Assembly: GCF_963556105.2 (NCBI RefSeq)
Contig: NZ_OY829948.1
Span: 353,306 to 417,305, forward strand
DNA length: 64,000 bases
Direction: 5' to 3'
DNA from: an uncultured Tolumonas sp.
GTDB lineage: Bacteria; Pseudomonadota; Gammaproteobacteria; Enterobacterales; Aeromonadaceae
In this document: positions 1 to 64,000 of the stretch, one piece after another
How positions within the stretch are numbered: position 1 is the stretch's first letter
How the letters are laid out: every line of letters starts with the position of its first letter
Made by a program: the position numbers and the translations under genes
Notes under the pieces: model-generated
Told to the model about the DNA's origin: nothing
Seen by the model: only the letters and a program-made list of their open reading frames with translations
Database searches by the model: none

Positions 1-1491
1 GCGCAACCACTGTATAATCCCGAGCACACCCACGTATTGGCTGTTAATGGCGAGATCTATAATCATAAAGATCTGCAAAAAAATCTGACCGTTGATTTTA
101 AATTCCAAACCGGTTCTGACTGTGAAGTGATCCTGGCGCTGTATAAAGAAAAAGGTACCGCGTTTCTGGATGACTTGAGCGGTATTTTTGCTTTCGTATT
201 ATACGATGCAGAACAAGATGCTTACCTGATCGGTCGTGACCACATGGGGATCATCCCTCTTTATACTGGTCGTGATGAACATGGTAATTTCTATGTTGCG
301 TCAGAAATGAAAGCACTGGTGCCGGTTTGTAAAACTGTTGCTGAATTCCCACCAGGACATTTCCTGTGGAGTAAAGACGGTGAACTGACCCGTTACTACA
401 CCCGTGACTGGATGGAATTCAGTGCGGTGGAAAATAACCAATCAGACAAACTGGCATTGCGTGATGCGCTGGAAGATGCCGTTCAACGTCAGCTGATGTG
501 TGACGTTCCTTACGGTGTATTGCTGTCTGGTGGTCTGGATTCTTCTGTCGTTTCTGCAATTACCAAGCGTTTTGCAGCCCGTCGTATCGAAGATAATGGT
601 AAGAGCGAAGCCTGGTGGCCACAATTGCATTCATTTGCAGTGGGTCTGAAGGGTTCACCTGACTTAGCCGCAGCACGTAAAGTTGCTGATGCGCTGGGCA
701 CCATTCACCACGACATTCTGTTTACCGTGCAGGAAGGTCTGGACGCGATCCGCGATGTGATTTACCACATTGAAACTTACGATGTCACCACGATTCGTGC
801 ATCTACCCCAATGTATTTGATGGCTCGCGTCATCAAAGCGATGGGCATCAAGATGGTACTGTCTGGCGAAGGTGCTGATGAGTTATTTGGTGGTTACCTC
901 TATTTCCATAAAGCGCCAAATGCGAAAGAATTCCATGAAGAAACAGTACGTAAGCTGAGTCAGCTGCATATGTACGACTGCCTGCGTGCCAATAAATCCA
1001 TGGCGGCATGGGGTGTGGAAGCGCGTGTTCCGTTCCTCGACAAAGAATTCATGGACGTTGCAATGCGTCTGAATCCGAAAGATAAAATGTGTGGTCACGG
1101 TAAGATCGAAAAACACATTGTTCGTGAAACCTTCGAACATTATCTGCCGAAAGAAGTGGCATGGCGCCAAAAAGAACAGTTCTCTGACGGTGTAGGTTAT
1201 TCTTGGATCGACAGCCTGAAAGAGCTGGTTGAAACAGAAGTCACTGATCAGATGATGGAAGCCGCGGCTTATCGCTTCCCGGTCAACACACCACTGACCA
1301 AAGAAGCTTATTACTACCGCTCTATTTTCGAAGAGCATTTCCCATTGGAATCGGCAGCACTGTGTGTTCCATACGGTAAATCTGTAGCTTGTTCTACACC
1401 AGCTGCTCTGGAATGGGATGCTAAGTTTAAAGAACTGGCTGATCCATCAGGCCGTGCTGTGCTCGACGTGCACAACGAAGCGTTAAAATAA
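1..1491 (+). CDS. asnB: asparagine synthetase B, glutamine-hydrolysing (5' end outside window)
   Basis: Makes asparagine from aspartate, ATP and glutamine in the cytoplasm. The reading frame is open from base 1, and residues before the first possible start still match the family, so the gene begins upstream. By comparison with the 554-residue E. coli protein about 58 residues are missing, including the catalytic N-terminal cysteine. What remains is the rest of the class II glutaminase domain (VNGEIYNH, GSDCEVILALY) and the synthetase domain with its ATP-pyrophosphatase loop (LLSGGLDSS) and the SGEGADELFGGY motif. The C-terminus (DPSGRAV) closely resembles E. coli AsnB. A strong terminator follows directly, so it appears to end its transcript alone. 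Confidence 0.97.
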   Translation, partial: AQPLYNPEHTHVLAVNGEIYNHKDLQKNLTVDFKFQTGSDCEVILALYKEKGTAFLDDLSGIFAFVLYDAEQDAYLIGRDHMGIIPLYTGRDEHGNFYVASEMKALVPVCKTVAEFPPGHFLWSKDGELTRYYTRDWMEFSAVENNQSDKLALRDALEDAVQRQLMCDVPYGVLLSGGLDSSVVSAITKRFAARRIEDNGKSEAWWPQLHSFAVGLKGSPDLAAARKVADALGTIHHDILFTVQEGLDAIRDVIYHIETYDVTTIRASTPMYLMARVIKAMGIKMVLSGEGADELFGGYLYFHKAPNAKEFHEETVRKLSQLHMYDCLRANKSMAAWGVEARVPFLDKEFMDVAMRLNPKDKMCGHGKIEKHIVRETFEHYLPKEVAWRQKEQFSDGVGYSWIDSLKELVETEVTDQMMEAAAYRFPVNTPLTKEAYYYRSIFEEHFPLESAALCVPYGKSVACSTPAALEWDAKFKELADPSGRAVLDVHNEALK

Positions 1492-1499
1492 AACTGCTA

Positions 1500-1529
1500 A
1501 CAGGCCCACTTCGGTGGGTCTGTTTTTTT
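1500..1529 (+). terminator. Rho-independent terminator of asnB
   Basis: A 10-bp stem (ACAGGCCCAC with GTGGGTCTGT, one G-U pair), a TTCG tetraloop and a run of six T. It begins 8 nt after the asnB stop codon. Confidence 0.9.
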
Positions 1530-1590
1530 CTGCCCCCCGCAACCAGCTCGTGATAAAATGTGACTCAAATCTCTTTTATCCTGATCATTC

Positions 1591-1962
1591 ATGTCTAATT
1601 TCCGCAATTCATCCTTCCAGATACTGCGTATTGCACGTGATTTTCTGGTCATTCTAGCCTGCCTTCAGGCCGGTAAAGCGGTAGCTGCTTTATTACCCTT
1701 TCGTTTTCCTGACAGTATCCTCGGCCTGCTATTCCTGTTTGTATTACTCAATCTGCAATTAGTGAAATTACACTGGATTGAAAAAGGTGCCAGCCTGCTA
1801 TTGAAACACATGGCGCTGTTATTCATTCCTGTTGCGGTCGGCTTGCTGGGTTACATTGATATATTTATGCATGCGATTGGTGTAATCGCACTGAATATTT
1901 TTGCCGGATTGTGTTTGATCTTGCTGATCGTCGGAAAACTATTCCAGAGGATGAACCAATGA
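1591..1962 (+). CDS. CidA/LrgA family membrane protein (YohJ-like)
   Basis: A 123-residue, very hydrophobic protein with about four membrane segments. It matches the CidA/LrgA (YohJ) family, holin-like inner-membrane proteins. The conserved FPDSILGLLFLF stretch and the KHMALLFIPVAVGLL stretch are both present. Family members work with an LrgB/CidB partner. Proposed roles include control of murein hydrolase activity and transport of small organic acids such as pyruvate, but the E. coli YohJK function is not firmly settled. The next gene encodes that partner and overlaps it by four bases (ATGA), which indicates a translationally coupled two-gene operon. No clear promoter was recognised in the short gap after asnB. 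Confidence 0.88.
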   Translation: MSNFRNSSFQILRIARDFLVILACLQAGKAVAALLPFRFPDSILGLLFLFVLLNLQLVKLHWIEKGASLLLKHMALLFIPVAVGLLGYIDIFMHAIGVIALNIFAGLCLILLIVGKLFQRMNQ

Positions 1963-2648
1963 TGCTTTATCTCGCATTCCCCCTAACAATTCTCTGTTAC
2001 TGGTTGAGCCGTAAACTGTATCAGCGGTTTCCACTGCCAATCATGAATCCGTTACTGATCTCAATGATCGTGCTCATGTCATTGTTGCATTTCGGCCATT
2101 TTCCGCTCAACGATTTTCAAAGTGGCACCTGGGTGATTAACTGGTTACTGAAACCGGCAGTGGTAGCATTGGCATTACCGCTGTATCAGCAAGTGATCCA
2201 TATTAAACACAAGATAAAACCGATTTTGATTTGTTGCTCGCTGTCGGTCGTGATCAGTATTCTGACCAGCATGGTGATTTGTCGAAGCTTAGGCATTGAG
2301 GAGCAAATTACTCGTAGTATCGCCACCCGCTCTATTACGACACCACTAGCCATGAGTGTGAGTGAGAGCTTAGGCGGGATCCCTTCCATTGCGGCTGCGG
2401 TGGTGGTGATCGTTGGGATTTTTGGTGCAATTATCGGGTTCCCATTACTCAAATTATTTGGGGTAACCGATCCGCAGGCACAAGGCTTGGCGATTGGCGC
2501 CTGTTCTCACGCCGTCGGGACATCTGCAGCGAATGAACGAGGAGTTACGGAAGGTGCCTTTTCTTCGCTGGCGTTAGTGGTTTGCGGAATTTTGACCGCA
2601 CTAATTGCACCGCTGATGTTTGCTATCTACGGGTTGTTTATCCAGTAA
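1959..2648 (+). CDS. CidB/LrgB family membrane protein (YohK-like)
   Basis: A polytopic inner-membrane protein of about 229 residues, partner of the CidA/LrgA protein just upstream. Family landmarks are visible: NPLLISMIVL near the N-terminus, KPAVVALALPLYQQ, the central ITTPLAMSVSESLGGIPS, and the C-terminal GACSHAVGTSAANE plus EGAFSSLALVVCGI blocks. An upstream in-frame start exists, but it lies inside the previous gene and adds a non-hydrophobic leader. The ATG at 1959, or the adjacent ATG at 1962, overlaps the upstream stop and agrees with YohK length, so it was chosen. A long hairpin terminator follows, closing the operon. Substrate and physiological role are not evident from sequence. 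Confidence 0.9.
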   Translation: MMLYLAFPLTILCYWLSRKLYQRFPLPIMNPLLISMIVLMSLLHFGHFPLNDFQSGTWVINWLLKPAVVALALPLYQQVIHIKHKIKPILICCSLSVVISILTSMVICRSLGIEEQITRSIATRSITTPLAMSVSESLGGIPSIAAAVVVIVGIFGAIIGFPLLKLFGVTDPQAQGLAIGACSHAVGTSAANERGVTEGAFSSLALVVCGILTALIAPLMFAIYGLFIQ

Positions 2649-2660
2649 AAATATTTGCTA

Positions 2661-2696
2661 AAACAAAGGCGACACCAAATGGTCGCCTTTGTTTTC
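2661..2696. terminator. bidirectional terminator between yohK-like and DUF4250 genes
   Basis: A 13-bp perfect stem (AAACAAAGGCGAC with its complement), an 8-nt loop, and T-rich flanks on both strands. It lies between two convergent genes and can serve both. Confidence 0.85.
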
Positions 2697-2708
2697 TAAT
2701 AATCAGCT

Positions 2709-2906
2709 TCAGTGGTTGGCCTTGAATTGATTCGTCATTTCATCGTAATGATAACCAATCGAAGACATTCTTTTGTTCAACTGCTCTTGCGCCATGTCGT
2801 AACGCAACAATAACTCACCAAGATCAGCACATTCCAACCTCAGTTTTTCGTTCACAATGCCAAGCAAAATATTGGCATCCATTCGTTGATAGGCACTTAG
2901 ATCCAT
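2709..2906 (-). CDS. DUF4250 domain protein
   Basis: A 65-residue protein without signal peptide or membrane segment. It matches the small DUF4250 family: it starts MDLSAYQRMDANILLGIVN, has a central leucine-rich helix, and ends with GYHYDEMTNQF, which resembles the family's C-terminal GYxYDxxxNQF pattern. The start codon has a good ribosome site (AAGGAG, seven bases upstream). It lies between the CidB-like gene and hemH, convergent with the first. The family is found in Gram-positive and gammaproteobacteria and no function is known to me. Charged helical content suggests a small cytoplasmic protein; nothing more can be said. Confidence 0.75.
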   Translation of the reverse strand: MDLSAYQRMDANILLGIVNEKLRLECADLGELLLRYDMAQEQLNKRMSSIGYHYDEMTNQFKANH

Positions 2907-2987
2907 TGCGTTTCTCCTTACTCATCAACCGTTACAGAATAACTATAGTGCGTTAATACTAGGATACTGTGGACTGCACTGAAATTT

Positions 2988-3965
2988 TTAACACAAGATG
3001 CTGTTTTGCCAACGTCGAATCAGGGACGCGAGTGTCTGCATATAGCCAGGATCAGCATTTAAGGCCGGAATGTAATGATAATATTCGCCGCCTGCCTGCA
3101 GGAAGGTGTCTTTACCTTCCACCGCAATTTCCTCAAGCGTTTCCAAACAATCAACACTGAAAGCCGGGCACACAACATACAGTCGTTTTTTACCTTGTCC
3201 TGGTAATTGTCGCAATGTGGCATCGGTATAAGGATCCAGCCATTTTTGTTTGCCAAACCGTGATTGAAAGCTTAACTGCCACTGTGATGGTGACAAGCCT
3301 AACACTTGGGCAACAGCGGCCGCTGTCGCTTTGCACTGTTCTGGATAAGGGTCGCCGCGCAATGCGTAGGCTTCCGGAATGCCATGAAAAGAAAATAACA
3401 ACAAATCATCTGATTGCGAGGTAAAACCACTACGGAGAATAGAATCCGCCAATGCCTGGATATATTCCGTTTGCTGATAATGCTCGCCAATCAATTGATA
3501 CGACGGGACATGGTGTTCCTTTGCCATAATTTTTTGCCAGGCATCAGAGACAGAAGCCGTGGTTGTCGAGGAGTATTGCGGATAAAGCGGTAACAATAAT
3601 ACTTGTGTCACGCCCTGTGCTTTTAGGCGTGACCAAGCATCTTGCAATGAAGGCTGGCCATAGGTCATGGCTAATTCGATGGGTAACTGGTCTTGTAACA
3701 AGGCCTGTAATGCTGTCTGTTGCATTTGGCTATATACCAACAATGGAGAGCCGCCAGTCAACCAGATTTGCTGATAAGCATGTGCTACGCGCTTACAGCG
3801 TAGTGGTAATACCAAACCATGCAACAAAGGCCACCAGATCACATGCGGAATACCCACCACACGTTGATCCATCAAAAATTCTTGCAAGAACGCCTTCACG
3901 CCTGCCGGTGTGGCTTCCGCAGGAGTGCCCAGATTAACCAGAATAACGCCTTGCTTGTTCGTCAT
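2988..3965 (-). CDS. hemH: ferrochelatase
   Basis: Inserts ferrous iron into protoporphyrin IX, the last step of protoheme synthesis, at the inner face of the membrane. The 325-residue protein begins MTNKQGVILVNLGTP. It keeps the catalytic histidine region (LLFSFHGIPEAY), the QSRFGKQKWLDPYTD block and the late CPAFSVDCLETLEEI block. An in-frame start 24 codons earlier exists, but those codons lie in a hairpin-forming region downstream of adk. The chosen ATG has AGGA about nine bases upstream. The order adk-hemH on one strand matches E. coli. Confidence 0.95.
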   Translation of the reverse strand: MTNKQGVILVNLGTPAEATPAGVKAFLQEFLMDQRVVGIPHVIWWPLLHGLVLPLRCKRVAHAYQQIWLTGGSPLLVYSQMQQTALQALLQDQLPIELAMTYGQPSLQDAWSRLKAQGVTQVLLLPLYPQYSSTTTASVSDAWQKIMAKEHHVPSYQLIGEHYQQTEYIQALADSILRSGFTSQSDDLLLFSFHGIPEAYALRGDPYPEQCKATAAAVAQVLGLSPSQWQLSFQSRFGKQKWLDPYTDATLRQLPGQGKKRLYVVCPAFSVDCLETLEEIAVEGKDTFLQAGGEYYHYIPALNADPGYMQTLASLIRRWQNSILC

Positions 3966-4000
3966 GTAGTGCCATCCTATTTTACTGTCTGCCATAAAGT

Positions 4001-4034
4001 ATAACGCCCGAACCATTTCTGGTACGGGCGTTAT
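4001..4034 (-). terminator. hairpin between adk and hemH
   Basis: Two 14-base arms (ATAACGCCCGAACC and its near complement, one mismatch) enclose six bases. The T-run on the minus strand is poor, so this may be a weak terminator or an RNA-processing and stability structure after adk. Confidence 0.5.
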
Positions 4035-4095
4035 CATTAAATTGATCAGATTTTTGATATAAACAAATCGTTAAAACAAACAGTTAGCCTAACTG

Positions 4096-4773
<678 letters not shown>

Positions 4774-4777
4774 TTAG

Positions 4778-4804
4778 GGCGCAAAAAGTACACGTTTTTG
4801 CGCC
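4778..4804 (-). other. inverted repeat upstream of adk
   Basis: A 10-bp perfect inverted repeat (GGCGCAAAAA and its complement) around seven bases, about 40 bases upstream of the adk start. It could be an additional terminator for htpG or a structure in the adk leader. Confidence 0.4.
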
Positions 4805-4825
4805 ATTCCTCAACCTTTTCACCCA

Positions 4826-4853
4826 AACAAAAGCCGTGACGAGCACGGCTTTT
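4826..4853 (-). terminator. Rho-independent terminator of htpG
   Basis: A perfect 10-bp stem (AAAAGCCGTG with its complement) and five-base loop, followed on the minus strand by TTTTGTTT. It lies about 20 bases past the htpG stop. Confidence 0.85.
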
Positions 4854-4873
4854 GGATATTGGAAGTAATTAAA

Positions 4874-6775
4874 TTACCCCAGCAGCAAACGGTTCATGCG
4901 AGCCACGAAACTGGCGGGATCTTGCAACCCACCCTGTTCGGTCAGTTGTGCCTGTTCTTGCAGCAACATCGCCCACTCTTTGAAACGTTCTTCATCTTGC
5001 AAATCAGCAATATGACGGATCAGCGCATGTTCAGGGTTCACTTCCAGAATATATTTCTGCTCAGGCACTGGCTGACCCGCCGCCTTCATCAGTTTCATCA
5101 TCTGGCTGCTCATGCCGTGTGCATCAGTCACCGCACAAACTGGCGTTTCCGTCAGACGGTGAGAAACACGCACATCAGCCACTTCGCTGCCCAGTGCAGT
5201 TTTCAGGCGCTCAATCAGACCAGCATTGGCTTTGGTCGCTTCTTCCTGCTGTTTGCGGCTTTCTTCATCTTCCAGATCGCCCAGCTCCAGATCGCCACTG
5301 GTCACAGAAACCAGTTTTTTGCCGTCAAACTCTGACAGATGGTTCATCAACCATTCATCGATGCGTTCCCACATCAACAGCACTTCAATGCCTTTCTTAC
5401 GCAGAATTTCGAGGTGCGGGCTGTTTTTCGCCGCCGCATAGCTATCAGCGATGATGAAATAGATCTTGCTCTGACCTTCTTTCATGCGAGAAACATAGTC
5501 AGTCAGGCTGACAGTCTGTGCATTGCTGTCGTTGTGGGTAGAAGCAAACCGCAGCAATTTCGCGATTTCTTCACGGTTGCCCCAATCTTCTGCCGGACCT
5601 TCTTTCAGTACGTTACCGAATTCACCCCAGAATTTCTGGTATTGCTCGGCATCGTCTTTCGACATTTTATCCAGCATGCTCAATACGCGTTTGGTACAGG
5701 CTTTACGCAATTGAGCAGTGATTTTGTTGTCTTGCAGAATTTCACGCGATACGTTCAGTGGCAGATCGTTAGAATCGAGCACACCTTTTACAAAACGCAG
5801 ATAAGTTGGCATGAACTGTTCTGCGTCATCCATGATGAATACACGCTGTACATACAGTTTCAAACCATGTTTCTGTTCACGGTTCCACATATCCCAAGGT
5901 GCGCGAGCCGGAATATACAGCAGACTGGTATACTCCATGTTGCCTTCAACTCGGTTGTGTGACCAAGTCAGAGGCTCTTCGTAATCGTGCGATACGTGTT
6001 TGTAGAATTCTTTATATTCTTCGTCTTTGATTTCTTTGGCAGAGCGCGTCCACAGTGCAGTAGCACGGTTGACCTGTTCCCAAGCCCCTTCAGTGGCTGG
6101 TTTATCTTCACCTTCTGCCGCTTCTGGTGCTTTCCACAGCTCTACCGGAATGCTGATATGATCAGAGTATTTGCCAATCACAGAACGCAGACGATAATCG
6201 TCAAGGAATTCGGTTTCATCTTCTTTCAGATGCAGGATCACATCAGTACCACGGCTGTCTTTAGTCACCTCAGCCACGGTAAAGCTACCGTCACCAACGG
6301 ATTCCCAACGAACCGCTTTATCATGTGTCTGACCAGCAATACGGCTGATCACGGTGACTTTGTCTGCCACGATAAACGCAGAGTAGAAACCCACACCAAA
6401 CTGACCAATCAGCTGGGAGTCTTTACTCTGATCACCGCTCAGATTTTGGAAGAAATCTTTAGTGCCGGAACGGGCGATGGTGCCCAGATGCTGAATAGCA
6501 TCTTCACGGCTCATACCGATACCGTTATCAGAAATAGTCAGCGTGCGTTGTTCTTTATCGATCAACAGACGAACATGCAGCTGACCATCATTTTCATATA
6601 AATCAGCATCGGACAACGCTTTGAAACGCAACTTATCAGCCGCATCAGCCGCGTTAGAGATCAGTTCACGCAGGAAAACCTCTTTGTTGGAATAGAGGCT
6701 GTGCGCCATCAGGTTCAACAGTTGTTTAACTTCAGTCTGAAACCCATGGGTTTCCATATGAACAGTTTCTGTCAT
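4874..6775 (-). CDS. htpG: Hsp90-family chaperone HtpG
   Basis: ATP-dependent cytosolic chaperone that works with DnaK in remodelling client proteins. The 633-residue length fits the family (E. coli 624). The N-terminal GHKL ATPase domain shows [29 protein letters not shown] and the [11 protein letters not shown] lid motif. The middle domain contains [11 protein letters not shown] charged stretch near residue 490-520 ([14 protein letters not shown]) leads to the dimerisation domain. The ATG has AAGGAAAG upstream. A sigma-32 type promoter lies about 45 bases before the start, so heat-shock control is expected. Confidence 0.97.
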
Positions 6776-6818
6776 CTTGCTTTCCTTGATTTACGGGGAA
6801 GTTCTAGTACAGGAAACA

Positions 6819-6846
6819 AGATGGGGATGAATGGCAAATTTTCAAG
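6819..6846 (-). promoter_or_regulatory. sigma-32 heat-shock promoter of htpG
   Basis: On the minus strand the -35 element CTTGAAA and the -10 element CCCCATCT are separated by 13 bases. This is essentially the sigma-32 consensus and is placed correctly upstream of htpG. Confidence 0.85.
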
Positions 6847-6861
6847 TCAGGAAAATTTGCC
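6833..6861 (-). terminator. inverted repeat after recR overlapping the htpG -35 element
   Basis: A perfect 11-bp inverted repeat (GGCAAATTTTC and its complement) around AAGTCAG, starting 16 bases after the recR stop. The downstream arm overlaps the sigma-32 -35 box. It lacks a clear U-run, so it may be a weak recR terminator or an operator-like site. Confidence 0.5.
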
Positions 6862-6876
6862 CTATGAAAGAAAAGA

Positions 6877-7479
6877 TTATTCCAGCGGACGGCGGCCACT
6901 CAATGAATGCGATAGCGTCATGCCATCCACCAGCTCTAACTCACCGCCAACCGGCACACCATGCGCAATACGAGTAACGCTGATCTGATATTGTTTGGCC
7001 ATGCTGGCAATATAAAATGCGGTAGCATCACCTTCGATGGTAGGGTTCGTTGCCAGAATAATTTCCTGCCACTGCCCGCTTTGTAGCAGCTCATCCAGTT
7101 TATCGAGCCCTAACTCTTTTGGGCCGATGCCATCTAACGGCGACAAGTGCCCCATCAACACAAAATAACGCCCGGAATAGTGATGGGTCTGCTCAATTGC
7201 GGCGACATCCGCCGGTGTTTCCACGATACATAACTGACCATTTTCAGCACGTTTTTGATTGGCACAGATGTCACACAAGGTGTTTTCTGTGAAAGTACGA
7301 CAATGCTGACAGTGCCCGATTTCGGTCAACGCACGTTGCAACGTTTGCCCTAATTGCAGACCACGTTTACGTTCCCGTTCCAGCAATTGAAATGCCATAC
7401 GCTGGGCTGATTTTGGCCCAACACCAGGCAATATCTGTAATTCACGGATCAAGGAATCAAGTAACGGGCTGAACTTCAT
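6877..7479 (-). CDS. recR: recombination mediator RecR
   Basis: Acts with RecF and RecO to load RecA on SSB-coated gapped DNA. The 200-residue protein carries a helix-hairpin-helix ([14 protein letters not shown]), a four-cysteine zinc finger (CQHCRTF and CDIC) and a Toprim domain ([14 protein letters not shown], then [13 protein letters not shown]). A GTG five codons upstream is possible, but the ATG chosen gives [10 protein letters not shown], matching E. coli length, with AGGTGG upstream. It follows ybaB as in E. coli, but a hairpin separates the two. Confidence 0.95.
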
Positions 7480-7509
7480 GCGTGATACATCCACCTAAAA
7501 ACAAACTAA

Positions 7510-7545
7510 GAAACGAAAACAGGCCGTAGAATCACTACGACCTGT
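7510..7545 (-). terminator. terminator or attenuator between ybaB and recR
   Basis: Eleven-base arms (ACAGGTCGTAG with CTACGGCCTGT on the minus strand, one U-G pair), a five-base loop, then TTTTCGTTT. Confidence 0.6.
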
Positions 7546-7572
7546 AAAATATGAACAAAAGTTAGTATCAGA

Positions 7573-7902
7573 TCAGAATGGCATTTTGAAGCCAGGTGGT
7601 AACTGCATGCCACCGGTGACATCGGCCATTTTGGCTTTATTCTGTTCTTCTGCACGACGTACGGCATCGTTGAAAGCGGCAGCAATTAAGTCTTCCAGCA
7701 TTTCTTGATCGTCTTCCATCAGGCTAGGATCAATTGAAACACGGCGTACATTGTGGCTACCGGTAATGGTGATCTTAACCAGGCCCGCGCCTGATTCACC
7801 AGTGACTTCCATCTTTGCCACTTCTTCCTGCATTTTCTGCATGCGCTCTTGCATCATTTGCGCCTGCTTCATCAAATTGCCCATTCCACCTTTACCGAAC
7901 AT
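7573..7902 (-). CDS. ybaB: nucleoid-associated protein YbaB/EbfC
   Basis: A 109-residue DNA-binding protein of the YbaB/EbfC family that forms dimers like tweezers and binds DNA. The methionine/glutamine-rich N-terminal helix ([18 protein letters not shown]) and the [22 protein letters not shown] core are typical. The C-terminus, PPGFKMPF, matches the family. The ribosome site GAGGAA precedes the ATG. It is located between dnaX and recR, the conserved gammaproteobacterial arrangement, although an ERIC repeat fills most of the dnaX-ybaB gap. Confidence 0.93.
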
Positions 7903-7948
7903 GTTTCCTCACTCTCTATTTGGTTGTGGTTGTGCCCGCTTCATTCAT

Positions 7949-8078
7949 TATACCCTTCGTACTTGAAGTGGGGCAGCGTCGTTGACTGCGTTCTCTCACC
8001 CCAATCACATAGCATCTCTATGCTCATGGGGATTCGCTCTCTTGTCGCCTTGCTGCCACTTCAATTTCTTTGGGTATA
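7949..8078. repeat. ERIC element (enterobacterial repetitive intergenic consensus)
   Basis: A 130-bp imperfect palindrome bounded by TATACCC at one end and GGGTATA at the other. The inner arms are ACTTGAAGTGGGGCAGC and GCTGCCACTTCAATT. The centre contains the CTCACCCCAATCAC and CATGGGGATTCGCTC blocks typical of ERIC/IRU sequences. It lies in the dnaX-ybaB gap and extends 52 bases into the 3' end of dnaX, supplying its last 17 codons and most or all of the stop region. Confidence 0.88.
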
Positions 8079-10360
8079 GAAACGGTGGTATCTGTTTTCA
8101 GTGGTTGAATAGTACCATCATCCAGTGTGGCACCAAACCGCTGCTGTAAAAACTGTACATTCGGATCAGCCAGCAATAATGCTTCCGCATCTTGCAGTAA
8201 GCGAACTCGTTCCTGCTGCTCAATTTCTGCCGGGCAAGCCTGTGCCAATTGCATCACCGGCTCGACCTGCAAATTAATAGGTTGCGGTAAACAAGCAGAT
8301 ATTGCTTCCGCTAACTCTTGGATCATCCGGGGTTGTGCCAGATGACGAGATTCATTACGGATCTGCAAATGCCAACAATCTGACTGCTGATTAGTGATAA
8401 CAGCCTGCATCGCCAACTGACGCACACGCCCACCCACTGGCAGTTTAGCGACAGTCTGCGCCCACGAATCAGCACTACGGGCCAGTAATTCATTACTGTG
8501 CCATATCGCTTCATCATCTTCATCAATGACCGGCTGAGCACTGGTCGTTATATGATTAGATGGCACAACCGGCGCCACCGGCTGCACCGAATCAATTTTC
8601 CGGATTCTGGCTAGTGATGGTGCCGTCGGTATCGTCACATCCGAGACACTATCCGTTGCGATAAATGCATCCTGATACGCATCCAGCGGTGGTAACTCCC
8701 ACGGCGGTAAATCATCGCTCAGATTATTTGACGGCGTAACTGCTCGTACAACAGGCTGAGATGGCACAACTGCAGTTGGCACAGCTAACGGAGCAGCTTC
8801 AACTCGTGGTTTCGGAGCATAAACCGGCGCAGCAGAAGCAGCATTTGATGACGCAGTTGTTGACGAATAGCTATCTGGCTGACTTTCTGCTTGTTGACGT
8901 CGACTACGCAGCTGATTTCGTAGCCGCAAAACATCCTGCACACCGGTATTTTGTGTTTCTGTGGCTGATGTTGATTGTATAACAACAGGATCTGCTGATA
9001 TGACTGGTCGAGCCTGAACTTGCTGAGGTGCATTAACGGGTTGAGCAATCTCTGCGGTTGGCTGCATTTGATTTGCGGCTTGCGCCATGATCTCGGATTG
9101 CTCTTGCAGCAACTTGGCATGCATTGCCAAATCTTCCGTCACACTATCTTGTGCTATCGGGGCCGCAGCAGGAGGTGCAATCACCGCCGGTGTAGACAAG
9201 GCGGGTGCCGTCAGCGACGGTGCTATATTCGCAGAGCTTGCCTTTGACTGACTATCTATTGCGGCTTGTTCTTTTGAACGCGGTGCAAATGCCAACATGC
9301 GCAATAATGTCATTTCTAACGCACTGCGGCCATCCGGCGCCAGAGGCAGCTCTTTACGGCCATTCAAGGCAATCTGGTAATAAAGCTGTAGCTCTTCTGG
9401 CGGAATTTGTTCAGCCAGTTGCTGCAACGCATCAGCATCATCTGCTGTCGGATCAGTTTGTTGCCCCAGCAATTGCCACATCGCAGTACGATGTAACAGA
9501 CTCGCTAACTCAACGTGCAATTGATCATAATCAGGCGCTAATTCGGCTAGCGCACCGACTTGTTGCATTAGCAACGCGCCATTTCGTGTTGCCAGTAACG
9601 ACAGTAGGCTATACAGCTGACGATGATCCAACGTGCCCAGCATTTGCTGCACAGTTTCAGCTTGCAACTGACCATTACCATAGGCGATCGCTTGATCACT
9701 TAGGCTTAATGCGTCACGCATACTACCTTGTGCCGCTTTTGCCAATAAACTCAGCGCAGCAGGTGCATAAGGCAATGCTTCCGCTTGTAATACACGTTGT
9801 AATTGTTCGACGATCTGTTCCCGAGTCAGTGCTTTTAGATGAAATTGCAGACATCGAGACAGAATAGTGACCGGCAGTTTTTGCGGATCGGTAGTCGCCA
9901 GCAGAAACTTCACATGTTCCGGCGGCTCTTCCAGTGTTTTCAATAACGCATTAAAACTATGCCGCGACAGCATGTGCACTTCGTCGATCAGATAGATCTT
10001 AAAACGCCCACGTGCAGGGCGATATTGCACGTTATCCAGCAGTTCACGGGTGTCTTCGACTTTTGTTCGGGATGCTGCGTCAATCTCTAACAGATCGACA
10101 AAATTACCCTGATCTATTTCACGGCAAGCGCTGCATTGCCCACAAGGCCGGGAGGTGATCCCAGTTTCGCAATTCAGACATTTCGCCAAGATACGCGCGA
10201 TAGTGGTTTTTCCCACCCCGCGCGTACCACTGAACAGATAAGCATGATGCAGACGACCTTGATCCAAGGCATTGGCTAACGCCTGTAATACATGCTGCTG
10301 CCCCATAACTTCATGAAAATTACGTGGGCGCCATTTACGAGCAAGAACCTGATATGCCAT
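8024..10360 (-). CDS. dnaX: DNA polymerase III tau (gamma/tau) subunit
   Basis: Clamp-loader ATPase that also links polymerase cores and DnaB helicase at the replication fork. The 778-residue protein has an N-terminal AAA+ module: Walker A in GTRGVGKTTIARIL, a four-cysteine zinc motif (CLNCETG, CGQCSAC), Walker B in LIDEVHM, and sensor SRCLQF. This is followed by a long Ala/Pro/Gln-rich linker (about residues 365-620) and the C-terminal tau domain. The last 17 residues (from IPKEIEV) are encoded by an ERIC element. No A-AAA-AAG slippery heptamer, which makes gamma in E. coli, was seen on the coding strand. It starts 17 bases after apt. Confidence 0.95.
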   Translation of the reverse strand: MAYQVLARKWRPRNFHEVMGQQHVLQALANALDQGRLHHAYLFSGTRGVGKTTIARILAKCLNCETGITSRPCGQCSACREIDQGNFVDLLEIDAASRTKVEDTRELLDNVQYRPARGRFKIYLIDEVHMLSRHSFNALLKTLEEPPEHVKFLLATTDPQKLPVTILSRCLQFHLKALTREQIVEQLQRVLQAEALPYAPAALSLLAKAAQGSMRDALSLSDQAIAYGNGQLQAETVQQMLGTLDHRQLYSLLSLLATRNGALLMQQVGALAELAPDYDQLHVELASLLHRTAMWQLLGQQTDPTADDADALQQLAEQIPPEELQLYYQIALNGRKELPLAPDGRSALEMTLLRMLAFAPRSKEQAAIDSQSKASSANIAPSLTAPALSTPAVIAPPAAAPIAQDSVTEDLAMHAKLLQEQSEIMAQAANQMQPTAEIAQPVNAPQQVQARPVISADPVVIQSTSATETQNTGVQDVLRLRNQLRSRRQQAESQPDSYSSTTASSNAASAAPVYAPKPRVEAAPLAVPTAVVPSQPVVRAVTPSNNLSDDLPPWELPPLDAYQDAFIATDSVSDVTIPTAPSLARIRKIDSVQPVAPVVPSNHITTSAQPVIDEDDEAIWHSNELLARSADSWAQTVAKLPVGGRVRQLAMQAVITNQQSDCWHLQIRNESRHLAQPRMIQELAEAISACLPQPINLQVEPVMQLAQACPAEIEQQERVRLLQDAEALLLADPNVQFLQQRFGATLDDGTIQPLKTDTTVSIPKEIEVAARRQESESP

Positions 10361-10377
10361 ATCTGCCTGTTAACGGA

Positions 10378-10923
10378 TCAATGTCCGGGAAAATCAACCA
10401 ATTTAAGAACTTTCACACCCATCGCAGTTAACCGTTCCTCACCACCTAAATCAGGCAATGAAATAACAAATGCGGCATGTTCAACAATACCACCCACCTG
10501 GCGGATCATCTTGATGGTTGCTTCAACTGTACCACCGGTTGCTAGCAAATCATCCACGACCAGAACCTTCTCGCCAGGTTTGATTGCATCACAGTGCATC
10601 TGCAGACAATCTTCACCATATTCCAGTTGATAGCTTTGCTCCAGCACAGAACGAGGTAATTTGCCCGGTTTACGCACCGGAATAAAACCCAGCTGTAGCG
10701 CATACGCTAACGGTGCGCCAAAAATAAAGCCTCGCGCTTCCGTGCCAACTACTTTATCAAACGACATGGTTTGATAGTGTTCTTTTAGCAGTTCGATGGT
10801 CTGATGAAATCCCTGAGGATGCTCAACCAAACTGGTGACATCACGAAACAAGATCCCTGGTTTTGGATAATCAGGAATAGTAGCAATACAGGATTGAATG
10901 AAATCTAGCGTGTTACGGTTCAT
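10378..10923 (-). CDS. apt: adenine phosphoribosyltransferase
   Basis: Salvages adenine by joining it to phosphoribosyl pyrophosphate to give AMP. The 181-residue protein (E. coli 183) has the [16 protein letters not shown]-terminal block, the [12 protein letters not shown] segment and the PRPP-binding motif [14 protein letters not shown]. The E. coli gene order apt-dnaX is kept, so the two are probably co-transcribed. The start codon lacks an obvious Shine-Dalgarno sequence, but no better start exists. Confidence 0.96.
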
Positions 10924-11017
10924 GGTATGTGTGTTTCTGAGGATAAAATCAAAACGTGTAGGTTATCAGTCTGCAGGCTGAATGCAACGTCTGCGCATCA
11001 GATGTCATTTTAAGCGC

Positions 11018-11046
11018 ACAAAAATAAAGCCGCCCGAAGGCGGCTT
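11018..11046 (-). terminator. Rho-independent terminator of porin gene
   Basis: A perfect 8-bp stem (AAGCCGCC with GGCGGCTT), CGAA loop and, on the minus strand, TTTATTTTTG after the stem. It starts about 30 bases after the porin stop. Confidence 0.88.
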
Positions 11047-11074
11047 CACAACAATCAACTAATTTCAGACGAAA

Positions 11075-12103
11075 TTAGAAGTTGTATTGCAGACCAACAT
11101 AGTAGTTGTCATCTTGGTTTGCAGTTTCGTTGATTTTGTATTCTGTGTAAGCTTTGGCTTTTGGAGTGATGTCATACTGAGCACCCAATACATAGTATTT
11201 AGTTACAGTACCATCTTCACCTGTCTGTGCAGCATTGTGCGGATCAACTTGGCCAAAACCAGCAACCAGAGTTACAACTGGCAGTACTTTGTAAGTACCA
11301 GTTACAGCCCAAACGGTATCTTTAGTATCTTCTGCAGTACCAGTTGATACTTTGTCTTTAACTGATTGGCCATAAGTTGATGCTACATAAAATGCATCAT
11401 AAGTATAACCCAAGCCAGCTGCATACTGTTTGTTGGTGTAGCTTTCACCAGCGATTTCACCAGTCAGAGCTTGGTAAGCAACTACAGGTTTCAGGCTTGA
11501 CACGTCATCCAGCTTAACTGTGTAACCAGCAGCTGCAGAGTACAGATTTTGTACACGAGTACCATTAGTATGTTGGGTTTTATCTTTAGCTTGATCAGAG
11601 AAAGAAACGCTTGAACGCAGATCCCAGCCATCAGCAGCATAAGTAACTTTAGCTGAATCATCCCAACGGGATTGGGCGAATTGGTTTTCAATTAAGCCAG
11701 AATATTCGTTGTAAACGTCAGTTACATCAGACAGTTCAACAAACGCACTATCTTGAGTACCAACAGTAGCCTGAATACCATTGCCAAAGTCTGCACCAGC
11801 AAAAGCATAACGATCTGCAAATTTATTACCATCAGCAGCTTCAGAAGCAACCTGCCATTCAACTTTACTAATCAAAGCAACATCTGAACCTGTTGCCCAT
11901 TTACCATTCACGCCTAAACGAGCAGTAGTATCACTACCAAAGTTGTTAGCTTTGCCATTTGTATCATTATAAATCTGACCAGCTTGATACTGAATACGAC
12001 CGTATACATCTACTTGCTGACCATCTTTATCATATACAACAGCTGCGTTCGCTGATGCAGCGAACAAAGAGGTGGTTACTACTGCCAGGAGAGTCTTTTT
12101 CAT
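11075..12103 (-). CDS. outer-membrane general porin
   Basis: A 342-residue trimeric beta-barrel porin for diffusion of small hydrophilic solutes. The signal peptide (MKKTLLAVVTTSLFAASANA) is cleaved before AVVYD. The mature part starts with VDVYGRIQYQ and shows the alternating aromatic strands of the OmpC/OmpF/OmpU type. It ends in the strand YYVGLQYNF with the C-terminal phenylalanine needed for BAM-mediated insertion. An upstream in-frame start would add 30 residues before the signal peptide, so it is rejected. A long AT-rich region upstream probably holds promoter and regulator sites. Which named porin it is cannot be decided. Confidence 0.92.
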   Translation of the reverse strand: MKKTLLAVVTTSLFAASANAAVVYDKDGQQVDVYGRIQYQAGQIYNDTNGKANNFGSDTTARLGVNGKWATGSDVALISKVEWQVASEAADGNKFADRYAFAGADFGNGIQATVGTQDSAFVELSDVTDVYNEYSGLIENQFAQSRWDDSAKVTYAADGWDLRSSVSFSDQAKDKTQHTNGTRVQNLYSAAAGYTVKLDDVSSLKPVVAYQALTGEIAGESYTNKQYAAGLGYTYDAFYVASTYGQSVKDKVSTGTAEDTKDTVWAVTGTYKVLPVVTLVAGFGQVDPHNAAQTGEDGTVTKYYVLGAQYDITPKAKAYTEYKINETANQDDNYYVGLQYNF

Positions 12104-12484
12104 AATTAAATGCCTACTGTAATTAAACATTGAGTTTATTTTTATTTCCCTGTGCGATAGCACATGAATGCTATCTCTATGTGAATCTAACAAGAAAATG
12201 TGATGACATCAACACTTTGTATATCAACTTAAATAACGTTAATTAAGTGGTGCAATTGTCTATTTTTGACCACCAATTTAGTGCAAAAAAATGTAAATTG
12301 ACAAATTTACTATATATAAAAAATATATTGATAATATAAACACCTAAATTTAAGTGATATTGCGCACATTAAAATGACAATAAAGAGATTCAAATGAGAT
12401 GCAATTTATTTTCATCCACTATTGCTCTAGTCACGCAGAAGATTAGAATGTCTGTCTAGAAATAACCGTTATCAAGGATTAGTT
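12104..12484. promoter_or_regulatory. AT-rich divergent intergenic region (porin / yccT-like)
   Basis: 381 bases between divergent genes, extremely AT-rich from about 12220 to 12370. A TTGACA hexamer (12298-12303) is followed by tracts of TATATATAAAAAATATATT. Promoters in both directions are expected, but I could not assign -10 boxes or named operators with confidence. Confidence 0.45.
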
Positions 12485-13150
12485 ATGGCTTTGCTGTTCC
12501 GCAATAAATTGTCTCAGGCTGTAGGTGTACTGACCTTATTTGTTTGTACGACTGTGTTGGCAGAGACTGTCGTTACCGTTCCTCGTCCGTACGCTACATA
12601 TTTGGTAGATGGTAAATCTTACAAAGCAAATGACAGTGAAATTAAACTGTCAGAAGGTGAACACCAGTTAGTGATCCGTTTTGAAGGTAATTACAGTAAA
12701 AAAGACTCTATCGATCTTGTTAGCGGAGAACCGCTGGTCATTAACTTTAAAACTGATGGCAAAGAACAACTCACATTTGACATGCCACAAGTAAAAGAAG
12801 CTCCTCAGGCAAGAGCTTTTCTCAAAAACCAAAAATTGCAGCTGATTGATCGCAACAGCAAAGCTGTGAAAACAGCTCATATTTTCGAATTACCAAAAAA
12901 AGAAGGCTTACAGATTGGCCGTGATTATCAGGAAGAGCTTCTTGCAATGGGAAAAGCATTCCAGCAACCCATTATAAATGAAGATGGCTCGATTTCTGTC
13001 AACGGTACCGTTCAAACTGGTAACAATAGTGCAGCAGCCGTAATCGGTAGCAAAAATCTTCAATCTTTGGAGATGCTGAAATACTGGTATAACCGAGCTG
13101 ACCCACAAGCGCGTAAAGCGTTTCAACATTGGATCATTACTCAGCAATAA
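12485..13150 (+). CDS. DUF2057 family protein (YccT/CsgI-like), exported
   Basis: A 221-residue protein with an N-terminal signal peptide ending at VLAE. It belongs to the DUF2057 family: VPRPYATYLVDGKSYK near the start, then LSEGEHQLVIRFEGNY. The C-terminus (SLEMLKYWYNRADPQARKAFQHW) is characteristic. E. coli YccT has been reported as a periplasmic inhibitor of curli subunit polymerisation (CsgI); whether this applies here is not known. No curli genes lie nearby. The ATG is preceded by AAGGA. It is a single-gene unit between the porin region and a terminator shared with glgC. Confidence 0.82.
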   Translation: MALLFRNKLSQAVGVLTLFVCTTVLAETVVTVPRPYATYLVDGKSYKANDSEIKLSEGEHQLVIRFEGNYSKKDSIDLVSGEPLVINFKTDGKEQLTFDMPQVKEAPQARAFLKNQKLQLIDRNSKAVKTAHIFELPKKEGLQIGRDYQEELLAMGKAFQQPIINEDGSISVNGTVQTGNNSAAAVIGSKNLQSLEMLKYWYNRADPQARKAFQHWIITQQ

Positions 13151-13164
13151 CTAAATTGCGCCTA

Positions 13165-13192
13165 ATAAAAAAGGCTGCATAAGCAGCCTTTT
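13165..13192. terminator. bidirectional terminator between yccT-like gene and glgC
   Basis: A perfect 10-bp stem (AAAAGGCTGC with GCAGCCTTTT) around ATAA, with A-tract upstream and T-tract downstream. It serves the two convergent genes. Confidence 0.88.
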
Positions 13193-13208
13193 AACCATTA
13201 AGAAAATA

Positions 13209-14507
13209 TTACTCTTTTAACTTATCGAACATTGAGCGAGTTACTAGCACTACACCATTCTCACTGCGGTGGAAACGTCTTGCATCTTCCGCTGGGTTTT
13301 CACCAATAATAGTTCCTGGTGGAATATTGCAATGTTTATCAATGATTACTTTGCGTAAACGACTGCCTCGACCTATCACCACATCAGGGAATATAACCGC
13401 GCCATCTAATGTACAACCTGAATGCACCCGTACACCTGAGAACAATACTGAGTTGTGAATAATAGATCCGCTGACGATACAACCACCGGAAAGTACAGAG
13501 TTTAAAGTACTACCAGATTGGCCATTAAAATCCTGCACAAATTTTGCCGGCGGTAACTGACGTTGGTTAGTCCAAATTGGCCAGCTTTCATCATACAAAT
13601 CCAGTTCTGGTACGACAGAAGCCAGATCCATATTGGCTTCCCAGAAAGAGTCTACTGTTCCGACATCACGCCAGTAGCATTGGCTTTCTTTATCTTTATC
13701 TTCATGATCTTTGCAACCAACACAAGACATGCTGAAAGGATGAGCGTAAGCGATCCCTTGTTTTACTACTTTCGGAATAATGTCCATACCGAAATCACGA
13801 CGAGAACCTTCGTCTTGCTGATCTTCTTCCAGTAATTGGTATAAGTAGTCGGCATCAAAAACATAAACGCCCATTGAGGCCAGAGACACCTCTGAATTAC
13901 CAGGAATTGTTGGTGGATCAGCAGGTTTTTCCACAAACTCAGTGATCTGACGGTTATCGTCAATAGCCATTACACCAAAAGCTGTAGCTTCATGTTTAGG
14001 CACTTCGATACATGCCACAGTCACTTTACCGCCCAGTCGCACATGATCCAGCAACATGCTCGCGTAATCCATTTTATAAACATGGTCACCAGCAAGCACT
14101 AACACATACTTAGGGGTGTAATCGCGGATAATATCCACGTTTTGATAGACTGCATCCGCAGTACCACGATACCAATTCACCTCGTCCAAACGCTGTTGTG
14201 CTGGAAGCAAATCGATAAATTCATTCATTTGATAACGCAGGAAAGACCAACCAGCCTGAATATGACGAAGAAGACTGTGGGATTTATATTGTGTAACCAC
14301 ACCTACGCGGGTAATACCTGAGTTAATACAATTAGAGAGTGCGAAATCAATAATTCGGAATTTACCACCGAAATGTACCGCTGGTTTTGCTCTATTATCA
14401 GTCAGCTGCTTCAACCGACTGCCTCTTCCTCCCGCCAGAACCAATGCCAGAGTTTGGTTGATTGCTTCTCTGGCCTGAGTCATGCCCTGCGGATCTACTG
14501 AAACCAT
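13209..14507 (-). CDS. glgC: glucose-1-phosphate adenylyltransferase (ADP-glucose pyrophosphorylase)
   Basis: Makes ADP-glucose, the committed step of bacterial glycogen synthesis. The 432-residue protein (E. coli 431) begins [10 protein letters not shown] after a strong GGGAGG ribosome site. The nucleotidyltransferase signature is present ([12 protein letters not shown] then [19 protein letters not shown]). So are the WYRGTADAV and [10 protein letters not shown] substrate segments, and a C-terminal left-handed beta-helix with allosteric residues. No other glycogen gene (glgB, X, A or P) is in the window, so glgC stands alone here, unlike in the E. coli operon. A start seven codons upstream is less likely. 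Confidence 0.95.
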
Positions 14508-14570
14508 AAAAACCTCCCGTGATAACAACTAAAAGACACGTTTGGTTGCCAAATGGAGCGAGCTCGTTCA

Positions 14571-14599
14571 TTATCAATCCATTGCAACGGGACTATAAT
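14571..14599 (+). promoter_or_regulatory. candidate sigma-70 promoter for the GGDEF-EAL-like gene
   Basis: A perfect TATAAT (14594-14599) with TTATCA 17 bases upstream (four of six matches to TTGACA). It is directed towards the downstream gene, about 200 bases before its start. The rest of the 300-base gap shows no further clear element. Confidence 0.45.
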
Positions 14600-14807
14600 G
14601 TTCTCTAAATGAAACAAGTTCCATTCGAGAGATCACGAATCTACGCTTATTGCTGATAATTCTTCGAATTTGTTACTCAGAGCACACCCGCATCAGTAAA
14701 AGCGAGTTTTTTTCTAAGTAATATTGTCAGCTAGCAGAAAAGAATTGTTTATGTTTTATGCTATAAGGATAGAGCAAAGAGTAGACATAATAAACGAGGA
14801 GCCATGG

Positions 14808-16388
14808 ATGAAAGAACAAAGTATCTATCAAAAACAGTGGCTATCGTTGGCCATCATTTTGCTGCTAGCCATCGCCATCAATACTGCCGTTATTTACTAT
14901 TCATTTGCTGATTATGCAGGTAGCAGCCTAATACTGATATCTAACGGATTATTGATACTGTCGTTATTAACCCTGCTTTGGGTCAACCAATCGTTATTGA
15001 AAAAAGCGGAATCAAAAACAGCATCGTTACTCCTTGAAAATCAACCTTCATCTAAGATTTTCCCGCTTCTTTCTTCTGTTATTCAGCGCCAGCATGATGC
15101 TCTGCAGCAAGATATCAACAAAATAAAGAGCCTCAATTCAGAACTGGAACATAGGGCTTTGCAAGATAATTTGACCAGCCTTCAAAATCGCAGTGCGTTC
15201 CGCAAGCATTTAACTGAGTTTTTGCAGCAGAAAAATCAATCTGAGCAAGCATGTTTGTGCCTTATTCGTTCAACCGAATTAACCAGCATTAACCACCAAC
15301 GAGGTCGTGTAGCCGGAGATCAATACCTGCAGGCTATAGCTGAAATTGTGCAATATGTTGGGCATCGCTTTTCTACTGAATATGTTTATCGTTTATCCAG
15401 TAGCGACTATGCCATTTTAATCAAAAATATAACGCTATCGATTGCACCAATTTTAGGCAAAGAACTTAAACAATTATTTGATAATTTCCAGCTACAAATG
15501 TCGATGGATAGTGCCGCATATACTGGCATTACCTTCCTCCGGCCAGGACAATTACCTGAGCAAGCATTATCCAGAGCGGATTTAGCATTAGCAAAAGCTC
15601 AAACTAGTGTAGTTAATGGCTGGTATGTACAAGAACTTGATGCAGATGATGCATTTCAAGGGGAAAGTCATTGGCGGCAAGCGATCCAATTTATAATTGA
15701 GTCGAGAAATGTCACTTTCAACGGTCAGGCTATTCAGCCATTAAATATGGCTGTAAACAATTATATTCAAATTATTCCGCGGTTTATTGGCCAAAAACAG
15801 CAAACTCTACCAACTGAAACAGTTTATGCCATGGCTATGCGACATGGCATCATGAGCAAATTAGAAGAGTTGGTTGTAGAGAATATGCTTCAGCAGCATA
15901 AACTCCATTCTGAGAATATAGCCCGCTGGGGTTTGAATCTCAGCGTAAATGCATTATTCAACTCATCATTCATGATCTGGTTAGAACGCATTTTATTACG
16001 AGAACAAGAAATAGCACCCAATCTGGTGTTTGAAATTGATGAGGAAATACTTGATTGTCATCTTGCCGCCAGTATTCGTATGTTTGAAATGTTGCGCAGA
16101 GTCGGCAGTCGTTCCTGTATATCTAAATTCGGTCGAGGAATGGGGTCGTTTCGCCTGTATCGTGAGTTACGCCCCGATTATATCAAACTAGATTCAGCAC
16201 TAATTGATACCATCGAACGTGATAGTGCAAGCCAGCAATTTATACGCATGATCGTTGAAATTTCACATCGCATGGGCTGTGTCGTGATTGCAGAGGGTGT
16301 TGAAAACATGTCTCAACGAGAAACGCTGGAGCGTATGTACATCGATGGTATTCAAGGACAATTAGTCTCTAAGATAATACAACTGTAG
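14808..16388 (+). CDS. membrane protein with degenerate GGDEF and EAL domains
   Basis: Two N-terminal membrane helices (about residues 10-30 and 40-60) precede a coiled-coil linker, a GGDEF-like domain and an EAL-like domain; 526 residues from this start. Key catalytic residues are missing. The GGDEF signature reads SSSDY. The EAL motif region reads YIQIIPRF. The DDFGTG loop reads SKFGRGMGS, although DYIKLD and AEGVE remain. It is therefore unlikely to make or break c-di-GMP and may act as a sensor or as a CsrD-like RNA turnover factor. An earlier start (14724) is open, but GAGGAG lies six bases before the ATG used here. Confidence 0.8.
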   Translation: MKEQSIYQKQWLSLAIILLLAIAINTAVIYYSFADYAGSSLILISNGLLILSLLTLLWVNQSLLKKAESKTASLLLENQPSSKIFPLLSSVIQRQHDALQQDINKIKSLNSELEHRALQDNLTSLQNRSAFRKHLTEFLQQKNQSEQACLCLIRSTELTSINHQRGRVAGDQYLQAIAEIVQYVGHRFSTEYVYRLSSSDYAILIKNITLSIAPILGKELKQLFDNFQLQMSMDSAAYTGITFLRPGQLPEQALSRADLALAKAQTSVVNGWYVQELDADDAFQGESHWRQAIQFIIESRNVTFNGQAIQPLNMAVNNYIQIIPRFIGQKQQTLPTETVYAMAMRHGIMSKLEELVVENMLQQHKLHSENIARWGLNLSVNALFNSSFMIWLERILLREQEIAPNLVFEIDEEILDCHLAASIRMFEMLRRVGSRSCISKFGRGMGSFRLYRELRPDYIKLDSALIDTIERDSASQQFIRMIVEISHRMGCVVIAEGVENMSQRETLERMYIDGIQGQLVSKIIQL

Positions 16389-16441
16389 CGACTCTTTATG
16401 AAACTCTCTGTATTTTCAGTAAATTGTTTTAAAAGGCATTG

Positions 16442-16469
16442 TTGCAATTTACAGAGAGTTTGATACTAT
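16442..16469 (+). promoter_or_regulatory. candidate promoter of 4.5S RNA gene
   Basis: TTGCAA and TACTAT separated by 16 bases, ending about 19 bases before the predicted mature 5' end of the RNA. Confidence 0.5.
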
Positions 16470-16487
16470 CAGCGGCGTTTCAGTGAT

Positions 16488-16602
16488 GGCGGCCTGGTGG
16501 GTCCTCTCGCATCGATAGTTCGTGAATTCGGTCAGGTCCGGAAGGAAGCAGCCGCAGCGGATGACTTGAGTGCCGAGATGTGGCTTATCAGGCCGCCGCC
16601 CT
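16488..16602 (+). ncRNA. ffs: 4.5S RNA of the signal recognition particle
   Basis: The highly conserved apical core GGTCAGGTCCGGAAGGAAGC (16530-16549) with AGCAGCC is the Ffh-binding domain IV of bacterial SRP RNA. The ends pair (GGCGGCCT with AGGCCGCC), and inner helices also match, giving a single long hairpin of about 115 nt as in E. coli. The RNA pairs with Ffh and FtsY to deliver membrane proteins to the translocon. TTTT follows the 3' end, so the hairpin itself can help terminate. It ends only about five bases before the stop codon of the convergent fadR gene. Exact ends are estimated. Confidence 0.95.
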
Positions 16603-16606
16603 TTTA

Positions 16607-17320
16607 TCACCCTTCAAGTACCGCTGAATCCCCTAAATTCTTTCTCAACTCTAGCCAAATTTTGGCTGATTCAGAGCCATATTGACGAACAACACTTCTC
16701 GCTGTTTCAAAAGCACCGTTTTCCGCCAATGTAGCTAACTGATCATAAAATTTCATCGCTAACAGACGCGCGGCAGCATCGGTAAAGTAATAACGCCCGA
16801 CGCGACGATAAAGACTCTTGAAGCCATTAAAGATCAACGCATAGATCGGGTTGCCGGACGCTAAAGCCAGTACATGGTAAAGCTGATAATCAAAATCGAT
16901 ATAAGCTTCTGCGGAGTCATCTAGTTCAGTTCGAGTCGCCAGCACTGATAACACAGACGATGCATCACGTTTGAGTGCTGCATGAATGAAAATAACGCTG
17001 ATATTGGTGCGGGCAGAAAAGAGCTGTTCAACCAATTGAGGAAGTTTTTCCTGCTCTAGTTTCGCCAGAGTATCCAGAATACCTAAGCTGGATGTTTCCC
17101 AGAAATTATTCACTTTGGTTGGTTTGCCATGTTGAATCGTCAACCAGCCATCGCGCGCCAGCCGCTGTAAGACTTCACGTAACGTGGTTCTGGTTACGCC
17201 AATCAATTCAGATAACTCTCGTTCCGCAGGCAAAATAGTGCCCGGCGCGTAACGATGATTCCAAATTGATTTGATGATGTACTCTTCAGCAAGCCCGGCA
17301 GGACTCTGAGCCTTAAACAC
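16607..17320 (-). CDS. fadR: fatty acid metabolism regulator FadR (GntR family)
   Basis: Represses fatty-acid degradation genes and activates fabA/fabB; long-chain acyl-CoA releases it from DNA. The 237-residue protein begins with the winged-helix domain ([40 protein letters not shown]), nearly identical to E. coli FadR. It continues into the all-helical acyl-CoA-binding domain ([15 protein letters not shown]). Translation probably begins at GTG; AAGG is about nine bases upstream and no ATG fits the conserved N-terminus. The 3' end meets the 4.5S RNA gene. Confidence 0.95.
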
Positions 17321-17411
17321 AGTGTGTGGCCTTATCTAGTGAACACTTGGAAATCATAGCAAAGGCAGCTAGTAGTGACTATGAAATCGGCCACTATTTA
17401 TTAATTAAATC

Positions 17412-17439
17412 AACGGGAGCTAATTTGGCAGCTCCCGTT
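17412..17439 (-). terminator. terminator of grxD
   Basis: A perfect 10-bp stem (AACGGGAGCT with AGCTCCCGTT) and eight-base loop, followed on the minus strand by TTGATTTAATTAAT. The U-run is interrupted. Confidence 0.65.
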
Positions 17440-17447
17440 TCTAGGTA

Positions 17448-17783
17448 TTATTCCGTCGCAGCTTGCTGTTTAGCGTGAGCGGCTTTTAATAAAGTCTGTA
17501 GCTCACCTTGTTGGAACATTTCCAGCATAATGTCACAACCACCAATCAACTCACCATCAACCCACAATTGTGGAAAAGTCGGCCAATTAGCATATTTAGG
17601 CAACTCAGCACGGATATCTGGGTTTTGCAGAATATCGACATAGGCAAAAGGAACGCCACAAGCCATCAACGCTTGTGATGCCTGTGATGAGAAGCCACAG
17701 CTTGGCAACTTTGGTGAGCCCTTCATATACAACAGGATTGGGTTTTCTGCGATTTGTTGCTTGATCTTCTCAATAGTTTCCAT
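17448..17783 (-). CDS. grxD: monothiol glutaredoxin Grx4 (GrxD)
   Basis: A CGFS-type monothiol glutaredoxin of 111 residues that binds a shared [2Fe-2S] cluster with glutathione and BolA partners and delivers clusters to apo-proteins. The active site SCGFSSQA, the glutathione-binding WPTFPQLWVDGELIGG and the GGCD motif are all present. GAGGGG precedes the ATG. As in E. coli, it is divergent from and close to sodB, which fits shared iron and oxidative-stress biology. The 242-base gap between them is AT-rich and should hold both promoters. Confidence 0.95.
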   Translation of the reverse strand: METIEKIKQQIAENPILLYMKGSPKLPSCGFSSQASQALMACGVPFAYVDILQNPDIRAELPKYANWPTFPQLWVDGELIGGCDIMLEMFQQGELQTLLKAAHAKQQAATE

Positions 17784-18025
17784 GATTGCCCCTCTTAACT
17801 GAAATCAAACTGATTTTACTCTATCACTACGGCTTAACAACGTTACCTTTTATGTGGTTATAGACTAGCTATGGTCAGACAATGCCACCATTTTTTAACT
17901 GACGTAAGTAAAATGTTAAATTTTTTACAACAATATGTAGTATATAAGAGTTAAAATTTGCTATAAATCAATTTAGCAAGAAGGTCTGACCTATAGAGAC
18001 CGTTAATCAAAGAGGAGAGTTTGCA

Positions 18026-18607
18026 ATGGCTTTTGAATTACCGGCACTGCCTTACGAAAAAAATGCTCTGGCACCACACATTTCTCAAGAAACACTGGAA
18101 TACCACTACGGTAAACACCATAACACTTATGTTGTTAACCTGAACAACCTGATCCCAGGTACTGAATTTGAAAACAAAACTCTGGAAGAGATCATCAAGA
18201 CCTCCAGCGGTGGTATTTTCAATAACGCAGCTCAAGTATGGAACCACACCTTCTATTGGCATTCATTGTCACCAAATGGCGGTGGCGAACCAACAGGCCC
18301 ATTAGCTGATGCGATCAATGCTGCTTTTGGCTCGTTCGAAAAATTCAAAGAAGATTTCACTAAATCAGCAGTTACTAACTTCGGTTCTGGCTGGACTTGG
18401 CTGGTGAAAAAAGCCGATGGTACTCTGGCTATCCAGAACACCTCAAATGCAGGTTGCCCAATCACTGATGGCGTAACGCCAGTCCTGACCGTAGACGTAT
18501 GGGAACATGCTTACTACATCGACTTCCGTAATCTGCGTCCAAAATATCTGGAAACCTTCTGGGCTCTGGCGAACTGGGATTTTGCTGCGAAAAACTTCGC
18601 TGCATAA
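18026..18607 (+). CDS. sodB: iron superoxide dismutase
   Basis: Converts superoxide to hydrogen peroxide and oxygen in the cytoplasm. The 193 residues match E. coli SodB in length and start. Metal ligands are visible: His27 (EYHYGKHH), the His in [13 protein letters not shown], and Asp and His in [10 protein letters not shown]. The glutamine in NNAAQVWNH is the iron-type marker. An AAAGAGGAGAG ribosome site precedes the ATG. In E. coli the sodB mRNA is targeted by the RyhB small RNA under iron limitation; the leader here is long enough for that but was not matched. Confidence 0.97.
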
Positions 18608-18624
18608 CACCATAACCAAGCAAT

Positions 18625-18654
18625 AAAAAAGGCTCTGTAAAAAGAGCCTTTTTT
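18625..18654. terminator. bidirectional terminator between sodB and sucD
   Basis: A 12-bp stem (AAAAAAGGCTCT with AGAGCCTTTTTT) giving A- and T-tracts on both strands, located between the convergent sodB and sucABCD units. Confidence 0.9.
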
Positions 18655-18674
18655 GTATTTACGAAAAACTGAAT

Positions 18675-19550
18675 TTATTTCCAGCCGGTCACTTCACGTA
18701 AGCCGGCAGCAATATCGGCCAGTGAACGCACGGTTTTCACGCCCGCTTCTTCTAACGCCGCAAACTTCTCCGCCGCCGTGCCTTTACCACCGGCAATGAT
18801 GGCACCGGCATGCCCCATGCGTTTACCCGCTGGAGCAGTTACACCCGCGATGTAAGAGACCACTGGTTTGGTGACGTTGGCCTTGATGAATGCTGCCGCT
18901 TCTTCTTCTGCAGTACCACCGATTTCACCAATCATCACGATCGCTTCAGTCTGTGGATCATCTTGGAACAGCTTCAGAATATCGATGAAATTCGAACCAG
19001 GGATCGGATCACCACCAATACCCACGCAAGTGGACTGACCAAAACCCGCATCGGTGGTCTGTTTCACTGCTTCATAGGTCAGCGTGCCAGAACGGGAGAC
19101 GATACCCACTTTACCCGGCAGATGAATGTGCCCCGGCATAATGCCGATCTTGCATTCACCCGGAGTGATGACACCCGGACAGTTCGGGCCGATCATCCGT
19201 ACACCGGTCTCTTCCAGACGGCATTTCACCTGCAGCATATCCAGTGTTGGAATACCTTCGGTGATACAAACAATCAGTTCGATACCCGCATCAATGGCTT
19301 CTAAAATCGCATCTTTGCAAAATGGTGCTGGTACATAAATCACCGATGCCGTCGCACCGGTTGCTTCCACCGCATCACGCACGGTGTTAAACACCGGCAA
19401 ACCTAAATGCGTTGTGCCACCTTTACCCGGCGAAGTGCCACCCACCATTTGCGTGCCGTAGGCAATCGCTTGTTCAGAATGGAAGGTACCTTGTGAACCG
19501 GTAAAACCCTGGCAGATAACTTTAGTATCTTTGTTGATCAGAACGCTCAT
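18675..19550 (-). CDS. sucD: succinyl-CoA synthetase alpha subunit
   Basis: With SucC interconverts succinyl-CoA and succinate with ATP or GTP formation. It has 291 residues; the CoA-binding Rossmann domain starts with [17 protein letters not shown]. The active-site histidine segment is in [14 protein letters not shown], and the GPNCPGVI and GIGGDPIPG motifs are typical. Its ATG overlaps the sucC stop by four bases (ATGA), giving translational coupling. It is the last gene of the suc operon, which then meets a shared terminator. Confidence 0.97.
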
Positions 19551-20716
19551 GCCACGGCCTCCGCTGCTTTAACGACTTGTACCGCAGCATCGGTCAGACT
19601 GGTTGCTGCAATAATGTTTAATCCACTTTCTGCCAGTTTCTGCGAGCCCAGCTCAGCATTGTTACCTTCCAGACGCACGACGACCGGCACTTTCACGCCG
19701 ACTTCGGCCACGGCACCGATGATGCCTTCCGCGATCAGGTCACAACGTACGATACCACCGAAAATGTTAACGAGCACTGCTTTCACTTTGCTGTCAGACA
19801 GGATCAGTTTGAAGGCTTCTGTCACGCGCTCTTTGGTTGCACCACCACCCACATCGAGGAAGTTGGCTGGGAATCCACCGTGGTGTTTGATGATGTCCAT
19901 GGTGCCCATCGCCAAGCCCGCGCCGTTGACCATACAGCCGATGCTGCCATCAAGGGCCACGTAGTTCAGCTCCCAACGGGCTGCTTCGACTTCACGCGGA
20001 TCGTCTTGTGACTCATCGTTCCACGCTTTCAGTTTTGGCTGACGATACAGTGCATTGCTGTCGATATTGATTTTGCCATCCAGACACAGTAGGTTGCCTT
20101 CCCCGGTGATCACCAATGGGTTGATTTCCAGCAAGGCCAGATCGCAGGCAACAAACATTTTACCTAGGCCTAAGAAGATCTTGGTGAACTGTTTCAGCTG
20201 TTCGGCATTTAAACCCAGTTTGAAACCCAGTTCACGCGCCTGATAGGCTTGCGGGCCAGTCAGCGGATCTAGTGTGGCTTTGTGAATGAGTTCAGGCGTG
20301 TTGTGAGCAACGGTTTCAATGTCCATGCCGCCTTCAGTGGAGGCCATAAACACTACGCGACGCGTGCTGCGGTCAACCACGGCACCCAAATACAGCTCTT
20401 TGGCGATATTACCGCAGGTTTCCACCAGAATGGTGTTGACTGGCTGACCACTGGCGTCAGTTTGGTAAGTCACCAGACGTTTGCCTAACCAATGCTCAGC
20501 AAACTCGCGCACATCCTGCTCGCTGGAGGCGACTTTCACGCCACCGGCTTTACCACGACCACCAGCATGAACCTGACACTTCACAACCCACTTATCACCA
20601 CCCAACTTTTTGGTGGCTGCAACAGCCTCATCAGCAGAAGAACAGGGAATGCCTGAAGGCACAGGCAGGCCGTAGTCAGCAAATAATTGCTTGGCCTGAT
20701 ATTCATGCAAATTCAT
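19547..20716 (-). CDS. sucC: succinyl-CoA synthetase beta subunit
   Basis: The nucleotide-binding partner of SucD; 389 residues (E. coli 388). An ATP-grasp fold is seen from [20 protein letters not shown] through [17 protein letters not shown]. The C-terminal ligase domain carries [16 protein letters not shown] and [12 protein letters not shown]. The gap to sucB is 48 bases and contains a small 6-bp hairpin (GAGTGG with CCACTC), a possible processing or attenuation point. The Shine-Dalgarno sequence is weak. Confidence 0.97.
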
Positions 20717-20764
20717 GATAATAGTCCGTTATTCAGGGAGTGGCACAATACCACTCTCGTTATA

Positions 20765-21952
20765 TTAGATATCCAATAACAACCGTGTAGGGTCTTCCAG
20801 TAATGATTTGACATATACCAGAAAGCCAACCGATTCCCGGCCGTCGATGATACGGTGATCATAAGACAGAGCCAAGTACATCATTGGAAGAATTACCACC
20901 TGTCCATCCACGGCCATCGGGCGATCCTGGATTTTGTGCATCCCCAGAATTGCGCTTTGTGGTGGATTGATGATGGGTGTCGACATCAGCGAGCCAAAGA
21001 CACCGCCATTAGTGATGGTAAACGTACCGCCGGTTAAATCTGCTACCGAAAGTTTGCCATCGCGGGCTTTATCCGCCAGTGATTTGATACCTTTTTCAAT
21101 TTCAGCTAATGACAGATCATCACAGTTACGCAGCACTGGCGTCACCAGACCACGCTCTGTTGATACCGCAATGCTGATATCGAAATAGTTGTGATACAGC
21201 ACATCATTACCATCAATAGAGGCGTTCACTTCCGGGTAACGCTTTAACGCCTCACTGACTGCTTTGACATAAAACGACATGAAACCCAATTTAATGCCAT
21301 GACGTTTTTCAAACTGTTCCTGATATTTACTGCGGATCTGCATGATCGGCTGCATGTTGACTTCATTAAAAGTCGTCAGCATCGCTGTAGTGTTTTTGGC
21401 TTCCAGTAAACGTTCAGCAATGCGCTTACGCAAACGCGTCATTGGCACCCGTTTTTCTTCACGACCATTCGATGACACATCAACCGCTTCAACGTTGGCA
21501 ATTTCCACTGGAACTGGCATTGGCTGATTACTTTGACTCTGAATGTGCTGAACCACATCCTGACGGGTAATACGGCCACCACGACCGGAACCATGTAAAT
21601 GTGCAGGATCAACCTCTTCCTCGGCCAGAATGCGGCGTACAGAAGGCGTTAAGATATCGCTCGCCCCGACTTCAGCGACGACAGGTTTCGCCGACGTCTC
21701 TTCTCCGCTGGCAGGCAATGGCTCTAACTCAGCTAAGAGCTGATGCCCTTGCACCGTACTACCGGTCTCAAAGAATTGCTGACTAATGACACCATCCTGT
21801 GGTGCCGGCACTTCCAGCACAACTTTGTCAGTCTCAAGATCAACCAACAATTCACCGGCCTTGATGCTATCGCCAATCTTCTTATGCCAGGTACCCACTG
21901 TCGCGTCAGAAACGGATTCCGGGAGATCAGGCACCATTATTTGCAAAGTCAT
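20765..21952 (-). CDS. sucB: dihydrolipoyl succinyltransferase, E2 of 2-oxoglutarate dehydrogenase
   Basis: E2 core of the 2-oxoglutarate dehydrogenase complex, passing the succinyl group to CoA. The 395 residues form an N-terminal lipoyl domain with the lipoylated lysine in [10 protein letters not shown] (near residue 43). A peripheral subunit-binding domain follows ([15 protein letters not shown], then [11 protein letters not shown]). The catalytic domain ends with the [11 protein letters not shown] active site. It starts 12 bases after sucA and belongs to the same operon. The family's usual length is about 400. Confidence 0.97.
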
Positions 21953-21964
21953 GGGTGTATCCTT

Positions 21965-24769
21965 TTATTTTATTGTCAGTGCTTCTTCGACTAATGTTTT
22001 CTGCTGCTGCAGATGCAGCGACATATACCCGACTGCGGGCGCCGCTGATGCCGGACGACCTACATAATTCAGATAAACTGAAGATGGGATCACCCTTCTC
22101 ATTCTATGCTGGCAGTTATACCAAGCGCCCTGATTTTTAGGCTCTTCCTGGCACCAGACAAAATCTTGCACGTGTTCATAAGGCCGCAAGATCTCCCGCA
22201 GTTCTTCTTCCGGGAACGGGTAAAGCTGCTCAATACGGATAATGGCAACCGCTTTGTTATCCGATTTCCGGCGTGCTTCCAATAAATCGTAATAGACCTT
22301 ACCGGAACAAAGCACAACACGTTGTACCCCTTCTGGTGGAATAACATCGACTTCTGCAATCGCATTTTGGAAACGGCCTTCCGCCAACTCTTGTAACGAT
22401 GAAACGGCGAGCGGATGTCGTAACAACGATTTCGGAGTAAAGACCACCAGAGGCCGGCGCATCGGACGTAACATTTGTCGACGCAATAAGTGATAGATCT
22501 GCGCAGGCGTGGTCGGCATACAGACTTGCATATTATGTTGCGCACACATCTGCAGATAACGCTCAGGGCGGCCTGACGAGTGTTCTGCACCCTGCCCTTC
22601 GTAACCATGCGGTAACAGCAATACCAACCCACACAAACGGCCCCACTTCTGTTCCCCAGAAGAGAGGAACTGGTCAATCACCACCTGTGCACCATTGGCA
22701 AAATCACCAAACTGCGCTTCCCAAAGCGTCAGACCATCCGGTGTTGCAGTGGCATAACCGTATTCAAAAGCCAGCACCGCTTCTTCCGACAAGACGGAAT
22801 CGTAAACACGGAATGGCGCTTGTGCCGGATCAATGTTCATCAGAGGTGTGTAGGTCGAACCATCAGTTTGGTTATGTAGCACTGCATGACGATGGAAGAA
22901 GGTGCCGCGCCCCGAATCTTGCCCAGTTAACCGCACCGGGTTTCCATTCATCAGTAAAGTGGCATAAGCCAAATTCTCAGCAAAACCCCAGTCAGCCATT
23001 TTTTCTGTTTTGCTCATCAGCAGACGGTCTTCATACACCTTCTGCACACGAGATTGCAAAACATGCGTATCAGGGTAGCGACACAGCTTGGCAGCCAGAT
23101 CACTTAATTTATCCAGCGGATAGGTTGAGTTATACGCTTCCTGCCAGTCATGACCCAGAAACGGCGTCCAGTTCTGATGCATCGCAGACATTGGGCGCCA
23201 TTCTTTGACCACACATTCACCACGATCCAGCGCCTGACGGTAATCGGTCACCATCTGGTTACCGGCATTTTCGTTAATGACCCCTTCTTTCGCTAATTGC
23301 TCAGCGTAAAGTTGGCGGGTGGTTGGGTGCTGACGAATTTTTTGATACATCAGCGGCTGTGTGGCGGTGGGTTCATCGGCTTCGTTATGGCCATTTCGGC
23401 GATAACAAACCAGATCAATCACCACATCACGATGGAAGGTATTACGGAACTCGATGGCGAGTTTGGTCACCCACAGCACCGCTTCCGGATGATCGGCATT
23501 CACATGGAAAATAGGCGCCTGTACCATTTTAGCGATGTCGGTACAGTAACGGGTAGAACGCGTATCTTTCGAATTGGAAGTGGTAAAACCAATCTGATTG
23601 TTAATAACAATACGAACCGTGCCACCAACACCAAAACCGCGGGTTTGAGACATGTTAAAGGTTTCAGCAACAACACCTTGCCCAGCAATAGCCGAGTCGC
23701 CGTGAATGGTGATCGGCAATACTTTATTGAATTCATTGTCATGCAGACGTTCCATTCGGGCACGAACAGAGCCGATAACCACTGGATTCACAATTTCCAG
23801 ATGCGATGGGTTGAACGCCAACGCCAAGTGAACATTACCACCTTCGGTCGCAAAATCAGATGAGAAGCCCATGTGATATTTCACATCACCGGTTCCCCAG
23901 GCATCACCATGATGACCCGCAAATTGATCAAACAGCTCTTTCGGGCGTTTACCCAGCACGTTGACCAGCATGGTCAGTCGGCCACGGTGCGCCATACCAA
24001 TGACAATCTCTTTATGCCCGGTGCCGCCTGCCTGACGAATAATCGATTTCACCATCGGGATCAGCATATCGCCGCCTTCCAGCGAAAAGCGTTTTGCGCC
24101 GGGGAATTTGGCACCGAGATAACGTTCCAAACCTTCAGCGGCGGTCAATTCCTCTAAGGCTTGTTTTTTCGCCTCGGCGGTCCATTTCGGGCGCGCATCT
24201 ACCGATTCTAAACGTTCCTGGATCCAGCGTTTTTCCAGCTGCGATGTCATGTGCATAAATTCTGCACCAATCACATCACAATAAGTTTTTTGTAAGGAAG
24301 CCAGCAGCTCGCGCAGTGTCATGCGTTCCTGATTAGCCATGAAGCTGCCGATATGAAATTCACGATCCAGATCGGTTGTTTCCAACTGGTAATACGAAAG
24401 CTCCAGTTCCGGCACCACTGGATTCGTGGTCAGCCCCAGCGGATCAAGATTGGCGAGCTGATGGCCGGCGTAACGATAGGCATTGATGAGTTGTAATACA
24501 TGGAATTGTTTTTGATCTAAAGCAGCATTGCCAGCGACACTGACTGCACGTCGGGGTTGTGTGACTTCCTGACGCAAGCGCTGACGAACCGGCGCATGAG
24601 GCTGTTCATTGATCTGTGGGGCACCCAGCTCCGAAAAACACTGCTGCCACTCTAAGGGCACAGAATTCGGATCAATCAGGTATGACTCATAAAGGTCTTC
24701 AACATACGAACTGTTTGCCAGATAAGAAGATCGAATCCAGGTAACGATGGCATCTTCATGCATATTCAT
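21965..24769 (-). CDS. sucA: 2-oxoglutarate dehydrogenase E1 component
   Basis: Thiamine-diphosphate-dependent decarboxylase of the TCA cycle, 934 residues as expected. Visible blocks: N-terminal SSYLANSSYVEDLYESYLID; EGGDMLIPMVKSII; the TPP region GMAHRGRLTMLVN and HGDSAIAGQGVV; SQTRGFGVGGTVRIVINNQ; and the C-terminal transketolase domain LLPHGYEGQGAEHSSGRPER. AAGGA lies six bases upstream of the ATG used. In E. coli sdhCDAB lies between gltA and sucA; here sucA is immediately divergent from gltA, so the operon is sucABCD with its own promoter. Confidence 0.97.
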   Translation of the reverse strand: MNMHEDAIVTWIRSSYLANSSYVEDLYESYLIDPNSVPLEWQQCFSELGAPQINEQPHAPVRQRLRQEVTQPRRAVSVAGNAALDQKQFHVLQLINAYRYAGHQLANLDPLGLTTNPVVPELELSYYQLETTDLDREFHIGSFMANQERMTLRELLASLQKTYCDVIGAEFMHMTSQLEKRWIQERLESVDARPKWTAEAKKQALEELTAAEGLERYLGAKFPGAKRFSLEGGDMLIPMVKSIIRQAGGTGHKEIVIGMAHRGRLTMLVNVLGKRPKELFDQFAGHHGDAWGTGDVKYHMGFSSDFATEGGNVHLALAFNPSHLEIVNPVVIGSVRARMERLHDNEFNKVLPITIHGDSAIAGQGVVAETFNMSQTRGFGVGGTVRIVINNQIGFTTSNSKDTRSTRYCTDIAKMVQAPIFHVNADHPEAVLWVTKLAIEFRNTFHRDVVIDLVCYRRNGHNEADEPTATQPLMYQKIRQHPTTRQLYAEQLAKEGVINENAGNQMVTDYRQALDRGECVVKEWRPMSAMHQNWTPFLGHDWQEAYNSTYPLDKLSDLAAKLCRYPDTHVLQSRVQKVYEDRLLMSKTEKMADWGFAENLAYATLLMNGNPVRLTGQDSGRGTFFHRHAVLHNQTDGSTYTPLMNIDPAQAPFRVYDSVLSEEAVLAFEYGYATATPDGLTLWEAQFGDFANGAQVVIDQFLSSGEQKWGRLCGLVLLLPHGYEGQGAEHSSGRPERYLQMCAQHNMQVCMPTTPAQIYHLLRRQMLRPMRRPLVVFTPKSLLRHPLAVSSLQELAEGRFQNAIAEVDVIPPEGVQRVVLCSGKVYYDLLEARRKSDNKAVAIIRIEQLYPFPEEELREILRPYEHVQDFVWCQEEPKNQGAWYNCQHRMRRVIPSSVYLNYVGRPASAAPAVGYMSLHLQQQKTLVEEALTIK

Positions 24770-25303
24770 TTGGTTTCCTTTGACCGACAGCCAATCCGGC
24801 CATCAGTATTTTTCGTCTGACCGGATGAATCACCTGAAAACGGCACTAATTTCACTCAGTTTTGCTCTCAGGATGAAAAGGTTCCTTTTATATTCAACAT
24901 ATTATGATTGCCTGTTACTGTTACGGCAATCACAGAGCGAATAAGGTAACTTCAATGCTCAAAAAACAATCTTGTTTACTCATTTCTGCCGCTGTTTACG
25001 GATATAAAGCAACAGCCCATTCAGTATATTCAGCTATCCCAATTCATTACAAAAATTTAACCTATTAGAAACACAATTTTATGAACTAAGCTCCCAAACT
25101 GTGACCATTCATACATTTAGATATCGCTATAAAATTGACAAAGTGCATCAGGATGGTTGAAATAAGTGTGACGCAGTAAGGATTTTTTATTGCTATCAAG
25201 CGCAATAGCGTTTATACGAACTATAAAGGAACAATACAAAAACGTTTCGCGTAGCTATTACACGCGACTACCGCTTTTACATTAATTGCAAAGGAGACTT
25301 GCC
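24770..25303. promoter_or_regulatory. 534-base divergent intergenic region between sucA and gltA
   Basis: No coding sequence is evident. It replaces the place of sdhCDAB in related genomes. TTGACA occurs at 25135-25140 facing gltA, with only a weak -10 (TGAAAT) 17 bases on. Near the gltA start are two short hairpins: TGCTAT...ATAGCG (about 25190-25210) and TCGCGT...ACGCGA (25247-25267), possibly in the gltA leader RNA. Confidence 0.4.
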
Positions 25304-26596
25304 ATGGCTAATAAAGTAGCCACCCTGCACATCCCCGGTCAAGAGCCGATCGAATTGCCAATCCTGTCTGGGACTGAAGGTCCTGAGGTAATCGATGTCC
25401 GCGCATTAGGGGCGCATGGCTATTTCACTTACGATCCAGGTTTCCTGTCGACTGCATCCTGTACTTCAAAGCTCACCTATATTGATGGTGATGCCGGTAT
25501 TCTGTTGTATCGTGGTTATCCTATTGCTGAACTGGCGAAAGACTCAAACTACCTGGAAGTCTGTTATCTGCTGCTGAACGGCGAACTGCCGAATAAAGAA
25601 CAGTACGACAAATTCCGTTATATGGTCACTCGCCATACCATGGTGCATGAACAGATCACTTCATTGTTCAAAGCATTCCGTCGTGACTCGCATCCAATGG
25701 CCGTTATGTGTGGGGTTGCAGGCGCTTTATCTGCGTTCTACCACGACGAATTAGATATCAGCCATGAACAGCACCGTGAAGTTGCAGCATATCGTCTGAT
25801 TTCAAAAATGCCGACTCTGGCCGCGATGTCTTATAAATATTCGATGGGACAGCCGTTTATCTACCCACGTAATGATCTGAGTTATGCTGGTAACTTCCTG
25901 CACATGATGTTTGCTGTGCCTTGTGAAGAATATCGCGTGAACCCGGTCATTGAGCGTGCGATGGATATTATCTTTGTACTGCATGCTGACCACGAACAGA
26001 ACGCATCAACGTCCAGCGTACGTTTGGCCGGTTCTTCGGGTGCCAATCCATTTGCTTGTATCGCTGCGGGTATCGCTTCCCTGTGGGGCCCGGCACATGG
26101 TGGTGCCAACGAAGCCTGTCTGAAGATGCTGCAGGAAATCGGCTCAGTTGAGCGCATTCCACATTTCGTGGCACGCGCCAAAGATAAGAACGATCCATTC
26201 CGCCTGATGGGCTTTGGTCATCGCGTTTATCGCAACTACGATCCACGTGCCGTGGTAATGCGTGATACTTGTCATGCGGTATTGCAAGAGTTGAACATCA
26301 GCAACCATCCATTACTGGATGTCGCGATGGAACTGGAACGTATTGCACTGTCTGATCCGTATTTCATTGAGAAAAAACTGTATCCGAACGTCGACTTCTA
26401 CTCAGGTATCATCCTGAATGCGATCGGCATTCCAACCTCGATGTTTACCGTTATCTTCGCCCTGGCGCGTACCATCGGCTGGATTTCACATTGGTTGGAA
26501 ATGCAGGCTGATCCAGCCAGCAAAATTGGTCGTCCACGTCAGTTATATACCGGTGCCCCAACTCGTACCGTGTTACCACTGAGCAAACGTAAATAG
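25304..26596 (+). CDS. gltA: citrate synthase (type II, hexameric)
   Basis: Condenses acetyl-CoA with oxaloacetate, entry to the TCA cycle. The 430-residue protein starts [12 protein letters not shown] after AAAGGAG. Typical sequence includes [20 protein letters not shown], the catalytic histidines in [10 protein letters not shown] and [15 protein letters not shown], and the catalytic Asp in [10 protein letters not shown]. The length and N-terminal domain are those of the NADH-inhibited Gram-negative enzyme. An earlier in-frame start would overlap the ribosome site. It is monocistronic with a terminator directly after it, divergent from sucABCD. Confidence 0.97.
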
Positions 26597-26618
26597 TTGT
26601 TATTTATTACTTAAATAT

Positions 26619-26652
26619 AAAAGGGCAGCGAATAGCTGCCCTTTCTTTTTTT
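26619..26652. terminator. bidirectional terminator between gltA and fbp
   Basis: A perfect 10-bp stem (AAAGGGCAGC with GCTGCCCTTT), five-base loop, then TCTTTTTTT on the plus strand and an A/T-rich flank on the minus strand. Confidence 0.88.
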
Positions 26653-26667
26653 ACTGCTAAATCTGAT

Positions 26668-27675
26668 TTACGAATACTGAGCAACAAACTCTTCCAGTTT
26701 ATCCACCATAAAACGTGAACCAACATAAAACGGTGTACGCTGATGCAATTCCGTAGGGTCCAAATCCAGGATCCGGATCCGGCCAGTAGATGCCTTACCT
26801 CCCGCCTGTTCTGCCAAGAAGGCAATCGGATTGCATTCATACAACAGACGTAATTTACCTTTTGGCGCATTAGTTCCTGACGGGTACATGTAGATGCCGC
26901 CTTTTAACAAATTACGATGGAAATCAGCCACTAACGAACCAATATAGCGTGATGTATACGGGCGTTTTTCCTGTTCATCCACCGCCTGACAATACTTGAT
27001 ATATTGTTTTACACCCTGTGGGAACTTCAGATAATGGCCTTCGTTAACGGAATAACAATAGCCCTGCTCAGGGATCTTGATATCCGGATGAGACAAGCAG
27101 AAACAACCGATAGAAGGATCAAGCGTAAAACCATTCACCCCCTGCCCTGTGCTGTACACCAACATGGTTGATGAACCATAGATCACATAACCAGCCGCCA
27201 CTTGGCGGTGACCTGGCTGTAAGAAGTCGGCCAGTGTAGCAGGCTGATCTGAAGGAGTAACTCGACGATAGATAGAGAAAATAGTGCCAACTGACACGTT
27301 TACATCAATGTTTGATGAACCATCCAGAGGGTCGATCAACACGACATACTTTGATTTTTTGCCACTAACCGGGTCGAAAGCGACAAAGTCATCTTCTTCT
27401 TCAGATGCCAAACCACACACTTCACCGCGAGCAGCTAATGCATCTTTAAATTTCTCATTCGCAAACCAATCCAGCTTTTGCTGATCTTCACCTTGCACGT
27501 TGGCTCGACCCATTGCACCGAGAATATCGCTTAAACCGGCCTGATTGATCTCACGATTTACAATTTTGGCGGCTAAACGAATGGAGGCGAGCAAGGAGCT
27601 AAGTTCACCAGAGGCATGTGGAAAATCCGCTTGTTTTTTGATGATGAATTCGCCAAGCGTGGTCCCTATTTTCAT
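26668..27675 (-). CDS. fbp: fructose-1,6-bisphosphatase class I
   Basis: Removes the 1-phosphate from fructose-1,6-bisphosphate in gluconeogenesis. It has 335 residues (E. coli 332). The metal and lithium-sensitive motif [20 protein letters not shown], the SEEEDDFV metal site, the [11 protein letters not shown] block and the active-site [10 protein letters not shown] and [11 protein letters not shown] blocks are all present. AAGGAC precedes the ATG. Single-gene unit: terminators flank it on both sides. Confidence 0.97.
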
Positions 27676-27781
27676 GATGCTGTCCTTGAGGAGATATGAG
27701 TGCAGGTTGTTTGCATAATGTTACACTTAGTTACATAAAATGCAAGCAGCACAGAAGAATCGATTCAGCATAAGAATGTAG

Positions 27782-27813
27782 AAACAAAAAAGCCAGAGAT
27801 ATCTCTCTGGCTT
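27782..27813 (-). terminator. terminator of the comEC-msbA-lpxK-ycaR-kdsB operon
   Basis: A perfect 10-bp stem (AAGCCAGAGA with TCTCTGGCTT) with TATC loop, followed on the minus strand by TTTTTGTTTC. It starts about 25 bases after the kdsB stop. Confidence 0.88.
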
Positions 27814-27837
27814 CTGCTCATTTACGGCGCTGAATCA

Positions 27838-28599
27838 CTATTTCTGTTTAATTTCATCCAGATAGCGACAAACCTTCGCCAGATCTTCAGCGGTATCCAC
27901 GCCTGCTGGTGGATTTTCTATTGCTACAGCGACATGGATTTTTTCGCCATTCCAGAGCACCCGTAACTGCTCTAATGACTCTATTTGCTCTAATGGGCTG
28001 GCAGGCCAACTGACATATTGGCGAATAAATCCGGCGCGATACGCATAGATACCAATGTGACGCAGGAATGTATGCCGTAGCTGTTTTGGCGTTTGCGCGA
28101 AACCATCACGATCCCATGGGATCGTCGCGCGACTGAAATACAACGCATGGCCTTGCTGATCCATCACCACTTTAACAGCATTCGGATTAAACACTTCGTG
28201 TTCATCTTCAATCGCGACGGCCAGTGTGGCCATTGGTGCAGTGGTGTTTGCCAGATTGTTCGCTACTTGGCTAATGATCGATGGCGGGATCAAGGGTTCA
28301 TCACCCTGCACATTCACCACAATGGTATCAGGTGCAAAAGCATATTTTTCACACACCTCAGCCAGACGCTCGGTGCCAGACTGATGATGGCTGCCAGTCA
28401 TACAGACATCAACACCTAAAGCAGATACGGCTGCGGCAACGCGTTCATCATCCACCGCAACAATAACTTGGCTGGCGCCCGCTTGTTTAGCACGTTCAAC
28501 GACCCAAGCAATCATTGGTTGACCATGAATATCAGCTAATGGTTTACCGAGTAAACGGGTAGACTGATAACGAGCCGGAATAACAACCACGAAACTCAT
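27838..28599 (-). CDS. kdsB: CMP-Kdo synthetase (3-deoxy-manno-octulosonate cytidylyltransferase)
   Basis: Activates Kdo with CTP for addition to lipid A. The 253-residue protein starts with [19 protein letters not shown], the nucleotide-binding loop. It continues with [25 protein letters not shown] and the C-terminal [14 protein letters not shown] block, all typical. Its ATG overlaps the ycaR stop (ATGA), so translation is coupled. It is the last gene of an envelope operon with lpxK and msbA. Confidence 0.97.
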
Positions 28600-28784
28600 G
28601 ATGGCAGCTCATCGGAGGTCAGTTGGCGCGCACGGTTCTCCAGCAAGACCGGAATATCATCTTCCACCGGGTATGCCAGTTTATCGGCCCGACAAACTAA
28701 CTCCGCGCGCTCTTTGTCATAATTCAGTTTGCCTTTACAGATTGGGCAAGCGACGATTTCCAGTAATTTATAATCCAGTGCCAT
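28596..28784 (-). CDS. ycaR: Trm112-family small protein YcaR
   Basis: A 62-residue zinc-ribbon-like protein of the Trm112 (UPF0434) family. It starts with [19 protein letters not shown], whose CPxC motif is the first half of the ribbon, and continues to [16 protein letters not shown]. Only the first cysteine pair plus a later single Cys (ELVCRAD) are present, so zinc binding is uncertain. It overlaps the end of lpxK by 17 bases and the start of kdsB by four. This lpxK-ycaR-kdsB order is conserved across gammaproteobacteria. Its exact role is unknown. Confidence 0.93.
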
Positions 28785-29748
28785 GGCGAAGTTCCTTCAG
28801 CTGAGCAAGTAATCGGGTAGCAAATTTATCCGGTAATTGCGCGGTGACGGGTAAATACCACCAATTTTCTAACGCAAAATCCCGGCATTTCACCGCATCT
28901 TTTTCTGTCATGATCAGCGGACGTAAAGCAAATCTCTGCTTTAATTCCTCCGCATTAAATTGCTGATGATCAGCGTAAGCCACCTGCTGATTTAACGCAT
29001 AACCTTGCTGTAATAAACTATTAAAAAAACGGGGCGGATAACCGATGCCAGCCAAGGCATCTACTGCACCTGTGATGATGGCGGTATGGTTAGAACGAAC
29101 ATTCCGTAATGGTGCGGGTTGTAGCGACATTTTGATTTCGTCAGGTCGGGCCTGCCCACCATTACAGATAACCGCCATGACTTGCCGTAATCGGGACGGT
29201 GTCTCACGTAATGGCCCCATTGGCATCAGCCAGCCGTTTCCTAACCGACGTTCGCCGTCCATCACGGCTAATTCGATATCGCGTTGCAACGCATAATGCT
29301 GCAAACCATCATCACAGATGATGACATCAACACCACATTGCTCGACCAGTAACTGCACGGCAGCCGCCCGTTTTGGCGCCACAGCGACTGGACAACCGCA
29401 ACGCTGATATATAAGCACTGGTTCATCACCAGCTTCAATTGCCGTAGCAGCAGGATGTAACAAATAAGGATAATGTGGTGCTTTGCCACCATAACCACGA
29501 CTGACCACGCCAGGACGGTAACCCGCCTTGGTCAGTAAATCCACCAGCCACAACACCACGGGGGTTTTCCCGTTACCACCCACCGTAATATTACCAACCA
29601 CAATGACGGGTACAGATGCTCGATAGCTACGGATCCAACCAGCACGATATAGCCTCCGGCGTGCCGTTGTCAGTAATGCAAACAACAGCGCCAGCGGCGC
29701 AAACAACCAGTTTACCCAACTACGGCGATACCAAAGCCATTCAATCAT
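28768..29748 (-). CDS. lpxK: tetraacyldisaccharide 4'-kinase
   Basis: Phosphorylates the lipid A disaccharide precursor to lipid IVA at the inner face of the cytoplasmic membrane. It has 326 residues. An N-terminal hydrophobic helix ([16 protein letters not shown]) anchors it, followed by a P-loop ([12 protein letters not shown]) and the SRGYGG motif. The [20 protein letters not shown] block, with catalytic Asp and His, is present. The start overlaps the msbA stop by four bases (ATGA). Position between msbA and ycaR is as in E. coli (which has ycaQ inserted). Confidence 0.96.
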
Positions 29749-31514
29749 GAGGCTTGTGCACCCATTTGTGTGCGACGTAATAAGGCATACGCGCCGCCCA
29801 TTTCCAGTAATTGATCATGGGTACCACGTTCCACGATCTGACCTTCATCCACAACCAAAATTTCATCGGCCTTCTCAATAGTAGAAAGGCGATGAGCAAT
29901 CACCAACGTAGTGCGGTTTTTAGTCAACGATTCCAGCGCAGTTTGAATGCGACGTTCTGATTCCGAATCTAGTGCCGACGTTGCTTCATCCAGCAACAGA
30001 ATCGGCATATCACGTAATAAAGCGCGGGCAATTGCCAGACGCTGACGTTGCCCACCCGACAGTGTGGCACCATTTTCACCAATGATGGTGTCGTAACCTT
30101 GCGGCATCTTCGTGATAAATTCATCGGCATTGGCTAACTTGGCCGCTTCGATAATTTTCTCTCGGGTAAACTGCTCTTCTGCTGCGTAGGCTATGTTGTT
30201 GGCAACCGAGTCATTAAATAAATGCACATTCTGCGATACCAGTGCAAATTGGCGACGTAAGTCACGCAAACGATACTCACAGATATCATGACCATCCAAC
30301 AGGATCTGGCCTTGCTGAATATCATAAAAGCGCGTTAACAAACTGGCGATCGTGCTCTTACCAGAACCTGAGCGACCAACCAGCGCCACGGTTTTGCCCG
30401 GCTCAATTGCAAAACTGACCTCGCGCAAAGCGGGAGCATCTTTGGTTGGATATGTGAAAGTGACATTACGGAATTCGATCTGACCCGCGGCATGGGTCAA
30501 TTCGCGTTGCCCATTATCATTTTCCAACGGTAAATCAATCACATCAAATAAACTTTGGCAGGCTGCAATACCACGTTGGAACTGCACATTAACTTGCGTC
30601 AGGTTCTTTAACGGTTTCAATAACCCGAATAATGCCGAGATAACCGCAGCAAATGACCCAGCTGTTAACTTGTGGCTGATCTCAGGGAAGGTCGCTAAAT
30701 AAAGCACCAATGATAATGCTGTAGAGGCAATGAATTGGACGATCGGAGAACCAACTGCATCTGCAACTACCAGCTTCATATTCTGCTGACGCACCGAATT
30801 ACTTACACGGGTGAAGCGTTCCGCTTCGACTTCTTGACCACCGAACATCAACACTTCTTTATGACCACGCAACATCTGCTCTGTCGAGGTGGTGATGTTT
30901 CCCATCGCATGCTGCAGTTGGCGGCTCAGCTTTCTAAACCGTTTACTAATGACAGAGATAAGCACACCCACAATTGGGCCAATCACAAAAAAGATAAGCG
31001 ACAGTTGCCAGGAATAATAGAACATCAAAGCCAGCAAGCCGATAACAGTACAACCTTCGCGGATCAGTGATATCAAGGTTGAACTGGCAGCAGAAGAGAC
31101 CTGCCCTGCATCATAGGTCACTTTAGACAACAAACTACCGGTGTTATTTTTGTCAAAGAAGGACAGCGGCATGCCCATCAAATGGGAAAATACCTTTTGC
31201 TGTAGCCGCATCACTACTGTGTTGCCGACCCAAGCCATAAAATAGTCTGAGATGAAGTTACACACACCGCGCATGGCAACCAGCCCCATGATCATCAGCG
31301 GCAACCAAATCATAACCGAATGTTCTTTACTGGTTAAACCATCATCCAACAAGGGTTTTATCAGTGACAGCATGAAGGTATCCACACCTGCATAACCGAC
31401 CATACCAATACTGGCAATTACCAGACCTTTTTTACGTCCGGTGGTATATCCAAGAAGACGTTTCAGAATAGGCCAGCTGGCTTGCGGCGCTGCATCGTGT
31501 GCTTTGTGAGACAT
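29745..31514 (-). CDS. msbA: lipid A export ATP-binding/permease protein MsbA
   Basis: Homodimeric ABC exporter that flips core-lipid A across the inner membrane. The 589-residue protein (E. coli 582) has six N-terminal membrane helices. The nucleotide-binding domain carries Walker A GRSGSGKST, the signature LSGGQRQRLAIARA and Walker B PILLLDEATSALD. MSHKAHD was taken as the start because it fits family length. An alternative ATG at 31550 overlaps the comEC stop (ATGA) and adds 12 residues, so it remains possible. Confidence 0.95.
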   Translation of the reverse strand: MSHKAHDAAPQASWPILKRLLGYTTGRKKGLVIASIGMVGYAGVDTFMLSLIKPLLDDGLTSKEHSVMIWLPLMIMGLVAMRGVCNFISDYFMAWVGNTVVMRLQQKVFSHLMGMPLSFFDKNNTGSLLSKVTYDAGQVSSAASSTLISLIREGCTVIGLLALMFYYSWQLSLIFFVIGPIVGVLISVISKRFRKLSRQLQHAMGNITTSTEQMLRGHKEVLMFGGQEVEAERFTRVSNSVRQQNMKLVVADAVGSPIVQFIASTALSLVLYLATFPEISHKLTAGSFAAVISALFGLLKPLKNLTQVNVQFQRGIAACQSLFDVIDLPLENDNGQRELTHAAGQIEFRNVTFTYPTKDAPALREVSFAIEPGKTVALVGRSGSGKSTIASLLTRFYDIQQGQILLDGHDICEYRLRDLRRQFALVSQNVHLFNDSVANNIAYAAEEQFTREKIIEAAKLANADEFITKMPQGYDTIIGENGATLSGGQRQRLAIARALLRDMPILLLDEATSALDSESERRIQTALESLTKNRTTLVIAHRLSTIEKADEILVVDEGQIVERGTHDQLLEMGGAYALLRRTQMGAQAS

Positions 31515-31546
31515 GAAAGATTCAAACCTTGCTGCAAAATGACCCG

Positions 31547-33784
31547 TCATTTTAGCGGGTGATCGCCGACTAACCAAGCATCCATCTTCCGATACCAAGG
31601 TTGTGAACGACGAAAAGGCTTAATATCCATACTATTTGGGTTAATTTCAAAGCTGATCAAGCCATCATTGGCCGTGATCCATTGTTGTGACTGAATATAA
31701 CGAGCCACTATTTCCGCATGAGGATGATGCCAGCGGTTCTGATATCCGGCACTGTGTACCACATAATCAGGAGCAACCGCTGCAATAAACGCCACCGAAG
31801 AAGATGACCTACTGCCATGATGGGGCGATGACAATATATCGCTGCGCAGCAAACCAGCAGGTAAATTAGTTAATTCCAACTCTGCTTGATGTTGCACATC
31901 GCCCGTTAATAATACGCTGTGATTGCCGTCACTAATACGCAGTACACAAGAGTCTTCATTGATATCACCACCCGATGAATTTTGCGGTGACAAGATAGTG
32001 AGTTGTAACTGACCCCAGTCCCATTGCTGCCAGCGTTGGCAAATTTGTGTCTCTGTATTTAGTTTTGCGGAAGAGACAATATGCGCCTGCGGATATTTTT
32101 GGTAAATACGCTGCCAGTTCGCCGCATGATCTTTATCTCGATGGCTCACGACCAGATAATCCAGCTGCTGGACGCCACGATATTCCAACATAGGAAAAAT
32201 AGCGGCATCAGCCATATTGTATCCGCCGGGATACGCATCGCCGGTATCAAACAATAACGCGCGATGGCCCTGCGTCACCAGAACTGATAACCCTTGCCCG
32301 ATATCCAGCATATCCACTCGCCAGCCAGGTTCTGACTCACAACCGGCAAACAATAATCCACAAACAGCTAATAACAACAAACCCAATTCGCGTTTTATTA
32401 CTACCGGAGTAAAACACCAGATGAACCAAACCGTTAAACCCCAGAACAGCATTTGTTGTTGATAGGCAGAAAGCGACAGCCAACCTGATCCCCAATGTTG
32501 AATCCATTCCAACATGGACATTAACCAGTGCAGTTGCAAATCACACAACCAAAAGCCAAAACGCGCTAATGCGGGGAAAATGGGCACTAATAACCCGGAA
32601 ACCAGCCCAATAGGTACAATTGAGAAAGTAAACCATGGCCCAGCAGGAATATTAATTAAGACACTACTGACACTCAGGCCATCAAACAACAGTAGCTGAA
32701 AAGGCAACAGTAGCACGGTCATTAAACATTGAATTTGCCACATAGATGGCTTACGCCATAAAAAACCGGCAATGCCTAAGATCCCGACCGCAATAAAAGA
32801 AAGCCAACTACCGGCAGAAAATACTGACCAAGGATCAATCATGAGCATAATGGCTAATGCTATCAACCAGATCCGGATTGCCGACCACTCACGTTGCCAA
32901 AGCCTTAATACCACCCAGATCCCGAGCATGATCAGCGACCTGACGGTGGGTGCCGAAAAATCGGCTAACGCACTGTATAACAATGCAAACCCCATCCCAA
33001 TCAACCAATGGATGGCCGGGATCTTTTCCGCAAAACGTTGCAGCAATAAACGAGACAGTGCCATACCAATCCAGGCAATAAGCCCAATATGCATGCCGGA
33101 AATTGCGATGAGATGAATTAAGCCGGTATCACGAAGTGTCTGCCAGTCGTCTTTATCGACATCCTGTTGTTCACCGTAAATCAACGCCATCAATAATTCG
33201 GGTTGATAAAACTCATGCATCAGTTGACGCGACTTATCCAACCATTGATCACGCCAGTGGTGATCAGCCTGATAGGTCAATGCGAATTGACTGATTGTGC
33301 CGGTCGCAGTGATGCCCTGCCCCAACAACCAGCGCTCAGCATTAAATCCGGCTGGATTCCCCAAACCATGGGGTATTTTCAGTTTCGCCAAAATATGGAG
33401 CTTATCGCCACGTTTCAGCCGATATTTATCGTTGTTTAACGTTAATCGAATGGTCGGTTCAATCCAGTATGTCTGTTGATTGATCTGCTGAGCAGAAACC
33501 AAGAGTTGTTGGTGATCTGATTTTTGATAGGCCTGAGTGACAGTTACATTGAGTTCATGCAGCGCTGGTATTTCCAGATGTTGCGTTTTTAACCAACCCA
33601 GTTGCAGGTTAAAAAAAACGACAGCCCAACCAAGACCACATAAAACAGCACCAGAAAATCGATAACGAAACAGTAAGAGCAACTCGAGGAGTAAAACTGC
33701 ACACCCTAACCAATTTGGCGGCAATTCGGGCCAGATCAATGCAGTACAGATCCCCAAGGCTATTCCCAGCAGTAACCTTTCCAC
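31547..33784 (-). CDS. comEC: ComEC/Rec2 family DNA uptake channel protein
   Basis: Inner-membrane protein of natural transformation, thought to pass single-stranded DNA into the cytoplasm; E. coli homologue YcaI. It has 745 residues. The N-terminal membrane region is followed by the competence domain (GLIHLIAISGMHIGLIAW) with further helices. The C-terminal metallo-beta-lactamase-like domain has SHRDKDHAAN, LLTGDVQ and SSPHHGSRSS. Translation probably starts at GTG with AAGAGA seven bases upstream. It heads the msbA-lpxK-ycaR-kdsB group. Whether the host is transformable cannot be judged from one gene. Confidence 0.93.
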   Translation of the reverse strand: MERLLLGIALGICTALIWPELPPNWLGCAVLLLELLLLFRYRFSGAVLCGLGWAVVFFNLQLGWLKTQHLEIPALHELNVTVTQAYQKSDHQQLLVSAQQINQQTYWIEPTIRLTLNNDKYRLKRGDKLHILAKLKIPHGLGNPAGFNAERWLLGQGITATGTISQFALTYQADHHWRDQWLDKSRQLMHEFYQPELLMALIYGEQQDVDKDDWQTLRDTGLIHLIAISGMHIGLIAWIGMALSRLLLQRFAEKIPAIHWLIGMGFALLYSALADFSAPTVRSLIMLGIWVVLRLWQREWSAIRIWLIALAIMLMIDPWSVFSAGSWLSFIAVGILGIAGFLWRKPSMWQIQCLMTVLLLPFQLLLFDGLSVSSVLINIPAGPWFTFSIVPIGLVSGLLVPIFPALARFGFWLCDLQLHWLMSMLEWIQHWGSGWLSLSAYQQQMLFWGLTVWFIWCFTPVVIKRELGLLLLAVCGLLFAGCESEPGWRVDMLDIGQGLSVLVTQGHRALLFDTGDAYPGGYNMADAAIFPMLEYRGVQQLDYLVVSHRDKDHAANWQRIYQKYPQAHIVSSAKLNTETQICQRWQQWDWGQLQLTILSPQNSSGGDINEDSCVLRISDGNHSVLLTGDVQHQAELELTNLPAGLLRSDILSSPHHGSRSSSSVAFIAAVAPDYVVHSAGYQNRWHHPHAEIVARYIQSQQWITANDGLISFEINPNSMDIKPFRRSQPWYRKMDAWLVGDHPLK

Positions 33785-33798
33785 GATTGATCTCTTAA

Positions 33799-33978
33799 TT
33801 AAGTGGTTGAATTGCTATTTTCTCGTTCTGAATCGGCGGCTAAAAGCTGTTGGTTTTTACGTTGCGGGAAAATTTTACGTTCAAAAAACCAACGATCAGA
33901 TCTCAGGAGGTTGCTTATTTCACATAAAAGGGAGAAAACTACCCCTGATTTACACACGCACCATCTAATGAGTGTCAT
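33799..33978 (-). CDS. possible small protein upstream of comEC (59 aa, uncertain)
   Basis: A frame of 59 codons ending 14 bases before comEC. It begins MTLIRWCVCKSGVVF and ends with a polar tail (LLAADSERENSNSTT), with a basic middle (DRWFFERKIFPQRKNQQ). Amino-acid use looks protein-like, but no good ribosome site precedes the ATG. I do not recognise the family. It could be a small expressed gene, a relic, or part of a repetitive intergenic sequence. The rest of the 33785-34082 gap holds no other feature I can support. Confidence 0.25.
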   Translation of the reverse strand: MTLIRWCVCKSGVVFSLLCEISNLLRSDRWFFERKIFPQRKNQQLLAADSERENSNSTT

Positions 33979-34082
33979 AATCGGCCGACATTATGTTGTT
34001 GTAGTTTGATGCGTTGTCTCTGACTGATTAGTAAAATAACCATGAGACTACCGGGCAGGAATGGGGTGAAAAATACAATAAG

Positions 34083-34682
34083 ATGGACATTCTAATTTCC
34101 ATTTTCTCTGATTATGGCTATGTAGCCGTTTTCGTTATGCTGTTGCTTTGTGGTTTTGGCCTACCGATCCCTGAAGATATCACGCTGGTTGCTGGCGGAA
34201 TAATTGCCGGTTTAGGTTATGCAGACGTGCATACGATGTTTGCCGTATGTATGGCTGGTGTACTGATCGGTGATGGCACTATGTTTACCTTGGGGCATAC
34301 TTTTGGTCAGCGCATTCTGGCTTTTGCACCGATCAGACGTATTGTGACGCCACACCGCTTTGCTCAGGTACAGGAAAAGTTCGTTAAATATGGTAACTGG
34401 GTACTTTTTGTAGCCCGTTTCTTACCTGGCTTACGTTCGCCAATTTTTATCGTGGCTGGTATGAGTCGCCGCATTTCCATTTGGCAATTCATAGTCATGG
34501 ATGGCCTCGCTGCTTGTATTTCTGTGCCCGTCTGGGTTTATCTCGGCGACTATGGTGCGTATAACCGTGATTGGCTGCTGCATATGATTAAACGCGGCCA
34601 AACTGGTATCTACTCACTACTGGCCTTGGGAATATTGATACTGGTTGTTATTGTTTTACGCCACCGACGCAGTAAACAATAA
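34083..34682 (+). CDS. DedA family membrane protein
   Basis: A 199-residue inner-membrane protein of the DedA/VTT family. Members include undecaprenyl-phosphate and phosphatidylethanolamine flippases and contribute to membrane potential and envelope integrity. Typical features: GFGLPIPEDITLVAGGIIAGLGY with the membrane-embedded acidic residues, GDGTMFTLGHTFG, and the re-entrant arginine motif ARFLPGLRSPIFIVAGMSR. A C-terminal hydrophobic helix ends with a basic tail (RHRRSKQ). Which paralogue (YohD, YqaA, DedA etc.) it corresponds to is undecided. It stands alone with its own terminator. Confidence 0.9.
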   Translation: MDILISIFSDYGYVAVFVMLLLCGFGLPIPEDITLVAGGIIAGLGYADVHTMFAVCMAGVLIGDGTMFTLGHTFGQRILAFAPIRRIVTPHRFAQVQEKFVKYGNWVLFVARFLPGLRSPIFIVAGMSRRISIWQFIVMDGLAACISVPVWVYLGDYGAYNRDWLLHMIKRGQTGIYSLLALGILILVVIVLRHRRSKQ

Positions 34683-34695
34683 TCTGAGATGAAAT

Positions 34696-34725
34696 AAAAA
34701 AACCAGCGGATCTGCTGGTTTTTTT
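34696..34725. terminator. bidirectional terminator between dedA-like gene and lolE
   Basis: A 7-bp GC-rich stem (AACCAGC with GCTGGTT) extended by A and T tracts of seven bases, between convergent genes. Confidence 0.88.
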
Positions 34726-34742
34726 ATATGTGAAATTTGAAT

Positions 34743-35984
34743 TTAATGCCCTAGCTCTCTGGCAGGTAATAACTGACTGGCTCGCCAAGCAGGATAGACT
34801 GTTGCCAGTAAACTCATCAAGATAGCGGCCGTCGTCACTACCAGCACATCCATCATATGCAACTCAGATGGCAGGAAATCGATAAAGTAGATCTCAGGGT
34901 TTAGGAACTGATAACCAATTAATTGCTCCAGCCCGTGAATAGTCGATGACAAATATTGGGCCAGTAAACAACCTAGCAACGCTCCACCTCCGGCACCAAT
35001 CAATCCGTTCACCATGCCTTGCGTCATAAACACCAGCCGGATCTGCCAGTTCCCTGCCCCCATGGTCTTGAGTATCGCGATATCGCCCCGTTTTTCATTT
35101 ACCGCCATCACCAGCGTCGATACGATATTAAAACACGCGACGGCCACCACCATCAGTAACACCACGTACATGACTGTTCGCACCATCTGAATATCCTGAT
35201 ACAGATAGCCTTGCGAGGTCATCCAGCTACGCAGATACATACGATACGGTAATTGATTAGCCGCTTGATAAGCGATGGTTTGAGCAGAGAGTACGTCATT
35301 TACTTCTATGCTTAATCCCTGCACCTCATTCTTCCAGCCCAGCATGGATTGCGCATCTTGCAGATGGATATAACCTAATAAACCATCTAACTGACCGCCT
35401 AATTTCAGCAGACCTACTACGGTAAACTGACGTTGCATGGGTGCCGCAAAAGCGGATTGCGCATTTTTGTCCGGTACTTGCATGGTGACGCTATCACCAA
35501 TTTTCACACCGAGTTTTTTGGCAATTTGCTGACCAATGATCACGCCATTTTCACCAGGGTGCAGCGCATCCAGCCCATTGCCAGTCATATAGTTGCCAGC
35601 TTGCGAGATCTCTTTTTCTTCAGCGGGTAACACTGCACGTAATTGTGCCGCTTTCATTTTACCGCCCGCTTCCAACATACCGTTTAGCGAAATCAACGGT
35701 GCAACGGCGGTAATTCCAGGCTGTTTTTTTAATACTTGGATAGCTGATGGCCAGTCACTCAAACCACCGGAAACCAGCTCAACCTCCGCATGCGGGATCA
35801 CCGCCAGCACGCGTTGGCGCAATTCGCGCTCAAACCCGTTCATGGCTGATAACCCTAAGATCAGCGCCATCACGCCTAAGGCAATACCAATAATTGACGA
35901 GGCAGAAATAAAACTGACAAAACGGCTGCTACGGCGCGTGCGGCTATAACGCAAGCCCACAAACAGCGCGAAAGGCTGAAACAT
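34743..35984 (-). CDS. lolE: lipoprotein-releasing ABC transporter permease LolE
   Basis: One of two permeases of LolCDE, which extracts outer-membrane lipoproteins from the inner membrane and gives them to LolA. It has 413 residues: one N-terminal helix, a large periplasmic domain, then three helices (FtsX-like). The conserved start FQPFALFVGLRYSRTR and the MNGFERELRQRVL and VNEKRGDIAILKTMGA blocks match. The ATG overlaps the lolD stop (TAATG). It is named LolE by its position after lolD; the periplasmic domain should confirm this. Confidence 0.93.
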   Translation of the reverse strand: MFQPFALFVGLRYSRTRRSSRFVSFISASSIIGIALGVMALILGLSAMNGFERELRQRVLAVIPHAEVELVSGGLSDWPSAIQVLKKQPGITAVAPLISLNGMLEAGGKMKAAQLRAVLPAEEKEISQAGNYMTGNGLDALHPGENGVIIGQQIAKKLGVKIGDSVTMQVPDKNAQSAFAAPMQRQFTVVGLLKLGGQLDGLLGYIHLQDAQSMLGWKNEVQGLSIEVNDVLSAQTIAYQAANQLPYRMYLRSWMTSQGYLYQDIQMVRTVMYVVLLMVVAVACFNIVSTLVMAVNEKRGDIAILKTMGAGNWQIRLVFMTQGMVNGLIGAGGGALLGCLLAQYLSSTIHGLEQLIGYQFLNPEIYFIDFLPSELHMMDVLVVTTAAILMSLLATVYPAWRASQLLPARELGH

Positions 35985-36667
35985 TATTCGCCTCCCACTA
36001 ACGCGCCATCAACCATGTGAACCTGACGATGCAGTTTACCCGCTAATTCCCTATCGTGCGTGACCACCACAAATGCGGTACCCAATTCACGGTTAAGCTG
36101 GCACATCAGTTCATAAATCGCCGTCGCACTTTTATGATCCAGATTACCGGTTGGTTCATCGGCTAACACTAAACGGGGTTCATTCACCAATGCACGGGCA
36201 ATGGCCACACGTTGACGCTCCCCACCAGATAATTCTGCCGGACGATGCGTGATACGATGTGATAACCCCACCCGCCCCAGCATTTCTGTGGCCATCTGCG
36301 ATGCTTTTTTTACCGCCATACCGCCGATCAATAACGGCATCGCCACATTTTCTAATGCCGTGAACTCACCCAACAGATGATGGAATTGATAGACAAAACC
36401 CAATTCCCGATTACGGAATTGTGCTTGTTGTTGGCTGTTCCACTGATAAATATCTTGTTGTTCAAACAGCACCGTGCCGGATGTAGGGGTATCTAATGCG
36501 CCCAATAGATGCAACATGGTGCTTTTACCAGAGCCAGAACTACCCACAATCGCCAGCATCTCTTTTTGCATAACGGTCAGATTAATACCGCGTAATACCG
36601 GCGTTTCTAACTCACCTTCCCGATAAGTTTTTATCAGATCCTGACATCGCAACAGGATATTATTCAT
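35984..36667 (-). CDS. lolD: lipoprotein-releasing ABC transporter ATPase LolD
   Basis: ATPase of LolCDE. The 227-residue protein starts [19 protein letters not shown] and has Walker [10 protein letters not shown], the [20 protein letters not shown]-loop region, signature [15 protein letters not shown], Walker [13 protein letters not shown] and the H-loop [10 protein letters not shown] longer in-frame start would extend into lolC; the ATG used overlaps lolC by eight bases and has GGAGG nine bases upstream, within lolC. The order lolC-lolD-lolE is conserved. Confidence 0.96.
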
Positions 36668-37895
36668 AACGTAACGCCTCCGCCGGACGAATATGGGCGG
36701 CACGATAGGCCGGATACAACGTCGCCATAAAACTCATTAATAATGCCCCAACGGCTATTAGTAGGACTTGGGAGATTTGTAATTCGACCGGCAGACCACC
36801 ACCACCAGCATCCATATACAGATTAAGCCCTAACACACGCAGCACCGGATTCAGATAATGTGTCAGCAGCACGCCACCGAGCATGCCAAATACACCGCCA
36901 AGCACACCACTCCAGACCCCCTGCACAATGAAGATCTTCATGACTGTCTGACTTTGCATGCCCATGGTGCGCAAAATCGCCACTTCACCTTGTTTATCCA
37001 ACACTACCATGACCAATGCAGACAGAATATTGAAGGCAGCCACCAGAATGATCAGCACCAACATCAGGCTCATAATGTGTTTTTCCATCGCAACCGCGCG
37101 GAACAATTCACCGCGCTCCTGACGCCAGTCTTGAAACACCAGTGACGATGGCAACTTGGTTTTGGCGATATCGTCAGTCTGAAACGCATCGTCTAACCAC
37201 ACCCGCCAGCCGGTGATATTTTCCGGCTGATAACGCAACAAACGTCGGGCATCATCCAGATGGATCAGCGCGATCTGATCATCTACCGGCGAACCAACAT
37301 CAAACAGAGCCACCACATGAAACAGACGCTGCGATGGCACTCGCCCCATCGGGGTAAAACGGCTGCCTTCACTGACCAGCACTCGCACTTGATCACCCGG
37401 CATAACACCGAGTTTTTGTGCCAGCGCACCACCCAGAATGATATTAAATTTTCCGGCAACCAACCGCTCCAATGCGGCATTACCTAGGGTTTGACGTAAC
37501 AAATCCTGTTTTGGGTAGTTTTGCGGGTCTAACCCCTGCAGTGCGATCGGCGCCAGACTGGCCGGGCTTTGCACCATACCTTCTGTGGTAATAAAAGGCG
37601 CAGCCGCTTGCACATGCGGCAATTGCATAACAGTCTGTTGATATTGTTGCCAATTCGCCAATTGACCAGATTCAGTGGTGATCACCCCATGTGGCACCAC
37701 GCCTAAAATACGGTCCTTCAGCTGAGCCTCAAAGCCATTCATCACAGAGCTGACGACGATCAACGCCAGCACACCGATGGCAATTCCGAAGGTTGAAAAT
37801 ATGGAGATAAAAGAAGCAAATCGATTATCACCTCTGGCGCCAGCGTATCGCAGGCCGATTGCCAGACTGACAGGTTGAAAAATGAGTGATTTCAC
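36660..37895 (-). CDS. lolC: lipoprotein-releasing ABC transporter permease LolC
   Basis: Permease that in E. coli recruits LolA through its periplasmic hook. The 411-residue protein starts at GTG ([17 protein letters not shown]), chosen because this matches E. coli LolC and GGAA lies just upstream; an earlier TTG is unlikely. The [16 protein letters not shown] and [15 protein letters not shown] blocks and the C-terminal LSTLYP-like segment ([22 protein letters not shown] without its last two residues) are typical of LolC. First gene of lolCDE, divergent from the PilZ-like gene and mfd. Confidence 0.94.
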
Positions 37896-37971
37896 GCTGT
37901 TTCCAAGCGTTGCGCAATCCAAGAGTTAGCGGATAATAAAGGTAAGACATCCACTCAACAAGGGGTTCTCC

Positions 37972-38538
37972 TTGAGCGAGCAATATTTTAGTGTGCATCA
38001 CTGTTTAACTATCAGTGTGATTCCAATGGAACAAGGTTTTGAATTGCCAGATCATGACACTTTTGAGGCTGAAATTCCGGAACCGTTCAAAATATCCAAC
38101 ACGATTGTGCAGCTGGATTTAAGCAATGCGCGTGCGTTACGCAGTATCAGTGATGATATTGGCTATCTGGTGGATGTCATTAACCAGCAATCGCGCAAAC
38201 TGAATCTGCTGATGACGCATATTCTGATGCAGGATGATGACCCGCAATACCGGCATCTGACCTTAAGTTTTGGCGGCAGCCATTTGACCTTTCATACCTC
38301 ATTGGCGTTGGAAAAAAATCAATTATTACGCCTGAAAATTTTCGTTCGTGAAGAAGCCAGCGCCGTTTATTGTTATGGCCGCGTTACCGATATCATGGCT
38401 GAAGAAGAGCGTTCGCTGATCACTGTCGAATATGCCTTAATTCGGGATGACGATCGTGAGTTATTGATCCGTGCCGGGATGCATGAGCAGTCACGCCAGC
38501 TGAAAGAACGAGCAGAAAAAAAATATCAACTAACCTGA
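37972..38538 (+). CDS. PilZ-like domain protein upstream of mfd
   Basis: A 188-residue cytoplasmic protein. It corresponds in position to PilZ-domain genes found between lolC and mfd in Vibrio and relatives. The C-terminal half (from HLTLSFGGSHLTFHTSL to TVEYALIRDDDRELLIRA) has the beta-rich PilZ-like pattern, and the tail is a charged helix. The RxxxR c-di-GMP-binding motif is not evident, so ligand binding is uncertain. Translation seems to start at TTG with AAGGGG six bases upstream. Only nine bases separate it from mfd, so the two are likely co-transcribed. Confidence 0.65.
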   Translation: MSEQYFSVHHCLTISVIPMEQGFELPDHDTFEAEIPEPFKISNTIVQLDLSNARALRSISDDIGYLVDVINQQSRKLNLLMTHILMQDDDPQYRHLTLSFGGSHLTFHTSLALEKNQLLRLKIFVREEASAVYCYGRVTDIMAEEERSLITVEYALIRDDDRELLIRAGMHEQSRQLKERAEKKYQLT

Positions 38539-38547
38539 AACTGACTA

Positions 38548-41500
38548 ATGACCAATTACTTTTCCTTTTCTTTGAGTGCCAAAGCAAATCAACGTCTGAC
38601 CTTTGGACAGTTAAATGGCAGTAGTCTTTCTCTGGCGATTGCTGAACTGGTAAAAACACAAGAGCATCCGGTGGTGTTGCTGGTGCATGACACCCCCACC
38701 GCCTTGTATTTAGAGCAGGAAATTAGCTTTCTGCTGGCAGAATCAACGATTCCGGTACGGTTGTTTCCTGACTGGGAAACCTTGCCTTACGATACATTCT
38801 CGCCGCATCAGGACATCATATCGCAACGCATCGAAGCGCTTTATCATCTGCCGCGCATGAAAAAAGGGCTGCTGATCCTGCCTGTAGCGACCCTCATGTT
38901 GCGTACCGCACCATCGAGCTTTATTGACGGTCACAGCCTGTTGGTCAAACCCGGTGACAAACTGGATTTAACCAATCTGCGCCGCCGCTTGGAACAGGCC
39001 GGTTACAATGCGGTCGAACAGGTATTGGAACACGGGGAATATGCCGCACGTGGCTCTTTGCTCGATCTGTTCCCGATGGGCTCGTCACAACCTTATCGTA
39101 TTGATTTTTTTGATGATGAAGTCGATACCATTCGAGCCTTTGATCCAGATACACAACGTTCTCACGACCCGGTAAAAGAAGTTCGGCTATTACCCGCTCA
39201 CGAATTTCCAACCGATAAAAATGCCATTGAAGGCTTCCGCCAACGTTTCCGTGAGCTATTCGATGCCAGTCGGGAACCCGGCTCGGTTTATCAGCAAGTC
39301 AGTAAGGGCATGTGGCCGGCGGGTATTGAATATTATCTGCCGCTGTTTTTTGAGCAAACCTCAACTTTGCTAGATTATCTTCCCGCTGCCAGCTTGATCC
39401 TGACGGTTGGTGATATTCAGCAAGCCAGCGAACAATTCTGGCAAGATGTGCAGCAACGTTATGAAGATCGGCGTTACGATTTAACCCGTCCGTTGTTATC
39501 ACCCGCAACCTTGTATCTGCCAATAGACCAACTGTTCGGTGTGTTGAAAGAACGCACGCAGATCCACTGTCAGGCACTGCCAACGGAAGAAAAAGCTGGC
39601 CGTATCAATCTACCGGTTAATGCGCTGCCAGAATTGTCCATTGAAGCCAAACAACAAGAGCCGTTAGAAGCACTACAACGTTTCTTGAGTCTATTTAATG
39701 GCCGCGTTTTATTCTCGGTGGAATCCGAAGGGCGTCGTGAAGCATTACTGGAACTACTGACACCACTGCAGATCCAACTACCGATCCTGAGTTCCTTTGA
39801 TGCGTTCACCAACGGCGCAGATCAATTTGCGATCATTGTCAGCCCGCTGGAGCATGGCTTCATTCTGCCGCAAGCTAATGTGGCGCTGATCTGTGAAAAC
39901 GATCTGTTTGGTCAGAAAGTTGTTCAACGTCGCCGTCGCGATAAAAAAGCCAGCGCCGGCAGCGATGCGATTGTTCGTAATCTGGCGGAGCTCACCATTG
40001 GGCAACCCGTCGTGCACCTCGATCATGGTGTTGGTCGTTATGTCGGGCTGCAATCGCTGAATGCCGGTGGCATTGCCGCTGAATATCTCACGTTGGAATA
40101 CGCTGGTGCTGACAAACTTTATGTGCCAGTAACCTCACTGCATCTCATCAGCCGTTATAGCGGCAGTGAAAATCCGCCCCTGCACAAACTCGGTGGTGAA
40201 GCCTGGCTAAAAGCGCGGAAAAAAGCTGTCGAAAAAATCCGCGATGTGGCCGCTGAACTCTTGGATGTGTATGCCAAACGAGCCGCCCGACCGGGTCTGG
40301 CGTTCCGACATGATAAACAAGCCTACAGTAAATTTGCCGCCGGATTCCCGTTTGAAGAAACACCGGATCAGCTCAACGCTATAAACTCCGTGCTCGGTGA
40401 TATGTGCCAAGCCAAAGCCATGGATCGACTGGTCTGCGGGGATGTCGGCTTTGGTAAAACTGAAGTAGCTATGCGCGCTACTTTTGTGGCGGTACATGCC
40501 GGTAAACAGGTTGCCGTCTTAGTGCCAACCACCCTATTGGCACAACAACATTATGAAAACTTCCGCGATCGCTTTGCCAACTGGCCAGTCAACATTGAAG
40601 TGATGAGCCGTTTCAAAAGCGCCAAAGAACAAAAAGCAGCCATGGAAGCACTGGCGGAAGGCAAAATCGATATCATCATCGGCACCCACAAACTGCTGTC
40701 CGAAGATATCCGCTTTAAAGATCTGGGTTTGTTGGTGGTCGATGAAGAGCACCGTTTCGGCGTACGTCAGAAAGAAAAGATCAAAGCATTGCGTGCCGAT
40801 GTCGACATCCTGACCCTGACGGCGACGCCGATCCCACGTACGCTGAATATGGCATTATCCGGTATGCGTGATCTTTCCGTTATCGCTACCCCACCGGCTA
40901 AACGGTTAGCCATTAAAACGTTTGTCCGCCAGCATGACAAAGCTGTGGTACGTGAAGCGATACTGCGTGAATTAAAACGTGGTGGCCAGATCTATTATCT
41001 GCACAATAATGTCGAAACCATCGAACAAACAGCAACACAACTCAGTGAACTGGTGCCGGAAGCCCGGATCTGTATCGCCCATGGCCAGATGCGGGAACGC
41101 GAGCTGGAACGGGTGATGTCTGATTTCTATCACCAGCGTTACAACTTATTAGTCTGCACTACCATCATTGAAACCGGCATCGACGTACCGAGTGCCAATA
41201 CCATCATCATGGATCGCGCCGATCATCTGGGTTTGGCGCAATTGCATCAATTGCGTGGCCGTGTCGGACGCTCACACCACCAGGCCTATGCCTATCTGTT
41301 AACACCGCACCCCAAACAGATGACCAAAGATGCGGTCAAACGATTGGAAGCCATTGAGTCACTGGAAGATTTGGGCGCCGGTTTTGTGCTGGCAACCCAC
41401 GATCTGGAGATCCGTGGTGCAGGGGAATTGTTGGGTGATGAACAAAGCGGACAAATCGAATCCATCGGTTTTACGCTGTATATGGAGATGCTGGAACAAG

Positions 41501-42000
41501 CCGTTAATGCGCTGAAAGAAGGTAAAGAACCGTCATTAGATCAGCTGTTATCCGACCATACCGATATCGAATTACGCGTACCAGCACTGTTACCGGATGA
41601 CTATATTCCTGACGTTAATATGCGACTGTCCATCTACAAACGTATCGCCAGCTGTAATAGCCAAGATGAGATCGATGAACTTAAAATTGAGTTGATTGAT
41701 CGTTTTGGTTTATTACCACCAGCGGCACAGAATCTGATCCAGATTTCACGTTTCCGTTTATTAGCCAAACCGCTTGGTTTGAAACGAATTGAAATTGCCG
41801 ATCGGGGTGGTTTTATCGATTTTGCTCAGGATACTAAGGTCAATCCGATGTTCATCGTCAGCTTGATGCAAACACAACCACGTTTGTACCGTATGGATGG
41901 CCCGACCCGCCTGCGGTTTAATCTACCCAGTGATGACGCAAAAACACGTTTTGCCTTAGTCGAGCAAATCCTCAACTCTTTTGCTAAGAACCGTATTTAA
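38548..42000 (+). CDS. mfd: transcription-repair coupling factor Mfd
   Basis: Displaces RNA polymerase stalled at DNA lesions and recruits UvrA. The 1150 residues match E. coli Mfd (1148). Domains in order: the UvrB-like N-terminal region (LYLEQEISFLLAES, FPDWETLPYD), the RNA polymerase interaction (CarD-like) domain near residues 480-560 (QPVVHLDHGVGRYVG), the SF2 translocase motor with GDVGFGKTEVAMRA and VVDEEHRFGVRQKE, motif TATPIPRTL, and QLRGRVGRS. The C-terminal TRCF domain masks the UvrA site. The Shine-Dalgarno sequence is weak, consistent with coupling to the preceding gene. Confidence 0.98.
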   Translation: MTNYFSFSLSAKANQRLTFGQLNGSSLSLAIAELVKTQEHPVVLLVHDTPTALYLEQEISFLLAESTIPVRLFPDWETLPYDTFSPHQDIISQRIEALYHLPRMKKGLLILPVATLMLRTAPSSFIDGHSLLVKPGDKLDLTNLRRRLEQAGYNAVEQVLEHGEYAARGSLLDLFPMGSSQPYRIDFFDDEVDTIRAFDPDTQRSHDPVKEVRLLPAHEFPTDKNAIEGFRQRFRELFDASREPGSVYQQVSKGMWPAGIEYYLPLFFEQTSTLLDYLPAASLILTVGDIQQASEQFWQDVQQRYEDRRYDLTRPLLSPATLYLPIDQLFGVLKERTQIHCQALPTEEKAGRINLPVNALPELSIEAKQQEPLEALQRFLSLFNGRVLFSVESEGRREALLELLTPLQIQLPILSSFDAFTNGADQFAIIVSPLEHGFILPQANVALICENDLFGQKVVQRRRRDKKASAGSDAIVRNLAELTIGQPVVHLDHGVGRYVGLQSLNAGGIAAEYLTLEYAGADKLYVPVTSLHLISRYSGSENPPLHKLGGEAWLKARKKAVEKIRDVAAELLDVYAKRAARPGLAFRHDKQAYSKFAAGFPFEETPDQLNAINSVLGDMCQAKAMDRLVCGDVGFGKTEVAMRATFVAVHAGKQVAVLVPTTLLAQQHYENFRDRFANWPVNIEVMSRFKSAKEQKAAMEALAEGKIDIIIGTHKLLSEDIRFKDLGLLVVDEEHRFGVRQKEKIKALRADVDILTLTATPIPRTLNMALSGMRDLSVIATPPAKRLAIKTFVRQHDKAVVREAILRELKRGGQIYYLHNNVETIEQTATQLSELVPEARICIAHGQMRERELERVMSDFYHQRYNLLVCTTIIETGIDVPSANTIIMDRADHLGLAQLHQLRGRVGRSHHQAYAYLLTPHPKQMTKDAVKRLEAIESLEDLGAGFVLATHDLEIRGAGELLGDEQSGQIESIGFTLYMEMLEQAVNALKEGKEPSLDQLLSDHTDIELRVPALLPDDYIPDVNMRLSIYKRIASCNSQDEIDELKIELIDRFGLLPPAAQNLIQISRFRLLAKPLGLKRIEIADRGGFIDFAQDTKVNPMFIVSLMQTQPRLYRMDGPTRLRFNLPSDDAKTRFALVEQILNSFAKNRI

Positions 42001-42009
42001 GCGCTTACG

Positions 42010-42045
42010 CAGATGATGCTCACGCAAATAAGTGGGCATCGTCTG
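42010..42045 (+). terminator. hairpin downstream of mfd
   Basis: Fourteen-base arms (CAGATGATGCTCAC with GTGGGCATCGTCTG, two G-U pairs) and an eight-base loop, nine bases after mfd. It lacks a T-run, so it may be a weak or Rho-assisted end. Confidence 0.4.
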
Positions 42046-42205
42046 ATTCCATTACAATTAACTATCACAATGATCTGCTGATAGTGATCCAGCAAGACTT
42101 TTCTGATACCCACCTTTCCTCTTTAGAACAACATCTAACATACTGAATAACATTCCACTTTAGTAATCAGCCTGTTGTGATCCGTTTATCAGGAAGGATG
42201 TCACC

Positions 42206-43843
42206 ATGAAAATAGCGCACAAACTGTACTTTCTCATTGCAGTCGGTTTTTTTGGCTGTCTGCTGATAGGCGGTGCATCGCTTATCAAAATGGCCAAGAT
42301 GAATGAAAACATCATCTATATCACCGACAACAGTATTCCTAGCATCCGTAATTTGAATCAGATTGAAATTCATTTCCTCACATTACGCACCTATGTCATC
42401 AGCCACATCACTTATAGTGAAGATGCTCGTGCAATGCGCAGTGCAGAGGATAAATTACGGGAATTTGAAAAACTGATCGATGAGGAAAAAGCCGTCATAC
42501 AGACCAAAATGACAGAATATGAAACCAAATATGTCACTGATTCAGAAGATCTCGCGCTATTTCAGAAAATAAAAACGGCGATGAGCAAATATCAGGAAAC
42601 AGCTAAAAACGTGATCGATATTTCTGCTACGTATGAGGCTAAACAAGCGCGTAGCGAGTTAGCCAATCTGCAAGAGGTCGGTAAAGTAGTGACAACCGCA
42701 CTGCAGGAAAGTATCGAACACAACAATCAAATTGCGGCTGGAGATAAGAAAAAAGGCGAAGAAAATTATACCAGTGCTCGCTGGACAGTCATGTTCGCTT
42801 CAGCAGGGGTATTAGCCTGTTTGCTTGCACTTGGTTTGTTGAGTGTAAGTCAGATCCGCCGTGGAGTGAGTGGTGCGCAACAGACTATTGCGCGCATAGA
42901 ACAGTCTCTCGACTTTACTCTGCGCGCAGATGATAAAGGTAACGATGAAATCAGCCTGATGTTGCGTTCTTTTAATCACTTGATTTCTGGCATGCAACAT
43001 AACCTGAAAGTACTATTACAGGGAGTACATGAGGTCAATACCACGGCAGAAGAGCTACTACAATCAGCCCATCAGGTTACTGAAAGTTCCCAAACACAAA
43101 GCGCCTCTTCCGCACAAATGGCCGCATCTGTTGAAGAAATGACGGTCAGTATTAATCAGGTCGCCGAGCAAGCAGCCGACGCCAGCATTTGTACTGCTGA
43201 TGCCGGTAAAAAAGCTCAAAACGGACAACGTGTTATCGATCAAACCGTGAATAATATTCATGCCATTGAAAATGCGGTTGATAACGCTGCTGGTGATATC
43301 GCCATGCTGGAAGAAAAAAGCCGCGAAATTGCATCTGTTATTAATGTTATTCGTGATGTTGCAGAACAAACTAATTTATTAGCACTCAATGCCGCCATTG
43401 AAGCTGCACGAGCCGGTGAGCAAGGTCGAGGCTTTGCAGTAGTTGCCGATGAAGTTCGTAGTTTGGCGGCCAGAACCGCAACTTCCACAGTAGAAATTGG
43501 AAAAATTATTTCTGCAATTCAAAGTGTATCTAATGCAGCTGTCGCTCGAATGAAAGAGGCGGTGAACAAAGTAGAAGCCGGTGTCGCTGGTGCTGGTGAA
43601 GCCCGAAGCACCATGACGGAGATTTGTGGCGTTACTAGCCGCAGTTTAGAGCTAGTCGCCCATATTTCTGATGCCATAAGAGAACAAGGACTGGCAACCG
43701 ATTCGATTGCCCAACAAGTAGAAAGTGTTGCCGGCATGGCGGAAGAAAATAGCGAGTCGGCAAAAAGCTCAGATCAACTGGCTAATCGACTGGAAAAAGT
43801 CGCGGCCAGCATGGAAAAAATTGTTTCTGCTTACCGGCTCTAG
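42206..43843 (+). CDS. methyl-accepting chemotaxis protein
   Basis: A 545-residue transmembrane chemoreceptor that signals through CheA/CheW. Membrane helix one lies near residues 8-28, followed by a periplasmic four-helix-bundle ligand domain (about 30-190), a second helix near 195-215 and a HAMP domain. The long cytoplasmic signalling hairpin has the highly conserved tip region [20 protein letters not shown] then [12 protein letters not shown]. No CheR-tethering pentapeptide is present at the C-terminus (ends SAYRL). The ligand is unknown. GGAAGG precedes the ATG. No che genes are nearby, so it is an orphan receptor gene. Confidence 0.94.
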
Positions 43844-44380
43844 AGCCTGTTCATCGGATAATATGCGCTATTCATAGAGATATTTTCAGTTGAAGATCGA
43901 GCTTATAGTTCAGCTTTTGGGATCGCTCATTTTTTAGACTGATAATACTCCTGAACTTCTTCAGATACAGGGGTGTTATCAGCTAATTAAACAGATTCGT
44001 TCCATGTGTATTTTACCATTTCTGATAAAAGCATATCTAACTGTTCAAGCCTCATATTCAAATGAATTATCAGTAGAACTCTCTTTTATCTGCTTTTGAG
44101 AAAACTTAACTTTCCCGTTTAAATGAGGGGGAATATAGCGGCATAGTGAATTTGGCTACCTGTTATATGAGAGATGACTCAATGAAAAAACCAATAGATC
44201 TAATTTTAGCCCTGAATTGCGACAAACCATATTGCTACTCTAAAAGCCTAATTTATGAAAATAAAATAATTGATTGTCTTACTTTGCCTGCATAAACATT
44301 AAGCCACTATTGTCATTCCATAGTTAATACTATAAATATATTTGTGAGATATCCGTCTGAGATAGTGAGAATAATATCCA
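43844..44380. other. 537-base gap between chemoreceptor and HD-GYP genes
   Basis: AT-rich and without an intact gene. Its centre carries a decayed transposase fragment on the minus strand (listed separately). A 37-codon frame at 44182-44295 has no good ribosome site and is not called. The last 80 bases probably contain the HD-GYP promoter, but no clear boxes were assigned. Confidence 0.5.
43927..44155 (-). pseudogene. relic of an IS481/IS3-like transposase (integrase C-terminal part)
   Basis: Reading the minus strand from 44155, one frame gives ...YIPPHLNGKVKFSQKQ..., which resembles the PHLNGKVERSQ signature near the end of the catalytic core of IS481-type transposases. That frame stops after SFEYEA. 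One base out of frame the similarity goes on with LEQLDMLLSEMVKYTWNESV, comparable to the family's LEALLAEWQHYYNW helix. A TAA stop (43987-43989) follows, then TPVSEEVQEYYQSKK before the last stop. So at least one frameshift and one nonsense mutation have accumulated. Terminal inverted repeats were not found. The family assignment is from remembered motifs. Confidence 0.5.
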
Positions 44381-45619
44381 ATGAGTCAGACAACACCCGT
44401 TTCAGTCGATCAACTTAAAGTCGGTCATTACGTTGTTCTGCCTTTCGGGTGGAGAAATCATCCGTTTTTGTTCAGTTCGTTTCGCATCAAAGATGAAGAA
44501 CAACTGCAGATATTACGCGATCTGGGTGTCAGAGCGATTCCAGTCGATTTAACCAAAAGCGTGGTGATTGAAGAAGAACCTGCACCAACTGAAGCAGAAG
44601 AGCTGCTCGTCGAACCCGAAATAACTATTGCTAATCAACACAAAGCGAAACAACAAGCTGCACGCCGCTCGATCCGGCAAGCAGAGCGCAGTTATACCAA
44701 TGCATTATCCCCGTTGCGCGAATCACTCACCCGACTGAATTTAAAACCGGATGAAGGATTAGCCACCGTGGCGGAATTAGTGCGTAATGCTGCCGTCAGT
44801 CTTGCGGAACAAGAGGGGTCAGTGGGTTTCCATCTAGTGCGCTCGATTCGTAACAGCGATCCACTGCTACTGCATAGCCTCAACGTAGCATTTATTGCCA
44901 TGCTCATCGCCAGAGAGGCGGGGTGGGATCCTCTAGCCATTAAAGATGCCGGCTTAGCCGGGCTAGTTCACGATATTGGTGAATTACGTATTCCTACGCA
45001 AGTGACGCGTAAACGCACGGAGTTAACGAAAGCCGAAGTCAATTTTCTAAAACTGCACGTGCAATATGGGTTTGAGCAGCTGACGCAGTTAAAAGCGTAT
45101 ACACCGGAAGTTCGGCAAGCCACGTTACAGCATCATGAATGTCTCGATGGCTCAGGTTATCCATCAGGTTTAAAAGATGGTGAAATTGCCCCATTAAGCC
45201 GACTGATCGCCGTAGTGGATTATTACGAAGAGCAATTGCATCCGCGTAATGGATTAGGCACCGCCCACCCGAATCAGGTGATCGCCAGTTTATATAAAAA
45301 AGCCAATAAACAATTTGATAGCCAGTTTACGCAGTTGTTAATCAAAGTATTAGGCGTATATCCACCAGGAAGCGTTGTCACTTTAAGTGATGGCACATTG
45401 GCATTGGTCATGTCGAGTGAACCATCAGCACCGTTAAAGCCAATGGTATTACCTTATGAAAAAGGCCGGGTGCAAGAAGGGGTTGATCTGATTGCCTTAC
45501 AAAATGATGAACGCACCATCAGTGGCATCGTGGCACATGAAGAGCTAACGCCACAACAGCAGGAATTCTTCGGCATCACCAGACATGCCTGTTACTATTT
45601 CTCACTGCCGCACGAATAA
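44381..45619 (+). CDS. HD-GYP domain c-di-GMP phosphodiesterase with DUF3391
   Basis: Likely hydrolyses cyclic di-GMP. Of its 412 residues, the N-terminal part (about 1-140) is a DUF3391 domain (VDQLKVGHYVVLPFGW at the start, a charged helix around 85-105). The HD-GYP domain follows with the metal-binding His in LLLHSLNVAFIAML, the HD pair in GLVHDIGELRIP, paired histidines in LQHHECLDGSGYPSGLK (GYP intact) and the AVVDYYEE metal site. All recognisable catalytic residues are kept, so it is probably active. The Shine-Dalgarno sequence is weak (GTGAG). It forms a single-gene unit with a strong terminator. It lies 0.5 kb from a chemoreceptor gene. Confidence 0.93.
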   Translation: MSQTTPVSVDQLKVGHYVVLPFGWRNHPFLFSSFRIKDEEQLQILRDLGVRAIPVDLTKSVVIEEEPAPTEAEELLVEPEITIANQHKAKQQAARRSIRQAERSYTNALSPLRESLTRLNLKPDEGLATVAELVRNAAVSLAEQEGSVGFHLVRSIRNSDPLLLHSLNVAFIAMLIAREAGWDPLAIKDAGLAGLVHDIGELRIPTQVTRKRTELTKAEVNFLKLHVQYGFEQLTQLKAYTPEVRQATLQHHECLDGSGYPSGLKDGEIAPLSRLIAVVDYYEEQLHPRNGLGTAHPNQVIASLYKKANKQFDSQFTQLLIKVLGVYPPGSVVTLSDGTLALVMSSEPSAPLKPMVLPYEKGRVQEGVDLIALQNDERTISGIVAHEELTPQQQEFFGITRHACYYFSLPHE

Positions 45620-45621
45620 AA

Positions 45622-45647
45622 ACAAACCCCGCCTAAAGCGGGGTTTT
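45622..45647. terminator. bidirectional terminator between HD-GYP gene and glycyl radical enzyme gene
   Basis: A GC-rich stem (AAACCCCGC with GCGGGGTTTT) and CTAAA loop, T-run downstream and A-run upstream, between convergent genes. Confidence 0.88.
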
Positions 45648-45652
45648 ATGTT

Positions 45653-48091
45653 TCAGGCTTTCGCTAAGGTATGTTCAGTTCGCGCAATAATATCGTCTTG
45701 AGTATCTGGCGATAGAGCCGTGAAAAACGCCGAATAACCCGCAACCCGCACCACCAGATCCCGATATTGATCCGGATGTTCTTTGGCTGCTAACAAGGTT
45801 TCGCGGGAAACAATGTTGTATTGCACATGCCAGCCTTTGTGTACCTCAAAGAAGGTTCGCAGTAACACCTTCAGTTTCTGACGATCACGTGGTTGTTCTA
45901 AACTCGTTGGATTGAGTTTTTGATTCAGCAGTACGCCCCCCAAAATGGCGGCAGTTGGTAATTTACCCAGCGAATTAAATACCGCTGTCGGGCCGTGGCT
46001 GTCGGTGCCGGATGATGGGCTGGCCCCTTCCGCTAATGGTGCATGTGCTTTGCGACCATCCGGGGTTGCCATGGTTCCAGCACCAAACGGCACGTTGGCA
46101 GAAATAGATGAAGTACCGGCGTAATAGCCGCCACCAATCGGGCCACGACCATAACGGGTATTATGAAATTGGCTGATCTCATCAATAAATGTCTGATAAG
46201 CCCGCACCAGCAGCTCATCCACCGAGTCATCATCATTACCGTATTTCGCGATGCGATTAGCCAGCATCAAACGTAATGCTTCACCCTCTTCGCCGGCAAA
46301 ATCGTTCCCCAATGCAGCTGCTAGTTCCTGCTGTGACAATTTACCGCTGAATACCTGATCACGTACCACCGCTAAACTATTGCCCAGATTCGCAATACCA
46401 ACCTGCAAACCGGATACCCAGTCGTATTTCGCCCCGCCCTGTTTTGCCGTTTTACCACGTTCAATACAATCATCGACCAACGCGGAACACAGAATATCGT
46501 GCGCGTTTTCTTCCAACACGGTATCGACAACACAATCTATCTCAACGGTTTTACGCGTGTAATAACGGATCTGACGATCCCACGCGGCTAATACTTCTTC
46601 AAAATTATGGAAGTTGCCTAAACTGAGCCCTTGCGGCTGTGGCAGGAAGGTTTTTCCGGTTGTGGCATCTGTGCCTTGTTCCAACGCCGCCAGCATGACG
46701 CGGGCAAAATTGACAAAACTCATGCCAGTACAACGATAGCCCCATTTCCCCGGTACTGCCGTTTCAATACAACCGATAGCGGAGTAGTTATAAGCGTCTT
46801 CCACTTCCACACCGAGCTTAATAAATTCAGGAATAACGATTTCATCATTATTGAAAGCCGGCATGCCAAAACCACAACGGATCACCGCCATACAGGCTTC
46901 AAGAAAATCATCGCTCATACCCGCATGGTAACGTACGCTCAAATTGGGCTGTGTAGAGCGCAAGCGACCGCATGATTCGAGAATGGTATAAGAGAGAGGG
47001 TTCACAGCATCAACCGCCGCCCCCTGATGCCAACGCTGACCGCCAATCGTGACATTCTGATACAACGGGCTGCCGGCTGACGCTTTGGAATGCGTGCCGG
47101 AACGGATTTTATTCACCTCCAGCAGTTTCAACCAACAGCAATGCAACAGCTCAATCGCCTGTTCACGCGGTAAGGTTTGTTCTAACTCCACATCACGGCG
47201 ATACCAAGGGTAGAGATATTGATCCATGCGGCCAAACGATACTGAATGCCCGTTAGACTCGATCTGCAATACCAATTGAATGAAATAGCACAGTTGTAAC
47301 GCTTGCCAGAAGGTACGTGGTGGCTGTTGGGCGATCACATCGCAGTTTTCCGCAATCGCTAACAATTCATCTCGGCGCTCAATCCGGTTTTCCTGACTGG
47401 CCATTTGACGTGCCAGTGCGGCATAACGTTGAATATGCTCTGACAACGCCAGCAAGGTTATATCCACCGATTTCAGAAACTGTTCTCGATGCAGATCACC
47501 CCAATCAGCTAAATCGAGCCGTTGCCGCCGCTCCGCGACTTTGGCCTGTAAGCCATGAATCCCCAGCTCAAGCAGTTGCGGATAATCTACGGCCAGATGT
47601 GCATCACCCGAGGTCATATTGCCTTCGGCTTTGATAATGCCGCTGGCCAGAATAGCTTTCTGTTCTTCAGTAAACAGACCATAACAACGATCTTGTACCG
47701 TTTGCCCACGCCAGAACGGTGCTAATTGATGGATAGCGGCTTTATCTTCGGCTGTGACACTAAAACCAGCGCCAGGGCGATCGCCTAATTCATCGATCTC
47801 TTTTTCTACCCAGCCAACGGTATATTCAGGAAAAATCGGTGCCGCGCGTAAACAAGATGCCTGATTACCAACAATCAATTCATCATTGTCGATCCAAATT
47901 GTGCGTTGCTGCAGATGATGCGCCAGCGCCAGCGCACGACGCACGACGATCGGTTTATCTATGTTCGCCTGATAGCTTTCCGTGTAATGACGCGCACGCT
48001 CAGTACAAACCGGCGGTTTGACTATCTCTACCAAACGCCGTTTATGATCACGAATACGCGCAGATAACGTGGTCAGGTCAAGTTCCGTCAT
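45653..48091 (-). CDS. glycyl radical enzyme, YbiW/PflD-type (probable 1,5-anhydrohexitol-phosphate lyase)
   Basis: An 812-residue glycyl radical enzyme, needing anaerobic activation. The radical-bearing Gly785 is in the C-terminal RVAGYSA motif. The thiyl-forming Cys441 is in GCIETAVPG, a single cysteine unlike the Cys-Cys of pyruvate formate-lyase. The context GKWGYRCTGMSFVNFARVM and the overall sequence resemble E. coli YbiW (PflF). YbiW and PflD were reported to open the ring of 1,5-anhydroglucitol- or 1,5-anhydromannitol-6-phosphate, giving 1-deoxyfructose-6-phosphate. The activase gene is two bases upstream in the same operon, and an FSA-type aldolase is divergent. GAGGGGG precedes the ATG. 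The substrate is inference. Confidence 0.88.
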   Translation of the reverse strand: MTELDLTTLSARIRDHKRRLVEIVKPPVCTERARHYTESYQANIDKPIVVRRALALAHHLQQRTIWIDNDELIVGNQASCLRAAPIFPEYTVGWVEKEIDELGDRPGAGFSVTAEDKAAIHQLAPFWRGQTVQDRCYGLFTEEQKAILASGIIKAEGNMTSGDAHLAVDYPQLLELGIHGLQAKVAERRQRLDLADWGDLHREQFLKSVDITLLALSEHIQRYAALARQMASQENRIERRDELLAIAENCDVIAQQPPRTFWQALQLCYFIQLVLQIESNGHSVSFGRMDQYLYPWYRRDVELEQTLPREQAIELLHCCWLKLLEVNKIRSGTHSKASAGSPLYQNVTIGGQRWHQGAAVDAVNPLSYTILESCGRLRSTQPNLSVRYHAGMSDDFLEACMAVIRCGFGMPAFNNDEIVIPEFIKLGVEVEDAYNYSAIGCIETAVPGKWGYRCTGMSFVNFARVMLAALEQGTDATTGKTFLPQPQGLSLGNFHNFEEVLAAWDRQIRYYTRKTVEIDCVVDTVLEENAHDILCSALVDDCIERGKTAKQGGAKYDWVSGLQVGIANLGNSLAVVRDQVFSGKLSQQELAAALGNDFAGEEGEALRLMLANRIAKYGNDDDSVDELLVRAYQTFIDEISQFHNTRYGRGPIGGGYYAGTSSISANVPFGAGTMATPDGRKAHAPLAEGASPSSGTDSHGPTAVFNSLGKLPTAAILGGVLLNQKLNPTSLEQPRDRQKLKVLLRTFFEVHKGWHVQYNIVSRETLLAAKEHPDQYRDLVVRVAGYSAFFTALSPDTQDDIIARTEHTLAKA

Positions 48092-48093
48092 AA

Positions 48094-49008
48094 TTACCCC
48101 CTCAGAATAGCAGTCAGACCACAGGCTTTGGCTTGCTGCTCGGCAAAGGCCAGTAACTCGGGTCGATCAAGTGGTTTTCGGGCACATTCATAATCCAGCC
48201 CGAGTAAATGGTATTTGTGCATGCCGTAGGTGTGATACGGCAGGAAATGGATTTCGCCACTACCACCAAATTGTTGATAGTGCTTCGCCGCTTGCTGAAT
48301 GATGGCCGTCAGCGTTATTTCGTCATCGTTGAAATCAGTAATGATGGGAACACGAAACAGAATGTTGGCGCCGCTTTTGCCTAGTTTTTCAATATTGTGT
48401 TGAATTAAAGGTAGCTGACCATCCGTCCATTGCAGGAATTTATCCGCATCAGTGTGTTTCAGATCAACCAGCCACAAATCAACCAATTCCAGCGATGGTT
48501 CAATGTAATGCCAAGGTATATGCAAACAGCTCTCGACGGCCGTATGAATACCTTCCTGATGAGCGGTGTGCAGCAGCTGTTGAGCTAATTTTGGTTGCAT
48601 AAACGGTTCACCTCCGGACAACGTCAGGCCACCGCCACTACGCTGATAAAACGCGTTATCACGGCGCACTTGCGCCATGATTTGCTCGGAATCCATCTCA
48701 TCGCCACAAAGTGAAATGGCACCACTCGGGCAAGCATCTGCAGCCAGTCGCATCTCATTTTCTGTGAGTCCGTGTCGCAAAATAGTGACTGCTGAAGTGT
48801 TATCCTCGCGTTTAAAACAGGAACTATGTTGCGTGCAACGCTGACACCCCTGTGTACACAGACGTTCGTCATATAACAGATCTAAACTGCGCGACCGACT
48901 TTCCGGATTTTGGCACCAGCGGCAACTGAGTGAACACCCTTTCATGAACACTACCGTTCTGATCCCGGGGCCATCATGGGTGGCATAACGTTGCAGATTG
49001 CAGATCAT
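48094..49008 (-). CDS. glycyl radical enzyme activating enzyme (radical SAM), YbiY-type
   Basis: Uses S-adenosylmethionine and a [4Fe-4S] cluster to create the glycyl radical on its partner. The 304-residue protein has the radical-SAM motif CSLSCRWC (CxxxCxxC) near residue 25, after THDGPGIRTVVFMKG. An inserted ferredoxin-like region follows with cysteines in LCTQGCQRC, SSCFKR and ADACPSGAISLCG, as in activases of non-PFL enzymes. The SGGGLTLSGGEPFMQP segment is the SAM-binding GGE motif. AGGA precedes the ATG. It is the first gene of the operon, about 60 bases from a perfect FNR box. Confidence 0.92.
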   Translation of the reverse strand: MICNLQRYATHDGPGIRTVVFMKGCSLSCRWCQNPESRSRSLDLLYDERLCTQGCQRCTQHSSCFKREDNTSAVTILRHGLTENEMRLAADACPSGAISLCGDEMDSEQIMAQVRRDNAFYQRSGGGLTLSGGEPFMQPKLAQQLLHTAHQEGIHTAVESCLHIPWHYIEPSLELVDLWLVDLKHTDADKFLQWTDGQLPLIQHNIEKLGKSGANILFRVPIITDFNDDEITLTAIIQQAAKHYQQFGGSGEIHFLPYHTYGMHKYHLLGLDYECARKPLDRPELLAFAEQQAKACGLTAILRG

Positions 49009-49066
49009 AATTTATCCTGTCGCTTAGCTTCGACTTTCATTTAAAAACTTTCATTCGAAGTTTATT

Positions 49067-49080
49067 TTGATTTCAATCAA
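49067..49080. promoter_or_regulatory. FNR binding site between activase and fsa genes
   Basis: TTGATTTCAATCAA is a perfect match to the FNR consensus TTGATNNNNATCAA. Towards fsa, TATAGT at 49103-49108 would place the box centre about 41.5 bases before transcription start, the class II activator position. Towards the activase, TTAAAT at 49039-49044 (minus strand) sits at the same distance. Confidence 0.85.
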
Positions 49081-49140
49081 GCTTTATCGCGATTCATATT
49101 TATATAGTGAGATCTGAAAAGTAGATCACAGGAGAGAATG

Positions 49141-49794
49141 ATGGAGTTTTATCTTGATAGTGCCGACCTGAATGCCATTGAACGATTAGCGCGCTATATG
49201 CCCATTCAAGGCGTCACCACTAACCCCAGTATTGTGGCTAAAGGACGTAAACCGTTAGCCACAATACTGCCCGCATTACGTAACATTATTGGTGCAGAAA
49301 ATGTGTTGTTTGCGCAGGTTCTGGCTGATAACGCCGAAGAGATGGTAAAAGAAGCGGAACAGTTGCAGACGCTGGATTCACGGCTGGTGGTCAAGATCCC
49401 TGTAACCCCGGAAGGTCTGTTAGCTATCAAATTACTGAAAGCACGTAACATCCCAACGTTGGGCACCGCGGTTTATTCCCCGATGCAGGGTTTACTGGCA
49501 GCCTTAGCCGGTGCCAGTTATGTCGCGCCTTACGTGAACCGGATTGATGCGCAAGGTGGCAGTGGCATTAAGTGTGTCCAAGAACTACAACAACTGCTCA
49601 CATTGCATGCCCCGCACTGTCAGGTTTTAGCTGCTAGCTTTAAAACGCCACGCCAAGTGTTGGATTGTTTACTGGCAGGCTGTACCAGCGTGACATTACC
49701 GATTGATGTCGCAGAACAGTTGTTACGTAGCCCAGCAGTTGATGCAGCGCTTGTGCAGTTTAATCAGGAATGGCAAGACGCATTCGGTGCATAA
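49141..49794 (+). CDS. fsaA: fructose-6-phosphate aldolase-like transaldolase (FsaA type)
   Basis: A 217-residue class I aldolase of the small transaldolase (FSA) family. Starting at the second of two adjacent ATG codons puts the Schiff-base lysine at position 85 (VVKIPVT), the same number as in E. coli FsaA, with AGGAG six bases upstream. Other family blocks: [54 protein letters not shown] and [19 protein letters not shown]. In E. coli FSA cleaves 1-deoxyfructose-6-phosphate made by YbiW/PflD, giving glyceraldehyde-3-phosphate and hydroxyacetone. The divergent arrangement with ybiY-ybiW is the E. coli one and supports a joint pathway. Confidence 0.92.
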
Positions 49795-49903
49795 GCTATG
49801 TGACTTAGCGACTAAAACTGCAACAAAACCAGCAGATAAGCGCAGCTATTTGCTGGTTGCCGACCAAGATTTAAGCAGACAGGAACGGTTAAAGAAAAAA
49901 GGG

Positions 49904-49932
49904 TTGACGGTAACAGCGCATATACGCATAAT
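49904..49932 (+). promoter_or_regulatory. promoter of the tRNA cluster
   Basis: TTGACG and CATAAT with a 17-base spacer, followed by a GC-rich discriminator (GCGCCCCG) typical of stringently controlled stable-RNA promoters. The first tRNA starts about 45 bases downstream. Confidence 0.8.
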
Positions 49933-49976
49933 GCGCCCCGCACAGTTAAGCAGGCTTGTTTAGCTTTGCAAGTGTT

Positions 49977-50053
49977 GGCTATGTAGCTCAGTTGGTTAGA
50001 GCATCGCACTCATAATGCGGGGGTCACAGGTTCGAATCCCGTCATAGCCACCA
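49977..50053 (+). tRNA. tRNA-Met (CAT), elongator
   Basis: 77 nt including encoded CCA. The acceptor stem GGCTATG/CATAGCC, D arm, anticodon loop CTCATAA with CAT at 50011-50013, and T arm ACAGGTTCGAATCCCGT all fold. It closely resembles E. coli metT. Its anticodon stem contains one T-G pair (TCGCA with TGCGG). Confidence 0.96.
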
Positions 50054-50058
50054 TTTTT

Positions 50059-50133
50059 TGGGGTGTCGCCAAGCGGTAAGGCAGCGGATTCTGATTCCGC
50101 CATACCCAGGTTCGAATCCTGGCACCCCAGCCA
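50059..50133 (+). tRNA. tRNA-Gln (CTG)
   Basis: 75 nt with encoded CCA; acceptor stem TGGGGTG/CACCCCA, anticodon loop TTCTGAT with CTG at 50091-50093. Resembles E. coli glnV. Confidence 0.96.
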
Positions 50134-50152
50134 AAAAATTTAAATATCCAGT

Positions 50153-50227
50153 TGGGGTATCGCCAAGCGGTAAGGCAGCGGGTTTTGATCCCGCCATGCC
50201 CAGGTTCGAATCCTGGTACCCCAGCCA
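50153..50227 (+). tRNA. tRNA-Gln (TTG), copy 1
   Basis: 75 nt with encoded CCA; anticodon loop TTTTGAT with TTG at 50185-50187. It appears identical to the next copy, which lies 93 bases downstream. Confidence 0.96.
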
Positions 50228-50245
50228 TCTATTTAAATTCCCAGT

Positions 50246-50320
50246 TGGGGTATCGCCAAGCGGTAAGGCAGCGGGTTTTGATCCCGCCATGCCCAGGTTC
50301 GAATCCTGGTACCCCAGCCA
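50246..50320 (+). tRNA. tRNA-Gln (TTG), copy 2
   Basis: 75 nt, anticodon TTG at 50278-50280. Sequence appears the same as copy 1, with a similar ATTTAAAT-containing spacer before it, consistent with tandem duplication. Confidence 0.96.
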
Positions 50321-50326
50321 TCTCAA

Positions 50327-50403
50327 GGCTATGTAGCTCAGTTGGTTAGAGCATCGCACTCATAATGCGAGGGTCACAGGTTCGAATCCCGTCATAGCCA
50401 CCA
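50327..50403 (+). tRNA. tRNA-Met (CAT), elongator, second copy
   Basis: 77 nt; differs from the first tRNA-Met by one base in the anticodon stem (TGCGA instead of TGCGG), restoring a T-A pair. Last gene of the cluster; no clear intrinsic terminator follows. Confidence 0.96.
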
Positions 50404-50494
50404 TTTTTCTCTTCACACGCAAACCAGCCCTAACTATCCACTTACTAGTTTTTGTCTGACTTATCATCAGTTCGCCGATTACTCTATTTTTCAA

Positions 50495-50704
50495 TTATTG
50501 TGTTTTCATTTGCTGATCTTTTAATTGTTGCTCTTTGGCCTGTTTAGCTTTTAGCGCAATTAATTCAGCATTCAGTGCCTGCATCTTCTGCGTCAGGATA
50601 ACCATATCAGCTTGCAGCTTGGCATCATCCGCATGGCTGGCACAGCCCGTTAATAGCAGTAGACTAAGTATTAAGCTGTTACGTAGTGGTCGACATTGGG
50701 CCAT
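50495..50704 (-). CDS. small Lpp-like lipoprotein
   Basis: A 69-residue exported lipoprotein. A basic N-terminus and hydrophobic stretch (SLILSLLLL) lead to the lipobox LTGC, so Cys21 should be lipidated. The mature part (about 49 residues) is a single charged heptad-like helix (KLQADMVILTQKMQALNAEL...), as in murein lipoprotein. No C-terminal lysine is present (it ends MKTQ), so covalent linkage to peptidoglycan in the Lpp manner is not supported. A GGGGGGAA ribosome site precedes the ATG. It lies alone between the tRNA cluster and serS. Family unknown; outer-membrane location is likely, because Ala rather than Asp follows the Cys. Confidence 0.7.
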   Translation of the reverse strand: MAQCRPLRNSLILSLLLLTGCASHADDAKLQADMVILTQKMQALNAELIALKAKQAKEQQLKDQQMKTQ

Positions 50705-50743
50705 ATTCCCCCCGATCGAATGGGTTTGTTCAATTTTCTGGAT

Positions 50744-50777
50744 AAAAAAAGCAGACCCAATGAGATGGTCTGCTTTT
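50744..50777 (-). terminator. Rho-independent terminator of serS
   Basis: A perfect 11-bp stem (AAAAGCAGACC with GGTCTGCTTTT), nine-base loop, and a TTTTTTT run on the minus strand. Confidence 0.9.
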
Positions 50778-50812
50778 CTGTTTGTTATATCATCTCAACC
50801 GTAGCGGCATCA

Positions 50813-52189
<1,377 letters not shown>

Positions 52190-52289
52190 TTACCAAAAGC
52201 AGTCGATGGCGGGTACGCCAAAACAAGGATTATTGTATTTTGATAGCGTTATGAAGATGTTGAGAACAAATGAGAGCAGCAATCCCGCA

Positions 52290-53633
52290 TTAACGCGGTT
52301 TGGGATACCGTTGAAAAGTGGTTTGTGCATCCAGCTCTGCCAGATAATTCAGTTTCTGTGCGATCTGTTTTTCAGCTCCACGTTCTGACGGCAGGTAATA
52401 TTCCCGCCCTTCCAACTCAGGCGGGAAATAGCACTCACCCGCCGCATAAGCACCCGGTTCGTTATGAGCGTAGCGATACTCCTCACCATACCCCAACGAG
52501 GCCATTAGTTTCGTCGGAGCATTACGCAGATGCGGTGGCACTTCATAATCCGGTTGTGTTTTGGCATCTTGTAACGCGGCTTTCCAAGCGACATACACCG
52601 CATTACTTTTCGGTGCACAAGCCAGATACACCACCGCCTGAGCGATAGCGCGTTCGCCTTCTGCCGGCCCTACCCGTTCAAAACAATCCCACGCGGCGAG
52701 TGCAACACGCATCGCATTCGGGTCGGCATTGCCAATATCTTCCGACGCAATCGCCAACAAACGGCGAGCCACATACAGAGGATCACCGCCGGCCGCGACA
52801 ATGCGTGCATACCAGTAAAGCCCCGCCTGCGGATCGGAACCGCGAATGGATTTATGAAAAGCAGAGATCAAATCGTAATAAACATCACCCTGATTATCAA
52901 ACCGCGCCACTTTTTCACCGGAAACAGCCGCCAACAGATGACGGTCAACTCGTTTCACACCGTCATAGCTTTCAACCATATCGTTGAGCAGTTCCAGGTA
53001 GTTCAACGCTTTACGCGCATCACCATCGACCAGTTGCACGAGCGCTTTTAATACGCCCTCCTCGAACTGTAATGACTCACCCGCTAATCCACGAGGATCA
53101 GTTAACGCCTGCTCGACCACTTGCTGAATATCATCATCGGTCAGACGTTTCAGCAGATAGACCCGGGCCCGCGATAACAACGCGTTGTTCAGTTCAAACG
53201 AGGGGTTTTCGGTAGTGGCACCGACAAAGATGATGGTGCCATCTTCAATATGCGGTAAAAAGGCATCCTGCTGGCTTTTATTGAAACGATGTACTTCATC
53301 GACAAACAGCAGCGTACGACGACCGCGGTAACTATTATCTTTCGCGCGATCAATCGCAGCACGGATCTCTTTAACGCCTGATGTTACAGCAGAAATACGT
53401 TCGACATCGGCCTGACAATAACGCGCCATCAGCTCGGCTAAGGTGGTTTTACCTGTGCCGGGTGGCCCCCATAGAATCATGGAGTGACAATGTCCAGCCT
53501 CAATCGCTCGTCGCAGGGGTTTGCCTTCCGCCAGTAAATGGCTTTGGCCAATATACTGGTCTAACCGCTCTGGCCGCATCCGCGCAGCCAGAGGGCGAAA
53601 ATCAGAAGCAAAATCCAGCGACAGATTGCTCAT
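52290..53633 (-). CDS. rarA: replication-associated recombination AAA+ ATPase RarA (MgsA)
   Basis: AAA+ protein related to clamp loaders that acts at stalled forks and binds SSB. It has 447 residues, as in E. coli. Walker A is in [16 protein letters not shown], Walker B in [15 protein letters not shown], sensor 1 in [12 protein letters not shown]. The C-terminal tetramerisation region ([20 protein letters not shown], and [20 protein letters not shown]) is typical. Its ATG overlaps the lolA stop by one base (TGATG), so it is coupled to lolA; a TTG just upstream is rejected. Confidence 0.96.
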
Positions 53634-54256
53634 CAACGTTGGTCATCAACCGTAACACCTTCCGGTGTTTTAAAATTGAAGGTATCCGCTTTAAGGGTTG
53701 GGTTGGCATTAAACGCCGAGAGTGTAAATTCGCTGCGCTGCCCTTGTGCTTCGTTTATTTCCATCCGGGTAATATGGTTTTGGTTATCAAACACCATACG
53801 TAATGATTCGATACGCTGATCTTTTTGCTTACTGGTAATGGTAAAGGCCGAACCATCCTGATCGATCAGGTAATTTTTCCAGATTTTGTCATCCGTACTG
53901 GAGATCAGCAGAAACGGCGTATTCACCACTGCTTTGCTTAAACTCATCACCGTGACTTGTTCAACAAACGGGTCATACAACCAAACCGCTTTGCCATCAG
54001 ACAGGATCAGGTTGTCATCTGGTTTTTTGGCCTCCCAGCGGAAATGATCCGGGCGTTGTAACACCATTTCACCACTACCGTTTTGCAAAGGCTTGCCCTG
54101 CGCATCGGTGACGGTTTGTTCAAAATGCGCACTAAACTGGCGAATACTCGCCAGCTTTTTCTTTAACGCCGCACTGTCATCGGCCAGTGCATTAAAACTC
54201 AGTGACCAGATACATGCGGTTAAACCCGCAGCACACCATTTCGTAATTGTTGTCAT
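53633..54256 (-). CDS. lolA: outer-membrane lipoprotein carrier protein LolA
   Basis: Periplasmic chaperone that carries lipoproteins from LolCDE to LolB. The 207-residue precursor has a signal peptide ending at FNALA before [10 protein letters not shown]. The mature domain shows the open-barrel LolA pattern: [43 protein letters not shown] and [12 protein letters not shown]. It starts one base after the ftsK stop and overlaps rarA, so ftsK-lolA-rarA form one unit as in E. coli. Its partner transporter genes lolCDE are also in this window. Confidence 0.96.
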
Positions 54257-54257
54257 A

Positions 54258-56876
54258 TCAGTCTCTCATAGGTGCTGGTGACAGCACTTCGCGTTGCCCA
54301 TTACTACCCGGTGCACTGACAATTCCATGGCCTTCCATCTGTTCAATCAGACGTGCCGCACGGTTATAACCGATTTTAAAACGACGTTGTACGCTGGAAG
54401 TGGAACCACGACGTGATTCCACAACAAATTCAACGGCTTCATCAAACAACGGATCTAAATCTTCATCGCGACTGGTCTGCTCGCCCGGCAATGCATTTTC
54501 TGCCGTGATCTCACCATTCAGAATTTCATCGATATAGTTTGGTTCACCACGCAATTTCCAGTCATCAACCACACGATGCACTTCATTATCACTGACAAAC
54601 GCGCCATGCACACGAGCAGGGTTATTATCTCCCGGTGGCATATACAGCATGTCACCCATACCCAGTAGCGCTTCAGCGCCTTGTTGATCGAGAATAGTCC
54701 GTGAGTCAATTTTCGATGATACCTGGAACGAAATACGGGTTGGTATATTCGCTTTAATAAGCCCGGTGATAACATCAACCGACGGACGCTGGGTCGCCAG
54801 AATCAGGTGGATACCGGCCGCACGTGCTTTTTGAGCAATACGTGCAATCAGCTCTTCCACTTTTTTACCAACCATCATCATCATGTCGGCAAATTCATCG
54901 ACGACCACCACGATATGCGGTAAACGTTCCAGATCCGGTGCTTCTTCTTCGAAGGAATCATTCGGATGCCAGAATGGATCTTTGATTGGGTTGCCCGAAT
55001 CAAGCGCGGCACCAATTTTTGCGTTATAACCTTTCAGGTTACGCACGCCCATGACGGACATCAGCTTGTAGCGACGCTCCATTTCACCCACACACCAACG
55101 CAGTGCATTGGCGGCATCTTTCATGTCGGTGACCACTTCGGTCAGCAAGTGCGGAATGCCTTCATAGACAGACAATTCAAGCATTTTCGGGTCGATCATG
55201 ATAAAGCGCACTTCTTCCGGCGTAGCTTTATACAACATCGAAATAATCATGGCGTTTACGCCAACTGACTTACCAGAACCCGTCGTTCCTGCCACCAGCA
55301 CATGCGGCATCTTAGCCAAATCAACGACTGTGGCTTCGCCAGCAATGTCTTGCCCTAACACCAGCGTCAATGGGCTATTAGCATTGCGGAAAGCATCACT
55401 GTCGATGACTTCGCGCAGATGAACGGTTTGACGATAACGGTTTGGTAATTCCAGCCCGATATACGGTTTGCCAGGAATAACTTCCACCACACGCACGCTC
55501 ACGGCAGAGAGTGAACGCGCCAGATCGCGGGATAAACCGGTGATCTTACTGGCTTTCATACCCGGAGCCAGATCCAGCTCAAAACGGGTAATCACCGGGC
55601 CAGGATAAACGCCAACCACACGAGCTTGTACGTTGTAATCAGCCAACTTCGATTCCACCAGACGCGCAATACGATCGAGCTCTTCTTTGCTCATCATTTG
55701 CACTTTTGGTGGTGGCGTTTCCAGCAAATTAAATGACGGTAAATCACCAATCGCCGCTTTTTTACGAGCCCGATCTAACAATGCCTGTTCAGCGACCTGT
55801 AATGGTGTTGGTGTCACCGGAGCAGCAGGTTGCACAGCAACGCTCGCTGGCGCACTTGATACAGCGGCGGGCTGCACGGCCGCAGTCACTGCTGGTTTAT
55901 TCTCTTTATCTTCAGTCGCCCACGGCATTGTGGGTTCCCAATCGTCATCATCTTCCAATGCTGACCAGCTGGCCGTAAAAGTAGGCTCACTACGAGCAGC
56001 ATTGTTCTTTACAGGATTAAGATTAAATTCAGGCTCGCGACGTTCTGTAACTACCGGAGCTGGTACATCATCGTCATCCAGATCATCATTTTGTACTGCA
56101 ACTGGCGGTTTGCGGCTGAATGAAAAACGTGGCGCACGTTGGGGAATGACGCTCTCATCAACACCGACCGGCGAAGGGATAAAATCATCCTCATCGTCAT
56201 CATCGGTAAATGAATCATCATGCACATCCGACTGCACCCGTTGATAACCTGCTTTACCAGCAAACCAGCCAACGATACGACTTGGCAGCGTATAGATAAA
56301 ATTCAACACACCGGTCACAGCTTCGCCAATTTTTTCAGCCAGCATGAGCCACGACCAACCCGTGAATAATGTGATACTGGCGGCAATCAGACACAGCAGC
56401 ACCAGAGTGGTACCCAACTGACCAAAGATCGGCAATAGCGCGGTATACAGCATGTCACCGATCAAACCACCCGAGGAGAAATTATGAATATCGGTAAAAT
56501 TCATACTTCCCATGGCTGACATCGATAAAAACAGCGCAATGAAACCGATAATGCGTAAACCTAAGGCAAAATAGTCCACTTCCAATAACCGGTATGGCGC
56601 TTTAAAAATAGCCCAACCGAGGATCACAACCAGCACCGGGATAATATAAGCAAAGACCCCGAAGACAAAAAACATCAGATCGGCCAACCATGCGCCCGCA
56701 CTACCAGCCGCGTTATGCACTGTGCCGCCCCAAGCAGTTTGCGACCAGCCCGGATCAGATGGATGGTAAGTAATTAATGAAAGCAGCATGAATAATGCGG
56801 CAACCGTTAAAACTATTAACCCTGTCTCAAAAATGCGCCGTAAACCTGACATCGGCGTAAACTTTCCAGCAGCCAA
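54258..56876 (-). CDS. ftsK: DNA translocase FtsK
   Basis: Septal DNA pump that clears and resolves chromosomes with XerCD at dif. The 872-residue protein has four to five N-terminal membrane helices (about residues 15-175) and an acidic and Pro/Ala-rich linker (about 205-370), much shorter than in E. coli. The motor has Walker [17 protein letters not shown], Walker [15 protein letters not shown] and [13 protein letters not shown]. The C-terminal gamma winged-helix domain ([20 protein letters not shown]) reads KOPS. The start is TTG: AAGGAG lies seven bases upstream; the next ATG is eight codons on. Confidence 0.96.
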
Positions 56877-57017
56877 ACCTATACTCCTTATTGGAAAGCG
56901 ATAATTATGCGTCTGAGGATATTAAAGAGAACTGAGCTCAGACTTGAATTCTGCGGCGTATTATAAGCGGTCGTGGAGGAAGTAGGTACAATTCTGTTGC
57001 GCGGGATGATGAACATA

Positions 57018-57037
57018 GCCCGTGCCATAGCACGGGC
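57018..57037 (-). terminator. hairpin downstream of lrp
   Basis: A perfect 8-bp GC-rich stem (GCCCGTGC with GCACGGGC) and four-base loop, eight bases after lrp. It lacks a T-run, so it is a weak candidate. Confidence 0.45.
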
Positions 57038-57044
57038 CTCACTC

Positions 57045-57536
57045 TTAACGGGTGTTAATGACCAAGCGGCTGGTCTGTTTGACCTCTTCCATTACCACAT
57101 AGGTACGCGTATCACTCACACCAGGTAAGCGCAGCAGCGTTTCACCTAACAACCGACGATATGCAGACATATCGGGTACACGCGTCTTTAACAAATAGTC
57201 GAAATCACCAGAAACTAAGTGGCATTCCTGTATTTCTTCTAAAGAAAGAACCGCTTTGTTAAATTGTTCGAATACATCCGGCGCACCTTTCTGCAGCGTG
57301 ATCTCTACGAATACCAGCAGCGAGGCTTCCAGATAATGGGGGTTAAGAATAGCGGTATAACCTTCGATAAAACCTTGCCGTTCCAGGCGTCTTACACGCT
57401 CCAGACATGGCGTTGGGCTTAACCCCACACGTTTAGACAGCTCAACATTCGAGATGCGACCGTCTTTTTGCAGTTCATTCAGGATGTTTCTATCTATACG
57501 ATCCAAATCCCTGAGTCTGATCTGTTCTTCCAGCAT
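57045..57536 (-). CDS. lrp: leucine-responsive regulatory protein
   Basis: Global feast-or-famine regulator, octameric, responsive to leucine and alanine. The 163 residues are close to E. coli Lrp: helix-turn-helix in LQKDGRISNVELSKRVGLSP and RVRRLERQGFIEGYTAIL, then the RAM ligand-binding domain with ECHLVSGDFDYLLKTRVPDM and LPGVSDTRTYVVMEEVKQ. A GGAAGGAA ribosome site precedes the ATG. It is divergent from an alanine dehydrogenase gene, a usual Lrp/AsnC target, and lies upstream of ftsK as in E. coli. Confidence 0.97.
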   Translation of the reverse strand: MLEEQIRLRDLDRIDRNILNELQKDGRISNVELSKRVGLSPTPCLERVRRLERQGFIEGYTAILNPHYLEASLLVFVEITLQKGAPDVFEQFNKAVLSLEEIQECHLVSGDFDYLLKTRVPDMSAYRRLLGETLLRLPGVSDTRTYVVMEEVKQTSRLVINTR

Positions 57537-57562
57537 TTCCTTCCACCTTAGATATGAAACAC

Positions 57563-57575
57563 AGTGATAATCACT
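57563..57575. promoter_or_regulatory. palindrome in the lrp-ald intergenic region
   Basis: AGTGATAATCACT, a perfect 6-1-6 inverted repeat. A TATAAT (57584-57589) lies nine bases on towards ald. It could be an operator for Lrp or another regulator; the match to the Lrp consensus is not good. Confidence 0.35.
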
Positions 57576-57698
57576 ATTTGTTTTATAATGAACAAACTAA
57601 ACTTTTACAAGAACATAACCATACTATGTTAACAATTCCTTATTACCCCCTCATTAGGAAAACAGAATAATCGTCTGATTTAAAGAGGAAAAACCAGT

Positions 57699-58826
57699 AT
57701 GATAATCGGAGTCCCAAAGGAAATAAAAATCCATGAATATCGCATAGGTATGACACCAACTAGTGTACGCGAATTGACCGTCAGAGGCCACACTGTACTG
57801 ATAGAAACTGATGCCGGTAAGGCAATTGGCTATACAAATGAGCGCTACACCGCCGCTGGCGCTCATATTGTCAGCGATGTATACCAAGTTTTCGCTACAG
57901 CAGAGATGATTGTCAAAGTAAAAGAATTGCAGCCTGCCGAACGCGCGCTGTTACGTCAGGGGCAAATTTTATTCACTTATTTACATCTGGCACCCGATCT
58001 ACCCCAAACGCAGGATCTGCTGAAAAGTGGCGCCATCTGTATTGCCTATGAAACTGTTACCGATGATAAAGGTGGCCTGCCTTTACTTGCCCCCATGTCA
58101 GAAGTGGCAGGTCGGATGGCAATTCAAGCCGGCGCAACCGCTTTAGAAAAATCACACGGTGGTGCCGGCGTCTTATTAGGTGGCGTACCCGGTGTCGTGC
58201 CCGCTAAAGTGGTCATTTTAGGTGGCGGTGTTGTTGGCTCGAATGCCGCACGCATTGCCATTGGTATGCGTGCCGATGTGACCGTGCTGGATAAAAACAC
58301 CGATACATTGCGTAAACTGGACAGTGAATTCAAAGGTGCCGCCAAACTGATTTATTCCACGGCGGAAACTATCGAACATGCGGTTTTAGACGCTGATCTG
58401 GTCATCGGCGGTATTTTATTGCCAGGTGCGGCCGCGCCAAAACTCATCACCGCAGCGATGATCAAACAGATGAAAGCAGGGTCGGCCATTGTAGATGTGG
58501 CGATCGATCAAGGCGGCTGCGCTGAAACTTCACATGCCACAACACACAGTAGCCCAACTTATATTGTGGATGATGTGGTGCATTACTGTGTTGCCAACAT
58601 GCCCGGTGCCGTTGCCCGTACCGCAACCCAGGCATTAAATAACGCTACCCTGCCCTTTATTATCAAACTGGCGGAACAAGGTTATGCCGCTGCATTGAAC
58701 AACGATAAACATCTGCGTAAAGGGTTGAATGTCTTTAAAGGGCAATTAACTTGTGCAGAAGTCGGACAAGCGCATGGATTGCCAACCATTTCAGCCGAAC
58801 AAGCATTGAGCGCAGACCGAGCCTGA
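57699..58826 (+). CDS. ald: alanine dehydrogenase
   Basis: NAD-dependent deamination of L-alanine to pyruvate and ammonia (reversible). The 375-residue protein starts [20 protein letters not shown]. It has the substrate-binding lysine in [12 protein letters not shown], the catalytic histidine in FTYLHLAPD, the Rossmann motif [20 protein letters not shown], and [25 protein letters not shown] precedes the ATG. The divergent lrp gene makes alanine/leucine control by Lrp likely. E. coli lacks this gene at this place; other gammaproteobacteria such as Vibrio relatives carry it. Confidence 0.96.
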
Positions 58827-58854
58827 ATGAGAGAAAAACCAGCTTAATAAATCG

Positions 58855-58891
58855 ATGAGCAGATAAATTGTATTTTTTCTGCTCATTTTTC
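58855..58891 (+). terminator. Rho-independent terminator of ald
   Basis: A 9-bp stem (ATGAGCAGA with TCTGCTCAT), 14-base loop and TTTTT run, about 28 bases after the ald stop. Confidence 0.7.
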
Positions 58892-58924
58892 CGTTGCTTA
58901 TACATAATTAATCTTTAATAGATA

Positions 58925-58947
58925 AAACCGATTGGAGTAATCGGTTT
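58925..58947 (+). other. perfect hairpin upstream of trxB
   Basis: AAACCGATT and AATCGGTTT around GGAGT, 65 bases before the trxB start. It may be a second terminator, an operator, or a leader structure; the sequence does not decide. Confidence 0.35.
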
Positions 58948-59000
58948 CTCCTGCTTTACCCCATCGGTATCATTTCCTATTATCTCGTCAATATTCATAA

Positions 59001-59969
<969 letters not shown>

Positions 59970-59988
59970 CGTTTTCTGCTCTGATAAG

Positions 59989-60013
59989 AATGCCGCGGAA
60001 TGCGGCATTTTTT
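59989..60013 (+). terminator. Rho-independent terminator of trxB
   Basis: A perfect 8-bp stem (AATGCCGC with GCGGCATT), five-base loop, TTTTTT run. Confidence 0.9.
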
Positions 60014-60085
60014 ATTGCTGCGAGATCACGCCATGACAAAACTGGCCACGCTGGTTATTATCAAATGAACGCATCTTAAAAATGA

Positions 60086-60795
60086 ATGCAGTTAATGACG
60101 ATTTATCTGACAGAATTGGACTCCACACTCTATTTTCCTTCACCGGAAGAAGCATTAGAGGAACCGAATGGGCTGTTAGCCATTGGTGGTGACCTGTCAC
60201 CTTCCCGATTATTAACGGCTTATTATAACGGCATATTCCCTTGGTATAACGCATACCAGCCTATTTTGTGGTGGTCGCCGGATCCGCGTGGTGTGTTACC
60301 CACCGATCAACTCCATATCAGCCGTTCACTCAAAAAAGCCCTGAATAAAACCTCGCTGCGTTTTACCGTGAATCAGGCTTTTATGCAGGTGGTAACGGAA
60401 TGTGCAGCACCGCGCCGCTATTCCGAAGACACCTGGATCACCAACGAATTTATGCAGTCGTATGCAATATTGCATGAGATGAAACAAGCACATTCCATCG
60501 AAGTATGGGATAACGAACAGCTGGTTGGCGGTTTGTATGGCATCAGCATTGGTAAACTGTTTTGTGGTGAATCGATGTTCCACCACCGACCCGATGCGTC
60601 CAAAATGGCCTTGGTGGCCTTATGCCGCCATCTCGCCCGCTATGACGCGCCACTGATCGATTGTCAGATGCAAAATGAATATCTCGCCACCATGGGTGTG
60701 CAAGAATGGCCGCGCGCTGATTTTTTACACCAGTTAGCGCTGTTGCGTGAACAATCATTCCCCGATGAATGCTGGCAACCACAGGTAATAACGTT

Positions 60796-60799
<4 letters not shown>
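60086..60799 (+). CDS. aat: leucyl/phenylalanyl-tRNA-protein transferase
   Basis: N-end rule enzyme that adds Leu or Phe to proteins with N-terminal Arg or Lys, marking them for ClpS/ClpAP. The 237-residue protein has FPSPEEALEEPNGLLAIGGD, YYNGIFPWY, the WWSPDPRGVLP block, HSIEVWDNEQLVGGLYG and the CGESMFHHRPDASK segment. Two in-frame ATGs (60086, 60095) are possible; neither has a clear ribosome site. Its stop overlaps the bpt start (ATGA). Both transferases and clpA are neighbours, so the whole degradation route is grouped. Confidence 0.95.
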
Positions 60800-61796
<997 letters not shown>

Positions 61797-61807
61797 GATC
61801 CGGATAG

Positions 61808-61845
61808 AAAAAAGCCCCAGCATCAATCCGGGGCTTTTTCTTTTT
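61808..61845. terminator. bidirectional terminator between infA and clpA
   Basis: A perfect 10-bp stem (AAAAAGCCCC with GGGGCTTTTT), 11-base loop, then CTTTTT; A-run on the other side serves clpA. Confidence 0.9.
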
Positions 61846-61860
61846 GGTCTTTACGCACGT

Positions 61861-64000
61861 TTACGGCTGCAAGACACTCTCTTTGTTCGGTGTAAAATGG
61901 AACTTGAGTTTGTCATCCAGCATATCGACTTTCACTACACCGCCTGCAACTAACTCGCCGAACAGCAGTTCGTTGGCCAGCGGTTTCTTCATTTGCTCCT
62001 GGATCAAGCGGCCCATCGGACGAGCGCCCATCGCTTTGTCGTAACCTTTTTCTGCCAGCCAGTTGCGTGCAGCAGAGGTCACTTCCAGCGATACGCCTTT
62101 GGCATCCAGTTGTGCCTGCAACTCAACGATGAATTTATCCACAACCTGGTGGATCACATCCATATCCAGGTGGTTAAACCAGATCACGTTATCTAACCGG
62201 TTACGGAACTCTGGTGAGAAAGTTCGATTAATTTCCGACATCGCATCATGGGTATGATCCTGATTTTGGAAACCAATCGATTTACGCTGAGTTTCCTGAA
62301 CCCCGCAATTGGTGGTCATTACTAGCACTACGTTACGGAAATCAGCCTTACGGCCGTTGTTATCCGTCAGCGTACCGTTATCCATGACCTGCAACAGCAG
62401 ATTAAAGACATCCGGATGTGCCTTCTCAATTTCATCCAGCAACACCACACAATGTGGCTGTTTGATCACTGCGTCGGTCAGCAAACCACCCTGCTCATAA
62501 CCGACATAGCCTGGTGGTGCGCCGATCAGACGGGATACGGTATGACGTTCCATATATTCCGACATATCAAAGCGCAGCAGTTCAATACCTAACGCTTTGG
62601 CCAATTGCAGCGTGACTTCGGTTTTCCCCACCCCGGTTGGGCCGGCAAACAGGAATGAACCGACCGGACGACGTTCATTCCCCAAGCCAGAACGACTCAG
62701 GCGAATGGCATCGGTCAGCACTTCAATGGCTTTATCCTGCCCGAACACCACCATCTTCAGATTGCGTTCCAGATTGCGCAAGGTATCGCGATCACTCGAC
62801 GAAACCGATTTTTCCGGAATACGGGCGATCTTAGCCACGATCGCTTCGATATCCGGCACATTGATCACTTTCTTACGTTTGCTCGGTGGCAACAAGCCTG
62901 GCTGGCACCGACTTCGTCAATGACATCAATGGCTTTATCCGGCAAATGACGATCGTTGATATATTTCGCCGCTAATTCGGCCGCGGCACGCAGTGCTTTA
63001 TTGGTATAACGCACATGGTGATGCTCTTCGTAGCGCGGTTTTAAGCCAATCAGGATCTTGGTCGTGTCATCGATGGATGGCTCCACCACATCAATTTTCT
63101 GGAACCGACGCGCCAGCGCATGATCTTTTTCAAAGACCTGCGAATATTCCTGATAAGTCGTGGACCCCATGCAACGCAGCTGACCAGAAGAAAGGATCGG
63201 TTTGATCAGATTGGCGGCATCCAATTGCCCGCCAGACGCCGCCCCCGCCCCGATGATGGTGTGGATCTCATCGATAAACAGGATCGCGCCTTTTTCACGT
63301 TCTAACTGCTTGAGCACGGCTTTAAAGCGTTTTTCAAAATCACCACGATATTTAGTCCCCGCCAGTAACGAGCCCATATCCAGTGAATACACGGTGTTAT
63401 CTGCGATCACTTCCGGTACATCACCATGCACAATGCGGTAGGCTAAGCCTTCGGCAATCGCGGTTTTACCCACCCCAGCTTCGCCCACCAGCAGCGGGTT
63501 ATTCTTACGGCGACGGCACAAAATCTGGATGGCACGATTTACTTCGGCATCACGACCAATCAATGGGTCAATGTTGCCTTCGACCACTTTCAAATTCAGA
63601 TTCGTAACAAAATTTTCAATTTGATTGGCAGCCGCTTCTTCGCTCATGCCCTCGCCGTCACCGGCATTGTGACCAGACTGGCCATCATCTTGCTGTGGCA
63701 CATCTTTGCGCACCCCGTGCGAAATATAGTTCACCACATCTAAACGGTTGATATCGGCTTTTTTCAGGAAATAAACGGCTTGTGATTCCTGTTCGCTGAA
63801 AATAGCGACCAGTACGTTGGCGCCAAACACTTCGTTGTGGCCGGATGATTGCACATGGAATACGGCACGTTGCAATACACGTTGGAAACCGAGAGTTGGC
63901 TGTGTGTCCCGCTCTACCTCTTCCAGAGGTATCAGCGGTGTGGTCTGCTCCAGAAAAACGGTTAATTCTCTGCGCAGTTGATCAACTTCAGCACCACATG
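61861..64000 (-). pseudogene. clpA: ClpA, ATPase of ClpAP protease; one-base deletion, 5' end outside window
   Basis: Hsp100 unfoldase feeding ClpP, working with ClpS on N-end-rule substrates. The part in the window lacks roughly the first 50 residues. AAA-1 has Walker A GEAGVGKTAIAEGL and FIDEIHTIIGAG; AAA-2 has GPTGVGKTEVTLQLAK and VVLLDEIEKAHPD. The C-terminal part includes ARNWLAEKGYDKAMGARPMG. Frame one ends in a false tail (ASQACCHRANVRK). One base out of frame, the sequence continues with LLPPSKRKKVINVPDIEAIV. The repair is one missing G on the plus strand between 62897 and 62898 (GCGCTG read as GCCTG). Either a sequence error or a real frameshift. Confidence 0.9.

What the first reader, a model, noticed from the sequence alone, without database searches (positions are those of the whole stretch)
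45653..49794. FNR-boxed glycyl radical enzyme, activase and FSA aldolase: probable anhydrohexitol ("anhydroglycolysis") module
A YbiW/PflD-type glycyl radical enzyme (Cys441 in GCIE, Gly785 in RVAGYSA), its radical-SAM activase and an FSA aldolase with Lys85 are arranged exactly as E. coli ybiW-ybiY/fsaA. From memory, those E. coli enzymes open 1,5-anhydroglucitol or 1,5-anhydromannitol 6-phosphate to 1-deoxyfructose-6-phosphate, which FSA then cleaves. A dedicated PTS or kinase and a GldA-like dehydrogenase are not in the window, so the upstream and downstream steps must be encoded elsewhere or differ.
Basis: partly seen in the sequence, partly recalled or inferred. Interest (0 to 1): 0.7.

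Follow-up and report, generated by a model that had tools for sequence, protein, structure and literature searches.

The report
Anaerobic anhydro-sugar breakdown genes (ybiW type)
This stretch of a Tolumonas genome carries the same three-gene kit that E. coli uses without oxygen to break down the ring-shaped sugar alcohol 1,5-anhydroglucitol; it is a known kind of system, with some unexpected differences in its partner genes.

Summary
Window 45653-49794 holds a glycyl radical enzyme (GRE), its radical-SAM activase and, divergently, an FSA aldolase. The GRE is a YbiW orthologue: 77.9% identical to E. coli YbiW, 1461-1468 bits to YbiW structures against 543 for the next, and in the YbiW clade, apart from PflD, CutC and PFL. 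Published work (Ma et al. 2024, seen only through a review) gives YbiW as the enzyme that opens 1,5-anhydroglucitol-6-phosphate, so this is a new member of a known kind. Added here: (1) the shared promoter holds an FNR box and, 19 bases away, a palindrome that probably binds YciT, a regulator found at this E. coli operon by ChIP-exo. (2) The genome has two glucose-type PTS genes but no GldA orthologue (best 30%), so the last step must differ. (3) A sister Tolumonas has two extra ybiW copies near GldA, PTS, PEP-synthase-type, FBPase and YciT genes. (4) Gene neighbourhoods suggest that YbiU (DUF1479), not found in this genome, is an aerobic twin acting on the same sugars. Substrate and pocket contacts could not be tested.

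The parts
45653..48091 (-). YbiW-type glycyl radical enzyme, 812 aa (probable 1,5-anhydroglucitol-6-phosphate lyase)
   Evidence: 77.9% identical to E. coli YbiW; PDB 6xs4/8id7/8yjn at 1461-1468 bits, next family 543; Cys441 and Gly785 present; trees
48094..49008 (-). YbiY-type radical-SAM GRE-activating enzyme, 304 aa
   Evidence: 55.7% identical to E. coli YbiY; TIGR02494 317 bits, cut-off 174
49138..49794 (+). FsaA-type fructose-6-phosphate aldolase, 218 aa
   Evidence: 63.4% identical to FsaA; NF009296 366.9 bits, cut-off 306; 13 of 13 compared FsaA positions kept
49067..49080 (.). FNR box TTGATTTCAATCAA in the shared promoter
   Evidence: Perfect match; a box with 0-2 mismatches in 85 of 85 distinct divergent spacers
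49048..49061 (.). Probable YciT (DeoR-family) operator CTTTCATTCGAAGT
   Evidence: The best CTTTCNNNNGAAAG match starts 19 bases before the FNR box in 80 of 85 spacers; YciT ChIP-exo peaks at the E. coli locus. The window copy itself has 2 mismatches
49103..49108 (+). Possible -10 element TATAGT for fsa, which would put the FNR box centre near -41.5
   Evidence: Read from the sequence; inference only, not found by the promoter scan
45624..45646 (-). Terminator-like hairpin after the GRE gene
   Evidence: 10-pair stem with T tail; that scan found 5 such sites against 4.8 expected

Best explanation
This is the anaerobic 1,5-anhydroglucitol module known from E. coli, in a Tolumonas genome. A sugar PTS (probably the glucose type) brings in 1,5-anhydroglucitol as its 6-phosphate. 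The activase puts a radical on Gly785. Through Cys441 the GRE opens the C-O ring bond and gives 1-deoxyfructose-6-phosphate. The FSA aldolase splits this into glyceraldehyde-3-phosphate, which enters glycolysis, and hydroxyacetone. FNR switches the divergent transcripts on without oxygen, and a YciT-type DeoR regulator at the neighbouring palindrome adds substrate control. Shown here: gene identity, order, clade, conserved sites, and presence of PTS, FNR and YciT genes in the genome. Inferred from homology and print: substrate and product. Unknown: the fate of hydroxyacetone, because no GldA orthologue was found.
For: Identity and PDB scores; clade placement with the outgroup rows named by NCBIfam; 171 of 181 residues identical to E. 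coli YbiW in ten motif blocks that I chose, against 631 of 812 overall and 82 of 181 for PflD; E. coli synteny; YbiW function through a review with its reference; FNR box and palindrome conservation; YciT ChIP-exo peaks upstream of ybiUVWY and fsaA; a YciT relative within 6 kb of ybiW in 25 of 80 named loci; YciT, FNR and two PTS IIBC genes in the window genome.
Against: No assay, and no ligand contacts could be read. The primary paper was not held. GldA, the last enzyme of the E. coli pathway as I recall it, has no orthologue that I could find in the genome. The YciT orthologue scores below the curated YciT cut-off (310.9 against 450). The window's palindrome copy has 2 mismatches, and a genome scan with a related pattern was at chance level (9 against 8 control sites in G000). 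Structure prediction of the GRE failed (mean pLDDT 45.7) and was not used.
Confidence: 0.86

Rival explanations
1. The enzyme acts on 1,5-anhydromannitol-6-phosphate, as PflD does, or on both epimers.
For: Same product in the published scheme; PflD is a relative, 37% identical.
Against: PflD groups apart in the tree. The chosen motif blocks match YbiW at 171 of 181 residues and PflD at 82 of 181. The window GRE scores 552 bits on NF007437, against a cut-off of 1109, while the PflD of Tolumonas G065, 72.6% identical to E. coli PflD, scores 1508; G065 has YbiW as well.
Confidence: 0.06
2. It is a diol or glycerol dehydratase, or another GRE chemistry, that has drifted inside the YbiW clade.
For: The next best solved relative is a B12-independent glycerol dehydratase, 543 bits; TIGR01774 is a broad subfamily model.
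Against: A 900-bit gap to YbiW; no equivalog cut-off is reached, including the HypD, CutC, sulfopropanediol and decarboxylase models; an FSA gene lies within 6 kb in 60 of 80 named loci, which fits a sugar-phosphate product.
Confidence: 0.04
3. A pyruvate formate-lyase paralogue, as older annotation says.
For: Old names in PDB and NCBIfam ('formate C-acetyltransferase').
Against: 24.6% identical to PflB; PFL model 143 bits against a cut-off of 994; where PflB has Cys-Cys the window has Gly440-Cys441; the genome has its own PFL.
Confidence: 0.01

Closest known systems
E. coli K-12 ybiU-ybiV-ybiW-ybiY / fsaA (anhydroglycolysis, Ma et al. 2024 JACS, doi 10.1021/jacs.4c07718, seen only as cited in PMC12441222)
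   Same: Orthologous GRE, activase and aldolase; same divergent order; FNR-like box and palindrome at the same spacing
   Different: No ybiV or ybiU at the window locus; no GldA orthologue found in the genome. The yciT gene is unlinked in both
E. coli pflD-pflC / fsaB-gldA-ptsA-frwBCD
   Same: Parallel pathway for the mannitol epimer (genes)
   Different: GRE only 37% identical; another branch of the tree; linked PTS and GldA genes
Tolumonas G074 island (L140, L141)
   Same: Two further YbiW copies (81% and 77%) with activases; perfect FNR box upstream of each
   Different: GldA, distant FSA (45%), PTS IIBC, YciT paralogue, YbiU, PEP-synthase-type protein, PpsR and FBPase genes in the island; altered loop residues (NAGDAHMAVDYE for TSGDAHLAVDYP)
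Aeromonas, Serratia and Vibrio loci with FSA-activase-YbiW-YciT
   Same: Same three genes, FNR box and palindrome
   Different: The yciT gene lies just downstream of ybiW

Membership tests
YbiW-type 1,5-anhydroglucitol-6-phosphate lyase | Catalytic Cys and glycyl-radical Gly of GREs | tested here: met
   Cys441 and Gly785
YbiW-type 1,5-anhydroglucitol-6-phosphate lyase | Placement with E. coli YbiW apart from PflD, CutC, PFL | tested here: met
   YbiW clade support 94/94 in a 29-row tree without E. coli PflD and 91/96 in an 18-row tree with it; both just under the starred level. Glycerol dehydratase, HypD and decarboxylases were compared by score only
YbiW-type 1,5-anhydroglucitol-6-phosphate lyase | Residues that hold the sugar phosphate | tested here: inconclusive
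   No ligand contacts available; proxy only: 171 of 181 residues of motif blocks chosen by me are identical to E. coli YbiW
YbiW-type 1,5-anhydroglucitol-6-phosphate lyase | Turnover of 1,5-anhydroglucitol-6-phosphate | not testable with these tools
   Needs an anaerobic assay
YbiW-type 1,5-anhydroglucitol-6-phosphate lyase | Cognate YbiY-type activase in the operon | tested here: met
   55.7% to YbiY; 2-base gap
Anhydroglycolysis pathway | FSA aldolase | tested here: met
   63.4% to FsaA; NF009296 above cut-off
Anhydroglycolysis pathway | PTS able to phosphorylate the sugar alcohol | tested here: inconclusive
   Two glucose-type PTS IIBC genes, 839.7 and 868.0 bits against the NF008301 cut-off of 647; specificity not shown
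Anhydroglycolysis pathway | GldA for hydroxyacetone reduction (recalled from Ma et al.) | tested here: not met
   Best match in G000 30% identical; 233.5 bits against 336 for NF006941 and 176.5 against 700 for NF047954
PflD-type GRE | Placement with E. coli PflD | tested here: not met
   37% identity; separate branch; NF007437 552 bits against 1109
FNR regulon | FNR box plus an FNR with its cysteines | tested here: met
   Box at 49067-49080; Fnr NF008365 477.6 bits, cut-off 228; cysteines in CGGAIHCQDCSISQLC. Binding not tested
YciT regulon | YciT orthologue in the genome and an operator at the locus | tested here: inconclusive
   Orthologue 50.6% to E. coli YciT and best model YciT, but 310.9 bits against a cut-off of 450; operator conserved in position; binding not tested

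The most novel reading that the evidence does not exclude
The window carries only the anaerobic arm of a two-armed regulon. YciT senses an anhydrohexitol phosphate. Without oxygen YbiW, YbiY and FSA open and split it. With oxygen a YbiV-type phosphatase and the DUF1479 protein YbiU act instead: YbiU hydroxylates C1 of the anhydrohexitol, which gives the free hexose (glucose or mannose), and so would fill the unidentified C1-hydroxylase role. In the window genome the anaerobic arm works without GldA, so hydroxyacetone leaves the cell or is reduced by another dehydrogenase.
Probability: 0.28. Interest if true: 0.78.

Novelty: new member of a known kind. Interest (0 to 1): 0.36.

Why it matters
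The 2025 review (passages seen) says that 1,5-anhydroglucitol is present in virtually all foods analysed, that its phosphate accumulates in two inherited disorders with neutropenia, and that a probiotic against it would need an enzyme, not yet identified, that works in the presence of oxygen. This report places the anaerobic module in an environmental genus, gives it a probable dedicated regulator and operator, shows that genomes can carry it without GldA, and names a testable candidate (YbiU) for an oxygen-dependent counterpart.

Tried and rejected
Structure prediction of the window GRE (13-row alignment, mean pLDDT 45.7) and of YbiU (12 rows, 40.2) was too poor to search with; no fold search was run. 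A genome scan with CTTTCRWWYGAAAG, 1 mismatch, gave 9 sites in G000 against 8 for the reversed control, and 4 against 11 in G074: no use for finding further targets. Two mismatches keep the window's own site out of that scan; one of the G074 hits (C1:1639267) and one of the G067 hits (C7:45265) are at ybiW promoters. The E. coli K-12 record could not be searched there.

A profile comparison of YbiU with the PhyH-like protein of L144 gave probability 0.9%, and a YbiU profile met no oxygenase outside its own family in the PDB sequences, so an Fe/2-oxoglutarate fold of YbiU is recalled, not shown. The PF07350 search found nothing in its 14 control genomes, E. coli being among those controls (named), although K-12 has ybiU; absence in G000 therefore also rests on the protein search.

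A CRP site in the shared spacer (TGTGANNNNNNTCACA) was looked for: 1, 2, 3 or 4 mismatches in 4, 17, 39 and 25 of 85, many of them overlapping the FNR box; four Tolumonas spacers (L004, L113, L114, L152) have a 1-mismatch site just before fsa, where the window has 2 mismatches; not pursued. E. coli PflD dropped out of the first tree as a duplicate row; the tree was rebuilt with it. The trees lack glycerol dehydratase, HypD and phenylacetate decarboxylase rows. The Gfo/Idh/MocA protein beside YbiW2 in G074 is not a 1,5-anhydrofructose reductase by sequence: best 149 bits to 2ho5, 63.5 to 4koa.
Full report
WHAT IS THERE. The window lies in a 4.0 Mb genome (G000). The closest named record is an uncultured Tolumonas, with a GRE 98% identical. 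The GRE (45653-48091, minus) and activase (48094-49008, minus) are 2 bases apart, and the FSA gene (49138-49794, plus) diverges from them across 129 bases. Cys441 and Gly785 are in place. A terminator-like hairpin follows the GRE, and a convergent gene for an HD-domain protein with DUF3391 lies beyond it (44381-45619). On the other side, after the FSA gene, lie five tRNA genes.

WHAT IT IS. Against solved structures the GRE scores 1461-1468 bits with the three YbiW-type sequences (6xs4, 8id7, 8yjn), then 543 with glycerol dehydratase and 467 with PflD. Pairwise identities are 77.9% to E. coli YbiW, 37.1% to PflD and 24.6% to PflB. It passes the broad NCBIfam subfamily TIGR01774 and no equivalog cut-off, such as those for HypD, CutC, PFL or sulfopropanediol dehydratase. 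In trees of 29 and 18 rows it sits in the YbiW clade, inside a Tolumonas group, away from PflD, CutC and PFL rows; support for the YbiW clade was 94/94 and 91/96 (outgroup rows named). The activase is 55.7% identical to YbiY and the aldolase 63.4% to FsaA and 62.0% to FsaB. 5,375 of 5,426 complete E. coli genomes hold a DNA match to the GRE gene, and all five listed are annotated ybiW, so the family is very common.

SUBSTRATE. The library holds no copy of the primary paper. A 2025 review (PMC12441222, passages seen) says that Ma et al. 2024 found both anhydrohexitols to be phosphorylated by a PTS, and YbiW and PflD to cleave the 6-phosphates of 1,5-anhydroglucitol and 1,5-anhydromannitol to 1-deoxyfructose-6-phosphate. 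Cleavage by FSA and reduction of hydroxyacetone by GldA are from my memory of that paper. Ligand contacts could not be read. As a proxy, in ten motif blocks that I picked around the active-site loops, 171 of 181 residues equal E. coli YbiW and 82 of 181 equal PflD; over the whole protein the counts are 631 and 291 of 812.

THE SHARED PROMOTER. From the 125 loci examined (L003-L082, L105, L109-L150, L152, L153) and the window I took each activase-FSA spacer of 30-800 bases: 99 spacers, 85 distinct, many from related species, so not independent. An FNR box TTGATNNNNATCAA is present with 0, 1 or 2 mismatches in 37, 37 and 11 of the 85. A second site, CTTTCNNNNGAAAG, has 0, 1 or 2 mismatches in 62, 12 and 11, and starts 19 bases before the FNR box in 80 of 85; shuffled spacers match as well in 0.7% of trials on average. 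The window copy is CTTTCATTCGAAGT (2 mismatches). A ChIP-exo study (PMC8464067, passages seen) found E. coli YciT, a DeoR-family protein, bound upstream of ybiUVWY and fsaA, found ybiV, ybiY and fsaA changed in a yciT deletion, called its motif palindromic (the letters are in a figure not held), and already suggested that ybiU, ybiV, ybiW, ybiY and fsaA make up one uncharacterised pathway. I find the same core once upstream of E. coli ybiV (ATTTCGAATGAAAG, 1 mismatch; 3 of 500 shuffles do as well). A YciT relative lies within 6 kb of ybiW in 25 of 80 named loci and next to it on a Vibrio plasmid. In the window genome the YciT orthologue is at C1:2017718, 50.6% identical to E. coli YciT; YciT is its best NCBIfam model but below the curated cut-off, 310.9 against 450. 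An FNR with the usual cysteines lies about 6 kb before the window on the same contig. I therefore read the locus as under FNR and YciT; binding in Tolumonas is inferred.

THE REST OF THE PATHWAY IN THIS GENOME. There are two glucose-type PTS IIBC genes, both above the NF008301 cut-off, so a dedicated PTS may not be needed. No GldA orthologue was found: of ten Fe-ADH-family matches only one matches GldA in a protein search, at 30% identity, and it is below both GldA cut-offs. Across 75 sampled genomes of the family, at least 37 have a YbiW match of 70% identity or more, 32 of them near full length (counted from the list, which is cut at its weak end). 25 of 75 have GldA at 54% or more. Of the 32 genomes with a near-complete YbiW, 11 lack such a GldA; two of these 11 are assemblies only 63% and 71% complete. 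So hydroxyacetone must in some genomes be handled in another way, by another dehydrogenase or by export; which one is not known.

A SISTER GENOME WITH AN EXPANDED ISLAND. Tolumonas G074 has the same three-gene locus plus two more YbiW copies, 81% and 77% identical to the window's, about 24 kb apart. Near the first are its activase, PpsR, FBPase, a PEP-synthase/PPDK-type protein, GldA (68% to E. coli GldA; 701.6 bits against the NF047954 cut-off of 700) and a distant FSA. Near the second are its activase, a YciT paralogue, a glucose-type PTS IIBC (92% to one of G000's) and YbiU. Both extra copies have a perfect FNR box upstream. G065 has a near copy of the first half of this island beside a PflD locus with frw PTS and ptsA genes. 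A reason for the PEP-synthase-type gene is my inference: each anhydroglucitol costs one PEP at the PTS and gives back only one, from glyceraldehyde-3-phosphate, so no PEP is left for growth without PEP synthesis.

AN AEROBIC TWIN? YbiU (DUF1479, Pfam Gig2-like) is within 6 kb of ybiW in 38 of 80 named loci: 37 with ybiV, in the E. coli-like arrangement, and one, Mangrovibacter, with a yciT gene. It is also in the G074 island. 115 plasmid records have a YbiU-like match (40 listed); I fetched eight, of which seven carry annotation. In 4 of 7 ybiU is directly followed by yciT with no GRE in the stretch: two Pantoea, Erwinia and Duffyella; both Pantoea also carry a HAD phosphatase gene. In 2 of 7 it is beside a gene for an ABC substrate-binding protein and an aldo/keto reductase gene; in 1 of 7 it has neither. 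Among 369 sampled genomes of the class, 5 have a YbiU match, one of them partial; I fetched the other four. One, L220, holds YbiU-like, LacI, a sugar ABC transporter, a protein that matches 1,5-anhydro-D-fructose reductase at 397 and 393 bits (next 107) and a GlcNAc-2-epimerase-family protein. The review says that a Sinorhizobium reduces 1,5-anhydrofructose to 1,5-anhydromannitol and then hydroxylates C1 to mannose with a still unidentified, P450-like enzyme. YbiU fits that place. H203, D205, H340 and H345, an HxD...H arrangement, are kept in at least 47 of 48 YbiU-like sequences. Against: in L219 and L221 the neighbouring Gfo/Idh/MocA proteins are not of the reductase type, and L222 has an aldo/keto reductase instead; in the three rhizobial reductase loci fetched, of 34 plasmid records matched, no DUF1479 gene is annotated nearby, in an incomplete gene table; the review speaks of a P450-like enzyme; and the oxygenase fold is recalled, not shown. 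Two paper searches, YbiU or DUF1479 (15 of 18 listed) and anhydroglucitol with dioxygenase (10 of 34 listed), showed no such claim in titles and abstract starts; I did not read those papers beyond the passages named here, and the primary paper could not be checked. YbiU was not found in the window genome.

VERDICT. An ordinary and sound finding: a YbiW-type anhydroglucitol module in Tolumonas, a new member of a known kind. The added value is the conserved FNR-YciT promoter, the missing GldA, and the lead on YbiU.

Noticed in passing
L140 and L141 (G074:C1:1603000-1642999): Sister Tolumonas with three YbiW copies; the extra two sit in an island with GldA, distant FSA, PTS IIBC, YciT paralogue, YbiU, PhyH-like protein, FBPase, PpsR and a PEP-synthase/PPDK-type protein.
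   Followed up: partly
L140:8827-11259 and L141:12882-15311, compared with window residues 155-170: The extra YbiW copies and the T. osonensis copy read NAGDAHMAVDYE where the window and E. coli enzymes read TSGDAHLAV(D/N)(Y/F)P; this loop is near the active site in GREs (recalled), so substrate may differ.
   Followed up: partly
L220 (G379:C26:9000-28500): YbiU-like gene in one cluster with a clear 1,5-anhydro-D-fructose reductase, sugar ABC transporter, LacI and a GlcNAc-2-epimerase-family protein: looks like an aerobic anhydrofructose pathway.
   Followed up: partly
L229, L230, L234, L235 (Pantoea, Erwinia, Duffyella plasmids): ybiU directly followed by yciT with no GRE nearby; the bases before ybiU hold GAATGAAG- or GAACGAAG-type half sites, but the full motif is not above chance (50-60 of 500 shuffles).
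   Followed up: partly
L232 (Vibrio europaeus plasmid pVeu-CECT8426): The whole module FSA, activase, YbiW, YciT lies on a plasmid, with a perfect FNR box and a palindrome in the spacer and another palindrome before yciT.
   Followed up: partly
L144:14676-15473 and L141:528-1475: PhyH-type proteins (Pfam PF05721) lie within the PflD island of G065 and the YbiW3 island of G074.
   Followed up: partly
L004, L113, L114, L152 and window 49115-49130: A CRP-like inverted repeat just before fsa in several Tolumonas spacers (1 mismatch in four, 2 in the window); it reaches into the ribosome-binding region.
   Followed up: no
Yersinia loci L005-L008 and L010-L012: These seven ybiW loci lack an FSA gene nearby (L042, Yersinia similis, has it). 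In L008 the activase shows only as a 114-aa frame, and in the two tested (L005, L008) no clear FNR box or palindrome was seen. Only noted.
   Followed up: no
L236:11610-18880 (Klebsiella pneumoniae plasmid): Next to ybiW, HAD phosphatase and ybiU lie LacI, MFS and a GH31 gene; GH31 includes alpha-glucan lyases that make 1,5-anhydrofructose (recalled).
   Followed up: no
G000:C5:269382-270738: PTS IIC/IIBC pieces in several frames, some with stops, in the window genome: looks like a decayed gene.
   Followed up: no
49977-50403: tRNA cluster Met-Gln-Gln-Gln-Met beside the module.
   Followed up: no
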